Notes under the pieces: model-generated | Seen by the model: only the letters and a program-made list of their open reading frames with translations | Database searches by the model: none | What the model was told of the DNA's origin: nothing | Made by a program: the position numbers and the translations under genes | Part shown: in pieces, positions 1 to 64,000 of the stretch | Layout of the letters: the number at the start of each line of letters is the position of its first letter | Position numbering within the stretch: the stretch's first letter is position 1 | Assembly (NCBI RefSeq): GCF_001486585.1 | Contig: NZ_LN909045.1 | Coordinates: 357,368-421,367 of the forward strand | Direction: 5' to 3' | DNA length: 64,000 nucleotides | Source of the DNA: Paenibacillus senegalimassiliensis | Lineage (GTDB): Bacteria; Bacillota; Bacilli; Paenibacillales; Paenibacillaceae

Positions 1-2
1 CT

Positions 3-167
3 GAACGGACTACTATAGCTAATGGAGAGTATCCGCTGGCGACCGAGTTTTATGCGGTGACGGCGGGAAGCGACAATCCCAATATTGATCCGTTAATTGA
101 ATGGATTTTGTCGCCCCAAGGGCAGAAGCTGGTAGAGTTAACCGGTTATACACCGTTAAATCCATAG
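3..167 (+). CDS. PstS-like phosphate-binding protein, C-terminal end (partial)
   Basis: The reading frame is open from the window edge to a TAG and gives the last 54 residues of a protein. They contain an ATEFYAVT stretch, then IDPLIEWILSPQGQKLVE and GYTPLNP. This resembles the C-terminus of PstS-type phosphate-binding lipoproteins of ABC transporters, where an ILSPQGQ-like helix and a GYxP end are usual. The N-terminus, signal peptide and ligand residues lie outside the window, so another substrate in the same family is possible. The next promoter starts only 8 bases after the stop, so htpG is not part of this operon. Confidence 0.6.
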   Translation, partial: ERTTIANGEYPLATEFYAVTAGSDNPNIDPLIEWILSPQGQKLVELTGYTPLNP

Positions 168-175
168 CGTAAGTA

Positions 176-204
176 TTGACACGTTGAGAGCGTATCGATA
201 AACT
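176..204 (+). promoter_or_regulatory. Sigma-A type promoter of htpG
   Basis: A perfect TTGACA (176-181) is followed 17 bases later by TAAACT (199-204), which matches four of six bases of the -10 consensus. The predicted start near 211 falls just before the CIRCE operator, the usual arrangement for HrcA-repressed genes. Confidence 0.7.
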
Positions 205-216
205 TGAAATTGGGAA

Positions 217-243
217 TTAGCACTCTTGTTAATAGAGTGCTAA
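217..243 (+). promoter_or_regulatory. CIRCE element (HrcA operator)
   Basis: TTAGCACTC (217-225), nine bases, then GAGTGCTAA (235-243) is an exact match to the CIRCE inverted repeat bound by the heat-shock repressor HrcA. It sits between the htpG promoter and its ribosome site, so it can act as an operator and in the 5' untranslated RNA. In Bacillus subtilis the CIRCE regulon is groE and dnaK, and htpG is controlled otherwise; here htpG appears to have joined the HrcA regulon. Confidence 0.95.
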
Positions 244-286
244 CATAGGGATTATAGATTATGATCTGTGGAAGGAGATTAGCTTA

Positions 287-2167
287 ATGGCCAAGAAGCA
301 ATTTAAAGCCGAATCCAAGAGATTACTGGAAATGATGATTAACTCTATTTATACCCAGCGTGAGATTTTCCTGCGGGAGCTGGTGTCTAATGCCAGTGAC
401 GCCATTGACAAGATCTATTATCGGGCGCTGACTGACGACAACCTGGTATTTAATAAGGACGACTATTTCATTAAAATTGCGGTGGACAAGGCAGCGCGTA
501 CACTGACGATTTCCGATACGGGTATCGGTATGACCAAGGATGATTTGGAGAACAACTTGGGGATTATTGCGAACAGCGGCTCCTTCGCCTTCAAGAATGA
601 AACGGAGTTGAAGGACGGCCACAATATCATTGGCCAATTCGGCGTAGGTTTCTATTCGGCTTTTATGGTAGCTGATGTCGTTACCGTTATCAGCCGCGCG
701 CTGGGTAGCGAGGAAGCGTATAAGTGGCAGTCGAAGGGTGCGGACGGTTACACCATTGAAGCGTGTGACAAGGACAGCGTAGGCACGGACATTATTTTGC
801 AGATCAAAGACAATACCGAAGATGATCAGTATGATGAATACCTGGAAGAGTACCGGTTAAAATCGATTATCAAGAAATATTCAGACTTTATTCGCTATCC
901 AATCAAGATGGATGTGACCAGCAGCCGTGCCAAGGAAGATGCTGAAGGCGAATATGAGGAGTATACGGAAGAACAAACGGTCAACAGCATGGTGCCGATC
1001 TGGCGCAAGAACAAATCCGAGCTGACGGACGAGGATTATGAGAACTTTTACATGGAGAAGCGTTACGGATTTGATAAGCCGGTATCCCACATCCATATCA
1101 AGGCTGACGGTGCGGTGGTCTATAATGCCATTCTGTACATTCCGGAGAATACGCCTTTCGACTACTATACCAAGGAGTATGAAAAGGGGCTGGAGCTGTA
1201 CTCCAATGGCGTGCTGATTATGGATAAATGCGCTGACCTGCTGCCAGACTATTTCAGCTTCGTTAAAGGGATGGTAGATTCAGAGGATTTGTCGCTGAAC
1301 ATCTCACGCGAATTGCTCCAGCACGACCGCCAGCTTAAAGCGATTGCGAAGAACATCCAAAGTAAAATCAAAAGCCAATTGCAAAGCCTGCTGAAGGATG
1401 ACCGGGAGAAATATGAGAAGTTCTATGCTTCGTTTGGCCGTCAACTGAAGTTCGGCGTCTACAATGACTACGGCATGAACAAGGAAGTGCTGCAAGATCT
1501 GCTTCTGTTCACCTCCTCCAAGGAGAAGAAGCTGGTATCGCTGGACGAATACGTATCTCATATGCCAGAAGATCAGAAATATATTTATTATGCAGCGGGT
1601 GAGTCGGTAGAGCGTCTCGAGAAGTTGCCGCAAACCGAACTGGTGGCGGATAAAGGCTATGAAATTTTGTACCTGACTGATGATATCGACGAATTTGCTA
1701 TCAAGGTGATTCTGAACTATAAGGACAAGGAATTCAAGTCCGTATCCAGTGGGGATTTGGGTATCGAGGCCGATTCGGCTGAAGAGAAGGCAGATACGGA
1801 GGAAAATCAGGAATTGTTCACCGCTATGAAGGATTTGCTGGGCGATAAGGTGAAGGAAGTCAAAGCTTCCAAACGCCTGAAATCACATCCGGTGTGCCTG
1901 TCTACGGAAGGTGAACTGACCATTGAGATGGAGAAAGTGCTGAATGCCATGCCAAGTGCAGGCGGACAAGCGGTGAAGGCGGACAAAGTGTTGGAGATCA
2001 ACGTCAACCATGACGTATTCCAGTCCCTCAAGAACGCTCATGAGACCGATAAGGAGAAGTTGAGCCTCTATACCAGCTTGTTATACAATCAGGCTTTGCT
2101 GATTGAGGGCTTGCCGGTGGGCGATCCGGTCGAATTTACGAATGACATTTGCAAAGTGATGGTATAA
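287..2167 (+). CDS. htpG: Molecular chaperone HtpG (Hsp90)
   Basis: 626 residues, the normal HtpG length. The GHKL ATP-binding signatures are all present: [11 protein letters not shown] near residues 31-40 (catalytic Glu31, Asn35, Asp38), DTGIGMT near 78-84 and [15 protein letters not shown] near 117-131. The middle domain carries [11 protein letters not shown] with the catalytic arginine. It acts as a cytosolic ATP-dependent dimeric chaperone. The ATG follows GAAGGAG at 271-277. The gene stands alone, with its own promoter and CIRCE operator upstream and a hairpin terminator downstream, so heat induction through HrcA is expected. A second, more divergent Hsp90 lies at 17772. Confidence 0.97.
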
Positions 2168-2194
2168 TCTTTAATAGTGTTCCGCAAACGATGC

Positions 2195-2237
2195 GAACCA
2201 CTCTCTGCTCGAAAAAGCAGCAGGGTGGTTCTTTTAT
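2195..2237 (+). terminator. Rho-independent terminator after htpG
   Basis: GAACCAC (2195-2201) pairs with GTGGTTC (2225-2231); an inner CTGCT/AGCAG stem closes on an A-rich loop, and TTTTATTT follows. It ends the htpG message and lies upstream of the start chosen for the next gene, which argues against that gene beginning at 2149. Confidence 0.8.
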
Positions 2238-2283
2238 TTATAGCTGCGGGTATGTCATCATGAGGGTGGGGGCGATTTCATTT

Positions 2284-3801
2284 ATGTTTAACGAATTCAA
2301 GCTTGCGGCCGGGACGCCGGTGTACCTGCAGGTGAAAAATTATATCCTGTGGCTCATCACCAAAGGGGCTTTGCAAGAAGGAGAGCGATTGCCCTCCACC
2401 CGAGAGCTGGCTGGTCTGCTGGGCGTGAGCCGCGGTAGTGTAATTACGGCCTATGAGTCGTTGCAGGACGAAGGGTTTGTTCATGCCGTCACCGGTAGAG
2501 GTAACTTTGTCGCCGGTATTTCGGGAACTGGAGGAGCCGCCCTGGAGCCTTGGCACATGGATTGGTCCGAACGGATGAACCATCAAGCCCGTATTGCGGT
2601 GGAATTGGATCATATGAAGCGGAAGCAGCCGGTTCTTAGTGCTGAACGGGAGATCATTTCCTTTACGAGTATTGCCCCCGATGAACAGTTGTTTGATCTC
2701 GATAATGTCAAGCGTGCCTTCCTGGACCGTATGGCGGTGGAAGGCCGCGTATTGCTTAACTATGGCTACGCCAGAGGTTATAAACCGCTAATCAATTATT
2801 TGATGAAATATATGGAGCGCAAGGGCGTAAATTTGGCAGGGAAAGAAATGCTGATTACCAGCGGATTTACGGAAGGCCTGGATATCTTGCTGTCGTCCTT
2901 ACGTGGGGTGGAGGGGGCGGAGAGTGTCGCCGGTTCAATTAGGGTACTGTGCGAGAATCCAACACATCACACCGCCATCAAGAACCTGCGCAGGCATGGA
3001 TTTGCCATCACCGGTATACCTATGCAGGCCGATGGGCTTGACCTGGAGGCTCTGGAGCAGGCCTTACAGGAGCAAACGTATGATTGCGCCTATCTGGTTC
3101 CTTCTTATCATAATCCCACGGGTATTGTGACTTCTGCCGAGAAGAGGCTGGCTCTGTTGCAATTGCTCGGGCGCTACCATGTACCTGTAATCGAAGATGG
3201 ATTTAATGAAGAATTGCGCTATTCCGGCGCTCATGTGGCTCCGCTGATAGCGATGGCCGGGCATGGGAATGGCGTGGTGTACCTGGGGAGCTTCTCCAAG
3301 GTCCTGTTCCCGGGTATTCGCATCGGCTGGGTGCTGGCAGACCGGGAATTAATTGATGTGCTTGAGAGCGTCAAGCGGGCCCGTAGCATCCACACTTCAA
3401 CACTGGATCAATCGCTGTTATATCAATATTTACACAATGGTCATCTGGAGAAGTATGTGAAGAAAGCACGGACCGAATATAAGCGGAAATACGAGCTGGC
3501 CCGGGCATGCTGTGAGGAATTTGTTCCTGATGCCCGCCTGGCAGGCAACGGCGGTTTACATCTGTTCCTGGAGTTCAGGGACGACTTCGATACATGGGAG
3601 CTATTGGAGGCATGTGCTGCGCAGGGAGTTATTTTTACACCGGGGGATATGTTCTTCATTGATGGGGGCGGGCGCCATACGTTGCGCCTTGGAATATCCC
3701 GGGTCAAGGATGAAGACATTACCAAGGGTATCCGCCTGATCGGTAAAACGGCGGCCAAGTTGCTGGCCAATAAGCCGTCAGGCGGAACGCCCATGTATTA
3801 A
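2284..3801 (+). CDS. MocR-family regulator (GntR HTH plus aminotransferase-like domain)
   Basis: 505 residues from the ATG at 2284. Residues of about 10-75 are a GntR-type winged helix (PVYLQVKNYILW, ERLPSTRELAGLLGVSRGSVITAYESL). The rest is a class I aminotransferase-like fold with YNPTG-like SYHNPTGIV, IEDGFNEELR and the PLP-lysine motif SFSKVLFPGIRIGW. MocR proteins use the aminotransferase fold as a PLP-dependent sensor and control vitamin B6, GABA, D-Ala-D-Ala ligase or similar genes. The frame is open back to 2149, but that would overlap htpG and its terminator; GGGTGGGGG before 2284 is a better ribosome site. It is convergent with ald, and alr lies beyond, so control of alanine metabolism is a reasonable but unproven guess. 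Confidence 0.88.
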   Translation: MFNEFKLAAGTPVYLQVKNYILWLITKGALQEGERLPSTRELAGLLGVSRGSVITAYESLQDEGFVHAVTGRGNFVAGISGTGGAALEPWHMDWSERMNHQARIAVELDHMKRKQPVLSAEREIISFTSIAPDEQLFDLDNVKRAFLDRMAVEGRVLLNYGYARGYKPLINYLMKYMERKGVNLAGKEMLITSGFTEGLDILLSSLRGVEGAESVAGSIRVLCENPTHHTAIKNLRRHGFAITGIPMQADGLDLEALEQALQEQTYDCAYLVPSYHNPTGIVTSAEKRLALLQLLGRYHVPVIEDGFNEELRYSGAHVAPLIAMAGHGNGVVYLGSFSKVLFPGIRIGWVLADRELIDVLESVKRARSIHTSTLDQSLLYQYLHNGHLEKYVKKARTEYKRKYELARACCEEFVPDARLAGNGGLHLFLEFRDDFDTWELLEACAAQGVIFTPGDMFFIDGGGRHTLRLGISRVKDEDITKGIRLIGKTAAKLLANKPSGGTPMY

Positions 3802-3803
3802 TC

Positions 3804-4919
3804 TTACAGCTTCAAGGCCTGTTCTACGGGGGTGTATTCTAGATGAAGGTCCTGGGCAACGGAGGCGTAGGTAATGGAGCCAGCGGCTACATTAACGCCT
3901 TTTCTCAGCGCATCGGACTCGCTTAACGCCAGGTGGACGCCTTTGGAGGCAATATCAAGTGCGTAGGGCATGGTGGCATTAACGAGAGCCAGCGTGGAGG
4001 TGCGGGGAACAGCACCAGGCATGTTGGCTACGGCATAATGAATGACACCATGCTTCAGATAGGTAGGCTCGGAATGAGTCGTGATGTGGTCTACTGTCTC
4101 AAATATGCCGCCCTGATCAATCGCTACGTCAACAATGACGGACCCGGCAGACATAGACCGGACCATGTCCTCGGTCACAAGCTTGGGCGCCTTGGCTCCG
4201 GTAATCAGCACCGCGCCGATCACAAGATCAGATTCCTTCACTGCCTCGGCAATATGCTGGGGACTGGACATTAAGGTTTGCACGCCTTTGTCAAAGGTAT
4301 CCTCCAACTCGCGCAAGCGCTCGGCGCTCAAATCGATAATGGTTACATCCGCGCCCAGACCCATGGCCATTCGTGCGGCATTCGTCCCCACCACGCCGCC
4401 GCCGATGATCGTGACCTTGCCCCGCTTTACGCCGGGAACACCACCGAGGAGGATCCCCTTGCCACCATGAGGCTTCTCCAGAAATTGGGCACCGATCTGT
4501 ACAGACATTCGCCCCGCGACCTCGCTCATGGGTGTAAGCAGCGGCAGGGTCTTGTTCACCTCGACCGTCTCATAAGCGATGGCGGTCACGCCGCTATCCT
4601 TCAAGGCAAGGGTCAATTCCAGTTCAGAGGCCAGGTGAAGATAAGTAAACAAGATAAGCCCCTGGCGAAAATAACGGTATTCCTCCGGTTGTGGCTCCTT
4701 GACCTTCATGACCATGTCTGTGGACCAGGCCTCGGCGGCTGTAGCGACCAATTTGGCCCCTGCCGCTGCATATTCAGCGTCCGAGAAGCCACTTCCTGCT
4801 CCAGCATCCCTCTCCATCCACACTTCATGACCTGTGCTGACGAGCAGGTGGGCGGTTGCGGGGGTCATTGCCACCCGGTTCTCATTGTTTTTAATTTCCC
4901 GGGGTACGCCTACGATCAT
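3804..4919 (-). CDS. ald: Alanine dehydrogenase
   Basis: 371 residues. It begins [20 protein letters not shown], the classical Ald N-terminus, preceded by GGAGGAAG. Other marks are [13 protein letters not shown] with a substrate-binding lysine, the Rossmann motif [20 protein letters not shown], and DVAIDQGG. The enzyme interconverts L-alanine and pyruvate plus ammonia with NAD; in spore formers it feeds alanine carbon into central metabolism during sporulation. An upstream in-frame ATG would add ten residues but lacks a good ribosome site. The stop is two bases from the end of the convergent MocR gene, and alr diverges from the other side, giving an alanine-centred neighbourhood. Confidence 0.96.
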
Positions 4920-5116
4920 ATTACTTCCTCCTGTCATGTTATATAACATATAAATCTGGATTCGTTTCTATTTTATCCTCTCATCGGCAGAGTTTGTCAA
5001 TTAATCTAACGTAAAATGGGCGGGGAATTAAAGGTTTTTCAGAAAAAATCACGAAAACTTCTAAAAATGCACAAGAATACTGACATAATTTAAATTTAAC
5101 ATTTCTACTGATGTGA

Positions 5117-5129
5117 GTTCAAAAAGTCG
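5117..5129 (+). repeat. Solitary copy of the 13-base end of the dispersed repeat family
   Basis: GTTCAAAAAGTCG here is identical to the terminal 13 bases of the MITE-like element at 11664 and the fragment at 21579. It directly abuts the AGGAGG of alr, so if it is a repeat remnant it now forms part of the alr leader. A 13-base match is unlikely by chance in 64 kb, but AT-rich sequence makes coincidence possible. Confidence 0.35.
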
Positions 5130-5142
5130 AGGAGGCCATGTT

Positions 5143-6309
5143 ATGAACGCTATAGCAGCTCAGTTCACTTCCCCCACGGGAAGCCGGGATACGTGGGCGG
5201 AAGTTATGCTTCCGGCAATTGCTCACAACATGAGGCTGTTCAGCAGGCAAAAGGCGAAAGCTTGCCGCCTGATGGCGGTTGTTAAAGCTAATGCCTACGG
5301 TCATGGGGCTGTTGAGGTGGCTCGTACGGCTTTAAGCGCAGGCGCGGAGTATCTGGGCGTAGCGCTTGTCGATGAAGGATTGCAGCTTAGAGAATCCGGT
5401 ATAACACAACCTATTCTTGTGCTTGGTTACACGCCACCCCATGCGGTGGAAGCGGCTCTGGTACAGAACATTACCCTGACGGTGTTCACCGAAGAGGTGC
5501 TGGAGGAGATCATCGTCTGTGCACGGCGGCATAAGATCAAGGCACGAATTCATTTAAAATACGATACGGGTATGAGTCGCATTGGCCTTGCTTCCATTCC
5601 TGCTGTCACCCGGTTGATGGAGCAAGCTTCAGCGGCGGCTTCCGATGTAATAGTGGAGGGAATGTTCACCCATTTTGCTGATGCCGATGGTGCTGATCCG
5701 GGTTTTGCTCAAGAACAGTTTGCCCGGTTTACCGCATGTATTAAGGCTTTGGAGAGCAAGGGCTTCCATATTCCTATCAAGCATTGCTGTAACAGTGCGG
5801 CAGCGATGCGGTTCCCGGAAATGCATCTGGATATGATTAGGGTTGGCATTGCTCTGTACGGATTATACCCCTCAGAACAATTGCGCTTGCCTGAATATCC
5901 GCTCCAGCAGGCCATGTCACTGAAGACCAGGATTGCAGCGCTGCATCCTGCCCTGCCTGGCCAAACCGTGGGCTACGGACGCACTTATCGTGCTGCGGAT
6001 GACACTCTCATCGCCACCATACCTATCGGCTATGCCGATGGTTTATCTAGGAGCTTATCGAACTGCGGCTACGCTCTGGTGCGAGGACAGCGGGTTCCCG
6101 TCATCGGCCGAATCTGTATGGACCAGGCGATGCTGGACGTCAGCGGCGTTCAGGGAATATCTACGGGTGACGAGGTGGTCATGTTTGGCAGCACAGGGCG
6201 TCCAGGTGAGGAGATTGCCCTTGGTGAGATGGCAGCCTGGATGAACACCATTCATTACGAAGTCATTTGTGCGATCAGCCAAAGAGTTCCACGCCTCTAC
6301 AGGCAGTGA
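5143..6309 (+). CDS. alr: Alanine racemase
   Basis: 388 residues from the ATG at 5143, seven bases after GAGGAGG. A GTG at 5113 is in frame but has no ribosome site. AVVKANAYGHG near residues 45-55 contains the PLP lysine (Lys48). YDTGMSRIG and the catalytic-tyrosine segment VGYGRTYRA are present, and IGRICMDQAMLDVS is the usual C-terminal beta-domain motif. The enzyme makes D-alanine for peptidoglycan from L-alanine. Bacilli often have two racemases, a vegetative one and a spore one; which this is cannot be told. It diverges from ald over a 223-base gap and ends in a terminator shared with the SLH gene. Confidence 0.96.
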   Translation: MNAIAAQFTSPTGSRDTWAEVMLPAIAHNMRLFSRQKAKACRLMAVVKANAYGHGAVEVARTALSAGAEYLGVALVDEGLQLRESGITQPILVLGYTPPHAVEAALVQNITLTVFTEEVLEEIIVCARRHKIKARIHLKYDTGMSRIGLASIPAVTRLMEQASAAASDVIVEGMFTHFADADGADPGFAQEQFARFTACIKALESKGFHIPIKHCCNSAAAMRFPEMHLDMIRVGIALYGLYPSEQLRLPEYPLQQAMSLKTRIAALHPALPGQTVGYGRTYRAADDTLIATIPIGYADGLSRSLSNCGYALVRGQRVPVIGRICMDQAMLDVSGVQGISTGDEVVMFGSTGRPGEEIALGEMAAWMNTIHYEVICAISQRVPRLYRQ

Positions 6310-6319
6310 AGGAATAAAA

Positions 6320-6366
6320 AATGGACAGTGTGCGGCTTGGTATGCCGCTCCTGTCCATTCTTTTTG
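6320..6366. terminator. Bidirectional terminator between alr and the SLH gene
   Basis: AATGGACAG (6320-6328) pairs with CTGTCCATT (6351-6359), with an inner GCGGC/GCCGC stem. CTTTTT follows on the plus strand and an A-run precedes it, giving a T-run for the minus-strand gene. Confidence 0.85.
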
Positions 6367-6373
6367 TTGGAGG

Positions 6374-7303
6374 TTATTTTGATACTGTGCCAAGTTCTGC
6401 TTTGTAACCCGCAGGGATGTAGGTAACAGCATTAACTTCAGTCAGCACTTGAGGGTAGACCATATCAGGGTCTGGTGGCAGCACGCGGTAGTTGACCACG
6501 GCGGTACCTTCGTTATATTCAACGCTGGCAATCTCCAGGGCGTAGCCTGGGTGTGGAGCTGTACCGGAAATAGTTACTTTCGTAATTTCTTTGGAGACAG
6601 CGTCCGTGTTTAGACTTGGGTCATACAAGTTAACTGGTTCTGGTTCGACGACCTGCGTGTTTTCAATGAATTCCAACGTCCGATATACCATACCTACCGC
6701 TTCGCTGCGGGTGATAGATTGAGTTGGATTAAACTTCTGATCCTTGTCCAGGGAGATGATTTTGCCGTTCAGCAATGTTTGAATGCTGTTAGCATAGCTA
6801 GGGTTGATTTGGTCGTTGTCGGCAATTTCTGTATATTGCAGTGTCCACGCAAATTCACCCTTGGTGTTCAGCGCCTTGAACAGCCAGTGAGTGAACTGCT
6901 CTTTGGTTACTGGACTGGAAGGTTTGATATCCTTGGGAATATCGAGCTGGTTAACTCCGGCAATGACGAAGGCCTGGGAATACCAGACGTTATCCTTGAC
7001 ATTGCTAAAGTAGTCACTGGCTTTGGGTTCTTTGATAAAAGCGAAGTCATTCAGGTTAAGGTCGAGTGCATTTACAATCAAGGTAACAGCCGCTGCACCG
7101 TTCACCTTCTCGAACGGATGGAATCGTCCGCTCAAGTCCCCTTTAATGAACCCCCGCTGCTCCAGACGTTCAATGGCCTGCTGTTCCTTGTCCCCTTTGA
7201 TGTCGTTAAAGGCGGAGGCGCTGGAGCCAAATACCATCGTAAATACAATGACCATCAGCAAGGTTAGTTTTGGTGCTTTGACTAGACGTTTCTTCTTGTT
7301 CAT
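6374..7303 (-). CDS. SLH-domain surface protein with PrcB-like C-terminal domain
   Basis: 309 residues from MNKKKRL, which follows a GGAGA-type site. A signal peptide (KLTLLMVIVFTMVFGSSASA) ends near residue 31. Three S-layer-homology repeats follow at roughly 32-85, 95-150 and 155-210, including FNDIKGDKEQQAIERL and SITRSEAVGMVYR. SLH repeats bind pyruvylated cell-wall polymer, so the protein should be wall-anchored. The last 70 residues (ALEIASVEYNEGTAVVNYRV, then PPDPDMVYPQVLTEV) resemble the C-terminal domain of PrcB, known from a spirochaete protease complex. No protease gene is adjacent. Three SLH repeats are clear; the PrcB assignment is from motif memory and less certain. Confidence 0.8.
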   Translation of the reverse strand: MNKKKRLVKAPKLTLLMVIVFTMVFGSSASAFNDIKGDKEQQAIERLEQRGFIKGDLSGRFHPFEKVNGAAAVTLIVNALDLNLNDFAFIKEPKASDYFSNVKDNVWYSQAFVIAGVNQLDIPKDIKPSSPVTKEQFTHWLFKALNTKGEFAWTLQYTEIADNDQINPSYANSIQTLLNGKIISLDKDQKFNPTQSITRSEAVGMVYRTLEFIENTQVVEPEPVNLYDPSLNTDAVSKEITKVTISGTAPHPGYALEIASVEYNEGTAVVNYRVLPPDPDMVYPQVLTEVNAVTYIPAGYKAELGTVSK

Positions 7304-7403
7304 TCCTATCTCTCCTATCATCATGAATATTATTTAATCTCCTGACGCAGAAGGACGGGCATATGTTTCAGTTTTTGAACATTTTTTTTAAAATTTAAAA
7401 TGG

Positions 7404-8183
7404 CTAGGTGAGCAATCCCGCATGGCGTAAGCCTTGGCGAATGCCCCCTTCGTCTACAGAAGAAGTAACGTAATCCGCAAATGCCAGCAGATCCGGATGA
7501 GAATTGCCCATGGCAATGCCAAGCCCTGCGGCTTGCAACATCTCTTTATCGTTCAGGCCATCGCCGAAGGCTACGGCTGCACTTAGCGGGATTCCAAGCC
7601 GCTCTAGCATCGCGGCGATGCCAACGGCCTTGGAGCCTCCCTTCAACGTGACATCCATCGCGCTCGGATGCCAGCGAATCAGGCGGAGTTGGTCGAATTG
7701 CTCCAAATAGAGATGCTCGTCCTTCTCTTCACAATGGAGGAAAGCCTGATATATCGGCGCTTTACTCCAATATTCCGGGTCGAATCCAGGCTGGATGACT
7801 TTAAGGGTAGCTACGGATTCGACAATATAGGGGTGGGCATCTGTATTGGCATAGTATTGCTCGTTACCTTGGAATACCAGCGGATGACCGTGGCTTGCGC
7901 TTAAGCTAACCAGCTTCTCCAGACTTTGCAGGGGAAGGGTCTGACTGTACAAGGTCTCGCCCTGATATACCACGTAAGCCCCGTTAAGGCTAACGAAGGA
8001 GTTAATATGAAGCAATTCGGCAATAGGCTGGAAGAAGTAAGGGGAGCGGCCGGTTGCGATAACGGGCTCGATACCTTTGCTTTTCAGTTCGGCAATAGCA
8101 TCAATAGTGTCCTGTGGCACTTCTTTGGCATCGTTGACTAACGTGCCGTCAATATCAAAAAACACAATTTGATAGTTCATCAT
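7404..8183 (-). CDS. Cof-type HAD-superfamily phosphatase
   Basis: 259 residues. HAD motif I is FFDIDGTLV near residues 8-16 (nucleophile Asp10 and acid Asp12), motif II is VIATGRS, the lysine motif is LKGGSKAVGI, and motif III/IV is FGDGLNDKEMLQAAGLGIAMGN. This is the type IIB cap (Cof) class, which dephosphorylates sugar phosphates, FMN or PLP; the substrate cannot be read from sequence. Two adjacent ATG codons follow GGAGA, so the start may be 8183 or 8180. It is probably a single gene between the SLH and SgrR-like genes. Confidence 0.93.
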   Translation of the reverse strand: MMNYQIVFFDIDGTLVNDAKEVPQDTIDAIAELKSKGIEPVIATGRSPYFFQPIAELLHINSFVSLNGAYVVYQGETLYSQTLPLQSLEKLVSLSASHGHPLVFQGNEQYYANTDAHPYIVESVATLKVIQPGFDPEYWSKAPIYQAFLHCEEKDEHLYLEQFDQLRLIRWHPSAMDVTLKGGSKAVGIAAMLERLGIPLSAAVAFGDGLNDKEMLQAAGLGIAMGNSHPDLLAFADYVTSSVDEGGIRQGLRHAGLLT

Positions 8184-8258
8184 TAAGGTCTCCTATCTGC
8201 TTGTTATTAAGTCAAGCGAGAAAATGTTCTTACGATCGCTGTAGCGGGGATACAGACC

Positions 8259-9968
8259 CTAGCCGGAGGGAGGGAACCAGAGATGGCGTAAATCGACCCA
8301 TCCCTGGCTATTGAAGCTCATCCCGCGAATGGAGGGGAGAAAGGCGGTTTGCAACGGCTTTTCCGATAGAATAAATAATTCATCGGCAGCGGTTAAGCGC
8401 CGCTCCATGTCCAGCAGCAGCTCGGCACGAGTCTCCGGCTTAGGTTCGCCGGCAACCTGGCTTAACGACCGAAGCATGTCTCGCTGATGGTTCGGCTCAA
8501 CATGCTCGGCCATGGTCTTGTACAGGTCGTAGAAGCGCAACTGCTCATCCTGGTCCCGAAGCAGTGAGAACATAATTAAATCTGCATGCAAGCGAATATC
8601 TCCCTTAAATTCCTCAACCGTTGAAGATAGGACCTGACAGGTGAAGCCGTATTGCGTCAATCGCTGGGCAACGCGATCTGCATCGTCCTGATAGGGCGTA
8701 ATGGTAGCGATGTGCAGCGGCCGTAGATCTGCCAGGCTATCTGGGTCCAGAAGATCTTGGATGGTGGAGGTCTCCGGTTGCTCTCTGAGCGCAGCCATAA
8801 TGGCTGCACGGATGTGTGGATTCCGCAGCGGTCCGTCCTTGCGAGTATTACAGGTAACAAATTTGCGTACGCGTACCTCGGAATGGAGCTGAGTCCAGGG
8901 ACTTTCACTGGTAGCCGGTTGGCCTGGAATGACATGAAACAGAGACAACGTATCGTTCGCATCGTCCTTCTTCCCGTTTAGTCGCCAAGGCACATGCACA
9001 ATTTCAACGCGGTCAAGATGAGCTTGACCGTGATAATAATGTGGGAATGATTCCAGCACACATACATGCTTCTGCATCCCGGTTAACTTGAAGGGGCCCG
9101 TCCCGATGGGCCGAAGTCCAAATTCCACGTCACTGCGTTCACCCAGGTTGCGGGGAACGATGGAGGCCCGAGTGGTACTGAGAGAAGGCAGGAATAACTC
9201 ACAGGGCTCCTTAAGCACCATGCGGATGGTGACGGGATTCACGATTTGGACATCTTGAATGAGCCGAAAAAAAGCGCTATACAGCGATCTTCCAGAGCTA
9301 TTTGCCAGCCGCTCGAAGGTGTACACCACGTCCTCCGGGGTGAGAAGACGACCATTATGGAACACCACGCCTTTGCGCAGGTGGAAGGTCCACTCTGTAC
9401 CAGACTCATTACGTTCCCAAGCGTGAGCGATGGCGGGAATAATATCGCCGCTCTCACTGTCCCGGCCAACAAGTCCATCAAAGACATGGCTGGCGATAAA
9501 CGATTCGGCCAGCAAATTCATGTTTAGCGGGTCGATGGTATGTAGCGGCTGACGGATGGGCAGGCGGAGCGTATCAATCTTCCGATTGCTGCGTATTTCA
9601 GCGCGATGACCGAAATACGACAGCAGCCACCCCTGCAATTGGTCTTGCAGTGACGGGGTGTCCGCGTGCTTACGTATGTCCTGGATCGCTTGTTGGACGT
9701 CCTTGCGCCGGATCGCATCCATCATGAATTGGGCGGCTATGTCTTCCGGTGAAACCCTGAAGCGCAGCTTGGAACGCGCCCCGCGACCTCTTCGGGAAAC
9801 CCAGTCAATCCATGCGAGTTCTTCCATTTTATGAATCACCGTTAACGCTGTCCGGTGTGTACAGTCCAGTATGGAAGCCAGATCATCCAGCGTGACCTCT
9901 GTAGCCTCTTGGGGTTCATTTGTTCCGAACTGTGCGTGCAATTGCAAGAATTGGTGATGCAATTTCAC
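8259..9968 (-). CDS. SgrR-like regulator (HTH plus SBP_bac_5 solute-binding domain)
   Basis: 569 residues starting at a GTG after GGGAGG. Residues 1-110 resemble the SgrR N-terminal winged helix (EVTLDDLASILDCTHRTALTVIHKMEELAWIDW). Residues of about 130-480 resemble oligopeptide-binding proteins, with LAESFIASHVFDGLVG, WTFHLRKGVVFHNGRLLTPEDVVYTFERL and GTGPFKL. There is no signal peptide, so the binding domain is cytoplasmic. In enterobacteria SgrR senses sugar-phosphate stress; in Bacilli relatives act as ABC-transporter-linked regulators of unknown ligand. It is divergent from the DUF4173 gene, with a small inverted repeat between them, and that gene is a possible target. Confidence 0.85.
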   Translation of the reverse strand: MKLHHQFLQLHAQFGTNEPQEATEVTLDDLASILDCTHRTALTVIHKMEELAWIDWVSRRGRGARSKLRFRVSPEDIAAQFMMDAIRRKDVQQAIQDIRKHADTPSLQDQLQGWLLSYFGHRAEIRSNRKIDTLRLPIRQPLHTIDPLNMNLLAESFIASHVFDGLVGRDSESGDIIPAIAHAWERNESGTEWTFHLRKGVVFHNGRLLTPEDVVYTFERLANSSGRSLYSAFFRLIQDVQIVNPVTIRMVLKEPCELFLPSLSTTRASIVPRNLGERSDVEFGLRPIGTGPFKLTGMQKHVCVLESFPHYYHGQAHLDRVEIVHVPWRLNGKKDDANDTLSLFHVIPGQPATSESPWTQLHSEVRVRKFVTCNTRKDGPLRNPHIRAAIMAALREQPETSTIQDLLDPDSLADLRPLHIATITPYQDDADRVAQRLTQYGFTCQVLSSTVEEFKGDIRLHADLIMFSLLRDQDEQLRFYDLYKTMAEHVEPNHQRDMLRSLSQVAGEPKPETRAELLLDMERRLTAADELFILSEKPLQTAFLPSIRGMSFNSQGWVDLRHLWFPPSG

Positions 9969-9995
9969 CGTGCCGAACCTCCCAAATGAAAAATA

Positions 9996-10012
9996 CGAAA
10001 TTTCACATTTCG
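9996..10012. promoter_or_regulatory. Small inverted repeat in the sgrR-like/DUF4173 divergent region
   Basis: CGAAAT (9996-10001), five bases, then ATTTCG (10007-10012) lies 28 bases before the regulator's GTG and 96 bases before the other gene's ATG. Its place between a regulator and a divergent gene would suit an operator, but the arms are short and AT-rich, so it may be chance. Confidence 0.3.
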
Positions 10013-10107
10013 ATTCTTCTCTTTATCTTCTTATTTTATCATTTAAAATGAAGCCTAGGAAAGCCTTTGTGTATGACTTGTCAAAAAGAATGGAGGAATC
10101 AAGCGTT

Positions 10108-11649
10108 ATGGAACGGCCCTACCCTTCAATTACGCCTCGCAGGACGGTTGCGGTACTAGCTGCTGGCCTACTGCTCGCTGCTGTCCACCAGTATTTTTTT
10201 TACACTCAGGAATATGGGATCTCAGTCTTGCTATTCGTCTGCCTGTTTTATATGTACGCCAGATTATGTGCACCTGAACGGTTACGGCGTCCGATAACCT
10301 GGTTTGGCTGGCTTGCGTTGGCTCTGATTCTGTTATTGTCACTCAGTCTTGCATTGTTTGCCAACCCGATATTCGCGGGGTTAAATCTTCTATTGCTACC
10401 CTGTTTGATTGTGGCTCATATTACTTATTTGTTCGCTCCTCAGAAGCGAGACTGGGGTGATATACGGCTGGTGTGGGATACTCTGGACCACTTGATTCCG
10501 CAAACGTTTCGCCATCTGGCTACGGCGTTCAAGTTACCTGGGACCTTGGGTTATTTCAAGATGAAGGACCAAAGGAAGCAAGTGATAGGTAAGGTGCTAT
10601 TGGGCTTGCTGGTCTCGCTTCCGCTGCTCATTATAGTTATAGCACTCTTAACATCGGCAGACAGCGGCTTTAATCAACTGCTCATGGCATGGCAGAACAG
10701 TCTATATAGAGGCCTCTTAATTGGCGACGGACCGTTCCGGCTGATCTATATTGTTGTGCTTGGTTTGCTAATGTTCGGCTACATATGGGGATTTGTCAAC
10801 CCGCGTCCAGATCATCCGGCTCCAAATATCCCGGACTATCCCGCATCCGTTCCTGCTGAGGTTGCTGACTTTAAATTTGAACCTAAGCTGGACCCCATCA
10901 TTGCGGCTACAGTGCTGCTTGTGGTGAATATCGTTTATGTCCTGTTTGTGGCGCTGCAGTTCACCTATCTGTTCAGTGCGTGGCAGGGCGTACTGCCCGC
11001 AGGAAGCTCATATGCCGAATATGCGCGTAATGGCTTCTTCGAGCTTATTGTGGTAACGATGATCAATTTTGTCTTGTTGGCAATCGTATTGACCTTTACC
11101 GGAGATTCCGGGAAAGGGTTACGGCAATTCAATCAAATCCTGCTCTATGTAGTGGTAGGCTGCTCGGCTGTAATGCTTATCTCCGCATTCACCCGGCTCA
11201 TGCTGTATGAGGAAGCTTACGGCTATACCTATATTCGCTTCGTCTCTCATGCCTTTATGATCTATCTGGCGGTGCTGTTGGTTTGTGCCGGATTACGTAT
11301 TCGTTTTGCCTCGCTCCCTCTTACGAAGTGTATGATCGTGGTGAGCCTAGCCGCTTATTTGGCTGTCAATTACGTAAGTATGGACCGAATTATTTTACAG
11401 CAAAATATAGAGCGTTACCGGGTAAGTGGGAATATCGATGTTGAATACTTGGCAGGACTCTCGCTTGATGCGGTGCCCTCGCTGTTGAAGTTCAGCCGTG
11501 AGCAAGGGAATGAGAACCTGGGTCGGGAACTTCATGAGCGCTGGGACTTGCTGAGTCGCCAGGATACATCCTGGCAAAGCTACAATGCGGCTAAGGCGAA
11601 GGCCTTTCATGCGCTTAAGCAGGATGTCATCCGGCAAAGTCAAAATTAA
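10108..11649 (+). CDS. DUF4173/DUF4153-type polytopic membrane protein
   Basis: 513 residues from the ATG at 10108, ten bases after GGAGGA. The frame is open back to 9970, but those codons lie in the divergent promoter region. About a dozen hydrophobic segments run from residue 12 to about 440, including LFVCLFYMYARL, LLGLLVSLPLLIIVIALLTSADSGFNQL and FLFVALQ-type stretches, followed by a soluble tail of about 70 residues rich in charge. The ALLTSADSGF segment and overall layout match the DUF4173 family, whose function is unknown; some members neighbour sensory genes. It may be controlled by the divergent SgrR-like protein. Confidence 0.75.
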   Translation: MERPYPSITPRRTVAVLAAGLLLAAVHQYFFYTQEYGISVLLFVCLFYMYARLCAPERLRRPITWFGWLALALILLLSLSLALFANPIFAGLNLLLLPCLIVAHITYLFAPQKRDWGDIRLVWDTLDHLIPQTFRHLATAFKLPGTLGYFKMKDQRKQVIGKVLLGLLVSLPLLIIVIALLTSADSGFNQLLMAWQNSLYRGLLIGDGPFRLIYIVVLGLLMFGYIWGFVNPRPDHPAPNIPDYPASVPAEVADFKFEPKLDPIIAATVLLVVNIVYVLFVALQFTYLFSAWQGVLPAGSSYAEYARNGFFELIVVTMINFVLLAIVLTFTGDSGKGLRQFNQILLYVVVGCSAVMLISAFTRLMLYEEAYGYTYIRFVSHAFMIYLAVLLVCAGLRIRFASLPLTKCMIVVSLAAYLAVNYVSMDRIILQQNIERYRVSGNIDVEYLAGLSLDAVPSLLKFSREQGNENLGRELHERWDLLSRQDTSWQSYNAAKAKAFHALKQDVIRQSQN

Positions 11650-11652
11650 CTT

Positions 11653-11948
11653 CTTGTAGAGGTTGTTCAAAAAGTCGCCTTCCCAGAACGAAGTTGTTCA
11701 AGAAGTGGACTCGACATCGAATCTTGAATTCACCCGGGCCAAGCGTAGGCTTACGTAGTATGTTTCTTGCAGAAACATTTGAGTTGCTCACGTACCCGTA
11801 TGCTTCCGAAGTCGTTTTCTCCGAAAACGTGTAGCTCCGCTCCTGACGTCCCTAGCTTCATTCAACCTAAAGCGTTTTGAAAAAACGCACATCGGAAGCA
11901 TAAGCTTTGGTTCTGAAAACTCGACTTTTTGAACACGCACTTGTAGAG
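11653..11948. mobile_element. MITE-like element with terminal inverted repeats and 9-bp target duplication
   Basis: TGTTCAAAAAGTCG (11664-11677) is repeated exactly inverted at 11922-11935. CTTGTAGAG stands directly outside both ends (11653-11661 and 11940-11948), which looks like a 9-bp target-site duplication. No reading frame spans the roughly 278-base body. Inside are several hairpins: TGTTTC/GAAACA (11761-11777), CGTTTTC/GAAAACG (11813-11829), GCGTTTT/AAAACGC (11872-11888), and a longer pairing of TATGCTTCCGA (11799-11809) with TCGGAAGCATA (11892-11902). This is the form of a non-autonomous miniature transposon with strong secondary structure. It fills the 351-base gap between the DUF4173 and CYTH genes. 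Confidence 0.65.
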
Positions 11949-12000
11949 ATAAGTCATGCTCGGTATACTGATGGGGATGAACAGAAGGAGGTGTGTTCCC

Positions 12001-12498
12001 TTGTCACTAGAAATTGAACGAAAGTTTTTGCTGCCGGCTTACCCGGAGGCTTTAATCAAGGAGGGGCAAATACAAATTCTCTCGGAGCATGCCATCGACC
12101 AGACCTATCTGGCTTTTCACGAGGATCAGGAGTTTCGCGTTCGCAGAATTGAAGATTTACGTACCAAGGAAATCCATTATACGCATACGTTCAAGCGAGG
12201 TTTTGGTCTGGCGCGGGAAGAGGTCGAAGTGTCTATCTCGGAAGGTTTGTATGACCAGATTACGGAGACCCACGGGGCGATTGCATTGAAAAAGCGGCGA
12301 GTGACTGCGACATGGAACGGGGTAGTTGTGGAGATTGATCGCTACGATCAGATCGACTTTATCGTACTGGAGGTTGAATTTGAGTCCGAGGAACAGGCGC
12401 TGGCCTTTGAGGCCCCGGTATGGTTCGGGCCGGATATCAGCACGGATAAGCAATATAGCAACAAAAAGGTATGGGCAGACCTGCAGCGGCTTGGATAG
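12001..12498 (+). CDS. CYTH-domain protein (triphosphate tunnel metalloenzyme family)
   Basis: 165 residues from a TTG start nine bases after AAGGAGG, which gives the family-typical N-terminus MSLEIERKFLL with the ExExK signature (EIERK). Alternating basic and acidic strands follow (QEFRVRRIED, HYTHTFKRG, REEVEVSIS, VEIDRYD, IVLEVEFESEE), as in the eight-stranded tunnel that binds triphosphate and divalent metal. Members hydrolyse inorganic triphosphate or thiamine triphosphate, or make cAMP; the small bacterial ones are mostly triphosphatases. An in-frame ATG at 11956 is upstream but lacks a ribosome site and would spoil the EIERK N-terminus. It is probably monocistronic. Confidence 0.92.
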   Translation: MSLEIERKFLLPAYPEALIKEGQIQILSEHAIDQTYLAFHEDQEFRVRRIEDLRTKEIHYTHTFKRGFGLAREEVEVSISEGLYDQITETHGAIALKKRRVTATWNGVVVEIDRYDQIDFIVLEVEFESEEQALAFEAPVWFGPDISTDKQYSNKKVWADLQRLG

Positions 12499-12523
12499 CC
12501 GGCTCATCAGCACATACACAAAT

Positions 12524-12572
12524 ATGGCGTGGGAGCGGTAGCCGAAGCTAACGCTGTTCCCACGCCATTTAT
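12524..12572. terminator. Bidirectional terminator between the CYTH and SGNH genes
   Basis: ATGGCGTGGGA (12524-12534) pairs with TCCCACGCCAT (12558-12568), an eleven-base stem, followed by TTTATT on the plus strand. It sits between two convergent stops. Confidence 0.85.
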
Positions 12573-13330
12573 TCTATAACCAGATTACCTTCGCTATTAT
12601 CCCGCAAGAGCTGCCGATAATTGTTGCGAATGAATTCCAGCACCTTATCACAGATAATACGATGTCCGTCCTCATTGGGGTGGATACCATCGGAGCAAAG
12701 GAAACGGGTATAATCAGGATGCTCCAGAAATGCGCCGCGCACGTCGATAAATCTGGTCTTGGTCATCTCGGAGACCTTAAGAATCGTTGAATTGTAACGC
12801 TCCTGCCACCAGTAGATCTTCGTAACGCTACCCAGCCACTTCATGATATTCTTCTCTGCCTCAGGATCATTTTTGCTGACCCATTTAAAATACTTGTCGG
12901 CATTCAACGGCGGGAGGCTCATCAGTACGGGAACAATATGTTGGCTCTTCACAAATTCAATCGCTTCTGTCAGCTTCTTCTCGAAGATGGCAAAATCCGT
13001 CTTGGGATTATGCTCTGCATCCGGATTAAGGGCAATTTCATTCCAGTTAAAGTCGCAATCATTGCCGCCGTATTCGATCAGTACAATGTTGGGCTTATCC
13101 TTCTCCACATCTCTCTTGAGGTTGGTTAATCCTTTAACGAGAGTGTTGCCGAATCGGGCGGTGTTGTGAACCGCTCCCTTTAGCTTCTGTTGCAGCAAGG
13201 ATACATAATTATTCTCCAGCACGACGTATCTGCTCCGATTCTCGTCATAGATGACACCCTTCGAAATGGAATCTCCGCTGACAATATACTTTAACTCATG
13301 ATTTAACCAAGCATGATTGTTCTCACTCAT
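12569..13330 (-). CDS. SGNH/GDSL-type hydrolase
   Basis: 253 residues from the ATG at 13330, after GGGTGAG; an upstream in-frame codon would add three residues. Block I is IVSGDSISKGV near residue 17 (nucleophile serine in GDS), block II glycine is in ARFGNTL, block III is EYGGNDCDFNW (GxND), and block V is CSDGIHPNEDGHR with the catalytic Asp and His. There is no signal peptide, so it is cytoplasmic. The family includes esterases, lipases, thioesterases and carbohydrate deacetylases; the substrate is unknown. A fragment of the dispersed repeat lies 28 bases upstream of the start. Confidence 0.93.
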   Translation of the reverse strand: MSENNHAWLNHELKYIVSGDSISKGVIYDENRSRYVVLENNYVSLLQQKLKGAVHNTARFGNTLVKGLTNLKRDVEKDKPNIVLIEYGGNDCDFNWNEIALNPDAEHNPKTDFAIFEKKLTEAIEFVKSQHIVPVLMSLPPLNADKYFKWVSKNDPEAEKNIMKWLGSVTKIYWWQERYNSTILKVSEMTKTRFIDVRGAFLEHPDYTRFLCSDGIHPNEDGHRIICDKVLEFIRNNYRQLLRDNSEGNLVIE

Positions 13331-13357
13331 GAATCTCACCCCTATTCACTTTCTAAT

Positions 13358-13396
13358 CGAACAACTCCGTCCTGGGAAGACGGCTTTTTGAACATC
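13358..13396 (-). repeat. Fragment of the dispersed repeat family (inverted copy)
   Basis: Read on the minus strand, this begins TGTTCAAAAAGCCGTC and continues with a CCGTC/GACGG hairpin and GAGTTGTTCGA. It matches the left end of the element at 11664 and the fragment at 21577 with few differences. No second terminus was found nearby, so it is a truncated or solo end. Confidence 0.6.
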
Positions 13397-13545
13397 CTCT
13401 TCTATTGTAATGGAGTTGTCTTAGCTGGTGCAAGTAAGTTGCACATGAATAAACAGGTTTTACAAAAGGAGAAGTAGACAAGGCTGACGGGGAATGAGAG
13501 AATACGGATAGCTGATTCATATACGAAAAAGGGGATGACATCACT

Positions 13546-14532
13546 TTGATACGTTTCGCCATCATTGGGACGAATTGGATCACAGAACGTTTTATCCAAT
13601 CCGCTCTGGAAACAGAGCAATTTGTGCTGACTGCCGTTTACTCTCGGTCTGAGGAGAAGGGGAAGGACTTTGCCGCCAAGTTCGGAGACCCGCGGGTATT
13701 TACTGATCTGGCTGAGATGGCCTCCAGTCCGGAGATTGATGCCGTATATATCGCCAGTCCGAACTCCTTGCACGCGGAGCAGGCTATTTTGATGATGGAC
13801 CATGGCAAGCATGTACTTTGCGAGAAGCCGATGGCTTCCAATGCGGCGGAGGTCCGGCGGATGATTGAGGCCGCGGGACGTAACGATGTGCTGCTCATGG
13901 AAGCGCTGAAGTCGACATTGATGCCCAACTTCCGGGCAATTCATGATAATTTGTACAAGATCGGTCGGGTGCGTCGCTACTTCTCAAGCTATTGCCAGTA
14001 TTCTTCACGGTACGATGCGTTCAAGCAAGGCAAGGTACTCAATGCATTTAATCCTGACTTCTCGAACGGAGCGCTCATGGATTTGGGCATTTATTGCATC
14101 TACCCGATGGTCACGTTATTTGGCAAGCCGGAAGAAGTGCAGGCGTCGGCGATCATGTTATCCTCCGGAGTGGATGGGGAGGGCAGTGTCATGGTTCGTT
14201 ATCCCGACATGGACGGAGTCATTATGTATTCGAAGATCACGGATTCCTATTTGCCAACCGAAATTCAAGGGGAGAATGGAACCATCGTCGTCGATCGAAT
14301 TAACCAGCCTTATGAGGTGAAGATTATGTATCGTGACGGGACAACGGAGGAAATAACTCGCTCCCAGCCCCAGGAATCCATGTATTATGAGGCGTTGGAA
14401 TTCATTGAATTAATCAAGAACGGATGCCGGGAAAGTGACATCAATACACATGCCCGGTCCCTTGCAGTGGCAGAGTTGATGGAGGAAGCAAGACACCAGT
14501 TCGGTCTGCGGTACGCTTCCGACGAAGCCTGA
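13546..14532 (+). CDS. Gfo/Idh/MocA-family oxidoreductase
   Basis: 328 residues from a TTG preceded by AAAGGGGATG. The N-terminal Rossmann domain starts IRFAIIGTNWITERFIQSAL, and the family motif HVLCEKPMASN near residue 90 carries the catalytic lysine. The C-terminal domain has SNGALMDLGIYCIYPMVTLFG, where Gfo/Idh/MocA enzymes use the DxGxY region to bind sugar. These NAD(P)-dependent enzymes oxidise or reduce sugars and inositols; the substrate is unknown. The best guess is the dimeric-dihydrodiol-dehydrogenase-like subgroup because of the KSTLMPNFRAI region. It is one of five family members in this window and seems to be a single gene. Confidence 0.9.
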   Translation: MIRFAIIGTNWITERFIQSALETEQFVLTAVYSRSEEKGKDFAAKFGDPRVFTDLAEMASSPEIDAVYIASPNSLHAEQAILMMDHGKHVLCEKPMASNAAEVRRMIEAAGRNDVLLMEALKSTLMPNFRAIHDNLYKIGRVRRYFSSYCQYSSRYDAFKQGKVLNAFNPDFSNGALMDLGIYCIYPMVTLFGKPEEVQASAIMLSSGVDGEGSVMVRYPDMDGVIMYSKITDSYLPTEIQGENGTIVVDRINQPYEVKIMYRDGTTEEITRSQPQESMYYEALEFIELIKNGCRESDINTHARSLAVAELMEEARHQFGLRYASDEA

Positions 14533-14564
14533 ACAGATCCAAGGTTCATTCGCAATATATAACT

Positions 14565-14615
14565 AACGGCACTTCTGCCAGGAACGTCTGAACGTTCCTA
14601 AGCGGAAGTGCCGTT
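14565..14615. terminator. Long cruciform-like hairpin, possible terminator
   Basis: AACGGCACTTC (14565-14575) pairs with GAAGTGCCGTT (14605-14615), and an inner GGAACGT/ACGTTCC stem extends it. It lies between two convergent genes, as a terminator should, but no clear T-run follows on either strand. Confidence 0.55.
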
Positions 14616-14645
14616 GGTCATTTGGTGCATAAATTTTGCTCGCTG

Positions 14646-15812
14646 TTAAGGATAGGTCACCAACAAGGCATTGCTGATTTTGCGCCCTGGGGAAGTGAGA
14701 TACTTGCCGTTATAATACAGTCCGCTGGAAGCTCCCCCATCCAGGTTCATAGCCTGATAGGCTCCGGCTTGCTTCATAATCTCGGCCAGTTGCGGGATGG
14801 TTGCTCCACCAGAAGTCAGTAGAATCAGCTTGTGGTCACGCGTAATTCCCAGTGCGCTACGGGCGCCACCACCGGTGAGGATTTTCGGGTCTCTGAAGCC
14901 CTCGGTTTTTACATCGATGGCTACCTTGCCGTCCACCACCAGACGTGGTCCGGCCTGCAAGGCACCCTCCATATTCCCTTCAGCAAATGCATCAGTGAAT
15001 TCTGTACCGGGGATCAACTGTGTTAGCAGGTTGGAATCGTAGGCGAAGATGGTACGTTTGTCGCCGCCGGCTCTCATTTTCAACTCGCCATTGCTCACGA
15101 TATAGCCGTAAGGGGCTTTGTAAGCTTCGGAGGTATAGGCGTTGAAGAAGGTACCGTTAATGGCTACAGCGGCCTTGTGTCGTTTGGCCAGGCTGCTGAG
15201 ATCCTCAACCTTGCCAATCTCATCTCCGGCCAAAGCCACCTTAAGCTGAACCTTAGGGTCCATTAAGGAGATTGTCACCATCTGTACGTTGAAGGACCGG
15301 CTGCCGACCTTAAAGGTCTTGCGTTCGCTGACGATGGCCTTTCCCTGGCTGGCCGCTGTACTCCGGGTGATGTAGGGCAGAGTCAATTGCTTATCTTCTT
15401 GACCGAAGCTGACGGAGGAAGTCTGTTTGTTCCATTGAATCGGAATTTGCAGAATATCCTTAATCACTTGCAGTGGAATGTAGGCCGTACCTGCATCGGT
15501 GAATGGCGCGCTTGTTAAGGCACGGGTCTCCTCGTTCACGTAAGCAACGGTGTTACCCGCCTGCAGGGTGACTCGTAATTCCCCTCTAACAATATGCAGC
15601 TTCTTATCCGAGGGATTCCACTGTACGCTGGTCTCCTCAAATTCGTTCAATACCCGGCCGGGAATATAAGCAAGGTTGGTTTTGGCATCCAGCAATACCA
15701 CATTTTTGACCTTAGCTGGCGCTGCTGCGGAAGTGCTGAGTGCCGCCGGGAAGAGGCAGATGAAGGCCAGTGCCAGCATCAGCAGCTTGTGCAGAGTGTG
15801 TTTGTTCATCAT
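14646..15812 (-). CDS. Secreted phosphodiester glycosidase (NAGPA) with copper-amine-oxidase-like N-terminal domain
   Basis: 388 residues with signal peptide LLMLALAFICLFPAALSTSAAA. Residues of about 35-140 have the repeat style of the copper amine oxidase N-terminal domain common in Bacilli wall proteins (NLAYIPGRVLNEF, TAYIPLQVIKDILQIPIQWN). Residues of about 160-388 are a NAGPA domain, with AVAINGTFFNAYTSEAYKAPYG, GALQAGPRLVVDGK, RSALGITRDHKLILL and the hallmark AMNLDGGASSGLYYNG. The domain hydrolyses phosphodiester-linked alpha-N-acetylglucosamine and occurs in exopolysaccharide and teichoic-acid remodelling. It should act outside the membrane. A near-perfect palindrome lies just upstream. 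Confidence 0.9.
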   Translation of the reverse strand: MMNKHTLHKLLMLALAFICLFPAALSTSAAAPAKVKNVVLLDAKTNLAYIPGRVLNEFEETSVQWNPSDKKLHIVRGELRVTLQAGNTVAYVNEETRALTSAPFTDAGTAYIPLQVIKDILQIPIQWNKQTSSVSFGQEDKQLTLPYITRSTAASQGKAIVSERKTFKVGSRSFNVQMVTISLMDPKVQLKVALAGDEIGKVEDLSSLAKRHKAAVAINGTFFNAYTSEAYKAPYGYIVSNGELKMRAGGDKRTIFAYDSNLLTQLIPGTEFTDAFAEGNMEGALQAGPRLVVDGKVAIDVKTEGFRDPKILTGGGARSALGITRDHKLILLTSGGATIPQLAEIMKQAGAYQAMNLDGGASSGLYYNGKYLTSPGRKISNALLVTYP

Positions 15813-15836
15813 GATGAGTAATTCTCCTTCTTTGTA

Positions 15837-15858
15837 ATATAGGCATTAATGTCTATAT
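15837..15858. promoter_or_regulatory. Near-perfect 22-bp palindrome upstream of the NAGPA gene
   Basis: ATATAGGCATT (15837-15847) and AATGTCTATAT (15848-15858) form a gapless palindrome with one mismatched pair. It is about 25 bases upstream of the NAGPA-type gene's ATG, close to where a promoter would be, so it could be an operator for an unknown dimeric repressor. Confidence 0.45.
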
Positions 15859-15930
15859 ATTATCGGAAGGAGAGAAGGAATAATGAACTATATTCGAAAG
15901 GTTTATTAGTTCAATAGGTACGGTTTGTGT

Positions 15931-17553
15931 CTATTTGCGCAACGGTTGATAAAGCTGCTCGTAATAATCTAGAAGCATCCGCTTAGTAGAGAAGGCTTCG
16001 CGGGTTGTTTCAATGCTTCTGCGCATCATTTGCACCCAGCGGGGCTGATTATGGTAATAGGTCGGCACAACCCGATGAAGTATCGTGTCGTAAAGAGCGG
16101 CGCTATCGTGACGATCCAACTCGGCAACATCGTCCGTTTCGAACCCGTCTCCGATCTGCCAGCCGTTCTCCCCGTCCAGGCATGCCTCGGGCCACCAGCC
16201 GTCGAGAATAGAGCAGTTGAGCACACCGTTGACGGCAGCCTTCATGCCAGAGGTTCCGCTCGCTTCCAGCGGCCTTCGGGGGTTGTTCAGCCATACATCT
16301 GCACCCCGGGTGAGCTTGGCGCCAATCGTCATATCATAGTTTTCCAGAAACACGACGCTGCCGGGGTACTTCTTCATCATGGTGACCAGACGGCTGACGA
16401 TCTGCTTGCCGGTCTCGTCATTGGGATGAGCTTTGCCGGAGAAGACGATTTGAATTTGTCCGCTCTCCAGGTAAGGGGTAATTAATTCGGGTTGCGAGAA
16501 GATCAGGTCGCTGCGTTTGTAGGGAGCGGCCCGCCTTGAGAAGCCGATTAGTAAACGATCAGGGTTCAGCGCGATTCCGGTATGCCCGCGTATCCAGTCG
16601 ATTAGCTCACCCTTGAGCTCGGTATGGACCGCCCAGAGATCGCCACCATTTTCATAGGCCTGAGTCATACGTGGGTCGGCCCAGGTGGGCAAATGGATAG
16701 CATTGGTGATGCCGATGATCTCTGATCTGCTAGACACGTCCTTCCACATCTGGTTGGCCGTTCTGGCATGGAGTGCTGCCACGGCATTGGAGCGGCGGGA
16801 GAGCCTTAGGCCGGCAACGGTCATATTGAACGGGTTGCCGCCAATTTGCTCCATCTGTTCACGGGTTAGGCCGTTATAAGCAGACATCGTTCCCAACAAA
16901 TCCAGAGTATGAGCTTCATTACCTTCTTTGACTGGCGTATGGGTAGTGAATACGACTTCCTCACGAGTTTTGCGCCAAGCGGATTCGAAGGAGAGGCCGC
17001 CAGCCATCTTCTCCCGGATTAACTCTGTAGCGGCCAGGGCTGCATGGCCCTCATTGAAATGGTAGACGTCGGCTTCAAGGCTGAGTGCCCGAATGGCCTT
17101 CACTCCGCAAATACCGAGAATAATTTCTTGGGCGATGCGTTCTTCGCTAGAGCCTCCATATAGCCGTGAGGTCATCCAGCTATGGGAGCTTCCATCGAGG
17201 TCAGCATCAAGCAAGTAAAGTGGATTATTGCCAAAGTGCTCGGTTTTCCATACTTTACAGGGGACTTCGGCCTCCTTGACTGTCACGGTAAGTCTGACCC
17301 CGGTATCTTCCAGGAAGTCGTATTCCTGATCAGCAAACGTATCATACGGTTTGCCTTCGTGGTCGATGCGTTGCTCGGTATAGCCTTGCTTCCATCTGAT
17401 TCCGATGCCGATCAGCGGGACGCCGAGGTCCTTGGCTCCTTTGATGAAGTCGCCTGCGAGGATACCGAGCCCGCCTGCGTATATCTTGAAGTCGTTATGC
17501 AATCCGTATTCCATGCTGAAATAAGCCACCGTCGGAAGGTGCTGATTGTTCAC
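15931..17553 (-). CDS. glgP: Alpha-glucan family phosphorylase
   Basis: 540 residues from a GTG after AAGGAGG. VAYFSMEYGL and IYAGGLGILAGDFIKGAKDLGVPLIGIG are the N-terminal signature of the short glycogen/starch phosphorylase branch (TIGR02094-like). Others are VYHFNEGHAA, VVFTTHTPVKEGNEAH and the PLP and phosphate site RRPLEASGTSGMKAAVNG. The enzyme releases glucose-1-phosphate from alpha-1,4-glucans in the cytoplasm. It is shorter than the roughly 800-residue classical GlgP, which is normal for this branch. No other glg gene is beside it, so it may degrade imported or recycled maltodextrin as well as glycogen. Confidence 0.9.
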   Translation of the reverse strand: MNNQHLPTVAYFSMEYGLHNDFKIYAGGLGILAGDFIKGAKDLGVPLIGIGIRWKQGYTEQRIDHEGKPYDTFADQEYDFLEDTGVRLTVTVKEAEVPCKVWKTEHFGNNPLYLLDADLDGSSHSWMTSRLYGGSSEERIAQEIILGICGVKAIRALSLEADVYHFNEGHAALAATELIREKMAGGLSFESAWRKTREEVVFTTHTPVKEGNEAHTLDLLGTMSAYNGLTREQMEQIGGNPFNMTVAGLRLSRRSNAVAALHARTANQMWKDVSSRSEIIGITNAIHLPTWADPRMTQAYENGGDLWAVHTELKGELIDWIRGHTGIALNPDRLLIGFSRRAAPYKRSDLIFSQPELITPYLESGQIQIVFSGKAHPNDETGKQIVSRLVTMMKKYPGSVVFLENYDMTIGAKLTRGADVWLNNPRRPLEASGTSGMKAAVNGVLNCSILDGWWPEACLDGENGWQIGDGFETDDVAELDRHDSAALYDTILHRVVPTYYHNQPRWVQMMRRSIETTREAFSTKRMLLDYYEQLYQPLRK

Positions 17554-17771
17554 GAGAATACCTCCTTAGGATCTGAGCAATAGCTGCGGAATTAATCTTG
17601 ATATCGTATGCAGCGGGCCCGGCCGTTGTCTCCCTGCTTTCGGCAAGGTGGGGCTGAGGTCCCTTTTCAATAGGAGGAAGTTTGTGCTATTTTCAGGGAA
17701 ACTGAAGAGCTTGATTAGGCTATATAAGCTATAGAATAATAGGTATATTGATAGCAAGGAAGGAGATTAAC

Positions 17772-19610
17772 ATGAGTGTAGAAGAAAACTATCGTTTTCA
17801 GGTAAATTTAAGTGGGATGATCAACATCCTGTCAAATCATTTGTACAGTAACCCGAAAGTGTATCTGCGCGAGCTCTTGCAAAATGGAATTGATGCCGTA
17901 ACGGCCCGAAATGGATTACAAGAGTCCGGCTATACGGGACGTATTGTCGTTGAGGTTGCCGGAAGCGACAATAACATTACGTTGACCGTTGAAGATAACG
18001 GGGTGGGTCTGACCGAAGCCGAGGTGCATGAATTTCTGGCGATGATCGGGCAGTCCTCCAAGCGTGGTGAGGATTTCCTGGCTAAGGAGGAATCCTTCAT
18101 CGGTCGCTTTGGCATTGGCTTGCTATCTTGCTTCATGGTCAGTGATGAGATTGTGATGATTACAAGGTCTGCCAAGGGTGGCCCGGCACTCGAGTGGCGC
18201 GGCAAGCCTGACGGAACCTATAGCATTCGCACGCTTGAGGGAGAGTTGTCCCCGGGAACCAAGGTCTATTTGCGCTGCAAGCCGGGCTGCGAGATTTATT
18301 TCGAAGAAGCTAGTCTGGCGCAGTGGCTGCACTATTACGGGGCTCTGCTGCCTTATCCAATCATTCTGCAATCCGGTCAGGGCGAGCGCGTCATTAATGA
18401 TGATATTCCTGTATGGATTCAAGACCCGGGGTTGGCGCGCAGTCATCGGCAAGAGGTGCTCAAGCTTGGTGAGCGGCTATTAGGGGAGAAATTCCGTGAC
18501 TTTATTCCCCTGATGACCAGTGAAGGGCGTACGGGTGGGATTGCTTACGTGCTTCCGCAAGCCGTCAACCTTAATGCAAAGAAGAGTCACCGCGTATATC
18601 TCAAGCATATGCTTGTGTCGGAGAAAGCGGAGAATATTTTACCGGACTGGGCATTCTTCGTGAAGTGCGTAGTGTGGACGGATGAGCTCCAGCCGACGGC
18701 ATCCCGGGAAAGCTTCTACGAGAACGACAAGTTGGAAGAGGTGCGCGAGCAATTAGGCGAATCGATTCGCAGTGAACTGATGAGAATGGCGGAATATGAT
18801 CCGGATCGGCTTCAGCATATTATTAATCTGCATGCCTTATCCATGAAGGCCCTGGCGGTGGAGGACGACAAATTCTTCTCGATTATTTACCGCTGGCTAC
18901 CTTTCGAGACGACTTATGGGAACCGTGAGCTTGATGAATTGCTTAAGGAGCACCAACATTTCTACTATACCCTGAGTCTGGATGAATATCGCCAGATTAC
19001 GCATGTAGCCTCAGCGCAAACAATGCTGGTGGTGAACGGCGGGTACATATATGATGCCGAGTTGTTGTCCAGATTGCCGTTGGTGGATGAACGTATTACT
19101 GTGGAGCGGCTGCTGCCGGAGGATGTGTCCTTCTCCTTCACGGATATTACGCCAGAAGAACGGTTGCAGTATTATGAGGCTGTTAAGCTGGCTGATGCAA
19201 CGTTGCAGCCTTTCCGCTGCCGTGTCCAGATCAGACGCTTCAAGCCGGCTGATCTACCTGCACTCTATACGTTGTCGAAGGAATCGTCAGACCTGCGGAC
19301 TTTAGAGACAGCCAAGGAGGCTAGCACGGAGCTGCTATCCTCGGTGCTGGGAAATCTGGGAGCGAACTATCAGGCTACGGCATACGCGACAATATACTTG
19401 AATCTGGATAACCCCGTGGTATCTCGTATATTCACGTCAGGTCATTTGGGAATGCTGCCAACTGCGGTAGAAATGCTGTATTGTAATGCCTTGTTGATGG
19501 GTCATTATCCGATGAATCGTAAGGAGATTGCCCTTCTGAATCAAGGAATTATTCGCTTCATTGACTGGGGCATGGATGTTAATCATAATGGAGGTGCTTC
19601 GCATGAGTAA
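17772..19610 (+). CDS. Divergent Hsp90-family protein (HtpG paralogue)
   Basis: 612 residues from the ATG at 17772, after AAGGAAGGAG. All ATPase elements are kept: LRELLQNGIDAV (Glu34, Asn38, Asp41), VEDNGVGLT (residues 73-81), FIGRFGIGLLSCFMVSD (109-125), and the middle-domain arginine in PTASRESFYEND. Identity to the HtpG at 287 is visibly low outside these motifs, and the C-terminal dimer region shares little. It should be a second cytosolic GHKL chaperone. No CIRCE element was seen upstream. The stop overlaps the start of the next gene by eight bases, so the two are coupled and probably work together. Confidence 0.9.
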   Translation: MSVEENYRFQVNLSGMINILSNHLYSNPKVYLRELLQNGIDAVTARNGLQESGYTGRIVVEVAGSDNNITLTVEDNGVGLTEAEVHEFLAMIGQSSKRGEDFLAKEESFIGRFGIGLLSCFMVSDEIVMITRSAKGGPALEWRGKPDGTYSIRTLEGELSPGTKVYLRCKPGCEIYFEEASLAQWLHYYGALLPYPIILQSGQGERVINDDIPVWIQDPGLARSHRQEVLKLGERLLGEKFRDFIPLMTSEGRTGGIAYVLPQAVNLNAKKSHRVYLKHMLVSEKAENILPDWAFFVKCVVWTDELQPTASRESFYENDKLEEVREQLGESIRSELMRMAEYDPDRLQHIINLHALSMKALAVEDDKFFSIIYRWLPFETTYGNRELDELLKEHQHFYYTLSLDEYRQITHVASAQTMLVVNGGYIYDAELLSRLPLVDERITVERLLPEDVSFSFTDITPEERLQYYEAVKLADATLQPFRCRVQIRRFKPADLPALYTLSKESSDLRTLETAKEASTELLSSVLGNLGANYQATAYATIYLNLDNPVVSRIFTSGHLGMLPTAVEMLYCNALLMGHYPMNRKEIALLNQGIIRFIDWGMDVNHNGGASHE

Positions 19611-20667
19611 CATGAATTTTGATGGTGATTTCGATGATTTGATGGAGCAGGCGTTCAGCCTGCCGGACGGGCGTGCCAAGGTTGAGGTCTTGGAGCAAGC
19701 CATTCAGTTGGCTGATGCCGCAGGGGACATCGATCAGGGGTATGAAGCTCGGGCAGAACTGGTGGAATGTGGCGTCTTTAACGGTTATCCGATGAAAGCT
19801 CTCGTTGCCTTCTCCTGGCAGCTTGGACAGTTTGACAAAGAGCCTGAGCGCTTTGATGAATTCAGCTTGTTTTGGTCCTATAAGTGGATTCTGGACCAAG
19901 CGCCGAGCTTCCCGGATATTACTCGCCCACAAATAGACCAGCTCCTGGAAGATATGAAGCAAAGATTTGGGCAATATGGCTATAGCGACCGTACCTATTA
20001 CTTCTATAAGATGGTAACCGCGAATGAAATGGGTGAGGTTGAAACTGCGGCAGAATACATGAAGCGGATTCAAACAATGGAACGCGATGATATGAGCGAT
20101 TGTCTGGCTTGTGAGCAGAATCGGGTAGTGGAGTGTGCCGTCAAGCAAGGGGATGATGAAGCGATCATTGAGGCGGCCAAGCCGATTATTGAAGGCGGAA
20201 TGAGCTGTGGCGAGGTGCCTCACGTTACGATCACCAAGGTTCTGTTCCCGCTGCTTCGCCTGGGTCGTCAGAAAGAAGCCGATAAGCTTCAGCGTCGAGG
20301 CTACCGCCTGGTGAAGGGGAATCGTGATTTCCTGCTATACCACGGGGAGCATATCGGATACCTGACCCTCACGGACCCAATTAAAGCGCTAGAGGTCTTT
20401 GAAGAGCATATTACTATGGCTCTGGATCACGAAAATCCGTTCCATGTGATGATATTTAACGCCTATGCGGCTAAGATGTTCCAGCGGCTGGCTGAAGAGA
20501 ATTTGTCTTATCAGGTTAAGTTGCCTGCCGAGTTTCCACATCGGGAAGAATCGGGCAACGTGGTCTGGCTTGGTAAGTATTTCAAGGAGCAGGCGCTGGT
20601 GGCTGCTGCAAGATTTGATTCCCGTAACGGAAATAACTATTACACTGACTTTATTGAAAATTTATAA
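19603..20667 (+). CDS. Helical-repeat (TPR-like) protein coupled to the Hsp90 paralogue
   Basis: 354 residues. The ATG at 19603 lies inside the last codons of the Hsp90-like gene and follows GGAGGTG, so translation is coupled. The protein is almost wholly helical and acidic. It has paired helices of TPR type, such as AKVEVLEQAIQLADAAGDI, AEYMKRIQTMERDDMSD, LLRLGRQKEADKLQRRGYRL and DPIKALEVFEEHITMALDH. There is no signal peptide or membrane segment. I do not recognise a named family with certainty. In eukaryotes TPR proteins are Hsp90 co-chaperones, so a dedicated partner or client-loading factor is a reasonable inference, although the Hsp90-like C-terminus here has no EEVD tail. Confidence 0.75.
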   Translation: MSNMNFDGDFDDLMEQAFSLPDGRAKVEVLEQAIQLADAAGDIDQGYEARAELVECGVFNGYPMKALVAFSWQLGQFDKEPERFDEFSLFWSYKWILDQAPSFPDITRPQIDQLLEDMKQRFGQYGYSDRTYYFYKMVTANEMGEVETAAEYMKRIQTMERDDMSDCLACEQNRVVECAVKQGDDEAIIEAAKPIIEGGMSCGEVPHVTITKVLFPLLRLGRQKEADKLQRRGYRLVKGNRDFLLYHGEHIGYLTLTDPIKALEVFEEHITMALDHENPFHVMIFNAYAAKMFQRLAEENLSYQVKLPAEFPHREESGNVVWLGKYFKEQALVAAARFDSRNGNNYYTDFIENL

Positions 20668-20682
20668 GATTGTGCAACCAAC

Positions 20683-20725
20683 AAGGGACCTGGGACTCCG
20701 CTGTAAGCGGGGTGTCAGGTCCCTT
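20683..20725. terminator. Bidirectional terminator between the TPR-like gene and ypsA
   Basis: AAGGGACCTG (20683-20692) pairs exactly with CAGGTCCCTT (20716-20725), with an inner G/C-rich stem. The minus-strand arm contains the last codons and stop of ypsA. A T-run is weak on both strands. Confidence 0.65.
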
Positions 20726-21284
20726 GCTCCTCATAGTCTCTGGCTTGTTCTTCATCTGCCAGGGACTGAATTTCCTCAGAACTAATATTGATATAGCCAT
20801 AGCCATCTTCAGTCTGCTTCTTCAAAGCTCGCATCTTCATATATTTCGGACTGGCTTCTCCGGCATCCTCATCATAAACGAGCAGGATCCCATCCGTCTT
20901 GCGAAACAGCAACTCATCCCGCGCCTTGAATTGCCACGGACCCTCATAAGCCTCCTTGCTAGTAGAAGCATAATGATCAACTTGACGCAGAATTCGGGTG
21001 TAATATTCCCGTTTCTCTTCGCTCCATTTCTCTTCCTGATGGCTATATGCCGTAATGATAGAGCATTTTAGCTGAGGATATTGCTGCTTAAGGGCAAATA
21101 CGGCTTCACAGGCCCATAGGTCCACCCCATATTGTCCTGGCGTAATCACCCACTCCAAACCTTCTTCAACGAGCGGAATCAAGCGGTTGGCAATGGCCTG
21201 ACGAATATAGGGGATGCCCTGATGTTTATGGTTGTATATGCCCAGCTCATGTGCACGATAGCCGGTGACAAGGATATTTTTCAA
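20715..21284 (-). CDS. ypsA: YpsA-like SLOG-family protein (DUF1273)
   Basis: 189 residues from a TTG seven bases after AAGGAG, giving MKNILVTGYRAHELGIYNHKH, the usual YpsA beginning; the frame is open to 21341 without a ribosome site. GLEWVITPGQYGVDLWACEAVFAL carries the glycine-rich nucleotide-binding loop of the SLOG fold, and FRKTDGILLVYDED is the second typical motif. In Bacillus subtilis and Staphylococcus aureus YpsA affects cell division; its ligand is unknown, probably an ADP-ribose-like or nucleotide compound. It is cytosolic and seems to be a single gene. Confidence 0.85.
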   Translation of the reverse strand: MKNILVTGYRAHELGIYNHKHQGIPYIRQAIANRLIPLVEEGLEWVITPGQYGVDLWACEAVFALKQQYPQLKCSIITAYSHQEEKWSEEKREYYTRILRQVDHYASTSKEAYEGPWQFKARDELLFRKTDGILLVYDEDAGEASPKYMKMRALKKQTEDGYGYINISSEEIQSLADEEQARDYEEQGT

Positions 21285-21421
21285 AGTAAGGCTCCTTCGG
21301 ATTTTGATTGACGCAAAGAGCAACGGAGAACATACTCTCACGATTGCTAATGCTCAAACTCATTATACGCTATCCGAAGAATTGTCAATGGCATTTGTTA
21401 GCGGTTACAAAAGTACAGAGA

Positions 21422-21538
21422 TTACTGGCCATGGATAGCGAAAAGGGTGAATATGGTGTAGAACAGCGCGTAAAATGTGCCTAACGCAATAATCCACAGA
21501 AATGCGTTACCATTCATTTTGTTGCCAGGTTTCCACAT
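21422..21538 (-). CDS. Small single-span membrane protein, 38 residues
   Basis: An ATG at 21538 follows AAAGGAGCGATCTCT and opens a 38-residue frame ending in TAA. The protein starts MWKPGNKMNGNAF, has one hydrophobic helix (FLWIIALGTFYALFYTIFTL) and ends FAIHGQ. The ribosome site, basic head and clear single span make it credible despite its size. It lies alone between ypsA and the AraC regulator. I do not recognise it; small spans of this type are often sporulation or stress peptides. Confidence 0.6.
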   Translation of the reverse strand: MWKPGNKMNGNAFLWIIALGTFYALFYTIFTLFAIHGQ

Positions 21539-21576
21539 AGAGATCGCTCCTTTCCATTTCGCTAGCCTGCAAAAGG

Positions 21577-21625
21577 TTTGTTCAAAAAGTCGTCTTTCTA
21601 GGACGAAGCTGTTCGAGATTTGAAC
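21577..21625 (+). repeat. Fragment of the dispersed repeat family
   Basis: TTTGTTCAAAAAGTCG followed by TCTTTCTAGGACGAAGCTGT and TCGAGA matches the left end of the element at 11664 and, inverted, the fragment at 13358. It includes a TCGTC/GACGA hairpin. No opposite terminus was found. Confidence 0.6.
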
Positions 21626-21746
21626 TCTTACTCAATTGTGAACAATTTGTGTCTTATCTAATTATTGAGCATTTTGTGTCTAAATTCAACCTTTTTTTGT
21701 ATGTTGGGCTAAAAATTTAGAAAATAGGGGTTGACATTATAGAGAA

Positions 21747-21789
21747 AACAAGGGACTGGCCGCTAATAAAGCGGGTCCAGTCCCTTGTT
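21747..21789 (-). terminator. Terminator of the AraC regulator gene
   Basis: AACAAGGGACTGG (21747-21759) pairs exactly with CCAGTCCCTTGTT (21777-21789), a 13-base stem. On the minus strand TTTTCTCT follows. The regulator's stop codon lies in the loop. Confidence 0.85.
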
Positions 21790-22536
21790 GTTTATTCTGA
21801 ATTTGCGAGGGGTTACGCCAACTTCTCTTTTGAAAATACTACAGAACTGTGCGTCGTTGACAAAGCCGGAGACGGCGGATACCTCTGAGATAGGCAATTG
21901 TGTATGTCGCAGTAATGACTTGGCATAGTCTAGCCTTTTTAGCAAAAGATAACGGAGTGGAGAGTATTGGTAGCGCTCTTTGAACAGGTGTCTGAAGCGA
22001 TCATAGCTATAACCAGACAATTCGGACAGGCTGGAAATGGTCAATCTTTGCAAATAATGCTCGTCCATGTAATTGAGGACATACTGCATACGATCTTCCG
22101 CAGGCAGAGTAGATAAGCCGTCATCCACATTTCTTAGCAAGTGAACGATAATCTCACTAAGCTGAAGGTTCATCAGTTCGGAGAAGCCTTCGCGTTTTCG
22201 TTGAAATTCCAGCTTGATTCGCAGCAAAGTTTGCAGTACCGTGTGCTCTTTATCATCATCATACACTCCGGCCAGAGTGGACAGACGGGAATTATCACAT
22301 AGAAAACCGATGAATAGCACTTCGGGTTCTCCCTCCGGAATATGCTTTTCATCGTGTTTATATCCTGGGGGGATAATTGCAAAGGATGAGGGACGGTAGT
22401 GAAAATTTTTCGTTCCTATATTGGAGGAACCCGCGGCATTAATGTAATAAACAAGTTCGTAGCATTCATGCTGATGCGACGGGATTTGCGTATTAGCTTC
22501 ATGAACAGTATTTACAATATAAAGCACACGATCCAT
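21763..22536 (-). CDS. AraC-family transcriptional regulator
   Basis: 257 residues from MDRVLYIVNTV at 22536, nine bases after AGGAGG. Residues of about 15-85 are a cupin-like sensor (HQHECYELVYYINAAGSSNIG, FAIIPPGYKHDE). The C-terminal 100 residues hold two helix-turn-helix motifs (LTISSLSELSGYSYDRFRHLFKERY and LPISEVSAVSGFVNDAQFCSIFKREVG) ending VTPRKFR. It diverges from the nucleoside importer operon over 211 bases, so it probably controls that operon in response to a small ligand bound by the cupin domain. Confidence 0.9.
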   Translation of the reverse strand: MDRVLYIVNTVHEANTQIPSHQHECYELVYYINAAGSSNIGTKNFHYRPSSFAIIPPGYKHDEKHIPEGEPEVLFIGFLCDNSRLSTLAGVYDDDKEHTVLQTLLRIKLEFQRKREGFSELMNLQLSEIIVHLLRNVDDGLSTLPAEDRMQYVLNYMDEHYLQRLTISSLSELSGYSYDRFRHLFKERYQYSPLRYLLLKRLDYAKSLLRHTQLPISEVSAVSGFVNDAQFCSIFKREVGVTPRKFRINNKGLDPLY

Positions 22537-22747
22537 AAAGCACCTCCTGTAAAAAATGATTAGCCGAATCATATAAAAACATGACCGAAAGCTTATAATT
22601 ATTTGTGCTTATTTTTGTTATGATCTTACCAATTAGACGGAAGTTTTACAACCGGACTAGCTATCATGTTCGGAAATAAGCCGCAATGGTCTAAAAAAAC
22701 ACCGTGTTACACACACTTTTTTCGGAAATAGGAGCGATGAGAAGAAA

Positions 22748-23872
22748 ATGAAAAAGAACATTCTGTTTTTGCTGTTAGCTGTAGTAATGGTATTGGTAAC
22801 TGCGTGTGGAAGCAATAGTGCAAATCAGGGTTCAACCGGAGACAACAACTCTGATGCAGCAGGCCAAAGTGACAAGTTAAAGGTCATCCTGCTCATTCCG
22901 GGAACATTAGGCGATAAATCCTTCTTTGATGCTGCGAACAATGGTTTGAACAAAGTCAAGGAAGAGCTTGGTGCAGTAACAAAAGTGGTGGAGATGGGAA
23001 CGGACAAGACCAAGTGGGAGCCGACTTATAATGACATCGCTGCTGAGGATTGGGATGTAATCATCTCCGGTGGATCTGAAATTACCGAGATGTTCAATGC
23101 AATTGCCGAAGCAAATCCTGATAAAAAGTTTATCAACTACGATACGGATATCGAGGAAGCCCCGGCTAATGTATACAGCATGACATATGCGACTAATGAG
23201 GTTTCCTTCCTCGCCGGAGCTGCCGCTGCTTATGCAACACAATCGGAAATGGAAAATGCGAATGAAGATAATGTGATTGGCTTTGTGGGCGGCATGGATA
23301 TCCCAGGCATTAACGCTTTCCTGGTTGGTTACATTCAAGGGGCACAATATGTTGACCCTGATGTCAAAGTCGCAGTATCTTATGCGGGTGATTTCGTAAA
23401 CCCGGCGAAGGGCAAGGAATTGTCCCTGATTCAATATAACTCGGGTGTAGATATTATTTTCAACGTTGCTGGTGGTACGGGACTTGGTATTTTTGATGCC
23501 GCTAAGGAAAAAAAGAAATACGCGATAGGCGTGGACTCTGATCAAGCCATGCTGCTGAAAGATACAGACCCTGAGAAGGCTGATCTGATTGTCACTTCAG
23601 CGATCAAAAAAATTGATTCAGCCATTTTGGGCGCGGTCAAGAAGCTGAGTGAAGGTACGCTCGAAATGGGTAAGCGTGATCGTCTCAGCTTTGAAGAAGA
23701 TGGCGTGGGTATTGCGGAAAATGACATTTACACATCGACTTTCCCGGAAGAAATTCAGGCGAAGGTGGAAGAAGTGAAGCAAAAGCTGATTAATAATGAA
23801 ATTGAAGTGGATAACGCTATGGGGATGGAGACCGCTGAGGTTGAAGCGATCCGGAATGCAGTTAAGCCTTAA
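22748..23872 (+). CDS. BMP-family nucleoside-binding lipoprotein of an ABC transporter
   Basis: 374 residues. A lipoprotein signal ends in LVTACGS with the acylated cysteine at residue 20, then a low-complexity linker. KVILLIPGTLGDKSFFDAANNGLNKVKEELG is the basic-membrane-protein (PnrA/Med) start, and DVIISGGSEITEM, NYDTDIEEAPANVYSMTYATNEVSFLAG and AIGVDSDQAML are family motifs. PnrA-type proteins bind purine nucleosides. It is the first gene of a six-gene operon whose permeases and hydrolase fit nucleoside import. The hairpin after it probably keeps its message above that of the membrane genes. Confidence 0.92.
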   Translation: MKKNILFLLLAVVMVLVTACGSNSANQGSTGDNNSDAAGQSDKLKVILLIPGTLGDKSFFDAANNGLNKVKEELGAVTKVVEMGTDKTKWEPTYNDIAAEDWDVIISGGSEITEMFNAIAEANPDKKFINYDTDIEEAPANVYSMTYATNEVSFLAGAAAAYATQSEMENANEDNVIGFVGGMDIPGINAFLVGYIQGAQYVDPDVKVAVSYAGDFVNPAKGKELSLIQYNSGVDIIFNVAGGTGLGIFDAAKEKKKYAIGVDSDQAMLLKDTDPEKADLIVTSAIKKIDSAILGAVKKLSEGTLEMGKRDRLSFEEDGVGIAENDIYTSTFPEEIQAKVEEVKQKLINNEIEVDNAMGMETAEVEAIRNAVKP

Positions 23873-23897
23873 GCAAACGAACAGCAGGTAGTCTTAT

Positions 23898-23946
23898 CGC
23901 AGCAAGGAGCCCTTCGAAATGAGGGGCTTCAAGCTGCGTGTTTTTT
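23898..23946 (+). terminator. Intra-operon terminator/attenuator after the binding-protein gene
   Basis: CGCAGC (23898-23903) and AGCCC pair with GGGCT and GCTGCG (23933-23938), then TTTTTT. It lies in the gap before the ATPase gene of the same operon, so partial read-through is expected, giving excess binding protein. Confidence 0.8.
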
Positions 23947-23995
23947 AAAATGAGCTTGCTAGCCAAACTTCAAGTCGGGAGGGTGTAAATCTACA

Positions 23996-25564
23996 ATGGA
24001 GACTCCTTTGCTGGAAATGCGCGGAATTACAAAGGTATATCCTAATGGAGTGGTTGCCAACCGTGATGTGAATTTTTCATTGCGTGCAGGAGAAATCCAT
24101 GCGCTTGCAGGTGAGAACGGGGCAGGGAAATCCACCTTGATGAAAATGATTTTCGGTATGGAGGAGCCAAGCGAAGGCGAAATTTATATCCGAGGGGAAA
24201 AGACAAGATTATTATCGCCTCAGGATGCGATTGATCGGGGAATTGGCATGGTGCATCAGCACTTTATGCTGGTGCCCTCCTTTACAGTGGCAGAGAATAT
24301 GGTGCTGGGGATGGAGCCGCGCAAAGGCTTGGGCATACATTATGCCGAGGCTGTTCGTATGACCGAGGACACCGCGCGAAAGTACAATTTGGCGGTTGAT
24401 CCAAAGGCGAAGGTTGAAGATTTGTCGGTGGGGATGAAGCAAAAGGTGGAGATATTAAAAGCGTTGCTTCGGGGCGCTCAAATATTGATCCTGGATGAAC
24501 CAACAGCCGTATTGACTCCGCAGGAGACAGAGGAATTGTTTCGTGAGCTGCAGCAATTGAAGGAGCATGGTCATACCATCGTATTTATCTCGCACAAGTT
24601 GAAAGAGGTCAAAGCGATCTGTGATCGTATCACGATCTTGCGCGGAGGACGAAGCGAGGGAGTATTCCAGACTTCGGAAGTGACAGAGCAGGAAATTTCC
24701 AGACTTATGGTAGGGCGCGATGTTGTATTGAAATACGATAAGTCAAAGTTGAACATGCAAGCGCCTGTGCTAACGGTGGAGAATTTGAGTGTGAACGATT
24801 CACAGGGCAGGGCACTATTGAATAATATAAGCTTCTCAGTGCATAGTGGACAAATTGTCGGGATAGCAGGCGTTGAAGGTAACGGACAACGAGAGCTGAT
24901 GGATGTCTTGACGGGAGGACTGAGGAGTGGAGCAAGTAGGGGGACAGTTCGGGTTCAGGACACGGAAATTCGGGAAGCTAACATTTTGACGATTCGGAAC
25001 CTGGGTGTCTCATATATACCAGAGGACCGGATGTCACAAGGATCAGCAGGGGAAGCCAGTATATCCGATAACCTGATCTCAACGCATTATCGCTCCAAAA
25101 CTTTAAACAATGGCGTGTTTCTTCGTGCTTCAAAAATAGCAAGTATGGCAGCCGAACTTATTGAAGCTTTTAAAATACGTTGTTCAGGTCCAAAGCAGCC
25201 GATTGGCATGCTGTCGGGTGGCAATATGCAGAAGGTTGTTGTTGCCAGGGAATGCTCGGCCAATCCGAAGTTGCTGATTGCAGAACAGCCTACACGCGGT
25301 GTAGACGTTGGAGCGGCGCAACTCATTCATGAGAAGCTGCTGGAACTTAGAGAGAACCAGGGAGCGATCGTCCTGGTATCCGCTGATTTGAACGAGGTGC
25401 TGGAAATTAGCGATCGTCTGCTGGTGATGTACGAAGGAGAAATTGTTGCGGATATGGAGGACCCCTCCAGCCTAAGTGAAGAGGAGTTAGGGCTTTACAT
25501 GCTAGGGATTAAGCGGCAGGAGCCACAGCACATCAGGAGGACTATGAACGATGTTGAAGTCTAA
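23996..25564 (+). CDS. Nucleoside ABC transporter ATP-binding protein (two ATPase domains)
   Basis: 522 residues with two ABC domains. The first has Walker A GENGAGKST near residue 43, the Q-loop region HQHFMLVPSFTV, signature LSVGMKQKVEI and Walker B ILILDEPTAVLT. The second has a degenerate P-loop GVEGNGQRELMD, signature LSGGNMQKVVVAREC and LLIAEQPTRGVD. This tandem layout is that of the carbohydrate/nucleoside uptake class that pairs with BMP proteins (NupO, RbsA and XylG relatives). It energises the two permeases encoded next; its last codons overlap the first permease by 14 bases. Confidence 0.94.
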   Translation: METPLLEMRGITKVYPNGVVANRDVNFSLRAGEIHALAGENGAGKSTLMKMIFGMEEPSEGEIYIRGEKTRLLSPQDAIDRGIGMVHQHFMLVPSFTVAENMVLGMEPRKGLGIHYAEAVRMTEDTARKYNLAVDPKAKVEDLSVGMKQKVEILKALLRGAQILILDEPTAVLTPQETEELFRELQQLKEHGHTIVFISHKLKEVKAICDRITILRGGRSEGVFQTSEVTEQEISRLMVGRDVVLKYDKSKLNMQAPVLTVENLSVNDSQGRALLNNISFSVHSGQIVGIAGVEGNGQRELMDVLTGGLRSGASRGTVRVQDTEIREANILTIRNLGVSYIPEDRMSQGSAGEASISDNLISTHYRSKTLNNGVFLRASKIASMAAELIEAFKIRCSGPKQPIGMLSGGNMQKVVVARECSANPKLLIAEQPTRGVDVGAAQLIHEKLLELRENQGAIVLVSADLNEVLEISDRLLVMYEGEIVADMEDPSSLSEEELGLYMLGIKRQEPQHIRRTMNDVEV

Positions 25565-26597
25565 ATACTTTGAAGTGATCAGAACTACAGCAGTCATTCT
25601 GATTGCGCTTGCCATTGCCTTTCTTATTATTGCACTGGTTAGTGAGAACCCGGTAAAAACAATCGCTATCTTCCTATTCGAGCCGCTTAATTCCGTGGGA
25701 CACATCGGAAATGTGATTGAAATGGCGATCCCGCTGATGTTTACTGGACTTGCCGTTTCATTACTATTTCGTGCTAATATGTTTAACTTGGGCGCAGAGG
25801 GTATTTTCTACTTCTCGGGTGTAGTGGCGTCGGCTATTGCTATTCACTGGTCGCTTGGCGGTCTTATACATCCTGTTGTTGCCATTCTTGCAGGCTCGAT
25901 TGTAGGTGCTATCCTGTCTGCGATCCCAGGTATATTAAAGGCGAAATGGAACGCAAATGAACTTGTTACCTCCTTGATGTTCAACAATATTTTGTTCGGA
26001 ATCGGGTTGTACTTGTTGAATTATCAATTGCGTGATGCCAAGGCATTTGCTAATGTGTCCTTCAAATTTGAGAAGACGGCATTGCTGGACAAGCTGATTC
26101 CAGGCACACGAATTCACACAGGCCTCATCATTGTACTGGGGCTTATCGTGCTTGCTCACTTCTTCCTGTACAAAACGAAATGGGGCTATGAGCTACGTAT
26201 GACGGGGGCAAACCGCAGTTTTGCTCGTTACTCCGGAATGAAGACAGCCAAGGTCATTGTGCTCGTCCATCTCATTGCAGGCTTTATTGCCGGTATGGGT
26301 GGCTCTATTGAGGTCCTCGGTATGTACACCCGCTTCCAGTGGACCGCATTGCCTGGTTATGGGTTAGATGGTGCTCTTGTAGCGATGCTGGCCAAGAACA
26401 ATCCCTTGTCTGTCATAGCTTCGGCCTTGTTCCTGGCATATATCCGAATCGGTGCAGATCTCATGGCTCGATTATCCGATGTACCTGCTGAAATGATTTC
26501 TATTATTCAAGCTGTCATTATTTTGTTGATCTCGGCAGAGCAATTCCTGAAGTTCTGGAAGAACCGGATGCTACTGAAGGAGGCGCGTGAAGCATGA
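25551..26597 (+). CDS. Nucleoside ABC transporter permease 1
   Basis: 348 residues, largely hydrophobic, with eight to ten membrane spans (TAVILIALAIAFLIIALV near residue 12, MFTGLAVSLLFRANMFNLGAEGIFYFSG, GLIIVLGLIVLAHFFLYKTKWGYELRMTGANRSFARYSGM). The RANMFNLGAEG and KTKWGYELRMTGANRSFARYSG stretches are typical of the BPD_transp_2 permeases (NupP/YufP class) of nucleoside importers. AGGAGGAC precedes the ATG. It forms the channel together with the next protein. Confidence 0.93.
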   Translation: MLKSKYFEVIRTTAVILIALAIAFLIIALVSENPVKTIAIFLFEPLNSVGHIGNVIEMAIPLMFTGLAVSLLFRANMFNLGAEGIFYFSGVVASAIAIHWSLGGLIHPVVAILAGSIVGAILSAIPGILKAKWNANELVTSLMFNNILFGIGLYLLNYQLRDAKAFANVSFKFEKTALLDKLIPGTRIHTGLIIVLGLIVLAHFFLYKTKWGYELRMTGANRSFARYSGMKTAKVIVLVHLIAGFIAGMGGSIEVLGMYTRFQWTALPGYGLDGALVAMLAKNNPLSVIASALFLAYIRIGADLMARLSDVPAEMISIIQAVIILLISAEQFLKFWKNRMLLKEAREA

Positions 26598-27541
26598 ACG
26601 GCTTGGATAGCTTGCTAAATGTCATTTTAACGACGGATTTTGCCTTTTCCGTATTACGGGTCACTACGCCTATTTTATTCGCAGCGCTGGGGGCCTTGAT
26701 CTCTAATCGTGCAGGGATCATCAATATCGGGATGGAAGGGATTATGCTCGTATCTGCTCTGGCAGGGGTCATCATTAGCTCCTATACCCAAAGCGCCTGG
26801 GTGGGACTGCTAGGGGCTGTGCTAGCCGGAACGCTCATTGCGGGCCTGCTCGCCTTCTTTACCTTGAAATTCAAGACACACGTTATTCTTGGGGGTATCG
26901 CCATTAATATGTTTGCTTCGGGCGGTACTGTATTTTTGCTCTATTTGCTAAGCGGCGATAAGGGCTCGTCCACATCCTTGGCCAGCAAAGTGTTGCCCAG
27001 TGTGGACATTCCTTTGTTGAAAGACATTCCTGTACTAGGGCCTATTTTATCTGGACACCACATTCTGACCTATGTATCCATTGCTGCGGTGTTTGCGGTT
27101 TATTATTTGCTCAAGCGTACTTCATTAGGCTTGCGCATCCGCTCCGTTGGTGAGAACCCGCATGCAGCACAATCCGTAGGGGTCAGCGTTGTGAGAATTC
27201 AATATATGGCCTTGTTGCTTAGCGGATTTTTTGCCGGATTAGGCGGAGCCTATATGTCGATGGGTTATCTGTCGTTATTTACAAGAGATATGATTGCAGG
27301 GCGGGGCTGGATTGCGATTGCGGCTGAATCGATGGGACGGAGTACCACGGTAGGTACAGCACTGACATCACTGCTATTTGGTGCGGCGGATGCGCTTGCC
27401 AATGCGTTCCAGGTGCTGAAAATTCCTGCGGAGCTGATTGCTACCCTGCCTTATGCAGCAACCGTAATTGGGCTTATCCTGTATGCTGTGTCGGAAACAC
27501 GGAAGAAGAATCGGAAAGTAAAAAGCCCACTTGCTAAATGA
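26594..27541 (+). CDS. Nucleoside ABC transporter permease 2
   Basis: 315 residues of the same permease class (NupQ/YufQ type): LRVTTPILFAALGALISNRAGIINIGMEGIMLVSAL near residue 20, about eight spans, and LLKRTSLGLRIRSVGENPHAAQSVGVSVVRIQYMALLLSGFFAGLGGAYMSM, the conserved cytoplasmic loop touching the ATPase. Its ATG overlaps the previous stop by four bases (ATGA), so the two permeases are coupled. Confidence 0.93.
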   Translation: MNGLDSLLNVILTTDFAFSVLRVTTPILFAALGALISNRAGIINIGMEGIMLVSALAGVIISSYTQSAWVGLLGAVLAGTLIAGLLAFFTLKFKTHVILGGIAINMFASGGTVFLLYLLSGDKGSSTSLASKVLPSVDIPLLKDIPVLGPILSGHHILTYVSIAAVFAVYYLLKRTSLGLRIRSVGENPHAAQSVGVSVVRIQYMALLLSGFFAGLGGAYMSMGYLSLFTRDMIAGRGWIAIAAESMGRSTTVGTALTSLLFGAADALANAFQVLKIPAELIATLPYAATVIGLILYAVSETRKKNRKVKSPLAK

Positions 27542-27592
27542 ACAAACAAAGCTTATCAACAGGAAGAGAAATAGCGAGGAGCGTGAACATAC

Positions 27593-28549
27593 ATGGCAAC
27601 ACCCTTAATTATTGATTGTGATCCAGGACATGATGATGCTATAGCGATCCTGCTTGCTTATGCGCATCGGGATGTGCTCGACATACGCGGCATCACTACG
27701 GTAGGCGGCAATCAAATTCTAGACAAAATTACGGACAATGCGCTGCGGATTCTTAGCTTCATTCAAGCAGATATCCCCGTAGCCAAAGGTGCAGCAGGAC
27801 CGTTATTTGGCAAACTGGTCACTGGTGAAGAGGCCCATGGCGAATCAGGCATGGATGGCCCGGCCCTCCCCCCGGCTCGGTTTCGCCCTGTAGAACAGGG
27901 AGCCGTAGAGTTTATGCTCGATATCATCCGAGCCTCCGAGGAGAAGGTCACGCTCGTTCCGCTTGCTCCATTGACCAATATTGCCTTGTTAATTACCGCA
28001 TACCCAGAGGTCAAGGACAAGATTGAGCGTATATCCTTGATGGGAGGCGGACTTTGCTACGGCAATGTAACTTCAACGGCAGAGTTCAACATTTATGTCG
28101 ATCCGGAAGCGGCTAAAATTGTATATGAATCAGGAATTCCCATCACAATGAGTGGGCTGGATGTAACCGATAAAGCGGCCATTTTTGAAGACGAAATTGA
28201 GCAATTGAAGCAGCGTGGTCCTGTTTCTAAGCTGGTAGGAGAACTGCTTGATTTCTACTCGATTTATGGCAAGAAGATGGGTTATGTCGGCAATGCACTA
28301 CATGATCCGTGCGCGGTGGCTTGGCTGCTTAGCCCCGAGTTGTTTCAGTCGCGGCACCTGCACGTTACCATAGAGACCGAAGGTAAGTTAACGAGAGGTA
28401 TGACCGTAGCTGATCAGCGGACAAAGCCGGATGGTGAGTGTAATGTTGAAGTCCTGGTTGACGTAGACCGCTCGGCATTTTTGAAGCTATTATTTGATGC
28501 ACTGGCACGATTGGATCAACAATACCTTGCTACTGCAAAAGGGGTGTGA
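27593..28549 (+). CDS. Nucleoside hydrolase (inosine/uridine-preferring type)
   Basis: 318 residues. IIDCDPGHDDAIAILLAYAH near residues 6-25 is the DxDxxxDD calcium and ribose site. TTVGGNQILDKITDNALRIL, LVPLAPLTNIALL, MGGG and NIYVDPEAAKIVYESG are family motifs, and the active-site His is in NALHDPCAVAW. The enzyme splits ribonucleosides to base and ribose in the cytoplasm. Coming straight after a nucleoside importer, its natural substrate is the imported nucleoside. AGGAGCG lies before the ATG; the gap to the permease is 51 bases. Confidence 0.95.
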   Translation: MATPLIIDCDPGHDDAIAILLAYAHRDVLDIRGITTVGGNQILDKITDNALRILSFIQADIPVAKGAAGPLFGKLVTGEEAHGESGMDGPALPPARFRPVEQGAVEFMLDIIRASEEKVTLVPLAPLTNIALLITAYPEVKDKIERISLMGGGLCYGNVTSTAEFNIYVDPEAAKIVYESGIPITMSGLDVTDKAAIFEDEIEQLKQRGPVSKLVGELLDFYSIYGKKMGYVGNALHDPCAVAWLLSPELFQSRHLHVTIETEGKLTRGMTVADQRTKPDGECNVEVLVDVDRSAFLKLLFDALARLDQQYLATAKGV

Positions 28550-28551
28550 CC

Positions 28552-29940
28552 ATGGCAGGCTGGGAAAGACTACAGGAAATGATGGCGTTTGAACTGATGC
28601 AGCGAAAAGAAGAAGGCTGCAATGTAGCAGGATTTCAGGAGAAGCTTGATCTGGCGGGCGAGGATGAAGGCAGGCTGATGCAATTCTATTTTGAACTGAT
28701 GCAGCTTCCGGTGGAGCCGGATTTTCCATTTCAGGAGCCCTCAACACTGGATGAAATCAGAAGTCTACGTCCGGAAGGGCGATCTTACAGATTGGAAGCA
28801 AGCTGGAGCGAGGCACAGTGGCGGAACAAGTTCTACGGCGCCTGGCTTGGACGATCTGTAGGATGTGCGCTGGGGAAGCCGCTTGAATATTGGGATTACT
28901 TGTATGGCAAGGATGGTCGTCCGGGCTGGGAAAATATAGAGCTATGGTTCCGCGGAGCGGATGCCTGGCCTATTCAGGGCTATACGCCGGGACATTCCCG
29001 GGCCGCCAAGCAATATGGGTTGGCCCTTAGTGATTGGTCCTATGTAAGCACATCGGACAAAATCAAGTACATGGAAAGTGATGATGACCTCCGTTACACC
29101 ATCCTTGGCTTATTATTGCTGGAGGAGAAGGGGCTGAACTTCGATTCATGGGATGTGGGCAAGCTGTGGCACAACCGCTTGACCTATAGTCAGGTATGTA
29201 CGGCAGAGACGCAAGCTTATCTCAACTTTGCACAGGAAACCTCTCATTTGCATGGGGACAAGCCGGCAGATTGGGATATGCGGCAAGAGCGTGTTCGGAT
29301 GTACCTGAATCCTTATCGGGAATGGATTGGAGCTGCCATTCGTGTAGATGGCCTTGCTTATGGAGTGGCGGGGCGTCCGGAGCTGGCGGCAGAGCTGGCT
29401 TATCGGGATGCTTCTTTTTCCCACGTTAAGAACGGCATTTATGCGGCCATGCTTAATGCAGCAATGATTTCCGCAGCTTTTGTGGAGCAGGATAATGAGA
29501 AATTGCTTGAAATCGGGCTGAGCCAAATTCCGCAAACAAGTCGTCTTGCAGCAGATGTCATTAAAGGAATTGAAATTGCACATAGCGCAAAAAGCGAACG
29601 CGAGCTGGTGAGCAAGATTTGGGAGGAATTCAGTCACTATGATGCCGTTCACAGTAATAATAACGCGGCCCTGGTGGCAGCCTCTCTCGTCTATGGGGGC
29701 AATGATTTCGAGAAGGCTGTTGTCACCTCTGTGTATGGAGGTATGGACACCGATTGCAACGGAGCAACCGTTGGCTCTATCATGGGGGCGAAGCTAGGTG
29801 CAGATCAATTGCCGACAAGCTGGACCGCGCCGTTAAATGATACCCTTTATGCTGATTTGATTGGCTTTGATCCTATTCCGATCTCTGTCTGTGCAGAGCG
29901 CAGCTATCAGGTGTTCCGCAAGCTACAGCAAGAGGGTTAG
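28552..29940 (+). CDS. ADP-ribosylglycohydrolase-family protein (DraG/ARH fold)
   Basis: 462 residues from the ATG at 28552, six bases after AAAAGGGG; a GTG at 28546 overlapping the hydrolase stop is possible. After about 90 extra N-terminal residues comes the ARH core: KFYGAWLGRSVGCALGKPLEYW, ESDDDLRYTILGLLLLEE (metal-binding acidic cluster) and VYGGMDTDCNGATVGSIMGAKLG, the second metal-binding site. ARH enzymes cut ADP-ribose from proteins or act on ADP-ribose-like ribosides. Placement after a nucleoside hydrolase suggests a small riboside substrate rather than modified proteins. The N-terminal extension, mostly helical, is unusual. Confidence 0.9.
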   Translation: MAGWERLQEMMAFELMQRKEEGCNVAGFQEKLDLAGEDEGRLMQFYFELMQLPVEPDFPFQEPSTLDEIRSLRPEGRSYRLEASWSEAQWRNKFYGAWLGRSVGCALGKPLEYWDYLYGKDGRPGWENIELWFRGADAWPIQGYTPGHSRAAKQYGLALSDWSYVSTSDKIKYMESDDDLRYTILGLLLLEEKGLNFDSWDVGKLWHNRLTYSQVCTAETQAYLNFAQETSHLHGDKPADWDMRQERVRMYLNPYREWIGAAIRVDGLAYGVAGRPELAAELAYRDASFSHVKNGIYAAMLNAAMISAAFVEQDNEKLLEIGLSQIPQTSRLAADVIKGIEIAHSAKSERELVSKIWEEFSHYDAVHSNNNAALVAASLVYGGNDFEKAVVTSVYGGMDTDCNGATVGSIMGAKLGADQLPTSWTAPLNDTLYADLIGFDPIPISVCAERSYQVFRKLQQEG

Positions 29941-29984
29941 AAGACCTCCTGAAGAATCGCTTAACTCATATGGCACATTGCATT

Positions 29985-30039
29985 AAGGTATTGTTAACCC
30001 GACAGTGATGGTTTCGCTGCCGGGTTACAATACCTTTTT
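29985..30039 (+). terminator. Terminator of the nucleoside operon
   Basis: AAGGTATTGT and AACCCG (29985-30001) pair with CGGGTT and ACAATACCTT (30021-30036), ending in a T-run. The stem is long and ends the transcript begun at the binding-protein gene; its A-rich left flank may also serve the convergent hypothetical gene. Confidence 0.85.
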
Positions 30040-30062
30040 ATGCTTGATGACCATTCTTGTTG

Positions 30063-30578
30063 TTAGCCCTTGCGAGAGGTGAAGCCTTCTTCGTTCAAAT
30101 ATTCCCCCGCTTCTTCGCGAGTCTCAAAGGCCATTTCCAGGCTTAACCCGGAGTAGATATACCATAAATCATCTTCATACTTGAGTGTCAGGGTTTCGCC
30201 CTTATCATTGACCCATAGGCCTCCAGTTCCCACCGGAGCTATATGGGAGGAAGCTAGCGGAGCAGAAGGGGCGGCTTGGGCATTCTCGGGTGCATCCTCC
30301 CGCTCCAGCAGGGAAAGCATCGATGCCTTGACCAAGTCAAGCAATTCGGCTTCTTCAAAATCACGAATGTTAACGAGCCCTTTATCATCCGCATCGGGAT
30401 GTTGTAGAAGGCCGGCATATACAAACCCGTTACCGTTAGGATGTAAGTGGTAGACCACGGTTTTTTTATCATAGGCGCTGTCTTCAAAATGGAAATTTAC
30501 GCGTCCTAGCGAAACGTTACGGCGCTCCAAGTTCGGAATAGATTCCAGAATTTTTAGTTTTTGCTCAAACGTCAGCAT
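30063..30578 (-). CDS. Hypothetical protein, 171 residues
   Basis: I do not recognise this protein. It starts MLTFEQKLKILESIPNLERRNVSLGRVNFHFED, and residues 40-100 alternate strands and helices (TVVYHLHPNGNGFVYAGLL, DFEEAELLDLVKASMLSLL). An Ala/Pro-rich linker near 100-115 separates a C-terminal piece of about 55 residues (GGLWVNDKGETLTLKYEDDLWYIYSGLSLEMAFETREEAGEYLNEEGF) that looks like a small beta-alpha domain. There is no signal peptide or membrane span. AGAGGTTGA precedes the ATG. It stands alone between two terminators. It may be confined to Paenibacillus relatives. Confidence 0.8.
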   Translation of the reverse strand: MLTFEQKLKILESIPNLERRNVSLGRVNFHFEDSAYDKKTVVYHLHPNGNGFVYAGLLQHPDADDKGLVNIRDFEEAELLDLVKASMLSLLEREDAPENAQAAPSAPLASSHIAPVGTGGLWVNDKGETLTLKYEDDLWYIYSGLSLEMAFETREEAGEYLNEEGFTSRKG

Positions 30579-30759
30579 ATCTTCAACCTCTCAACCTCAA
30601 AATTGGCGTGCACAAGCAAATGCACTCATCGATTATAACATAAAAGACCAGATCAACTGGACGGGATTTCCACACTGGACCGGAACGGTTATACTATAAG
30701 AGGTTGAACACGAACTATTAAGATGAGCGATCAAAAAGACGACTCAGAAGGAGGCAATC

Positions 30760-31749
30760 ATGGCAGACACGAAAATCAAATGGGGTATTATGGCTGCAGG
30801 AGGAATCGCCGGACAATTTGTGGCGGATTTGGCCTATGCCAACAATGCAGAGGCTTTTGCTGTGGGCTCACGGAGCCTGGATAAGGCTCAGGCGTTTGCT
30901 GACAAATTCGGGATTTCCCGTGCATACGGCAGCTATGAGGAATTGCTTAATGATCCAGAAGTAGATGTTGTGTACGTAGCTACACCCCATCCTTATCATA
31001 AAGAGAATGTCTTGAGCGTACTGCGGGCGGGCAAGCCTGTGTTGTGCGAGAAGCCTTTTACAATTAATGCTTCCGAATTAGAAGAAATAATCGGGTATGC
31101 TCGTGCGAACAAGCTGTTCCTGATGGAAGCGATGTGGACAAGATTTCTGCCACCGATTCGTAAAGTTCGCGAGTGGTTGGCAGAAGGCCGCATTGGGGAA
31201 GTTCGTTTGGTCAAAGCTGACTTTGGCTTCCGTGTAGGTTGGGACCCGGAAGGAAGACTGCTCAATCTCAAATTAGGGGGCGGGGCATTGCTTGATGCCG
31301 GCATCTATCCGATCTCCTTCGCTTCCATGGTGCTGGGGGCCAATCCCAAGCAGGTACAGAGTACGGCTCATCTCGGAGAGACGGGGGTCGACGAACATTT
31401 CTCGGTGCTCTTAACCTATGAAAATGGTGTTACCGCTTCCCTGAACGGAGCGGTCCGCTTGGCCATCGGGAATGATGCTTACATTCACGGGACTAATGGT
31501 AAGATTCGTGTTCCTAACTTCCTGAGCGCCAAAACTGCCACCCTCTATGTGGATGGCCAGGAAGCAGAGACATTTACGGATGATCGCGAAGCTAAAGGCT
31601 ATGCCTTTGAAGCGGAAGCGGTAGGCGAGGCGCTCCGTGCCGGATTGAAGGAGTGCGAGGAGATATCGCTGGACGAGTCGTTAGCTATTATGCGTATCCT
31701 TGATCAGATTCGCGGACAGTGGGGACTCCGTTATCCTTCGGAAGCATAA
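30760..31749 (+). CDS. Gfo/Idh/MocA-family oxidoreductase
   Basis: 329 residues after AGAAGGAGG. Rossmann start KWGIMAAGGIAGQFVADLAY, DVVYVATPHPYHKENVL, then VLCEKPFTINASELEE with the catalytic EKP lysine, and GGGALLDAGIYPISFASMVLG in the C-terminal domain. The MEAMWTRFLPP motif places it in the branch related to dihydrodiol and xylose dehydrogenases. Substrate unknown. It is closest in style to the protein at 13546 and appears monocistronic with its own terminator. Confidence 0.92.
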   Translation: MADTKIKWGIMAAGGIAGQFVADLAYANNAEAFAVGSRSLDKAQAFADKFGISRAYGSYEELLNDPEVDVVYVATPHPYHKENVLSVLRAGKPVLCEKPFTINASELEEIIGYARANKLFLMEAMWTRFLPPIRKVREWLAEGRIGEVRLVKADFGFRVGWDPEGRLLNLKLGGGALLDAGIYPISFASMVLGANPKQVQSTAHLGETGVDEHFSVLLTYENGVTASLNGAVRLAIGNDAYIHGTNGKIRVPNFLSAKTATLYVDGQEAETFTDDREAKGYAFEAEAVGEALRAGLKECEEISLDESLAIMRILDQIRGQWGLRYPSEA

Positions 31750-31770
31750 TTTTATATAGTTGCAAAGCAA

Positions 31771-31814
31771 GGAACCTTCAGTCCACGTTATAGGTGGACT
31801 GAAGGTTCTTTTTC
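31771..31814. terminator. Terminator after the Gfo/Idh/MocA gene
   Basis: GAACCTTCAGTCCAC (31772-31786) pairs with GTGGACTGAAGGTTC (31794-31808), followed by TTTTT. It lies between convergent stops and may serve both genes. Confidence 0.9.
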
Positions 31815-31819
31815 TTCGG

Positions 31820-34150
31820 TCAGGATATCGGTTCCCCCGGGTTCTCCGCCATGAGAGGAGTATCGGTTAAGGCCGAAGTCTCCTGAGCGGCGGCTTGCAG
31901 TTGCTGCTTGCGGTATTGACCGGGGGTAAGCCCGGTCTCTTTCTTGAATTTACGAATGAAGTTAGGGGTATCCAGATAGCCGACACGCTGAATAATGTCC
32001 TTCAAGGGATCGTTGGTGGAAGTTAGCTCATGCATGACGGCCAGCATTCTTTTTTGCCAGATGTATTGGACAAAATTGATGCCCATCTGCTCCTTGAAGG
32101 AACGGCTGAAATAAGAGATCGAGATTGAATATTTGCAAGAGATTGTCTCCAGACTTAGCGCGTAATCCATGTAATTGGTATCGATATAGGCGACGATCCG
32201 GTCCATAAGGGTATGCTCTTCCTTCTTCTCCTTCTGCATGGCCAGATTGCAAATTCGTGAGGCCAACTCCAGGAAATGGCGCTGGAGCTCCTCCAGCGAG
32301 TCAAAACCATCATAGCCGGGAACCTCTGGCGTCAGATCACGAATCCCCATATCCATACCCGTTCGCAGCAACGTATTAAGGATGTCGAAGCTGATACACC
32401 GCTTCAGCCCGACGGAGAGATCCGGATCATGCAGACAAGCCATTGCTTCGCAGGTGGTCTGTGCAGCTACCTGGTAACTGCCTTGCTTCAAGCTTTGAGA
32501 CAGCTTCAGTAGCTCGTTCTGAGGGACCCAGGAAGTTGCATCAGGGGTATGAGACAGTTCCTCGAAGAAGGTAATATTCCCATGCCCGGCGAAGAATCGC
32601 GATTCATAGGCAGAACAAGCCTCAATGAACGATTGGTTTAATCGGTCGGGATGATCGTAATAAATGCCTACCCCAATCATGGGGTTCACATGGAATTTCT
32701 CCGTAATATGGTCATGCAGTTGGTGAACCAGGCGATAGAATTGATCCTTGGGGGAGAGAAGCTCCACCTGGTCAAAGCCAACAATTAGGGCGAGCTGTCC
32801 GGGCTTGGGCAGCTCGACACTGTACAGGCAGGCGTGAAGTTCGGGAATCTGCGCTTCGGAAAGACGCTGAAGCAAGGCCTGCCAGTCGTGATTATCAATC
32901 CGGCTCTTCGATATCTCTCTTCGCCCGATAACCATCACGAAATGATATTGGGTAGCAAGCCGGATATCCAGCGATTGAAGCAGCTCGGGCGCAAGACTGC
33001 GGATATTGCCGTACTTCAGCAGCATGAGCAAGAGATGATTACGGGCATAGGGCTCCTGCAGGTCTGCGCGCAGGCTGTATTCTTGCAAGGCCGAACGGAT
33101 ACGATCCAGCTCGTTGCCGGCTTTGGCCGAAGGGGCTTCGGGTTCGCGCCTGGAATTGGAATTGGCGAACTCCACCAGATCGAGAATCGGGTGAAATTGT
33201 CTTCTCGCCAGAATGAGCGCCGCAATGGCCCCGACCACAGCCAGCACCGTTAACAGCATAATCATCAGGCTGCGCAGATGCAGGACGCTGCCGAGGAACT
33301 GGGAACTGGGCATCAGCGTGACATATTCCCAGCCATTTTGCTCCGATTTTACCGAGACTACCGAATGGGCTTCTCCGCCCAGCGAAATGCTGTGAATGCC
33401 TGTTGAGAGGCTGAATAAGGCCTGCAAGTCCCCGCTCTCCAAGGGTTGCTCCCGATTACTCTTGGAGGCCAGCACCCTTCCGTGGTTATCAAATATGTAA
33501 GATGACCCTTCATAATTACCAAGTATGGTATCAATCAGACCGGTAATCTCCGACTTCTGGATGAGAAACATCAATGTTGCGTGTGGATTTGGATTATTGG
33601 GCGTAATAGGGAGCAGGTAAGCCAGCACCGACTGTTGCTTGATTGAGTTTCGGCTAACCATCTCCGTAGGCAATATCACTGGATACCGGGTTTGATTGAG
33701 ATCTTTAATCAGTCGCTCATGCTTCCAATCAAGAAAATGATACCTTTCACCAAATACATCCAGGTTGCTCATGCCAATCGTTGAGTAAATTTTCTGGTCT
33801 CCGTGAAAATACAAGAACATCTCGCTAATCATTGGGCTGGCGGCCTTATAATCGGTAAGGGTATTGATGGCCTCAAGGCTATAGTAGGGATCATGCACCC
33901 GGTATCTTGCCAGTTGTTCGTCGTAAGCTACGCGGGAAGCAATATCGTCAAGCTGCTTCATATAGGTATCTACTATGGTTCTGGCCTGGGTTAATTGATT
34001 GAGGTGGGATTGCTCGGTTTCGGAGCGAAGGTTGCGGACCGCACTGTTATAGATGAAGACGGACAATAAAATGAGCGGAATCAGCAGCATAAACAAGTAA
34101 GACACGATGTACTTTTGAAAAAGCCTGGACTTGAAATAATTCAGCTTCAC
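31820..34150 (-). CDS. Membrane-anchored AraC-type sensor/regulator
   Basis: 776 residues. A first membrane helix at about 17-37 (VSYLFMLLIPLILLSVFIY) and a second near 295-318 (MIMLLTVLAVVGAIAALIL) enclose an extracellular sensor domain of Cache type. A cytoplasmic region of about 340 residues follows, then two AraC helix-turn-helix motifs (LSLETISCKYSISISYFSRSFKEQMG, DPLKDIIQRVGYLDTPNFIRKFKKETG) ending LTPGQYRKQQ. Such one-protein sensors are common in Paenibacillus beside LplB/LplC importers and sense an external sugar. It diverges from the importer and glycosidase operon starting at 34491, its likely target. Confidence 0.92.
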   Translation of the reverse strand: MKLNYFKSRLFQKYIVSYLFMLLIPLILLSVFIYNSAVRNLRSETEQSHLNQLTQARTIVDTYMKQLDDIASRVAYDEQLARYRVHDPYYSLEAINTLTDYKAASPMISEMFLYFHGDQKIYSTIGMSNLDVFGERYHFLDWKHERLIKDLNQTRYPVILPTEMVSRNSIKQQSVLAYLLPITPNNPNPHATLMFLIQKSEITGLIDTILGNYEGSSYIFDNHGRVLASKSNREQPLESGDLQALFSLSTGIHSISLGGEAHSVVSVKSEQNGWEYVTLMPSSQFLGSVLHLRSLMIMLLTVLAVVGAIAALILARRQFHPILDLVEFANSNSRREPEAPSAKAGNELDRIRSALQEYSLRADLQEPYARNHLLLMLLKYGNIRSLAPELLQSLDIRLATQYHFVMVIGRREISKSRIDNHDWQALLQRLSEAQIPELHACLYSVELPKPGQLALIVGFDQVELLSPKDQFYRLVHQLHDHITEKFHVNPMIGVGIYYDHPDRLNQSFIEACSAYESRFFAGHGNITFFEELSHTPDATSWVPQNELLKLSQSLKQGSYQVAAQTTCEAMACLHDPDLSVGLKRCISFDILNTLLRTGMDMGIRDLTPEVPGYDGFDSLEELQRHFLELASRICNLAMQKEKKEEHTLMDRIVAYIDTNYMDYALSLETISCKYSISISYFSRSFKEQMGINFVQYIWQKRMLAVMHELTSTNDPLKDIIQRVGYLDTPNFIRKFKKETGLTPGQYRKQQLQAAAQETSALTDTPLMAENPGEPIS

Positions 34151-34490
34151 GATGTCTTTGCCCCCTGTCCCTGCTATTTTAACTAAAATGTAAAGTAGTT
34201 CTGCGGATAAAGCAAGGGAAGAAAGTAGCGTATTGGAGGAAGGAACATGTCATTTTTGCTCACCTGCCTGTACAAAACCTCCTTTGATACCGCTTTAATA
34301 GGAGATTGGTGGTAAAAAAGTACACATCCAAACCTGATATTAAAATAATTACGCGTCATGTTTTATTACATATAAATCGAGAAGTTTGTAAAAATCACCT
34401 TTTTTATATGTTAACGTAAAGCAAAATGACATATTTACGATGAGGATGCCCCTCCGCTACACTTCGGGTAAACAAGGAGGAGTGAACCCG
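34151..34490. other. 340-base divergent regulatory region before the glycan operon
   Basis: This gap separates the membrane AraC sensor from its likely target operon. It is AT-rich in its right half, holds one short frame with a good ribosome site (34247-34315), and otherwise shows no repeat or hairpin I can support. The operon promoter must lie here; no clear TTGACA/TATAAT pair was found, as is usual for activator-dependent promoters. Confidence 0.4.
34247..34315 (+). CDS. Possible 22-residue leader peptide
   Basis: The ATG is preceded by GGAGGAAGGAAC and opens a short frame starting MSFLLTCLYKTSF and ending IGDWW, closed by TAA. The ribosome site is stronger than that of many real genes here. 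It precedes the importer by 175 bases and might be a leader peptide or chance. No family is recognised. Confidence 0.3.
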   Translation: MSFLLTCLYKTSFDTALIGDWW

Positions 34491-35453
34491 ATGCAGAAAA
34501 GCACATTAACCTATGATCAAAGCCATCTTGTCCTAAAGCCTGCGGCCAGAAGAAGAACCGGCAAGAAAATCCTCCGAAATTGGCAGTTATACATACTGCT
34601 TGCGCCTGCCTTCTTAAGTATTTTCATATTCAGTTATATTCCGATGTACGGAGTGCAGATTGCTTTCAAAAATTTTATTCCGGTGGACGGAATATCAGGT
34701 AGCGCGTGGGTAGGCTTCGCGCACTTTGAAAGATTCTTCAACTCTTATTACTTCTGGGATTTACTATGGAACACCTTGAGCATTAGCTTGTATGGGCTGG
34801 CGATTGGCTTCCCGCTGCCAATCATTCTGGCCCTGGCCTTCAATGAGGTGAAGGACGGCATGTTCAAGCGCACGGTACAGACCGTCACGTATGCTCCTCA
34901 CTTTATCTCCATGGTCGTAATGGCCGGGATGATTATTACTTTCCTCTCTCCTTCCTCGGGGATGATTGTCCATCTGATCGAAGCGTTAGGCTTCCATGCT
35001 CCCGATTTTCTGACCGATCCTCGCTGGTTCAAGACGGTATATGTCTTGTCTGACGTCTGGCAAGGTACCGGCTGGGGGACCATCATTTATCTGGCGGCTT
35101 TGACGGGGGTGGACCCGGGGCTGCATGAGGCTGCCATTCTGGATGGTGCTTCCCGCCTGCAACGAATTCGCTATATTAACATTCCGGCGATTTTGCCGAC
35201 CATAACCATTCTGCTGATTCTGAATATGGGCAGCTTGCTGGGGGTGGGCTTCGAGAAGATTTTACTGCTGCAAAACCCGCTTAATATGGAATCCTCAGAC
35301 GTCATCTCCACCTTCGTCTATCGCTCCGGTCTACTTGATGCACAGTATAGCTTCTCGACAGCGGTCGGCTTGTTCAATTCTGTCGTGAATGCCTTATTGC
35401 TTGTCATGGTCAATCAGATCGTACGTCGTACCAGTGAGAACAGCTTGTGGTGA
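34491..35453 (+). CDS. CUT1 sugar ABC permease (LplB type)
   Basis: 320 residues from MQKSTLTYD, after AAGGAGGAG; an in-frame ATG at 34440 has no ribosome site. Six membrane spans, beginning YILLAPAFLSIFIFSYIPMYGVQIAFKNF, and the EAA loop ALTGVDPGLHEAAILDGASRLQRIRYINIPAILPTI. The IPMYGVQIAFK start is characteristic of the LplB/YtcP-style importers of Paenibacillus, which take up oligosaccharides and use a shared MsmX-like ATPase encoded elsewhere. First structural gene of the operon. Confidence 0.93.
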   Translation: MQKSTLTYDQSHLVLKPAARRRTGKKILRNWQLYILLAPAFLSIFIFSYIPMYGVQIAFKNFIPVDGISGSAWVGFAHFERFFNSYYFWDLLWNTLSISLYGLAIGFPLPIILALAFNEVKDGMFKRTVQTVTYAPHFISMVVMAGMIITFLSPSSGMIVHLIEALGFHAPDFLTDPRWFKTVYVLSDVWQGTGWGTIIYLAALTGVDPGLHEAAILDGASRLQRIRYINIPAILPTITILLILNMGSLLGVGFEKILLLQNPLNMESSDVISTFVYRSGLLDAQYSFSTAVGLFNSVVNALLLVMVNQIVRRTSENSLW

Positions 35454-35472
35454 GGAAGGGAGAGCTTATGTC

Positions 35473-36378
35473 ATGATAACCGCGATTCGAGAGACCCGGC
35501 GGGACCGCATTTTTCTAGCGTTTAACTACCTGTTTCTTGCGCTTGCGCTATTGATTGTAGCCTATCCGGTAATTTACATGATCAGCGCTTCAGTCAGCAG
35601 CCCGAAATTCGTAGCTTCCGGGGAAATGTGGCTATGGCCGAAGGGTATTACCTTGGAGGGGTATGAGCGAGTATTTCGTGATCCAAGAATCTGGTCCGGG
35701 TATGGGAACACAATCTTGTATACAGTGGTCGGTACAATGGTGAACTTGGCGGTGACGCTTCCGGCAGCCTATGCGCTGAGCCGCAGGGACCTTAGTGGAC
35801 GGAATTTGTTTATGGCCTTCTTTATGGTCACGATGTTCTTTAGCGGTGGGCTGGTGCCCACGTATTTGCTAGTCAAAGGGCTGGGGCTTGTTAACAGCAT
35901 GTGGGCCTTAATCTTGCCCGGAGCCACGTCGATCTGGAATCTGATCGTCTGCCGGACGTATTTTCAGACGGCGATTCCCAAGGAGCTGCAAGAGGCGGCG
36001 GAGATGGACGGGTGCAGCGATTTCAGACTGTTCTTCTATATTATTCTGCCGCTGTCGACCTCTATTATTGCTGTTATGGCCTTGTTTTATGGAGTAGGAC
36101 ATTGGAACAACTATTTCTCCGCGATGATCTATCTCAGCAATGATGCTAAATATCCGCTACAACTTATACTTCGTCAGATCCTTGTCTTGCAGGAGATGTC
36201 GTCCCAGACGGGCGCCTTCGATTCCTCTACGGCATCAGCGCTAAATAGCCGCGCCGAGGTAGCGGCCTTGGTCAAATATGCGGTGATTATCGTCTCGACG
36301 CTGCCGGTTATTGCCGTTTACCCGTTTCTGCAAAGGTATTTTGTTCAAGGTGTCATGATCGGTTCCGTCAAGGGATGA
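35473..36378 (+). CDS. CUT1 sugar ABC permease (LplC/YtcP type)
   Basis: 301 residues from the ATG at 35473, after AAGGGAGAG. Spans begin NYLFLALALLIVAYPVIYMISASVSS, and the EAA loop is AIPKELQEAAEMDGCSDFRLFFYIILPLS. FMVTMFFSGGLVPTYLLVKGLGLVNSMWALILPG is typical of the LplC partner. It pairs with the preceding permease; the genes are 19 bases apart. Confidence 0.93.
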   Translation: MITAIRETRRDRIFLAFNYLFLALALLIVAYPVIYMISASVSSPKFVASGEMWLWPKGITLEGYERVFRDPRIWSGYGNTILYTVVGTMVNLAVTLPAAYALSRRDLSGRNLFMAFFMVTMFFSGGLVPTYLLVKGLGLVNSMWALILPGATSIWNLIVCRTYFQTAIPKELQEAAEMDGCSDFRLFFYIILPLSTSIIAVMALFYGVGHWNNYFSAMIYLSNDAKYPLQLILRQILVLQEMSSQTGAFDSSTASALNSRAEVAALVKYAVIIVSTLPVIAVYPFLQRYFVQGVMIGSVKG

Positions 36379-36429
36379 TCTTGCCATATAACGAATTCAT
36401 TATTTACATTCACAGGGAGGGTTCTTATT

Positions 36430-38061
36430 ATGCAAAAGCGAAGAAAGCTTGGGTTGATCATCTTGTGCTCCATCCTCGTACTCACGATGCTGGCAGCCTG
36501 CGGGTCGTCAGGCAATTCCGGAGGAGCGTCGGAAGGAACCGGTAATACGGGTCAAGAGGCTTCGAGTAATCCCGGAGTGAAGAAGGAGGGCTTCCCGATT
36601 GTAGAGGAGCCCCTAACCTTGACGATGCTTGCGCCGGATGCGGGGATGGCCGATTGGAAGCAAATGCCGGTGGTGCAGGAGATGGAGAAGCTGTCGGGCA
36701 TCAAGGTCGACTTCCTCACGTCGCCGATTGATAGCTTTAGTACAAAGAAGAACCTCGTATTTGCCAGTGGGGACCTGCCGGACATGCTTTATGCGGCTGA
36801 CATCACACCGGCGGAGCAGGTTACCTATGGCAGTCAGGGCGTGTTGATTCCTTTGGAGGATTTGATTGATAACTACGCCCCTAATTTGAAAAAAATTCTG
36901 GATGAGCACCCGGATGTGCGGAAGAACATTACCACGACGGATGGCCACATTTACGCCTTACCATTTATTGATACGGCAGCCGTATGGTATCGCAGTCCCA
37001 TGTGGTATAACGGCAACTTTCTGAAGGCCTTGAACATCACCGAGTTGCCCAAGACGACCGAAGAGCTGTACACCTATCTGAAGCGGGTGAAGGAAGAAGA
37101 TCCTAACGGAAACGGGCAGGCTGATGAAATTCCGCTGACCTCGGTCAAGCTGGATGATCTGCGAATGTATTTCTTTGGCTTCTGGGGCATGTATGACACG
37201 GTGATTTATGCCGACCAGGAAGGCAAAGCCCACTATGCTCCCCAAGAAGAGGGCTACCTTGAATACCTGACCTTCATGAACCGACTGTGGAAGGAAGAAC
37301 TGTTGGACCATGAGACGTTCTCGCAAACGGATGATCAGAAGAGTGCCAAGGGCAAAAACAATCAAGTGGCTTTATTTAATAATTACTTCCCTTATTTCAC
37401 GATGGGCGGTGAACCAAGCGCTGATCATCCGATGATGACGCTGGTGAGCAGCAATATTCCGGGCACGCCTGTCTATGGCAAGCATCCGGGGATGTCGGCC
37501 AACGGGACATTTGCGATTACAAAGAATAATCCGAACCCCGAGGCAACGATGCGCTGGATTGACTTCCAGTACAGTTACGAAGGGGCTACATTGTGGACCC
37601 AGGGACCGGAAGGGCTGCTATGGCAATATAAGGATGAGGCCAACCAAGTAAAGGAATGGTTGCCAGTGCCGGGTGGCAAGGAGCGTGAGGAGTACCGCGG
37701 TACAATTACCCCGAACTATGGCATCCTGACACCAGGTGTCAACCTGAAGGAGTTGACGAATGGGCTGAGAACGGAGTTTGATGATTGGATCGACAAGGAG
37801 AATCAGGAGAAGCTGGTACCCTTCGGCAAGGTGCCTTTCCCTAATGCCTTCCTGACCAATCAGGAGCAATCGGAGGTGTCTTCTCTATTATCAGACCTGG
37901 ATACCTATGTCACTCAGATGGAAGCCAAGTTCGTAACGGGGCAAGAGCCTCTTACCAATTGGGATAAATACGCTTCGCAATTGCAGAAGATGGGAAGCGA
38001 GCGAATTGTCGAGGTTTATCAGGCAGCCTATGATCGCTGGAATCAGGATAGTGGACAATAA
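36430..38061 (+). CDS. Extracellular sugar-binding lipoprotein
   Basis: 543 residues after CAGGGAGGG. The lipoprotein signal (LGLIILCSILVLTMLAACGSS) ends at Cys near 25, followed by a Gly/Ser linker. The body is a cluster-type I solute-binding protein of the large LipO class (LPDMLYAADITPAEQVTYGSQGVLIPLEDLIDNYAPNLKKIL, GHIYALPFID). Large LipO proteins bind oligosaccharides of several sugar units. Third gene of the operon; the enzymes that follow suggest a fucosylated glycan as ligand. Confidence 0.92.
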   Translation: MQKRRKLGLIILCSILVLTMLAACGSSGNSGGASEGTGNTGQEASSNPGVKKEGFPIVEEPLTLTMLAPDAGMADWKQMPVVQEMEKLSGIKVDFLTSPIDSFSTKKNLVFASGDLPDMLYAADITPAEQVTYGSQGVLIPLEDLIDNYAPNLKKILDEHPDVRKNITTTDGHIYALPFIDTAAVWYRSPMWYNGNFLKALNITELPKTTEELYTYLKRVKEEDPNGNGQADEIPLTSVKLDDLRMYFFGFWGMYDTVIYADQEGKAHYAPQEEGYLEYLTFMNRLWKEELLDHETFSQTDDQKSAKGKNNQVALFNNYFPYFTMGGEPSADHPMMTLVSSNIPGTPVYGKHPGMSANGTFAITKNNPNPEATMRWIDFQYSYEGATLWTQGPEGLLWQYKDEANQVKEWLPVPGGKEREEYRGTITPNYGILTPGVNLKELTNGLRTEFDDWIDKENQEKLVPFGKVPFPNAFLTNQEQSEVSSLLSDLDTYVTQMEAKFVTGQEPLTNWDKYASQLQKMGSERIVEVYQAAYDRWNQDSGQ

Positions 38062-38098
38062 TCAGATAAGATGAAGCATGATGAAGGGAGAGGCACCT

Positions 38099-39538
38099 AT
38101 GAGCCAGAAGAAGTTGGTATCACAGGAGCCGCCGATGGATTTGCTGTCCGGGGAGCCGTCACTGGCTTCCCCGGTGGCAGATCCGGTGGTTGAGGAAGGC
38201 GTCCACCATTATAGCCGCGAGCAGGATTGGTTGAGGCCAGAGGACCCGCTGCTACAAGAGCGGCTGGAGTGGTTCCAGGATCAGAAGCTGGGGTTAATGA
38301 TGCATTGGGGTCCCTATTCCCAGCTCGGATTGGTGGAATCCTGGGCGCTAAGCGACGAGGATGGAGATTGGTCCAGGGATGATATCGACTGGACACAGGA
38401 TATGGAGCAGTTCAAGCGCGAATACGTGGACTTGAACCGCACCTTCAACCCTTTGCGTTTCCAGCCGCAGCAATGGGCGAAGGCAGCGGCAGATGGGGGC
38501 TTCAACTATTTAACCTTTACGACGAAGCACCATGACGGGTTTTGCATGTGGGATACGCATACGACGGACTACCGAATTACCGGACAGGACTGTCCCTTCC
38601 ACACACATCGTTATGCTGATATTTGCCGGGAACTGTTCGATGCCTTCCGTGCGGAAGGACTGGCGATTTCCGCTTATTTCTCCAAGGCTGACTGGCATAC
38701 GCCTTATTATTGGGCACCGGGGATGGAGCGGGGGCACCTGATGTGGCGGGGACCTTCTTATGATCCCCAGCAATATCCCTGGCTGTGGGAGCAATTCGTC
38801 CAGTTCACCCATGAGCAGATTATGGAATTGATTACTCGCTATGGCCGCATCGATATGCTGTGGATGGATGCCGGTTGGGTGAATGCTGAGCAGAAGCAAG
38901 ACATTCGTCTGGGCGAGGTCATTGAGCGGGCACGGCAGATTCAGCCTTGGCTGTTGTCTGCCGACCGTACGGTAGGGGGAGCTTACGAGAATTTGATCAC
39001 CCCGGAGCAGACCATCCCCGCTCAGCCGTTGTCCGTGCCATGGGAGAGCTGCATTACGATGGGGCACTCCTTCTCCTTCAGCTATGGGGATTCCTACAAG
39101 TCGGTTCGCGAACTGGTCCATCTGCTGGTCGAGATCGTAGCCAAGGGGGGCAATCTGGCCCTAAACGTTGCTCCTCAGCCGGATGGACGTTTGCCGCAAG
39201 CCGCGCTAGAACGAATGAGGGGGCTTGGGGCGTGGCTGGACGAATATGGAGAAGCGATATACGGAACGCGAATCTGTGCGCCGTATGCGGCCCAAAATAT
39301 TTATTTTACCTGCAAGTCTGACGTGCGTTACGCCATTTGCCTTTTGTCGGAGGAAGCGGGGGCGGTTACTACCCAAGTGATACTTCCGTTATCTGTATCC
39401 GGTATTCAGCGCATTGATCTCATTAGCATCGCCGATCAACTGCCATTTGAGGAAGGCGAAGAGGGCATCCAGGTTTTTCTTCCCGAGGCGGCTATGCGGC
39501 AGGACGCTCCTATAGCCTGGGTGCTGCGGCTTCGCTGA
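38099..39538 (+). CDS. Alpha-L-fucosidase, GH29, cytoplasmic
   Basis: 479 residues from the ATG at 38099, after GAAGGGAGAGG. GH29 marks: ERLEWFQDQKLGLMMHWGPYSQLG, FNYLTFTTKHHDGFCMWDT, and RIDMLWMDAGW with the probable nucleophile Asp257. GNLALNVAPQPDGRLPQAALERMRGLGAWL is the usual end of the catalytic barrel, followed by a short beta domain. It has no signal peptide, so it acts on an imported substrate. GH29 enzymes release terminal alpha-linked L-fucose from glycans and glycoproteins; other activities are rare. It is between the importer and a CBM9-like gene. Confidence 0.92.
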   Translation: MSQKKLVSQEPPMDLLSGEPSLASPVADPVVEEGVHHYSREQDWLRPEDPLLQERLEWFQDQKLGLMMHWGPYSQLGLVESWALSDEDGDWSRDDIDWTQDMEQFKREYVDLNRTFNPLRFQPQQWAKAAADGGFNYLTFTTKHHDGFCMWDTHTTDYRITGQDCPFHTHRYADICRELFDAFRAEGLAISAYFSKADWHTPYYWAPGMERGHLMWRGPSYDPQQYPWLWEQFVQFTHEQIMELITRYGRIDMLWMDAGWVNAEQKQDIRLGEVIERARQIQPWLLSADRTVGGAYENLITPEQTIPAQPLSVPWESCITMGHSFSFSYGDSYKSVRELVHLLVEIVAKGGNLALNVAPQPDGRLPQAALERMRGLGAWLDEYGEAIYGTRICAPYAAQNIYFTCKSDVRYAICLLSEEAGAVTTQVILPLSVSGIQRIDLISIADQLPFEEGEEGIQVFLPEAAMRQDAPIAWVLRLR

Positions 39539-39601
39539 TAGAGCAGGTCATGTTGAATGGCGAACGAAAGTTTAAGCAGCACAAGCCAAGGAGGGGACAA
39601 G

Positions 39602-40639
39602 TTGAGATACAGCGAGGTACCGGAGCCGCAGCTTCCGTTCGCCCCAAAATCTTATATCTGTCGGCGCGCAGCGGGCGAACTGGAGCTTGACGGACGCATT
39701 GAGAAGCCCTTTTGGGCTACGGCGGCGTGGACGGAGGACTTTGTGGACATTGAAGGGCATTTGCGTCCACATCCGGCCAAGCGGACCCGGGTGAAGATGC
39801 TTTGGGATGACGATTATTTCTATATCGCGGCCGAAATGGAAGAGGATGAAATATGGGCGACGCTGCAAGAACGCGATACTGTCATTTTTCATGATAATGA
39901 CTTTGAGATCTTCATTGATCCTGACGGCGACACCCACTTATATTACGAGTTGGAGGTCAATGCACTGAATACAGTGTGGGACCTGCTGCTCCCCAAGCCT
40001 TACCGTGATGGAGGGCCGCCGGTGAATGGCTGGGACATTCAAGGTCTGCGCAGCGCGGTGTTCATTGACGGCGAACTGAATCATCCCCAGGCGGACAATC
40101 GTAGGTGGAGCGTAGAGGTAGCTCTGCCATGGAAGGCCTTGAAGGAATGTGCCCCTGAAGGGCGAATGCCGAAGGTCGGTGAGTACTGGCGGGTCAACTT
40201 CTCCCGGGTCGAATGGCAGGTGGAGGTTAAGGACGGCCAATATGTGAAGCTTATTAATCCAGATACAGGCAACCCGTACCCGGAAGCGAATTGGGTCTGG
40301 TCGCCTCAGGGTGTGATTAATATGCACTATCCTGAAATGTGGGGGTTCATTGTATTTACTGAAGCGGATGCTTCCGAATCCATCAACTTCACGCTCCCCA
40401 GGGATGAGATTATCAAGTGGGAACTGCGCCGTTTGTATTATCGGCAACGTCATCATTATGCCAGTCATGGCCATTTTGCCGACGACTTGACCCGGTTGAA
40501 GGTTGAACCTTCGGGTGAGGAGTTCTATCCGGCTCTGGAGGCGGCGGGCCGTATATTCCTGATCTCCTCCCCATCTGCTGATGGGCGGCATAAGTGGTAT
40601 ATCCGGGAGGATGGTCAACTGTGGAAGGAGCCGATCTGA
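39602..40639 (+). CDS. CBM9-like carbohydrate-binding family protein
   Basis: 345 residues if translation starts at the TTG at 39602 behind AAGGAGGGG; an ATG at 39557 is in frame but has a weak site. ELELDGRIEKPFWATAAWTEDFVDIEG, RVKMLWDDDYFYIAAEMEEDEIWATL, NDFEIFIDPDGDTHLYYELEVNALNTVWDLLL and WSVEVALPWKAL match the CBM9-like family often found with Bacteroidota and Paenibacillus glycosidases. It has no signal peptide. Family members are usually listed without enzyme function; here it may bind the oligosaccharide inside the cell or be an unassigned enzyme. Its stop touches the next start. Confidence 0.8.
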   Translation: MRYSEVPEPQLPFAPKSYICRRAAGELELDGRIEKPFWATAAWTEDFVDIEGHLRPHPAKRTRVKMLWDDDYFYIAAEMEEDEIWATLQERDTVIFHDNDFEIFIDPDGDTHLYYELEVNALNTVWDLLLPKPYRDGGPPVNGWDIQGLRSAVFIDGELNHPQADNRRWSVEVALPWKALKECAPEGRMPKVGEYWRVNFSRVEWQVEVKDGQYVKLINPDTGNPYPEANWVWSPQGVINMHYPEMWGFIVFTEADASESINFTLPRDEIIKWELRRLYYRQRHHYASHGHFADDLTRLKVEPSGEEFYPALEAAGRIFLISSPSADGRHKWYIREDGQLWKEPI

Positions 40640-43285
40640 ATGGGTAAGGATACGCGGGTTCTGTCGTTGGACGAGCGGGAGCTTAAGCAGATTGCGCATC
40701 GATTCGAGCAGAAACGAAAGCTGGGCCAAGGGCGGGACAACGAGCTGTTTGGCGTATTTGAAGAGGAGGCATTAACCGAGGAAGAAGGCTGGGCGCTGAA
40801 ATTCCTCTACGCCTATATGCCTGCCTGTGATATGGCGGAATACGATGGCGCGTTATTCCTGTCCCATGTACGGCAGGCCTTAACTGTTCGCAAGCAGGTT
40901 CCTTGGGGAGAGCGAGTACCGGACTCTCTGTTCCTGCATTTTGTATTGCCCTACCGGGTGAATACGGAGAATATCGAGGATTTCCGCCAGACGATGTATA
41001 GGGAATTGGCTCCTCGTATGGCAGGCTTGTCGATGGAGGAAGCGATTCTGGAGGTTAACTACTGGTGCCACGAGCAGGCAACCTACATCGGGAGTGACTT
41101 GCGTACACTGTCGCCGCTCAGCATGATCCGCAGCGCCCGCGGCCGCTGCGGTGAAGAATCCACGCTGGCCGTGGCCGCATTGCGCAGCATAGGCATCCCG
41201 GCCCGTCAGTGCTATACCCCGCGTTGGGCGCACTGTGACGACAACCATGCCTGGGTTGAAGCCTGGGCAGACGGACACTGGCACTATATCGGTGCCTGTG
41301 AGCCGGAGGCCAGGCTGGATCAAGGGTGGTTCACCGGTCCGGCCCGGCGGGCGATGCTGGTTCACTCCCGGGTGGCATCTACCTACCCTGGCCCCGAGGA
41401 AGTTACCGTACAGGGTGAATCCCATGCCGAATTGAACCTGATGGGGAATTATGCCCCAACCCGTACGGTAAAGGTGCAGGTTGTTGACTTGGCGGGGGCT
41501 CCTGCCCCCGATATCCCGGTGATGTTCCAGTTATACAATTACGCAGAGCTATCCACGATTGCGAGCATAGACACGAACTCGCAGGGCGAGGTGCGATTCA
41601 CGACGGGATACGGTGATCTGTGGATACGGGCTGTAGGAAGTGAAGGCTTCGGACAAATCCAGGCCAAGGTATCCGAGGGGGACTACTTTCAGGTAGTGTT
41701 GAATCAAGGACACATCTGCCAACCGGACGGGACAGAGGACTTTGAAATGGTTCCCCCTCCTGAGACCGAGCCGTCAGTGGGGGAGGTGGCACCTCAGGTG
41801 ATTCGGCAGCATGAGGAGCGGGTGGCTGCCGGGGCCGCGCAACGTCTGGCCTACGAGGGGACCTTCCCCGATGAGCGTGCCGCAGGGCAGCTTGCTGCTG
41901 AACTGGGGCTGGATAGTTCGAGAGTATGGAGGCTGCTGCAAGCGGCCAGGGGAAATCATCAGGAGATTACTGCATTCCTGAAGGACAGGGTTCCTCAGCA
42001 TGGGGAGTGGCCTTTGCTGTTACTGGAGAGTCTGCGGGACAAAGATATGATAGATACGCGGTGCGAAACGCTGGAGGATCATTTACAGGCATCCCTGTTG
42101 TGGAGTCAAGTCTATGAGAAGTCGTTGTTCGTGACCTACATTTTATGCCCACGGGTACTGTTCGAGATGATCGGACCTTACAAAGAGCAGTTCCAATCTG
42201 CTTTTACGGCCGAGGAGCAAGACCTGTACCGGGCGGACCCTGCACAGCTTGCGAATTTGCTGAGCCGAGAATGGCAAATTCTTGAGGAACTGCCCCATCT
42301 ACGGGGAAAGGCGGGGCCGCTCGGCATATTCAAGCTGCGGGCAGGAGACCGCACTTCGCTGGAAATTCTGTTTGTAGCCTTATGCCGTAGTCTGGGCATT
42401 CCGGCGAGACTGCATCCAAGCGAGCAGAAGCCGCAGTATTATACAGGTGAAGCGTGGCGAACGGTCCGAATTGGAGAAGCGGGCGGCGAGGAACAAGCCA
42501 GCCCTATACAATCCGGCAAGCTATGGCTGCACCTTGAGGAGAATGAGCAGAGCGATGAACTTGCAGCGGCCTCTTATGGAGAGAACTTTACGCTGGCTCG
42601 CCTGGAGCAGGGAATATACAAGACCCTGTTGTACCCCCATGGCAAGCAGGACGTTTATGATGTACCGTTCGAGTTGGAACCGGGAGCTTACCGATTAACC
42701 TCAGGGGTCAGGTTGAAGGATGGCACGGTATTTGGCCGCTGGACCTATTTTCAAATCATTACCGGAGCAGAGACGAACGTGACATTAACCTTCCCGGTGC
42801 CGCCACAGCCGATTCCGATGTATGGGCAAGCCGATCTGGCTAGCCCTCTTCGGCTGGCGAACGGAAGTCCGACCACCGTGGAGGAGATGTACAGCCATAA
42901 ACAAGCCCTGTTAATCGCTTGGCTGGAGCCGGATCGTGAGCCCTCCCGGCATTTGCTACGCGAGACATTCGCTCTAACGGAGCAAATCATCGAGAGGGGC
43001 GTTCCCGTCGTATTTGCGGTGGCCGAGGCCGAAGAAGGGACGATGGGAGCTTCTCCGTTTCAGGAATCAGATTTACCTCAAGGGACTACGCTCGTATATG
43101 ATCGTGAGCAGCAGACACTAAGCCAGCTTATGACAGCAAGCGGTTCCTCCAGCCCTGGAAAATTTCCGCATGTGTTCGTATTGGATGGAGCGGGCCAGAT
43201 CCGCTACAGGGAGTCCGGTTATAAGCCGGGCAGCGGCAAGGAAGCCTTGCAGGTGTTGTCCAAACTGGAGGACCAAAGAGAATGA
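40640..43285 (+). CDS. Large transglutaminase-like protein with C-terminal redoxin-like domain
   Basis: 881 residues; the ATG immediately follows the previous stop, with GGAAGGAG in front. Residues of about 130-225 are a transglutaminase core with Cys170 (SARGRCGEES), His203 (DDNHAWVEAW) and a GACEPEARLD stretch. An Ig-like/carboxypeptidase-regulatory-like region (NLMGNYAPTRTVKVQVVDLAGAPAPDIPVMFQLYN) follows at about 270-330, then a long helical middle. The end (about 750-881) looks thioredoxin-like (KQALLIAWLEPDREPSRHLLRETF, KFPHVFVLDGAGQIRYRESGY) but lacks a CxxC. The peptide:N-glycanase group belongs to this superfamily, so cutting a glycopeptide is conceivable; peptidase activity is equally so. 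No signal peptide. Confidence 0.82.
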   Translation: MGKDTRVLSLDERELKQIAHRFEQKRKLGQGRDNELFGVFEEEALTEEEGWALKFLYAYMPACDMAEYDGALFLSHVRQALTVRKQVPWGERVPDSLFLHFVLPYRVNTENIEDFRQTMYRELAPRMAGLSMEEAILEVNYWCHEQATYIGSDLRTLSPLSMIRSARGRCGEESTLAVAALRSIGIPARQCYTPRWAHCDDNHAWVEAWADGHWHYIGACEPEARLDQGWFTGPARRAMLVHSRVASTYPGPEEVTVQGESHAELNLMGNYAPTRTVKVQVVDLAGAPAPDIPVMFQLYNYAELSTIASIDTNSQGEVRFTTGYGDLWIRAVGSEGFGQIQAKVSEGDYFQVVLNQGHICQPDGTEDFEMVPPPETEPSVGEVAPQVIRQHEERVAAGAAQRLAYEGTFPDERAAGQLAAELGLDSSRVWRLLQAARGNHQEITAFLKDRVPQHGEWPLLLLESLRDKDMIDTRCETLEDHLQASLLWSQVYEKSLFVTYILCPRVLFEMIGPYKEQFQSAFTAEEQDLYRADPAQLANLLSREWQILEELPHLRGKAGPLGIFKLRAGDRTSLEILFVALCRSLGIPARLHPSEQKPQYYTGEAWRTVRIGEAGGEEQASPIQSGKLWLHLEENEQSDELAAASYGENFTLARLEQGIYKTLLYPHGKQDVYDVPFELEPGAYRLTSGVRLKDGTVFGRWTYFQIITGAETNVTLTFPVPPQPIPMYGQADLASPLRLANGSPTTVEEMYSHKQALLIAWLEPDREPSRHLLRETFALTEQIIERGVPVVFAVAEAEEGTMGASPFQESDLPQGTTLVYDREQQTLSQLMTASGSSSPGKFPHVFVLDGAGQIRYRESGYKPGSGKEALQVLSKLEDQRE

Positions 43286-43298
43286 AGGAGGATGGGGC

Positions 43299-44336
43299 GT
43301 GAAGGGGAACTACGTAGTGGCGGGCTATGTCAGCGACAAGCATCTGACCGATTTGACGCAGGAGGAGCTGGCAAGGCTAACCCATTTGAATATTGCCTTT
43401 GGCCATGTTCGGATGGATCGGATTGTGACAGGGCATATGAGTAATCTGGAGCTGATACCGGAGCTTAAGCGCAAGCAGCCTGGGCTAACGGTGCTTTTAT
43501 CCGTGGGAGGCTGGAGTGCAGGGGGATTCTCGGAAGCGGCTTCGACAGAAGCGGGCCGACAAGCGATGGCCGAATCCGCGGTTCAAGCCATCTCAAACCA
43601 TGGGTTTGATGGTATTGATCTGGATTGGGAATATCCTTGCTATGCCGAAGCAGGAATCGCCGCCAGTCCCCAAGATAAGCGGAACTTTACGCTATTATTA
43701 CGCACCATTCGGAAGGCGCTGGACCTGCAGGGTGAGCGGGAGGGGCGCAGATATCTTCTGACCATTGCGGCCGGTGCGGACCAATATTATATGGATGGGA
43801 CAGAAATGGATCAGGTGCAGGAATATCTTGATTTTGTCCAGTTAATGACTTATGACATGCGAGGTGGCTTCCAAATCCTGACCGGGCATCATACCAACCT
43901 GTATACGGGGACAGGAGATTTGTTCCGTATCAGCGTGGATGCCTCCGTTCAACTGTTCGTCCAGGCTGGCGTGCCAAGACATAAAATTGTGGTTGGGGCG
44001 GCCTTCTACTCAAGGTTGTGGAGGGAGGTGCCGGATGTTCATCGGGGGCTGTATCAGATGGCTGGAAGTGCCGGAGGTTATGGTCCGGATTATACTGAAT
44101 TGATGGCGGCATATGTTAACCTTAACGGGTATGTAAGATATTGGGATGATGAAGCGAAGGCTCCCTACTTGTTCAATGGCGATACGTTCATCTCATACGA
44201 TGACGAGGAATCCATTACTCACAAATGTGCTTATATAAAGGAGCAGGGATTAGCGGGGCTGATGTTCTGGGAGTATGGCTGTGACCGCACAGGCCGACTA
44301 TTAACGACCATTCATCAGCAATTGTCACCCTCGTAA
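43299..44336 (+). CDS. Glycoside hydrolase family 18 protein (chitinase/endo-GlcNAcase type)
   Basis: 345 residues from the GTG at 43299, seven bases after AAGGAGG; longer forms run into the previous gene. YVVAGYVSDKHLTDLTQEELARLTHLNIAFGHV, LLSVGGWSAGGFSEAAST, and the catalytic DGIDLDWEYP with Glu111 as acid are present, as are FVQLMTYDM and MFWEYGCD. There is no secretion signal or chitin-binding domain, so it acts in the cytoplasm on imported material. GH18 includes chitinases and endo-beta-N-acetylglucosaminidases acting on N-glycans. Last gene of the operon, ending in a strong terminator. Confidence 0.92.
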   Translation: MKGNYVVAGYVSDKHLTDLTQEELARLTHLNIAFGHVRMDRIVTGHMSNLELIPELKRKQPGLTVLLSVGGWSAGGFSEAASTEAGRQAMAESAVQAISNHGFDGIDLDWEYPCYAEAGIAASPQDKRNFTLLLRTIRKALDLQGEREGRRYLLTIAAGADQYYMDGTEMDQVQEYLDFVQLMTYDMRGGFQILTGHHTNLYTGTGDLFRISVDASVQLFVQAGVPRHKIVVGAAFYSRLWREVPDVHRGLYQMAGSAGGYGPDYTELMAAYVNLNGYVRYWDDEAKAPYLFNGDTFISYDDEESITHKCAYIKEQGLAGLMFWEYGCDRTGRLLTTIHQQLSPS

Positions 44337-44356
44337 GGACCCTATGGGGATTATAA

Positions 44357-44392
44357 AAGGGGATCAACCCACTTTCGGGTGATCCCCTTCTT
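44357..44392 (+). terminator. Terminator of the glycan operon
   Basis: AAGGGGATCA, one bulged A, then CCC (44357-44370) pairs with GGGTGATCCCCTT (44377-44389) around a four- to six-base loop, followed by CTTC. A stable hairpin with a modest T-run. Confidence 0.8.
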
Positions 44393-44498
44393 GCCGGGCT
44401 GAGGTGTTCTAATGGGCAAGCAACCCGAATAAGTATAATTACGGAGCCATTTTGGCCGTGCATTCGGTACAACCTTCCGGGCTGTTTTTCACAGTTTC

Positions 44499-44723
44499 CT
44501 AGATTTGCTTGCCAGAGCTGGAGGGTGGGGAGGATGGCCCTGGTCGATCTTCGCCGATGATGTTGTCAAGGCGCTGAATTTCTTCAGAAAGAGTTTGCAA
44601 TGAAGCGTCAATTTTGCCCAATTTATCACCGACGGTTTGCAGCACGTATTTGATCAAGATGAAGCAAAGCGTAACCGGGAACCCTACATTGGTAACCAAC
44701 GACACAATATCCGCTACCTGCAT
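44499..44723 (-). CDS. YvrJ-family small membrane protein
   Basis: 74 residues from the ATG at 44723, after AAGGAGG; an upstream in-frame start would cover the promoter. One hydrophobic span (IVSLVTNVGFPVTLCFILIKYVL), then an amphipathic helix with heptads (KLGKIDASLQTLSEEIQRL) and a Pro/Ser tail. SLVTNVGFPVTLCFILIKYVL matches the short YvrJ family of Bacilli. In Bacillus subtilis yvrJ is one of the few genes transcribed by SigO with RsoA, and here it faces a pair of genes resembling those two subunits, from a matching promoter. The role of YvrJ itself is unknown. Confidence 0.8.
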   Translation of the reverse strand: MQVADIVSLVTNVGFPVTLCFILIKYVLQTVGDKLGKIDASLQTLSEEIQRLDNIIGEDRPGPSSPPSSSGKQI

Positions 44724-44758
44724 GCTTATGACCTCCTTGGATTGTATTGGGCCCTTCA

Positions 44759-44793
44759 CTATATAGGGAAATGGAAGACAAGAAGTAACAACC
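44759..44793 (-). promoter_or_regulatory. Promoter motif of the yvrJ-like gene, copy A
   Basis: On the minus strand, GGTTGTTA (44793-44786) is followed after exactly 14 bases by TTTCCCTATATAG (44771-44759), 35 bases before the yvrJ-like ATG. The same two blocks at the same spacing precede the divergent sigma-like gene. Neither block resembles sigma-A hexamers at correct spacing. Confidence 0.8.
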
Positions 44794-44831
44794 ATTTATT
44801 TGGAAAAATGTTATAATAATTACAAAAACAA

Positions 44832-44868
44832 GGTTGTTAAAGGCTCGTTTGATTTTCCCTATATATAG
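44832..44868 (+). promoter_or_regulatory. Promoter motif of the sigma-like gene pair, copy B
   Basis: GGTTGTTA (44832-44839), 14 bases, then TTTCCCTATATATAG (44854-44868), 28 bases before the TTG start of the sigma-like gene. It is identical in its blocks and spacing to the divergent copy A, so the same polymerase form should use both; the obvious candidate is the sigma factor encoded here, giving autoregulation. Confidence 0.8.
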
Positions 44869-44896
44869 AAGATGAATTTGAAAGGGGGAGGTTGTT

Positions 44897-45241
44897 TTGA
44901 AAGAACATCATACCGTGTACGAGCAATATCAGAAGGAAGTGTACCGAATCGCCTGGAGAGTTCAATACAGAGCAAGGGCCGTAAGAAACCGGGAATGTTC
45001 ATTCAATGGAATCGAGCCGTCCGTCACCTGCTTCACCTCATCTTCTGATAATAAAATCGTTGTAAGACAGATGATCAGTGCGCTTCCTTCCACGACGGGG
45101 CAAACCATCATATCTAAAATATACCTTCAGGATAAAACCGAGGGGGAAGTCGCCCGCGAGTTGAATATGAGTCAGCAAGGGGTGAACAAATGGAAACGAA
45201 AAATGATCAAAGAACTGTCCCGAATGATGAAGAGTTCCTGA
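44897..45241 (+). CDS. Sigma region-4-like protein (SigO-like subunit)
   Basis: 114 residues from a TTG after GGGGGAGG. The C-terminal half (residues 65-112: LPSTTGQTIISKIYLQDKTEGEVARELNMSQQGVNKWKRKMIKELSRMM) reads as a sigma-70 region 4 helix-turn-helix, with the usual repeat of helix, turn and KxK recognition helix. The N-terminal half is helical and basic and has no region 2. That layout fits SigO (YvrI) of Bacillus subtilis, which supplies -35 recognition and needs a second small protein for the -10. The next gene overlaps it by 52 bases and the YvrJ-like gene is divergent. A phage-type small regulator is the alternative. Confidence 0.72.
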   Translation: MKEHHTVYEQYQKEVYRIAWRVQYRARAVRNRECSFNGIEPSVTCFTSSSDNKIVVRQMISALPSTTGQTIISKIYLQDKTEGEVARELNMSQQGVNKWKRKMIKELSRMMKSS

Positions 45242-45411
45242 GCCTGCTATCGAAGGTCAAGGAGAATGATCCCGATTCCATACTAGAGCTTATCGATTTG
45301 TTCAAAGGGGACATTGCACATGTCAGCCAGTTTATCCATTCGTCGCGAGAGGATGCGGTTGCCGACATTATCCTGGAGTTTTTGGAGATGATTCGTGAAG
45401 AAGACCGTTAA
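45190..45411 (+). CDS. Sigma region-2-like small protein (RsoA-like subunit)
   Basis: 73 residues. The ATG follows AAGGGGTG and lies 52 bases inside the previous gene in another frame. After an acidic head, FLSLLSKVKENDPDSILELIDLFKGDIAHVSQFI matches the start of sigma-70 region 2 (helices 1.2-2.1), as in RsoA (YvrHa) and the HTH_16 proteins of conjugative elements. AVADIILEFLEMI is the next helix. RsoA pairs with SigO to melt the -10. The long overlap suggests tight coupling so both subunits are made in equal amounts. Followed by a terminator. Confidence 0.7.
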   Translation: METKNDQRTVPNDEEFLSLLSKVKENDPDSILELIDLFKGDIAHVSQFIHSSREDAVADIILEFLEMIREEDR

Positions 45412-45448
45412 TTTAGAATATGAAAATAATGATATTTGCAAAGCTTTG

Positions 45449-45475
45449 AGGAACGCCCTATGTGGCGTTCCTTTT
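45449..45475 (+). terminator. Terminator of the sigma-like gene pair
   Basis: AGGAACGCC (45449-45457) pairs with GGCGTTCCT (45464-45472) and is followed by TTT. Compact and convincing; it separates the pair from the germination operon. Confidence 0.85.
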
Positions 45476-45569
45476 AATATATGTTCAAATACATAAAGAT
45501 GGTTGGCATTGGATAAGATAGGGTTTGCTGGATGAACTAACCTGAATCTCGGAGAAGGGCGGTATCGCT

Positions 45570-47036
45570 ATGAGGACACGGACCGGAGGTAAGGGGGCAA
45601 CTAAGCAAGCTCTGACAGGAAAGCTGTCAACGGATGCGGCGATACTAGGCTCTGTATTCGAAGACTGCTCGGATATTATGTTTCATACATTTCAAACGAT
45701 GTGGGGAACTTCCTTCCTATGCGTGTGTTGTCGTGGGTTATGTGACACGGAACGGTTGGAGCGACAGGTATTGGCTCCCTTGGAATCGGATGAGGCGGGA
45801 GTTCTTAACTTTCCGGCAGAGCGTTCTTCCAGATACCTAAGGAATCATCAGCTACAAGAAGCTCCCGTGGCATCACTGGAGGTAATCCAATCGGTTGAGC
45901 AGGCGATTCAGGGAATTTTGGATGGACAGGCACTCGTGATCAAGGAGGGAGTACCAGCCGGAGTACTGTACTCGCTTCATAAGCCGGTTGGGCGTTCTCC
46001 GGAAGAACCGGCGGCGGAATCAACCGTTCGTGGTGCACGAGATGGTTTTACCGAGTCGCTGCAGACGAATTCCTCGTTGCTGCGCATGCGTTTGAAGACA
46101 CCGGCATTCAAGCAGCGCACGCTCACGATTGGTAGTTACACTAATACCAAGGTGCTGCTGGTATATATAGATGGTGTGATTGAGTCTTCTCTGCTTGAGA
46201 AGGTCCAGGAGCGTCTTCAGCGGTTAGATATATCTAAAGTGCTGGAAAGTCAAAACATCGAGGAAGGCATCGTTGACCAACGCTTCTCGCCTTTTCCCCA
46301 AATGCTGGCTACCGAGCGTCCGGATGTCGTCGTATCCAATCTGCTGGAGGGTAGATTCGCCATTTTAATTGATGGGACTCCCTTTAGCCTGATTGCACCT
46401 GTCACCCTGTTCACGATGCTCCAATCCCCTGAGGATTACTATCAAAATATGTATATGAGTGTCTTTGTACGATGGCTCAGATACCTGTTCTTTATGTTGT
46501 CCTTATTGCTTCCTTCCGCTTATGTAGCGGTAACGACATTTCATCAAGAGATGATCCCGACCGTATTACTGCTAAGCATCGCCAGGGCTAGAGAGGAAAT
46601 TCCGTTCCCAGCCTTGATTGAGGCTCTGATCATGGAGATTTCTTTTGAAGCGCTTCGCGAGGCTGGCGTCAGGCTGCCACGCCAGGTTGGTTCTGCTGTG
46701 AGCATCGTGGGTGCATTGATTATCGGTCAGGCGGCTACCTCTGCGGGGATCGTATCCGCCCCGATGATTATTATTGTGGCTATCACAGGGATCGCTTCAT
46801 TTATGATTCCCCGTTATGCCATGAGCACCTCTACACGTTTGCTGCGATTTCCCATTATGCTGCTCGCTGGAACGATGGGATTAACGGGGGTCATGTTAGG
46901 CCTGATCCTGATCGTTATCCACTTAAGCAGCCTTCGTTCATTTGGTACACCTTATCTTGCCCCGGTGACACCTACCTCTGCTGAAGGTATGAAGGACGTG
47001 TGGTGGCGTTCTCCTCCCTGGCGCAGAGCACGCTGA
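45570..47036 (+). CDS. Spore germination receptor, GerA-type A subunit
   Basis: 488 residues. A soluble N-terminal half of about 270 residues contains TESLQTNSSLLRMRLKTP and TKVLLVYIDGVIESSLLEKVQERL, followed by the conserved VVVSNLLEGRFAILIDGTPF and SPEDYYQN. Five or so membrane spans then run to residue 460, with EIPFPALIEALIMEISFEALREAGVRLPR. These are the hallmarks of GerAA/GerKA proteins in the inner membrane of spores, which sense germinants together with GerB and GerC. The N-terminus is shorter and less conserved than usual. It is first in a four-gene operon. Confidence 0.93.
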   Translation: MRTRTGGKGATKQALTGKLSTDAAILGSVFEDCSDIMFHTFQTMWGTSFLCVCCRGLCDTERLERQVLAPLESDEAGVLNFPAERSSRYLRNHQLQEAPVASLEVIQSVEQAIQGILDGQALVIKEGVPAGVLYSLHKPVGRSPEEPAAESTVRGARDGFTESLQTNSSLLRMRLKTPAFKQRTLTIGSYTNTKVLLVYIDGVIESSLLEKVQERLQRLDISKVLESQNIEEGIVDQRFSPFPQMLATERPDVVVSNLLEGRFAILIDGTPFSLIAPVTLFTMLQSPEDYYQNMYMSVFVRWLRYLFFMLSLLLPSAYVAVTTFHQEMIPTVLLLSIARAREEIPFPALIEALIMEISFEALREAGVRLPRQVGSAVSIVGALIIGQAATSAGIVSAPMIIIVAITGIASFMIPRYAMSTSTRLLRFPIMLLAGTMGLTGVMLGLILIVIHLSSLRSFGTPYLAPVTPTSAEGMKDVWWRSPPWRRAR

Positions 47037-47076
47037 TAGCAAGATGTAATATACCCTGGAAGGAGTGACCCCGATT

Positions 47077-48198
47077 ATGCTAACTGATCAAGGGAAAATA
47101 TCGTCCGTTCAGCTTGCCTATATGATGATTCCCGCTATTCTGGCTACATCGATCCTGTCTATTCCGAGCCTGTCTGTTCAATATGCAGGACACGATATGT
47201 GGATGACTCCTCTACTTGGCTCGCTTGCTGGATTAATGAGTATTGGTGTAGCGATGGGATTGCAGCGCTTGTATCCTGGACACACACTGATTCAAGTCTG
47301 CAACGCCATTTTTGGAAGATACATAGGCAGCGTACTCGGGTTTGTATTTCTGTTCTATTTGCCCCACTTGACCGGGCTGGTCATCCAAGTATACGGAAAT
47401 TTTATCATTAGCAATGCCTTGCCGAACACGCCGCTAATTGTCATTATGGGCTCGATGGTGCTGGTCTGTGCTATTAACGTACGGCTTGGCATTGAAGTTG
47501 TGGGCCGCACGTCTCAGGTGTTCGTTACCGTATTTTTCGTATTGCTGGGGTTGACCTTTGTTCTGTTAATTCGAGAGCTCGACCCTGCTGAATTGCTTCC
47601 GTTTATGGAAAAGGGATTTCCCTCCATTGCCAAGGGGAGCTTGGCTCCTGCGGCCTGGTTCAGCGAATACATCATGCTGGCTTTTCTTCTTCCTTTCATT
47701 AATGATCATAGCCATACAGCGAAGACCTTGCTGGGTTCATGGCTACTTGTGGTCATCGCGATGATCATTACGAATTTATTCTGCCTGCTGCTTATGGGAG
47801 ATTTGACGGACAGTTTTACATTTCCCGTGATGATAGCTGCTCGTTATATCACCATCGCCGATTTTATGCAGCATATTGAGGCTGTCATTATTGCGATATG
47901 GATATTTGGCATCTTTGTAAAAATCTCGGTTTTCCTTTATGTCTTCGTGTCCTCCACCGCCGAATGGATCGGATTGAAGGATTACCGTCCGCTCGTATTT
48001 CCAGCTTCAGCACTTTGCATGGGTTACGCCTATTGGGTCACGACGGGCAGGCAAGGGGCGGATAGCCTGATTCGCGCCTCTTCGAATATCTATACACTCA
48101 TGTTCTTGCTAGTGATTCCTGCTGCGTTATACGGAATTGCCGGGCTTAAGCGTATGTGGGGCAACATCAGGAAAGGGGCGAAAGGAGGTTCGGCATGA
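47077..48198 (+). CDS. Spore germination receptor, GerB-type permease subunit
   Basis: 373 residues from the ATG at 47077, after GGAAGGAG; a GTG at 47065 would be too close to that site. About ten membrane spans, beginning ISSVQLAYMMIPAILATSILSIPSL, of the amino acid/polyamine permease fold. MQHIEAVIIAIWIFGIFVKISVFLYVFVSS is the conserved GerB region. The subunit is thought to bind the germinant. It overlaps GerC by four bases. Confidence 0.93.
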   Translation: MLTDQGKISSVQLAYMMIPAILATSILSIPSLSVQYAGHDMWMTPLLGSLAGLMSIGVAMGLQRLYPGHTLIQVCNAIFGRYIGSVLGFVFLFYLPHLTGLVIQVYGNFIISNALPNTPLIVIMGSMVLVCAINVRLGIEVVGRTSQVFVTVFFVLLGLTFVLLIRELDPAELLPFMEKGFPSIAKGSLAPAAWFSEYIMLAFLLPFINDHSHTAKTLLGSWLLVVIAMIITNLFCLLLMGDLTDSFTFPVMIAARYITIADFMQHIEAVIIAIWIFGIFVKISVFLYVFVSSTAEWIGLKDYRPLVFPASALCMGYAYWVTTGRQGADSLIRASSNIYTLMFLLVIPAALYGIAGLKRMWGNIRKGAKGGSA

Positions 48199-49385
48199 TG
48201 ACAGGACGCCTTCTTGCCCGAATCGTACTGCTCCCGCTTCTAAGCTGTACCTTGCTGCTTGGCGGTTGCTGGGATCGCAATGAAATTAATGATTTAGCCA
48301 TCGTATTGGCAACAGGAGTGGATTGGACCGATGGGGAGGTTGAGCTGGCTGCTCAAATTTTCGTGCCCCGTGGAGGGGCGGGCGAGGGGGGAGCCCCGGC
48401 AGAAAGTGCAAGCGGAGTTACTCTGATTCGGACAGCGCAGGGAACGACCATTGCTGAAGCACTCAATCGTTTGCAGCGGCAAGTGTCGCGGGAAATGTTC
48501 TGGGGGCATTGTGAAGTCATCGTGATTAGTGAAGAAGCAGGGCAACAAGGATTACGGGAATATATTGATTTTTTTCTGCGATATCCTCAATTCCGTGAGC
48601 ATGCTTATGTATTCTCCAGTAAAGGGAAAGCCAAAGAACTGTTAGCATTGCTTGATCCACTGGAACGAAATTCTGCCGAATCCTTAAGAGAGATGGCGAT
48701 TCTGGGCTTGGGAGCACGTGTGACCGTGCTGGATTTGGCGAAAGGAATTAAGGGGCCAAGTGAAACGGTCATCTTATCCCGGCTATTAGTCTCTCCTTCA
48801 ACACATACCGAGCAAAGCTCCATCGTCAATTCGCCGACGGTTAACGGTCTGAGTCTGTATAACCGGGGTTACTATGTCAAAACCGTGAAAGAGCCCTTAA
48901 GTCTTGGTGTTCTGATGCTGGCAAATGAGCTGAACAATATTATTCTTCAGGTAGAGGTTGCGGGGATTCCGGGAATCTTCTCGGTTCGTCCTCACAAGAT
49001 TGAAGCCAGATTAAAGCCCGCTATCAGAGAAGACAAGTGGAGTATGACCATCAACATAGAGACGAAGGGAGAGGTGGTGTTGAACACCACTAATGCTTCG
49101 CTCGCTAAGCAGCAGGTGATGGCGGCAGTGGAGCAGGCATGGGAAGAGGAGATGAAGCTTCTGGCAGAGCAAGCCATACAATTGGCTCAAGATGAATTGC
49201 ATGCCGATCTGTTTCAGTTTGCGGTGAAGTTCCGCCGGCATTATCCAAGGCAATGGAAGGCGCAGGAGGCACAGTGGGATGATATATTCTCCAAGCTGGA
49301 GGTGCAAGTGACGGCCCATGCCAAAATTACGGGTAGTGGTAAATCAACAACTCCTCAAGGAATACCCGGCAGTGAGAACAAGTAA
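48195..49385 (+). CDS. Spore germination receptor, GerC-type lipoprotein
   Basis: 396 residues from the ATG at 48195 (ATGA overlap, AAAGGAGG ahead). The lipoprotein signal ends LLLGGCWDRNEINDLAIVLATGVDW, the classic Ger(x)C start with acylated Cys near 23. MFWGHCEVIVISEEAGQQGLREYIDFFLRYPQFREHAYVF and SPTVNGLSLYNRGYYV are family motifs. The C-terminal domain includes DLFQFAVKFRRHYPRQWKAQEAQWDDIFSKLEVQV. It completes a GerA/B/C receptor. Confidence 0.94.
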   Translation: MMTGRLLARIVLLPLLSCTLLLGGCWDRNEINDLAIVLATGVDWTDGEVELAAQIFVPRGGAGEGGAPAESASGVTLIRTAQGTTIAEALNRLQRQVSREMFWGHCEVIVISEEAGQQGLREYIDFFLRYPQFREHAYVFSSKGKAKELLALLDPLERNSAESLREMAILGLGARVTVLDLAKGIKGPSETVILSRLLVSPSTHTEQSSIVNSPTVNGLSLYNRGYYVKTVKEPLSLGVLMLANELNNIILQVEVAGIPGIFSVRPHKIEARLKPAIREDKWSMTINIETKGEVVLNTTNASLAKQQVMAAVEQAWEEEMKLLAEQAIQLAQDELHADLFQFAVKFRRHYPRQWKAQEAQWDDIFSKLEVQVTAHAKITGSGKSTTPQGIPGSENK

Positions 49386-49397
49386 CCGAGGTGTGAT

Positions 49398-49613
49398 ATG
49401 AAGATTGCATATGCTATAGGCATTGTATTGATGTCTGCGGGAATCGGTTATGGGGAATGGCGTGCCAGCAAGGAGAAGAGGGCTCAAATCGCCGCAGTCG
49501 GGATGATATCATTGGCTGCAATCCTGGCTATGGCGCTAATCTTTTTCCCCGATTTGCCTGGGCCAACACAACTGGTCTTGTTATTATTCGGCTGGTTGGA
49601 CAAGTATTTGTAG
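49398..49613 (+). CDS. Small two-span membrane protein in the germination operon
   Basis: 71 residues, 13 bases after gerC with GAGGTG before the ATG. Two hydrophobic helices (IAYAIGIVLMSAGIGYG and IAAVGMISLAAILAMALIFF) flank a charged loop RASKEKRAQ, and a third short hydrophobic end (TQLVLLLFGWL) follows. GerD-like or fourth-subunit proteins occur in some germination operons, and small two-span proteins have been seen beside ger genes in Bacilli. No named family is recognised with certainty. Confidence 0.7.
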   Translation: MKIAYAIGIVLMSAGIGYGEWRASKEKRAQIAAVGMISLAAILAMALIFFPDLPGPTQLVLLLFGWLDKYL

Positions 49614-49630
49614 CCACAGGCTTCAGGAAC

Positions 49631-49667
49631 AGGAATGGCGGTGTAGAAATACTCCGCCATTCCTTTG
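49631..49667. terminator. Terminator between the germination operon and the pectate lyase
   Basis: AGGAATGGCGG (49631-49641) pairs with CCGCCATTCCT (49654-49664), an eleven-base stem followed by TTG. It lies between convergent stops. Confidence 0.8.
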
Positions 49668-49689
49668 TTAGCGTTAACAATAAGGGGTA

Positions 49690-50361
49690 TCAGTATTTCG
49701 TATTGCCGGACTGGCTGGTATTACCGGATGCAAAGCCTTTGAATAGAGTCGGTACATCATGATATCGGGTGTTTGTGATTTTAGCTGTGCTTGATTTGCT
49801 GTCTGTTCTGAAAATGGAGTCCTTCACATCGGAAATATCCGAATTGTCGAGCGTGAAGTTGACCTTGTAGGAGGTGCCGCCATTTTGCCGGGCCAGCTTG
49901 CCGATGTCCTTGGCCTTGAAGTTCTTGATGTTAATGGTGCCTGCCGCATTCGCCTGGAACACCTTATCATAGGCTTTGTAGGCTCCACCGCCGCTTATAT
50001 TCACCGTGCCGGAGGATTTGAGTGTCAGCGCGTCTTCGCCGACATCAAGCCAGGTGACATTCGTAATCGTACCATTGCCGTAGACATGCACGCCGTCAGC
50101 CCCGGGAGCCCCGATATTCACATTCTTCAAGGTTGCGTTGTTCTCCAGCTTGAAGATCGGCTTTTGACCTTCAGCCTGACTGCCATCGCCCAATGCTTTT
50201 GGATCGGCAACATAGGTTTGACCTTTACCGTCGAACGTCTCTCCCGCTTTCACTACAATCGTTTTGTTAACGACAATAGGGGAGGCCGCATCCACTTGCG
50301 TAACTCCTGACAGCGCTACCAGCAAAACACCGGATAAAATAATGCCCAATACCTTTTTCAA
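49690..50361 (-). CDS. Secreted pectate lyase, PL3 family
   Basis: 223 residues if begun at the TTG at 50361, nine bases after GAAGGGACGG; an ATG at 50379 is in frame without a site. Signal peptide [22 protein letters not shown]. The body is a small right-handed beta-helix: [69 protein letters not shown] and [24 protein letters not shown] match PL3 pectate lyases, which cut polygalacturonate with calcium. It is shorter than plant-pathogen Pel proteins, as PL3 usually is. A cre-like site lies 108 bases upstream. Confidence 0.92.
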
Positions 50362-50468
50362 AACATACCGTCCCTTCATCAATCATATTTGGGGTGCACC
50401 CAAATCAAACATATTCGTTATTTTTAACAATATAACTATGAAATGTAATATTATGTATTTATTTAATC

Positions 50469-50482
50469 TGTAAGCGCTTAAA
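50469..50482. promoter_or_regulatory. cre-like site in the pectate lyase/lacI gap
   Basis: TGTAAGCGCTTAAA matches the CcpA cre pattern at all but one fixed position and holds the perfect palindrome TAAGCGCTTA. It lies 8 bases upstream of the lacI -35 and 108 bases from the pectate lyase start. CcpA binding would tie these genes to carbon status. Confidence 0.45.
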
Positions 50483-50489
50483 AAAGTCA

Positions 50490-50518
50490 TTGAATTTCCA
50501 TCTTCTGCTTGTTATAAT
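50490..50518 (+). promoter_or_regulatory. Sigma-A type promoter of lacI
   Basis: TTGAAT (50490-50495), 17 bases, then a perfect TATAAT (50513-50518). The palindromic operator begins five bases later, over the expected start site. Confidence 0.8.
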
Positions 50519-50522
50519 CACA

Positions 50523-50538
50523 TTGAAAAGCTTTTCAA
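50523..50538. promoter_or_regulatory. LacI-family operator 1
   Basis: TTGAAAAGCTTTTCAA is a perfect 16-bp palindrome just downstream of the lacI -10. A palindrome with the same 14-bp core precedes the importer operon at 51629, pointing to autorepression and control of the importer by this LacI protein. Confidence 0.75.
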
Positions 50539-50553
50539 ACAAAGGAATGGACT

Positions 50554-51579
50554 ATGACAAAGACAAAACCTACCATTAGGGACGTGGCCAGAAGAGCAGG
50601 GGTCTCCATCAGCACCGTATCGCGTGTAATGAACGCTCCGGATACTGTGGTGGAGAGCAAGCGGGAACGGGTGCTGGAAGCGATTCGCGAGTTGAATTAC
50701 CAGCCTAACGCCTTTGCCCGTGGCCTGATCTACAAGAAGTCGTATACTCTGGGACTGCTTATTCCCGATATTGAGAACATGTATTATGCGGGAATGATCC
50801 GCGGAATGCAGGAGGCTTGCAATAAGCTGGGGTACAGCCTGATGATCTGCAATACCGACCGCGACAAAGATCGTCTGCTATCCTACATCGATACGTTCCA
50901 TGAGAAGCAGGTGGACGGCATTGTGTTCGCCAGCGACAAGATGTATCCGGAATATTATGAGAAGCTGCTGGGCTGCCGTATCCCGTTTGTGATGGTATCC
51001 TCCCATTCCGACGAATATGATATTCCTTACGTGGAGGTGGATGATGAAGCCGCGGCTTACGATGCCGCTGCATATCTGATTGAGCTGGGACACCGGCAAA
51101 TCGGCATGATTGGCTTCAACCACGATAATTCCATCGCCGGACCACCTCGTTATGCCGGCTTTGTCCGTGCCATGAACGAGTATGGACTGACAGATAATAT
51201 CGCTAATACGAAGTATGCCAGTCATTACTTTGAGCATGCCTATGAGGCGGCACATGAACTGTTCAGCGAACGTCCTGACCTAACTGCGATATTCTGCGTA
51301 GCTGACGAATTTGCGATGGGTACGATTTCTTATCTTAAGGACCGAAATGTGTTGGTACCCGGGCAAGTGTCCGTCATCGGTTTCGATAATCACAGAATGG
51401 CAGGGATGTATATTCCCAAACTCACCACGATCTCACAACCTATCTACGATCTGGGCTTTCGTGCAGCAGAGAAGCTGCATGAATTGCTGACGACCGGCGA
51501 AGTACAAACACCCCGAGAAATTCTTCAGCATAAGCTTGTCGTCCGTGAATCTACGCGGGAGAGAGCCACTACCAATTAG
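50554..51579 (+). CDS. LacI-family transcriptional regulator
   Basis: 341 residues after AAAGGAATGG. PTIRDVARRAGVSISTVSRVMNAPDTVVESKRERVLEAIRELNYQPNAFARGL is the full LacI helix-turn-helix and hinge. The sugar-binding core has YTLGLLIPDIENMYYAGMIRGMQEA, DGIVFAS, ELGHRQIGMIGFNHD and AIFCVADEFAMGTISYLKDRNVLVPGQVSVIGFDNH. It should repress the alpha-glucoside-type importer and GH65 gene that follow, releasing on a sugar. Confidence 0.94.
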   Translation: MTKTKPTIRDVARRAGVSISTVSRVMNAPDTVVESKRERVLEAIRELNYQPNAFARGLIYKKSYTLGLLIPDIENMYYAGMIRGMQEACNKLGYSLMICNTDRDKDRLLSYIDTFHEKQVDGIVFASDKMYPEYYEKLLGCRIPFVMVSSHSDEYDIPYVEVDDEAAAYDAAAYLIELGHRQIGMIGFNHDNSIAGPPRYAGFVRAMNEYGLTDNIANTKYASHYFEHAYEAAHELFSERPDLTAIFCVADEFAMGTISYLKDRNVLVPGQVSVIGFDNHRMAGMYIPKLTTISQPIYDLGFRAAEKLHELLTTGEVQTPREILQHKLVVRESTRERATTN

Positions 51580-51607
51580 CATCTGCATTACTATGTCTAT
51601 CGCAGCA

Positions 51608-51622
51608 CTTGATAATATCAAG
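51608..51622. promoter_or_regulatory. Second inverted repeat beside operator 2
   Basis: CTTGATA, one central A, TATCAAG forms a 15-bp interrupted palindrome seven bases upstream of operator 2. It differs from the LacI operator and might bind another regulator or be chance in AT-rich sequence. Confidence 0.3.
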
Positions 51623-51628
51623 CTTATT

Positions 51629-51644
51629 CTGAAAAGCTTTTCAG
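51629..51644. promoter_or_regulatory. LacI-family operator 2
   Basis: CTGAAAAGCTTTTCAG is a perfect 16-bp palindrome that shares TGAAAAGCTTTTCA with operator 1. It lies 184 bases before the binding-protein gene. A possible promoter (TTGAAA at 51650, CATATT 18 bases on) starts just downstream. Confidence 0.75.
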
Positions 51645-51827
51645 AGTATTTGAAACATTTGGCTGCGAGGGGGCATATTTTTATTTCTCCTCAAAATGTA
51701 ACCGCATACAAATAAGTCCTCAACGTATTGTAAACCTGTTAAGGGGGTGATCTGTCCGTATTTTTACTGTTCAGTCCAACCTTTCAATCATTTACTATTT
51801 ATAAAATCGAAGGGGATGTAGAGGTCT

Positions 51828-53228
51828 ATGAAAAAAAGATCCAAGTTTGTTTCACTGCTGCTGGTCAGCGGGTTGTCGTTTACAATGCTGCTTAGTGCAT
51901 GTGGTGGAGGCAATAATGCTGTCAATGACCCGGCGCCACCGGCTAATAATACAGCGGAGCAGGGCGAGAATAACGGCGAGGCTGCGGCAACGGGGTCCGC
52001 GCTGGACCTGGCGCTTCAAGGTGAGTATAAGGGTACTACCGTGACCATGTTCGGTCCGTTCGTGGACGCTGACCAAGTTAAATTCGAGACCAGCATCAAG
52101 GAGTTCGAAGAGAAGACTGGAATCGATATTCAATATGAAGGCTCCAAGGAATTTGAAGCGACGATTAACGTGCGTGTCGACGGAGGCAATGCTCCGGATA
52201 TTGCCGACTTCCCGCAGCCCGGGCTGCTCGCTGCTGTCGCCAAGACAGGGAAGGTTATCGACCTGAATGGCATTCTGGATCAGGAGAAGCTGAAGGCCAA
52301 CTACAACCAAAGCTGGCTGGACATGGGGACGATGGAAGGTAAGGACGGAGAGATCATGGCTGGCATTTGGAACCGTAGTAATGTGAAGAGCCTGGTGTGG
52401 TATCCGAAGAAGCAGTTTGAGGAAGCGGGCTACACCATTCCACAGACTTGGGATGAAATGATGGAACTGACAGACCAAATTGCCAAGGATGGAGATGCAG
52501 CCTGGGCTATCGGCATCGAGAGTGGGGCGGCTACGGGCTGGCCAGCGACGGACTGGGTAGAGGACATTATGCTGCGTACGACTTCACCGGAGAATTACGA
52601 TAAATGGGTAGCTGGCGAGCTTCCGTTCAACTCCCCTGAAGTCAAGCATGCGATTGAAGTGATGTCTGAAATCTGGATGAACCCGGATTATGTGTATGGT
52701 GGAACGAAATCGATTGTAACCACGGCATTCGGGGATTCACCGACGCCGATGTTCGACAATCCTCCGAAGGTGTGGCTGCATCGGCAAGCTAACTTCATTA
52801 CCAGCTTCTTCCCGGAAACCGCGAAGGTTGACGAGGATTACGCCTGGTTCTACTTGCCGCCGATTGATGAGCAATATGGCGAGCCTGTGCTTGTAGCCGG
52901 GGATATTTATGCCATGTTCAACGATCGTCCCGAAGTTCGGGCGGTTATGGAATTCTTCACGACTGGTGAATCCATTAAGACCTGGGTACAATCCGGCGGG
53001 GTGATTGCACCGATGAATGATGCTTCGCTTGACTGGTATGCTTCCGAATCGGACCGCCGCATGGCTGAGCTTGTGCAGAATGCGTCTACACTTCGCTTCG
53101 ACGGTTCTGACCTGATGCCAGGTAAAGTAGGCGCGGGCACGTTCTGGAAAGGAATTACCGACTACGTCAGCGGAACAGCGACGTTGGACGAAGCGCTTGA
53201 CCAAATTCAGGCAGGCTGGAGCAACTAG
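51828..53228 (+). CDS. Alpha-glucoside-type ABC binding lipoprotein
   Basis: 466 residues. Lipoprotein signal LVSGLSFTMLLSACGGG with Cys near 25. VTMFGPFVDADQVKFETSIKEFEEKTGIDIQYEGSKEFE and IADFPQPGLLAAVAKTGKVIDL, then GAATGWPATDWVEDIMLR, resemble AglE-type alpha-glucoside binding proteins of the CUT1 class. It is the first gene of the operon downstream of operator 2 and works with the two permeases that follow. No ATPase gene is present. Confidence 0.92.
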   Translation: MKKRSKFVSLLLVSGLSFTMLLSACGGGNNAVNDPAPPANNTAEQGENNGEAAATGSALDLALQGEYKGTTVTMFGPFVDADQVKFETSIKEFEEKTGIDIQYEGSKEFEATINVRVDGGNAPDIADFPQPGLLAAVAKTGKVIDLNGILDQEKLKANYNQSWLDMGTMEGKDGEIMAGIWNRSNVKSLVWYPKKQFEEAGYTIPQTWDEMMELTDQIAKDGDAAWAIGIESGAATGWPATDWVEDIMLRTTSPENYDKWVAGELPFNSPEVKHAIEVMSEIWMNPDYVYGGTKSIVTTAFGDSPTPMFDNPPKVWLHRQANFITSFFPETAKVDEDYAWFYLPPIDEQYGEPVLVAGDIYAMFNDRPEVRAVMEFFTTGESIKTWVQSGGVIAPMNDASLDWYASESDRRMAELVQNASTLRFDGSDLMPGKVGAGTFWKGITDYVSGTATLDEALDQIQAGWSN

Positions 53229-53265
53229 CTCTCTTCGTTGAATAGCTGCAAGTTAAGTCATGCTG

Positions 53266-53314
53266 GGGCGCGTGGGCCGATCTTGTTCATCCGGCGACTC
53301 GCGCCCTCTTTATT
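53266..53314 (+). terminator. Intra-operon terminator/attenuator after the binding-protein gene
   Basis: GGGCGCG (53266-53272) pairs with CGCGCCC (53300-53306), followed by TCTTTATTT. As in the nucleoside operon, it separates the binding-protein gene from the permeases and should let only part of transcription through. Confidence 0.65.
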
Positions 53315-53356
53315 TGCAAGATTTCTTTATTCTGAAAGTACGCTTGAGGAGGGGTC

Positions 53357-54442
53357 ATGATGAGTGCAGAGGCCAAGCAAACCGTAAGTTTCCGGGCCGT
53401 CCTCTTATCCCTGGCCGTGCTGCTGGCGAATGTCGCCGGGCATGGACTAATCTTTCGCTTTTTTCGCGATTCTACGTTAAATCCATTATTAACGGCTATA
53501 TGCGCTGTATTGTGGGGTGTGGTCGGTGTTTATTTGCTGTATTACAGCTTCACCTGGGCGGTGGAGCAATACCCGCAGCAGGTGCGCCGGAGAGTGCTTC
53601 CGTATATTTTCATAGGACCGGCCGTCATTCTGTTAGGCTGGTTGCTCGTGTTGCCGGCGGTCCGCACGTTGTATCTAAGCTTCTTCAACGCCTCCTCGGA
53701 GCAGTTTGTCGGGCTGGCCAACTATGCGGCGGTCTTCACCGACAAGTTGATGGCCACGGCGCTGCGCAACAATTTGCTCTGGGTGTTTGTAGGCACATTA
53801 GCCTGCGTTGCACTAGGTCTGCTGATTGCCATTTTGGCGGATCGCAGCAGCTATGAGCGAGTCGCCAAGTCAATCATTTTCATGCCCATGGCGATATCCT
53901 TCGTTGCGGCGGGCGTCATCTGGAAGTTCGTCTATTATTACCAGCCGGGCGATCAGCAGATCGGGTTGCTTAATGCCATCGTGACCGCCTTTGGCGGGGA
54001 GGCTCAGGCCTGGACCAGTATGTTGCAGCCCTGGAACAACTTTTTCCTGATTCTGATATTGATCTGGATGCAGACCGGGTTCGCTATGGTTATTTTCTCG
54101 GCGGCGATCAAGGGGGTGCCGGAGGATATTCTGGAGGCGGCGCGGGTAGACGGAGCGGGGGAGATTCGTATTTTCTTCCGCATCATCATCCCGTTCATCT
54201 CCACGACCATTTTGACGGTGACGACGACGATCATTGTTTTTACGCTCAAGATCTTCGATGTTGTCATGGTTATGACCGGTGGGCAATACGGTACCGAGGT
54301 AGTAGCTACGCAGTTCTATCGGCAATTCTTCATGTACCGCAATTTCGGTTACGGCTCGACGTTGGCTATTGTCTTGCTTATTGCCGTATTGCCGGTCATC
54401 ATCATTAATCTGCGGCAGTTCCGCAAGCAGGGGGGATTCTAA
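53357..54442 (+). CDS. Alpha-glucoside-type ABC permease (AglF type)
   Basis: 361 residues after AGGAGGGG. Two N-terminal spans (LLSLAVLLANVAGHGLIF, LTAICAVLWGVVGVYLLYYSF) precede the usual six (YIFIGPAVILLGWLLVLPAVRTLYLSFFN onwards). The EAA loop is AIKGVPEDILEAARVDGAGEIRIFFRIIIPF. The extra N-terminal pair is usual for AglF/MalF-like subunits. Its stop overlaps the next start by one base. Confidence 0.93.
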   Translation: MMSAEAKQTVSFRAVLLSLAVLLANVAGHGLIFRFFRDSTLNPLLTAICAVLWGVVGVYLLYYSFTWAVEQYPQQVRRRVLPYIFIGPAVILLGWLLVLPAVRTLYLSFFNASSEQFVGLANYAAVFTDKLMATALRNNLLWVFVGTLACVALGLLIAILADRSSYERVAKSIIFMPMAISFVAAGVIWKFVYYYQPGDQQIGLLNAIVTAFGGEAQAWTSMLQPWNNFFLILILIWMQTGFAMVIFSAAIKGVPEDILEAARVDGAGEIRIFFRIIIPFISTTILTVTTTIIVFTLKIFDVVMVMTGGQYGTEVVATQFYRQFFMYRNFGYGSTLAIVLLIAVLPVIIINLRQFRKQGGF

Positions 54443-55551
54443 TGGCTGCATCCAATCCGGCCAAGAAGGTCAGATCACGCAAGCGTGGCAAGCTGATCGT
54501 CAATTTGGCTTTGGGGTTCATTTGCTTCCTCTGGCTCATTCCGACGGTGGGACTGTTTGTGTCCTCCTTCCGTCCGGCTGCGGATATTTTACAGACCGGT
54601 TGGTGGAATGCCTTCCCTCACCGGGAGTGGACGAATGCCGAGACGCTTCAGCTCTCCAAGGAAATTGATCTGCGTGAGCCGATTGAGGCCCGCGGTCAAA
54701 CCTATAGTGATGAGCAATTGCGAGCTGGCGTAGTTGTGGATGGGGAACGGCTGATTTGGGAGAATCGCCGCGCCCGGACCCTGAATGTGCAGGATCGGGG
54801 CTGGGAGATTGTCCCTGACCTGACGCTGGATAATTACAAGAACGTGCTGTCGGGGAAGGAATATAAGCTCAAGCTGGCGGATGGCAGCGAGTCGGTGCAG
54901 AAGGGCAGCGGCTTGTCCCAGGCCTTCTGGAATACAATGACGATCGCCGTACCGGCCACAGTAATACCGGTGCTGATCGCTTCTTTTGCCGCCTATGCGT
55001 TTGCCTGGCTGCGGTTCCCTGGACGGCGGACCTTGTTTGTCATCATCATCGCTATGCTCGTCATTCCTTTGCAGGTGGCGTTAATCCCGGTGCTTAAGGA
55101 TTTTACGGCCCTCGGACTAAGCGGCAGCTACTTGGGGATATGGCTTGCCCATAGCGCGTTTGGATTGCCGCTCGTCACTTATTTCATGTATAACTTTATC
55201 AGCCAGTTGCCCAAGGATCTGTTCGAATCGGCATTTATTGATGGGGCCAGCCATTTTACCATTTTCTCCAGGCTTATTCTTCCCTTGTCGGTGCCGGCAC
55301 TCGCTTCCATCGGCATCTTCCAATTCCTGTGGGTATGGAATGATTATCTGGTATCGTTGATCTTTATCGGGAATCAGCCGAGTGTACAGGTCATGTCGAT
55401 GAAGATTGCCGATTTGGTTGGTTCTCGCGGCAATGACTGGCATTTGTTGACGTCTGCTGCCTTCATCTCGATGCTGATGCCGCTGGCGATCTTCTTCCTG
55501 CTGCAAAAGTATTTTGTCAGAGGGTTGATGGGAGGTTCAGTCAAGGGATGA
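54442..55551 (+). CDS. Alpha-glucoside-type ABC permease (AglG type)
   Basis: 369 residues, start within TAATG. The first span (LIVNLALGFICFLWLIPTVGLFVSSFRP) is followed by an external insert of about 100 residues (WWNAFPHREWTNAETLQLSKEI to EIVPDLTLDNYKNVLSG), then five spans. The EAA loop is LPKDLFESAFIDGASHFTIFSRLILPLS. The external insert is typical of AglG-like permeases for alpha-glucosides. Overlaps GH65 by four bases (ATGA). Confidence 0.93.
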   Translation: MAASNPAKKVRSRKRGKLIVNLALGFICFLWLIPTVGLFVSSFRPAADILQTGWWNAFPHREWTNAETLQLSKEIDLREPIEARGQTYSDEQLRAGVVVDGERLIWENRRARTLNVQDRGWEIVPDLTLDNYKNVLSGKEYKLKLADGSESVQKGSGLSQAFWNTMTIAVPATVIPVLIASFAAYAFAWLRFPGRRTLFVIIIAMLVIPLQVALIPVLKDFTALGLSGSYLGIWLAHSAFGLPLVTYFMYNFISQLPKDLFESAFIDGASHFTIFSRLILPLSVPALASIGIFQFLWVWNDYLVSLIFIGNQPSVQVMSMKIADLVGSRGNDWHLLTSAAFISMLMPLAIFFLLQKYFVRGLMGGSVKG

Positions 55552-57827
55552 ACAGGAAGAACATGCAGGTGCAAGAGCCTCAGACCAGGCTTCACTCCCC
55601 GCGGGAATGGAGCCTGGTGGAGGATGCTCCTAGTGATGTGGACAATCAACGCAGTGAAAGCTTGTTCTCGCTGGGGAATGGCTACATCGGGATACGGGGG
55701 CAATACGAGGAAGGATATGCTGGCCCGGAGGGGGCCACGGTTCGGGGCTGCTATCTGAACGGATTCTATGATTCTTCGCCAATTCATTATCCGGAAGGAG
55801 CCTATGGCTATCCGAGCGAGGGCCACGCCATGCTGAATGTGACCGACGCGAGCATCGTGGAGCTTATGGTAGAAGGGGAGCCGTTCCAGCTTCATCATGG
55901 GAAGATCCACTTCTACAAGAGGGTGCTGCATATGCAGAGCGGTCTGCTGCACCGCCTGGTGGAATGGGAATCCCCTGCCGGGCACCGGATATTGATTCAT
56001 ATCCGGCGTCTGGTGTCGCTGCCGCACAAGCATCTGGCAGCGATAGATTACGAGATCACGCCGCTGAACTTCGATGGCGTGATCGAGCTCCGCTCGGCGA
56101 TGAACGGGGAGATCGCCGAAGCGGCCGGGCCAGCGCCGCTCACGGCGATGAGCCATCGGCTCACGCTGCCGCCGTCCCGGCAGTGCAGCCCGTCGGAGTC
56201 CCGCGACGGGCAAGTGTTGTCGGTGCAGTACCGCCTGCGGCTGCACCGGGGAGAGACCGCTTCGCTCAGCAAATACATCAGTTACCATACTTCCCGTGAT
56301 TACCGGGAAGAGGAGCTGCTGGAGCGAAGCCGGGAGACGCTGCACCTGGCCGAGGAGCTTGGCTTCGAGGGTCTGGCGGCGCAGCAGCATACCTGGATGG
56401 ACGCGTTCTGGGAGCGCGCCGACGTGGAGATCAAGGGCGACCCTGCGCTCCAGCAGGGTCTGCGCTTCAACGCGTTTGGCCTGCTGCAATCGGCCGGACG
56501 CGATGGTCATACCAGCATGGCGGCCAAGGGGCTAACCGGCGAAGGGTATGAAGGGCACTATTTTTGGGATACAGAAATGTATGTGTTGCCCTTCTTCACC
56601 TTCACCCAGCCGGACATCGCCCGGGCGCTGCTGGAATTTCGCTGCCGCACGCTGGACCAGGCCCGGCAGCGGGCGGCGGAGATGTCGCAGCGGGGAGCGC
56701 TGTACCCGTGGCGGACCATCAACGGGGAAGAGAATTCCGCCTTCTTCCCGGCAGGCACCGCCCAGGCCCACATTAACGCCGACATTGCCTACGGGCTGCG
56801 GCAATATGTACAGGCCACGGGGGATGAGGAATTCCTGGTGCATCACGCCGCAGAGATGCTGTTCGAGACGGCGCGGTTCTGGGCCGACCTCGGCCACTAC
56901 AATCCAGCCAAGGGCGGAGCCTTCTGTATCGATGCGGTGACCGGCCCTGACGAGTACACGGCGATTGTGAACAATAATGCCTATACGAACCTGATGGCTC
57001 GGGGGCATTTGCATTACGCCTATACAACGGCGGCTTTGCTGCGTGAGCAATACCCGCAGGAATATGCCCGATTGGGACGGGAGATTGGACTTGCGCAGGA
57101 GGAAGAGGAGGCCTGGCGCAAGGCAGCGGAACGGATGTACATTCCAAGGGATGAGCATTTGGGGATTATCGCCCAGGATGATACATTTTTGTCCAAGAAG
57201 CCTTGGGACTTCACGGGTACACCGCCTGAGAAATATCCGCTCTTGCTTCATTACCACCCGCTTGTAATCTATCGTCATCAGGTGCTTAAGCAAGCAGATG
57301 TAGTGATGGCCTTGTTCTTGATGAGTGAGCAGTTCTCCCTGGAGGAGAAAATACGGAATTATCGCTATTATGATCCGTTGACGACCCATGATTCCTCGTT
57401 GTCCCCCTGCATTCATAGCATCGTAGCTGCGGAGATCGGAGATTTGGCAGCGGCCTACGATTATTTTGGCCGCACGGTGAGAATGGATCTGGATGATGTG
57501 AACGGCAACGCGAAGGACGGGCTGCATACGGCAGCCATGGCCGGTTCGTGGATGGCGGTGGTGAACGGGTTTGCGGGCATGCGCCTGGAGGGCGGCTTGC
57601 CAGGCTTCCGCCCGTCGTTGCCTCCGGAGTGGGAGAGCTGTCGTTTCAGGATCATGAATCATGGACAGTTACTGGAAGTGTTTTTTGATCAGGAGCAAGC
57701 TGTGTATACGCTGATACAAGGGGACGAGCTTGAGCTGAAGCATGAGGGCCAGCCGTTGGTAGTACGGGCGGGCGTATCTGTACGACAGCCGCTCACCCGC
57801 AAACTTACCAAGGCTAGTGAAGTATAA
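55548..57827 (+). CDS. Glycoside hydrolase family 65 (disaccharide phosphorylase type)
   Basis: 759 residues. N-terminal beta domain with RSESLFSLGNGYIGIRGQYEEG; (alpha/alpha)6 barrel with GHYFWDTEMYVLPFF, YPWRTINGEENSAFFPAGTAQAHINADIAYGL and TGPDEYTAIVNNNAYTN, where Glu469 is the probable general acid. LTTHDSSLSPCIHSIVAAEIGDLAAAYDYFGRTVRMDLDDVNGN and DGLHTAAMAGSWMAVVNGFAG close the barrel. GH65 enzymes phosphorolyse maltose, trehalose, kojibiose or nigerose to beta-glucose-1-phosphate and glucose. No beta-phosphoglucomutase gene is next to it, so the product enters metabolism through a gene elsewhere. Coupled to the importer genes; cytoplasmic. Confidence 0.93.
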   Translation: MNRKNMQVQEPQTRLHSPREWSLVEDAPSDVDNQRSESLFSLGNGYIGIRGQYEEGYAGPEGATVRGCYLNGFYDSSPIHYPEGAYGYPSEGHAMLNVTDASIVELMVEGEPFQLHHGKIHFYKRVLHMQSGLLHRLVEWESPAGHRILIHIRRLVSLPHKHLAAIDYEITPLNFDGVIELRSAMNGEIAEAAGPAPLTAMSHRLTLPPSRQCSPSESRDGQVLSVQYRLRLHRGETASLSKYISYHTSRDYREEELLERSRETLHLAEELGFEGLAAQQHTWMDAFWERADVEIKGDPALQQGLRFNAFGLLQSAGRDGHTSMAAKGLTGEGYEGHYFWDTEMYVLPFFTFTQPDIARALLEFRCRTLDQARQRAAEMSQRGALYPWRTINGEENSAFFPAGTAQAHINADIAYGLRQYVQATGDEEFLVHHAAEMLFETARFWADLGHYNPAKGGAFCIDAVTGPDEYTAIVNNNAYTNLMARGHLHYAYTTAALLREQYPQEYARLGREIGLAQEEEEAWRKAAERMYIPRDEHLGIIAQDDTFLSKKPWDFTGTPPEKYPLLLHYHPLVIYRHQVLKQADVVMALFLMSEQFSLEEKIRNYRYYDPLTTHDSSLSPCIHSIVAAEIGDLAAAYDYFGRTVRMDLDDVNGNAKDGLHTAAMAGSWMAVVNGFAGMRLEGGLPGFRPSLPPEWESCRFRIMNHGQLLEVFFDQEQAVYTLIQGDELELKHEGQPLVVRAGVSVRQPLTRKLTKASEV

Positions 57828-57851
57828 TCCAAGGAACTAGAGTAAGAGGAG

Positions 57852-57900
57852 ACCGCTCCTTGCTACCGGGATACCCGTGTACGCGAGGAGCGGTATATTT
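57852..57900. terminator. Bidirectional terminator between GH65 and the dehydrogenase cluster
   Basis: ACCGCTCCT (57852-57860) pairs with AGGAGCGGT (57886-57894), followed by ATATTTG. The stop of the minus-strand gene lies within the loop side. Confidence 0.75.
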
Positions 57901-58897
57901 GTTCAATTAACTGCATGGTCTTGAAGCCTTCGGTACCATCCAGGGGGAAAGGGCTTCCGCTACGGATATGCTTATAGAAGTCGGCAATCAGCTTGCGGTG
58001 GCTGGAGCCCCAATAGGACTTGCCTCTAACCGGAGTGGGTTCCCTTGGACCCGTGGGAGGCTCGGCAAGCTGAATTTCCTGACCATCCCGATACAAGAAC
58101 AGACAGTCCCGGCGCTGATAAAGGGTGCCATTCTCAAAGACCAACTCTAGCTCTACCGGCGAATTGGTCAGGTACCCATTCGTTGCGTAGAACAACCCGC
58201 GTACTCCGCTGGCAAACTGGATACTCGCATGGGCCGTATCCTCCACCTCGATCGTCTCTTCAAGAACATCCGCCGTTGCACTGCCCCGGACGGAGACAAC
58301 CTCGCCGCCGAACCAACGCAGCAGATCCAGCGTATGGATCGCCTGATTGATCAGCACACCTCCACCTTCGGTGGCCCATCTCCCTCGCCATGGACTATCC
58401 GTATAATAGGATGCATCCCGATGCCAGGTCACGACCCCCTTCAAGCAGACTAATCGGCCAAGCGTGCCATTGTCGATGATTTCGCGAATTTGACAAGACG
58501 GGAGATTATAGCGGTTCTGAAAGCATACACCAAGTTGTGCGGAGCTTTGCTGCGCTGTTGTCAGCAGCGTCTCCGCCGCTTCCAGGCTGTGTGCCATCGG
58601 CTTCTCGGTCAGTACATGCTTGCCGGCCCGGAGGAACCGGGCGGCTATGTCAGCATGCAGATGATGAGGGGTGCAGAGATGAACCGCCTGAATGTCCTCG
58701 CGCTCCAGCAGCGATTGGTAATCGTCGCCAGCCTCACAGTCGTATGCCGTGGCCATCTGTCTGGCTTTGGACAAATCGCTATCGACGACAGCTCTCAATT
58801 GAATAGGTTGCAGCTTCTGCACTTCCTGAATGGCATCAGCATGCACCGGAGCAATTCCTCCACAGCCGACAATGGCAATCCCGATATGTTCTTCCAT
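57863..58897 (-). CDS. Gfo/Idh/MocA-family oxidoreductase (cluster gene 4)
   Basis: 344 residues. IGIAIVGCGGIAPVHADAIQEV is the Rossmann start; AVHLCTPHHLHADIAARFL and HVLTEKPMAHSLEAAE with the EKP lysine follow. GGGVLINQAIHTLDLLRWFGG is the C-terminal active-site helix with the His typical of inositol and sugar dehydrogenases. Last gene of a four-gene operon, one base after the previous stop. Substrate unknown. Confidence 0.92.
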   Translation of the reverse strand: MEEHIGIAIVGCGGIAPVHADAIQEVQKLQPIQLRAVVDSDLSKARQMATAYDCEAGDDYQSLLEREDIQAVHLCTPHHLHADIAARFLRAGKHVLTEKPMAHSLEAAETLLTTAQQSSAQLGVCFQNRYNLPSCQIREIIDNGTLGRLVCLKGVVTWHRDASYYTDSPWRGRWATEGGGVLINQAIHTLDLLRWFGGEVVSVRGSATADVLEETIEVEDTAHASIQFASGVRGLFYATNGYLTNSPVELELVFENGTLYQRRDCLFLYRDGQEIQLAEPPTGPREPTPVRGKSYWGSSHRKLIADFYKHIRSGSPFPLDGTEGFKTMQLIEQIYRSSRTRVSR

Positions 58898-58898
58898 A

Positions 58899-60011
58899 CT
58901 ATTTACCGGGCGCTGTCACATGAATGGCTTGCTGCTGGGCTTTCAGACAAAGCTCTGCCGCCTTGAATACATGCTCCTGCGTCATGGCATTCTCTGTCCG
59001 GTGCAAGCAATCCAGAATCAGTTCGCCGAAATACGGATAGCCGATTTGTCCGCGAACGGAGAAATGCTGCTCCCCGTCCTTGTTGACCAGATACACCTGA
59101 TCCCCGGCAGCATCGCGGGCAATATCCGTGTATTTGCGCAATTCGATATAGCCTTCTGTGCCCAAAATAAACGTCCGCCCATCTCCCCACGTTCCCAGAC
59201 CATCCGGTGTGAACCAATCGACGCGGAAATATTGGGTGGCTCCATTATCCCCTACCAGCGTTGCATCACCGTAGTCTTCCAGCTCCGGATATTCAGGGTT
59301 CCCGTAATTGGCTACCTTGCTATGCACAACCTCGGCGTCCTTGCAGCCAGCATAGAACAGGAATTGCTCAATTTGGTGGCTGCCGATATCACAAAGGATG
59401 CCGCCATATTTGTCCTTCTCAAAGAACCAGTCCGGCCGGGAGGGAGCACTTAACCGGTGAGGACCAAAGCCGGTCACTTGCAGCACTCGACCAATCGCTC
59501 CCTGCTGGACAAGTTGTCCCGCGTATACCGCCGATTCAACGTGCAGGCGTTCGCTGAAGTAAACAGCGTATTTGCGGCTGGTTTCCCTTACCTTTTGGCG
59601 GGCGGCTTCAAGCTGATCGAGACTGGTAAATGGCGTTTTATCGGTAAAATAGTCCTTCCCGGCATCCATGACCTTAAGGCCAAGCGGACCACGTTCAGAG
59701 GGCACGGCTGCTGCGGCAACCAGTCGCACCTCCGGATCGGCTAGCACTTGTTCCAGGCTGTCCGCTTGTTGTACGTTCGGGTATTTGCCCGCAAAGGCCG
59801 CCATTTTGGCCGGATCGGGGTCGTAGACCCATTTCAGAGTAGCTCCAGCTTCGATGAGCCCGCCAGTCATACCATAGATATGTCCATGGTCCAGAGCGAC
59901 GGCAGCAAAGATGAACTCGCCGGGCTTGACGACCTCATTGGGCCGCCCCTTTGGGGCATAGTTCATTCCGTCGCTCGTTTGGAACGATTTATTTGATGAG
60001 GGAGTTGACAT
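58899..60011 (-). CDS. Gfo/Idh/MocA-family oxidoreductase lacking the EKP motif (cluster gene 3)
   Basis: 370 residues. FIFAAVALDHGHIYGMTGGLIEAG begins a Rossmann fold, and GGILCDIGSHQIEQFLFYAG is the C-terminal active-site helix. Where relatives have EKP, this protein reads DAGKDYFTDKTPFTS, with DKTP in place of EKP; the lysine is kept but its neighbours differ. The N-terminal 30 residues are polar and probably disordered. Weak ribosome site; a later start at MNYAPKG is possible. Divergent substrate or a role in a multi-enzyme pathway with its cluster partners is likely. Confidence 0.88.
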   Translation of the reverse strand: MSTPSSNKSFQTSDGMNYAPKGRPNEVVKPGEFIFAAVALDHGHIYGMTGGLIEAGATLKWVYDPDPAKMAAFAGKYPNVQQADSLEQVLADPEVRLVAAAAVPSERGPLGLKVMDAGKDYFTDKTPFTSLDQLEAARQKVRETSRKYAVYFSERLHVESAVYAGQLVQQGAIGRVLQVTGFGPHRLSAPSRPDWFFEKDKYGGILCDIGSHQIEQFLFYAGCKDAEVVHSKVANYGNPEYPELEDYGDATLVGDNGATQYFRVDWFTPDGLGTWGDGRTFILGTEGYIELRKYTDIARDAAGDQVYLVNKDGEQHFSVRGQIGYPYFGELILDCLHRTENAMTQEHVFKAAELCLKAQQQAIHVTAPGK

Positions 60012-60019
60012 GATTGCAT

Positions 60020-60871
60020 CTACAACCTTTCTTGAACAAATTCGGCAAAATGATGAAGCATTTCCTTCGATGTGTATTGTCCGCTAAAATCCTCAATGCC
60101 TAAATATCCGCCGTAGCGGACGGACTTCAGATCGCCCACCAGCTTGCGGAAATCAATAACGCCGTCCCGCAGCGGAGCCCAGTCGCAGCGCCATTCAGCC
60201 GTCCCGTCTTCGCTTGTTCCAGTGCGCGTCCAGGCCGCATTCTTGATATGCACATGGGCTAGATAAGGTCCAAGCAACTCCAGGCCCAATCTGAAATGCT
60301 CATAACCTTCATAGACCATATTGCCGGGATCGTACAGGACGCCAATATGGTCGGAATCACAGTGACTGACGAGTCGGTGGACCAGGCTGGCGCTGGGAGC
60401 AATGGTCTGATGGTGCGTTTCCACAACCCCTTTGACACCGTATTGCTTAGCCAGACGCTCCGCCTCTTTCAAATAACGCACCGTGTTGTCGTACAACTCG
60501 GGATAGGGAGTAGTAGCAGCATACCCGGCTGCACCGACGCGCATCATCTTGGCTCCAAGCAGACGAGCGGCATGGAACGCCTGCTCCGTCTGCTCCAGAT
60601 CCAGTGAGTTCAAATAGGGCGCAAGACTGGTTACTTCCAGACCCGCAGCTTCGGTTATATGCTTGAACCGTAGAATCTGCTCATCGGATAACGCGGGGTC
60701 AATAGAACAGAGATTATTACGCCAGAACGACGGAGCTTCTCCAGCTACCTCGGCGGGAACCTCTTTGAACCGCCATTCCACACCATGCAATCCAGCTTCG
60801 CGCGCTGCTTGCACCAGCTCTTCCGGCGTTAAATCCGGCGTTGATACGGTAAACACAGATAGCTTCAACAT
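60020..60871 (-). CDS. Sugar phosphate isomerase/epimerase family TIM barrel (cluster gene 2)
   Basis: 283 residues. LTPEELVQAAREAGLHGVEWRFKEV, VETHHQTIAPSASLVHRLV, HIGVLYDPGNMVYEGYEHF and HVHIKNAAW mark the AP_endonuc_2 (xylose-isomerase-like) barrel, with metal ligands from Glu, Asp, His and a late Glu (YLGIEDFSG). Enzymes of this type isomerise or dehydrate keto-sugars and inosose. With three dehydrogenases around it, the operon probably oxidises, isomerises and reduces a sugar or cyclitol. RBS AAAGGAGCG. Confidence 0.92.
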   Translation of the reverse strand: MLKLSVFTVSTPDLTPEELVQAAREAGLHGVEWRFKEVPAEVAGEAPSFWRNNLCSIDPALSDEQILRFKHITEAAGLEVTSLAPYLNSLDLEQTEQAFHAARLLGAKMMRVGAAGYAATTPYPELYDNTVRYLKEAERLAKQYGVKGVVETHHQTIAPSASLVHRLVSHCDSDHIGVLYDPGNMVYEGYEHFRLGLELLGPYLAHVHIKNAAWTRTGTSEDGTAEWRCDWAPLRDGVIDFRKLVGDLKSVRYGGYLGIEDFSGQYTSKEMLHHFAEFVQERL

Positions 60872-60902
60872 ACATCGCTCCTTTTTATCGCGCTCAGCTT
60901 CC

Positions 60903-62066
60903 TCAGTAGGTTCCCTTCACGTCCAGCACGCCCCCTGCTCCGTTCTCTTTACGGAATACAGAGGTGTTGATCTTCTCTTGCAGCTTCTCGTAGAACAAAT
61001 CCTCGTTCAGCGGGAGGTCAACCCAATCTTCAGTCCAGGCGGACAAATGCATGGCATTGGAGAGCGTCAGCCCGTGAATGCCTTCTTCCCCAGGTGCTAG
61101 AAGCGGTTCACCATGCAGCAGCGCATTGGTGAAGTTCTGCAAAATGCCCTGATGCTGCGTGCCGGAGCCTCCGCTAACCGGAATATCACATTTCCAGCAT
61201 TCCGGCTGACCGAAGCCCCCGGTATATTCGGCATTGAACTGTGATTCCGGTACGCGCAGCCGCCAGAAGGTCAGCTTGCCGTCTTCCACGACAATTTTGC
61301 CATTATCGCCTGTCAGCTCGAAGCGGTTCGTGCCCGGAGCTTCGCCGGTCGTGGTCACAAATAACCCGGTGGCGCCATTCTCATATTCCACATAAGCGGT
61401 TACATCATCTTCAACCTCAATGTTGCGATATTTTCCGAAATGGCAAAAAGCACGTACGCGTGTTGGCATCATTCCGATCGTCCATTGCCAGAGGTCAAGC
61501 TGGTGGGGGTCCTGATTAAGCAGTACGCCGCCGCCTTCTCCAGCCCAGGTGGCACGCCATCCACCTGAATTGTAGTAGCTTTGCGAGCGATACCAGTCCG
61601 TGATAATCCAGTTCGTTCTGCGAATGGTCCCGAGTTCACCGGACAACACCAGGTCGCGCAGCTTGGCGTAAAGCGGGTTAGTCCGCTGGTTATACATGAT
61701 CCCGAACTGCTTGCCTGCCTTCACAGCAGCTTCGTTCATTGCCCGAACGGCCTTGGTGTACACGCCCGCCGGCTTCTCGATCAGCACATGGTAACCGCTC
61801 TCAAAAGCTTGCACGGCAAGTGTTGGATGATCGTAATGAGGGGTTGCGATCATTACGGCGTCCATAGCTTGCGAAGCGAACAGACTTTCCGTGTTGTCAA
61901 ATAGCTGAACGGTATCCGGCAGATGCTCCTTTGCCCATTTCAGACGCTCCGGGTTATGGTCGCAGACCGCCGTCAATTCCGCGCCCTTGATGTCCTGGAC
62001 CAGGTCCCGCGCATGCGAAGTCCCCATGTTACCGATGCCGATGATGCCAAACCGTACTTTGTTCAT
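60903..62066 (-). CDS. Gfo/Idh/MocA-family oxidoreductase (cluster gene 1)
   Basis: 387 residues from MNKVRFGIIGIGNMGTSHARDL at 62066, after GGCAGGGAG; an upstream frame lacks a site. AVMIATPHYDHPTLAVQAF and HVLIEKPAGVYTKAV carry the EKP lysine; GGGVLLNQDPHQLDLWQWTIGMMP is the C-terminal active-site helix. It resembles the myo-inositol/scyllo-inositol dehydrogenase side of the family. First gene of the cluster; diverges from an AraC regulator that probably controls it. Confidence 0.92.
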   Translation of the reverse strand: MNKVRFGIIGIGNMGTSHARDLVQDIKGAELTAVCDHNPERLKWAKEHLPDTVQLFDNTESLFASQAMDAVMIATPHYDHPTLAVQAFESGYHVLIEKPAGVYTKAVRAMNEAAVKAGKQFGIMYNQRTNPLYAKLRDLVLSGELGTIRRTNWIITDWYRSQSYYNSGGWRATWAGEGGGVLLNQDPHQLDLWQWTIGMMPTRVRAFCHFGKYRNIEVEDDVTAYVEYENGATGLFVTTTGEAPGTNRFELTGDNGKIVVEDGKLTFWRLRVPESQFNAEYTGGFGQPECWKCDIPVSGGSGTQHQGILQNFTNALLHGEPLLAPGEEGIHGLTLSNAMHLSAWTEDWVDLPLNEDLFYEKLQEKINTSVFRKENGAGGVLDVKGTY

Positions 62067-62251
62067 GTTACTCCCTGCCTTTCTTATGTAACTTAACGCT
62101 CTTAGCTTAGCTTGAATTGGGGGGAAAGAGAATGGCAAGGATTAAGAAGGTTTTGCACAATATTAAGGTGAATTCGATAAATGGAGATGTTACAATAGAA
62201 CCAGGATTTCTAAAAATGAAAATGCTTACTTAAAAATAGAGGGGGAAGAGA

Positions 62252-63079
62252 ATGAACGAGATCGACCATCTCACTGGACGTTTGCCTGAGAGCTTGACCG
62301 TAACCGTCACGCATGCCCAGTTAAAAAGCGGTTTTCTCGGGTGGAACCGGATGGAGCAGGCCCCTCGTTTTAACCGGCTGTATTTCATTCCCCAAGGCGA
62401 GGGTTCGGTGATTATTAATGGTGTCACCTACTACCCGCAGCCTAACCAGTTGATGATTATGCCAGCGGGGACAAGCCAAACGACCTTTACGTCGCCGGAG
62501 AACCCGTATACCCGTTATTTTTGTCATTTTGACGCTCAGGTGGGGGAGTGGCCGCTGTTCCATGCCGGGAGCAAGCTGTACATTAGCCATGCCAAGAACC
62601 CCGAACACGTGAAGGTGATCTTTGACGATTTAATTCACTTGTTCCAAGTTGGCGGACCGTTTGCGGGGTTAAGGATGCAAGCCTGCTTGTTAAATTTGCT
62701 GGCCTGCTGCCTGGAAGAGGGCGGCTACAGCGATTATCTGAAGGATTATATGCAATTTACGGAACGCAACAAGCTTGGGGACGTGTTGCGGTACGTTCAG
62801 GAGCATATCGGTGAGCCGATTGAAATAGAAACGTTAGCTGACATTGTGCATCTACATCCGAATTACTTCATTCCCTATTTCAAAAAAATTATGGGCATTA
62901 CACCGATGCATTACGTACAGCGCAAGCGCATGGAGGAGGCCAAGCGGCTGCTGACCTATACGGACGATAGCATCGCCACCGTGGCTGAGAGCCTGGGCAT
63001 GCAACTGGCCCATTTCTCCCGCCAATTCAAGAGCCATGCCGGAATCTCGCCAACCGCCTACCGAAGCTGTACTCGTTAG
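62252..63079 (+). CDS. AraC-family transcriptional regulator
   Basis: 275 residues after GAGGGGGAAGAG. A cupin sensor at about 30-110 (RFNRLYFIPQGEGSVIINGVTYYPQPNQLMIMPAGTSQTTF) and a two-HTH C-terminus (IEIETLADIVHLHPNYFIPYFKKIMGITPMHYVQRKRMEEAKRLL, SIATVAESLGMQLAHFSRQFKSHAGISPTAYR). Divergent from the dehydrogenase/isomerase operon over 185 bases, its likely target; the cupin domain should bind a sugar or cyclitol. Confidence 0.93.
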   Translation: MNEIDHLTGRLPESLTVTVTHAQLKSGFLGWNRMEQAPRFNRLYFIPQGEGSVIINGVTYYPQPNQLMIMPAGTSQTTFTSPENPYTRYFCHFDAQVGEWPLFHAGSKLYISHAKNPEHVKVIFDDLIHLFQVGGPFAGLRMQACLLNLLACCLEEGGYSDYLKDYMQFTERNKLGDVLRYVQEHIGEPIEIETLADIVHLHPNYFIPYFKKIMGITPMHYVQRKRMEEAKRLLTYTDDSIATVAESLGMQLAHFSRQFKSHAGISPTAYRSCTR

Positions 63080-63094
63080 GGTTGTCCTTCGGCG

Positions 63095-63146
63095 CTTCCT
63101 ATAGTACTATCTGCTAATAGACGTTAGCAGATAGTACTATAGGAAG
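63095..63146. repeat. Perfect 23-bp inverted repeat with 6-base loop
   Basis: The left arm runs 63095-63117 and the right arm 63124-63146, fully complementary, with a 6-base loop. The left arm starts CTTCCTATAGTAC and ends TGCTAA. No T-run follows on either strand, so it is not a normal terminator. The right arm includes AGGAAG just before the phosphatase ribosome site AGGGAG, so an RNA hairpin could hide part of it. Confidence 0.85.
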
Positions 63147-63156
63147 AGGGAGAACC

Positions 63157-63645
63157 ATGGATAACGACAATCAACAAATCGGAGTGTTATTTGTATGCCT
63201 GGGGAACATTTGCCGTTCACCCATGGCGGAAGCCGTCTTTCGGCACTTGGTGAATGAAGCGGGCTTAAGCGAACGGGTGTTGATCGATTCCGCGGGAACC
63301 GGGAATTGGCACACCGGGAAGCCGCCCCATGAAGGGACCCGCCGTATTCTGGATCAATATGCCATCTCCTACGAGGGCCTTGCCGCCAGACAAGTAGCGG
63401 TAGATGACTTCTCGCGTTTTAATTATATTGTAGCTATGGATAATCAGAATGAGCAGGATTTGCATGCCTTGGCCCGGAAGGCCGATGCCAAAATTGTCAA
63501 GCTGCTTGATCTGGTCCCGGAATCCAAGCTCAAGGAGGTCCCGGACCCGTACTTTACCGGGAACTTTGAAGAAGTATATGAGATGGTACAGCAGGGATGC
63601 CGCGCGCTTCTGGAACTGATTCGGCAGGAAGCGCCTCAGGTTTAG
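63157..63645 (+). CDS. Low-molecular-weight protein tyrosine phosphatase
   Basis: 162 residues, GAGGGAGAA ahead of the ATG. The P-loop VCLGNICRSP holds Cys14 and Arg20 of the CX5R motif; the general-acid loop is VPDPYFTG with Asp near 130. These are the marks of LMW-PTPs (YwlE/YfkJ class), which remove phosphate from phosphotyrosine, or phosphoarginine for YwlE. The end has EEVYEMVQQGCRALLELI. An extended inverted repeat precedes it. Probably monocistronic. Confidence 0.95.
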   Translation: MDNDNQQIGVLFVCLGNICRSPMAEAVFRHLVNEAGLSERVLIDSAGTGNWHTGKPPHEGTRRILDQYAISYEGLAARQVAVDDFSRFNYIVAMDNQNEQDLHALARKADAKIVKLLDLVPESKLKEVPDPYFTGNFEEVYEMVQQGCRALLELIRQEAPQV

Positions 63646-63691
63646 AACCTGGTTCAGCCAGTGGCAATGTCCCTGGCTCTGTATGATAAGT

Positions 63692-63745
63692 AGAGGATAC
63701 CCGGTGCGTCTGCATGACGGCGCAATCGGGTATCCTCTTTCATTT
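63692..63745 (+). terminator. Terminator after the tyrosine phosphatase gene
   Basis: AGAGGATACCCG (63692-63703) pairs with CGGGTATCCTCT (63727-63738), then TTCATTTTG. A twelve-base stem. Confidence 0.85.
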
Positions 63746-63760
63746 TGCAGCACACAAATT

Positions 63761-63789
63761 TTTACAATCCAGGTTTGCTGCGCTATAAT
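63761..63789 (+). promoter_or_regulatory. Sigma-A type promoter of the gntR gene
   Basis: TTTACA (63761-63766), 17 bases, TATAAT (63784-63789). Near-consensus; the start codon of the GntR gene is 44 bases further on. Confidence 0.85.
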
Positions 63790-63833
63790 AGACATACGGA
63801 CAACGTGACATCTTAATCAATTAGGAGGATATA

Positions 63834-64000
63834 ATGGGGAATTTTACGTCTTATGAACTGGAAAAAAACAGTCCGATTCCTTTATATTTTCAACTTAAAG
63901 AGGACATGATCCACAAAATTATGAATGAGGAACACAAGGTTGGGGAGAGCTTACCATCGGAGACTCAGTTGATGTCCATGTATGGGGTGAGCCGGACAAC
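63834..64000 (+). CDS. GntR-family regulator, N-terminal part (partial)
   Basis: The ATG follows AGGAGG by five bases and the frame runs off the window end after 55 codons. The peptide reads PIPLYFQLKEDMIHKIM and then VGESLPSETQLMSMYGVSRTT, the GntR winged-helix beginning. Whether the C-terminus is a UTRA (HutC type) or aminotransferase domain cannot be seen; the PLYFQLKE opening favours HutC type. Confidence 0.88.
   Translation, partial: MGNFTSYELEKNSPIPLYFQLKEDMIHKIMNEEHKVGESLPSETQLMSMYGVSRT

Follow-up and report, generated by a model that had tools for sequence, protein, structure and literature searches.

In a 64-kb stretch of Paenibacillus senegalimassiliensis DNA (the window), the gap at 44724-44896 carries two copies of one bipartite motif. 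Very probably (we put the figure at about 85%), these are the cognate promoters of a sigma factor made of two proteins, whose genes occupy 44897-45411. The system would start from a basal SigA-like promoter, act in trans on a DUF4127 gene and, in relatives of the window locus, be triggered through LexA. This reading rests on sequence, namely the motif, its conservation, its co-occurrence with the gene pair, the likeness of the two proteins to sigma regions 4 and 2, and LexA-type boxes. The features concerned are as follows.

44499..44723, minus strand: yvrJ-like gene, 74 aa, with one hydrophobic stretch and a charged tail by eye and with PF12841 relatives
44793-44760, minus strand: motif copy GGTTGTTA-N14-TTTCCCTATATA facing the yvrJ-like gene, exact match
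44809..44817, plus strand: SigA-like extended -10 element TGTTATAAT, lying between the two -35 blocks and proposed to drive basal transcription of the sigma operon
44832-44865, plus strand: motif copy GGTTGTTA-N14-TTTCCCTATATA, exact match, oriented towards the sigma-like pair, its blocks being the putative -35 and -10
44897..45241, plus strand: SigO-like gene, 114 aa, TTG start, with C-terminal sigma region 4 and an N-terminal basic helix (profiles and a model)
45190..45411, plus strand: RsoA-like gene, 73 aa, region 2.1/2.2-like, overlapping the SigO-like gene by 52 bases

The divergent gap and the gene pair

The yvrJ-like gene begins with an ATG at 44723 (minus strand) and the sigma-like gene with a TTG at 44897 (plus strand); these bound the gap, and a GGAGG lies a few bases upstream of both starts. 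The motif is directional and fixed in its spacing, with one exact copy per strand, a spacer of 14 bases in both, and its TATA-type block 30-40 bases ahead of each start codon. The sequence-only reading had placed the motif on both strands, with one copy facing the yvrJ-like gene and the other the sigma-like pair; strands and coordinates confirm these directions, and the exact copies and the 14-base spacer were also found, although the outer ends it gave (44759 and 44868) overshoot by one and three bases, respectively. With up to three mismatches at a spacer of 14, only these two copies occur in the 64 kb of the window, and 100 dinucleotide shuffles of the window produced none, a chance expectation of 0. 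The exact motif with spacers of 13-15 is found twice in the whole 5.06-Mb genome and is absent from the reversed control. A chance origin of the motif pair is ruled out by the shuffles, the reversed whole-genome control and the conservation of the locus. GTGAAGG follows the yvrJ-side site, as it does many other divergent sites. The putative basal promoter TGTTATAAT at 44809-44817 was not listed by a generic promoter scan; TGNTATAAT occurs in this gap in 20 of 23 window-clade loci and 12 times on the plus strand of 398 kb elsewhere. Downstream of the sigma pair, GerA, spore permease and GerAC genes (45570-49385) form a spore germinant receptor operon, before which the motif is absent within three mismatches at spacer 14.

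Judged by profiles and models, the two genes encode a split sigma factor of the SigO-RsoA type: one protein carries region 4, the other region 2.1/2.2. The window SigO-like protein matches TIGR02937 at 4.7e-7 (29.6 bits, below the cut-off of 42.9), and at a permissive limit (E up to 10) Sigma70_r4_2 is matched by all 32 aligned SigO-like proteins. Residues 51-113 of its model (pLDDT 79.5) match sigma region 4 with a Z of 10.6. Under the same E limit, 27 of 29 aligned RsoA-like proteins match HTH_16 (best 3.6e-8; window 0.054), so that at least one of the RsoA proteins from the B. subtilis-type loci L149, L150 and L152 is among them, and three of the 29 match Sigma70_r2 (best 0.0012). The ten best Foldseek matches of the RsoA-like model (pLDDT 83.5) are all sigma factors, at E values of at least 1.1 and Z scores of at most 7.2, which helical proteins can reach by chance; the model aligns to residues -1 to 66 of E. 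coli sigmaE with a Z of 6.6. Both window proteins align with SigO and RsoA of B. subtilis-type loci (L149 and L150; for RsoA also L152), the genes in L149 and L150 having been recognised from their order (rsoA, sigO, yvrJ, oxdC, yvrL) and sequence. The yvrJ-like protein alone is sub-threshold for PF12841 (16.7 bits vs. a cut-off of 29.5), a profile matched by all 21 aligned YvrJ relatives (E up to 10; best 8.4e-19; window 0.0053), and a YvrJ-like ORF passing the ORF filter lies near the sigma gene in 23 of 33 loci.

Another reading of the gap is that the blocks are operators, and that the SigO-like protein is an HTH activator, ArpU- or DUF1492-like, working with SigA polymerase. Against curated cut-offs the window proteins score below, with the exception of the SigO-like protein against DUF1492 (21.9 vs. 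21.5 bits), the one Pfam cut-off that it reaches; its match to phage ArpU is weak (0.0081), and the SigA-like TGTTATAAT lies nearby. Evidence against an activator comes from the directional motif of fixed spacing, whose TATA-type block stands 30-40 bases before each start codon, and from the partner, which aligns with RsoA and whose model aligns with sigma region 2. As the pair aligns with SigO-RsoA, which is described as a working sigma factor, we consider the activator reading unlikely.

The helix beyond the stretch of sigmaE aligned with the RsoA-like model reads the -10. The RsoA-like protein ends before this helix, and sigma region 2 may therefore be cut inside, so that one chain would bind core polymerase and the other would read the -10. 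The N-terminus of the SigO-like protein (VYRIAWRVQYRAR...) resembles what we take to be the following ECF segment (WLYRIARN...). When the two proteins were joined as one chain, the TIGR02937 score went from 42.5 to 44.1 bits for the L107 pair (profile positions 5-163), from 26.9 to 24.4 bits for L094 and from 29.6 to 27.3 bits for the window; Pfam's Sigma70_r2 was found in none of these three chains. Given such mixed results, the internal cut stays a proposal. A region 2 split between core-binding and DNA-reading parts would inform how sigma factors are built.

Conservation of the motif and its candidate targets

Conservation was scored in the window and 32 named loci found via the SigO-like protein, a set from which the records nearest the window's own are perhaps missing; the nearest named locus by this protein is that of Paenibacillus sanguinis (96% identical). 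The core motif was taken as GGTTGT and TTTCYCTATA, with a spacer within one base of the window's. Comparison of the related gaps, a check of the kind that the sequence-only reading had suggested, found 32 of 33 loci to keep it on the sigma side with at most two mismatches: 15 are perfect, 11 differ at one position and six at two. These are not independent cases, since many loci are close kin or near copies and the named loci and numbered genomes largely overlap. By comparison, one of 2160 segments of 150 bases from the same loci reaches this level. On the divergent side, the motif has at most one mismatch in 20 of the 33 loci, at most three in 27 and at least four in six; the site ahead of DUF4127 is the best divergent one in L108-L112 and L114. 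The gene set without the motif, which had been named in advance as evidence against the promoter reading, was encountered in isolated cases only: L114, the sole locus of the 33 in which the sigma-side motif was not found, and the locus of G017.

The SigO-like gene is present in 27 of 36 genomes sampled from the genus (own included), and 25 of these 27 have the motif within one mismatch at the sigma locus. G017 has no locus match at this level and one match elsewhere; G001 has no match, and its locus (L099) carries the motif with two mismatches. None of the nine sigma-less genomes has the motif within one mismatch anywhere, and the comparison of matches anywhere, 26 of 27 vs. 0 of 9, gives p ~1e-7 in a Fisher test that ignores kinship. 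All 25 perfect matches are at sigma loci, and matches within one mismatch lie away from sigma loci at 13 of 57 places (59 genomes) vs. 11 in the reversed control. Conceivably, another sigma factor of the cell uses the motif as an ordinary promoter, and motif and pair share only a neighbourhood. Its TATATA part does resemble many -10 boxes, and a third site, before DUF4127, is found elsewhere in the genome. Nonetheless, a motif that is present in all but one of the sigma-bearing genomes, missing from the sigma-less ones and without excess copies elsewhere makes this alternative highly improbable. The sequence-only reading had proposed an autoregulated cognate promoter in a distant SigO relative; this is supported by the alignment of the pair with RsoA and SigO and by the co-occurrence of motif and pair, and we accordingly regard autoregulation of the predicted promoters as supported.

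As a query for the regulon, a use foreseen in the sequence-only reading, the strict motif added nothing over control: four further own-genome matches at three mismatches equal the reversed control count, and a larger regulon defined in this way was rejected. The relaxed pattern GGTTGT-N17-21-CCYWTATA gave four own-genome matches and none in the reversed control, and it added one plausible target. Two matches are the window sites, one lies in a transporter-like reading frame, and one, on contig 10, starts 82 bases ahead of the start codon (ATG) of a DUF4127 (PF13552) gene. DUF4127 is the divergent neighbour of the sigma gene, with the site, in L108-L112 and L114 (six of 10 distant loci), L086 and L156. 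All ten distinct DUF4127 genes seen (L086, L108-L112, L114, L156, L187 and L230) have an upstream GGTTGT site, a count biased by L187 and L230, which are not beside a sigma gene and were found through the motif; the L156 site is a weaker copy. GTGAAGG follows the site in six of the 10, as it does on the yvrJ side in the window. A single locus of P. glacialis (L108) has sites for the sigma operon itself, yvrJ and DUF4127, the yvrJ site being weak (three mismatches, spacer 13). In 11 distant-group genomes (that of L113 not among them), a short pattern gave 14 matches vs. 12 in the control, and those that stand out are at sigma loci or, in one case, before an unlinked DUF4127 gene. These observations suggest that the DUF4127 gene of the own genome is probably a target of the split sigma factor, and that the regulon appears to comprise about three promoters (own operon, yvrJ and DUF4127). 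A sequence query with one DUF4127 member found no relative of solved structure, and a literature search found no paper on the family.

Several further sites and genes were observed. Related proteins of ~155 aa follow GGTTGT sites on the L115 chromosome (6658-7125 and 7381-7848) and on the Paenibacillus plasmids L221 (8872-9330) and L224 (10123-10587); they have glycine-rich hydrophobic stretches and no Pfam match above cut-off, and are a candidate output. As a general target the family was rejected, since homologues occur in four of 59 genomes and no GGTTGT site was seen before those. A third GGTTGT...CCCTTATA-like site lies 3' of the RsoA-like gene in L088 (6585), L089, L090 and L092 (6583), L091 (6581), L097 (6594), L098 (6595) and L099, and after a lone sigma gene in L102 and L103 (6427). 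These sites point into a region where no clear gene was found, and no such third site was seen in the window. L102 (P. macerans) and L103 (P. oralis) have a second SigO-like gene, ~12 and ~24 kb from the main one, each with its own motif and, under the ORF filter, no RsoA-like or YvrJ-like neighbour.

LexA-type boxes and the proposed circuit

The element GAACNNNNGTTC is what we take to be the LexA box consensus, and we checked this use against lexA genes only. Two boxes of this type precede lexA in each of four genomes, the own one and those of three relatives, and one of the own-genome lexA boxes, GAACAAATGTTC, is identical to boxes in distant loci. The exact box lies upstream of the sigma gene, near the sigma-side -35, in all 10 distant-clade loci (L107-L115 and L118), and is absent from the remaining 392 kb of the 33 loci. 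It is found in none of the 23 window-clade gaps and nowhere in the 64-kb window; one-mismatch boxes in four of the 23 gaps (L088, L093, L097 and L098) were left out of the counts.

The association extends to other Bacilli. A profile of eight diverse RsoA proteins gave matches in 113 of 398 genomes of Bacilli; many of the weak ones are, to judge from frame length, ordinary sigma factors. Of the best 30 loci, 17 have the exact box, compared with a mean of 1.1 and a maximum of 4 in 60 rounds of shuffling. Fourteen of the 17 boxes precede the SigO-like frame by 16-107 bases; in L189, L206 and L218, the longest frame contains the box, and its real start codon may be further in. The 13 loci without an exact box include the B. 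subtilis-type L194, L195, L198 and L210. Seven of 19 further split-sigma regions, some from genomes shared with the 30-locus set, also have it. As controls, 25 yvrJ loci at which no split sigma factor was recognised gave no exact box, and of 17 unrelated loci one had it (L124). On a tree of 39 SigO-like proteins with weak deep support, the box is clustered (two changes vs. 11 shuffled). Taken together, split-sigma relatives are probably under SOS control, a link that does not extend to the window. Among the papers listed by a literature search, none tied LexA to RsoA, YvrJ or split sigma factors in its title or the opening of its abstract. A readable motif, an unlinked target and LexA-type boxes at 17 of 30 loci give split sigma factors a general role that can be tested; the system would serve as a natural switch with two inputs and a clear operator, and would open the DUF4127 and YvrJ families to a first regulatory approach.

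We propose the following mechanism. Basal transcription from the SigA-like TGTTATAAT promoter would yield a little of both proteins. The small one, resembling sigma region 2.1/2.2, would bind core polymerase; the larger would read GGTTGT through its region 4, and its N-terminal helix may supply the part that reads the -10. Together, they would fire both GGTTGT...CCCTATA promoters, one amplifying the sigma operon itself and the other turning on the YvrJ-like protein, and the DUF4127 gene elsewhere in the genome would be fired in trans. In related loci, a putative LexA operator lies in the basal promoter region, so DNA damage would start the loop there; in the window clade, no such operator was found.

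This absence raises the question of whether the window copy is a decaying remnant, in a clade that lost its LexA trigger and whose loop no longer fires. The lack of an exact LexA-type box in 23 window-clade loci and an own OxdC homologue without a site are in keeping with decay. On the other hand, the motif, TGTTATAAT, the gene overlap and open frames have been kept over much divergence, and we give decay a small but real chance.

Relation to known systems and possible output

SigO-RsoA is reported to transcribe oxdC-yvrL, yvrJ and its own operon (PMC8103513) and is treated as a B. subtilis system that answers acid and cell-wall stress. Like SigO-RsoA (YvrI-YvrHa), the window system has region 4 and region 2 on adjacent proteins with yvrJ nearby. 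Unlike it, the SigO-like protein has 114 aa, compared with 192 aa in L149, and the RsoA-like protein has no counterpart of the C-terminal stretch (PGFWEF...) of the L149 type. The sequence-only reading had called for comparison with published SigO promoters, and a comparison with B. subtilis-type regions found no counterpart: neither GGTTGT nor GTTGT occurs in the sigO-yvrJ-oxdC regions of the B. subtilis-type loci L149, L150 and L152, and the window motif is thus not the B. subtilis SigO promoter sequence. In the window genome, the site precedes the DUF4127 gene and not the OxdC homologue, which has no motif in 1.5 kb upstream, and oxdC was rejected as a target. As far as motif and targets indicate, the window system is not a SigO orthologue by specificity or regulon.

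In their two-domain layout, the window proteins resemble ECF sigma factors, and the joined L107 pair passes the TIGR02937 cut-off (44.1 vs. 42.9 bits). They differ in that the window sigma factor is split into two genes, its neighbours are of the GH18, YvrJ-like and GerA types, and no anti-sigma gene was recognised among them. A third comparison is with UviA-UviB of Clostridium perfringens bacteriocin plasmids, for which a LexA-binding site, a group V sigma factor, a BhlA holin and an amidase are described (PMC4459074, PMC9527704). The likeness consists of a sigma factor with a small membrane-type protein, and of a LexA-type site in distant relatives of the window locus. Unlike the split pair, UviA is described as one chain with regions 2.4 and 4.2; moreover, the window clade is without an exact LexA-type box and YvrJ matches BhlA holins weakly (PF10960, four of 21 aligned members; E up to 10, best 0.026).

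For a domain scan, eight genes next to other split-sigma loci were chosen by hand. Three carry Amidase_3 (L163, L160 and L054), one Amidase_2 (L050, below cut-off), one Peptidase_C39_2 (L163) and one a sub-threshold GH46 (L164), and those in L115 and L038 gave no domain match. Sigma-free YvrJ genes lie beside two short conserved proteins in L037, L040, L043, L052 and other loci; we take these to be DUF1659- and DUF2922-like. A phage origin was rejected, since the window SigO-like and L062 RsoA-like proteins have no match in 50,697 phage records; they match seven and 10 plasmid records, respectively.

A wider scenario, to which we give even odds, would make the split sigma factors of Bacilli an SOS-triggered class, with region 2 cut and with YvrJ as a holin-like export or lysis output, often beside peptidoglycan amidases; the window clade would have been rewired off SOS while keeping the loop and the DUF4127 target. 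If this is true, LexA would hold the sigma operon and DNA damage would start a self-amplifying two-protein sigma factor, the equivalent in Bacilli of UviA-UviB.

YvrJ, sigma-like and HTH genes were also observed on Priestia megaterium plasmids (L222, 7048-8228; L225, 4937-6010), with an exact LexA-type box before the sigma-like gene in both (at 7249 and 4937, respectively). In L222, the order is amidase, YvrJ, sigma-like, HTH and peptidoglycan-binding genes, and this row of amidase, YvrJ and sigma-like genes with a LexA-type box resembles UviA-UviB.
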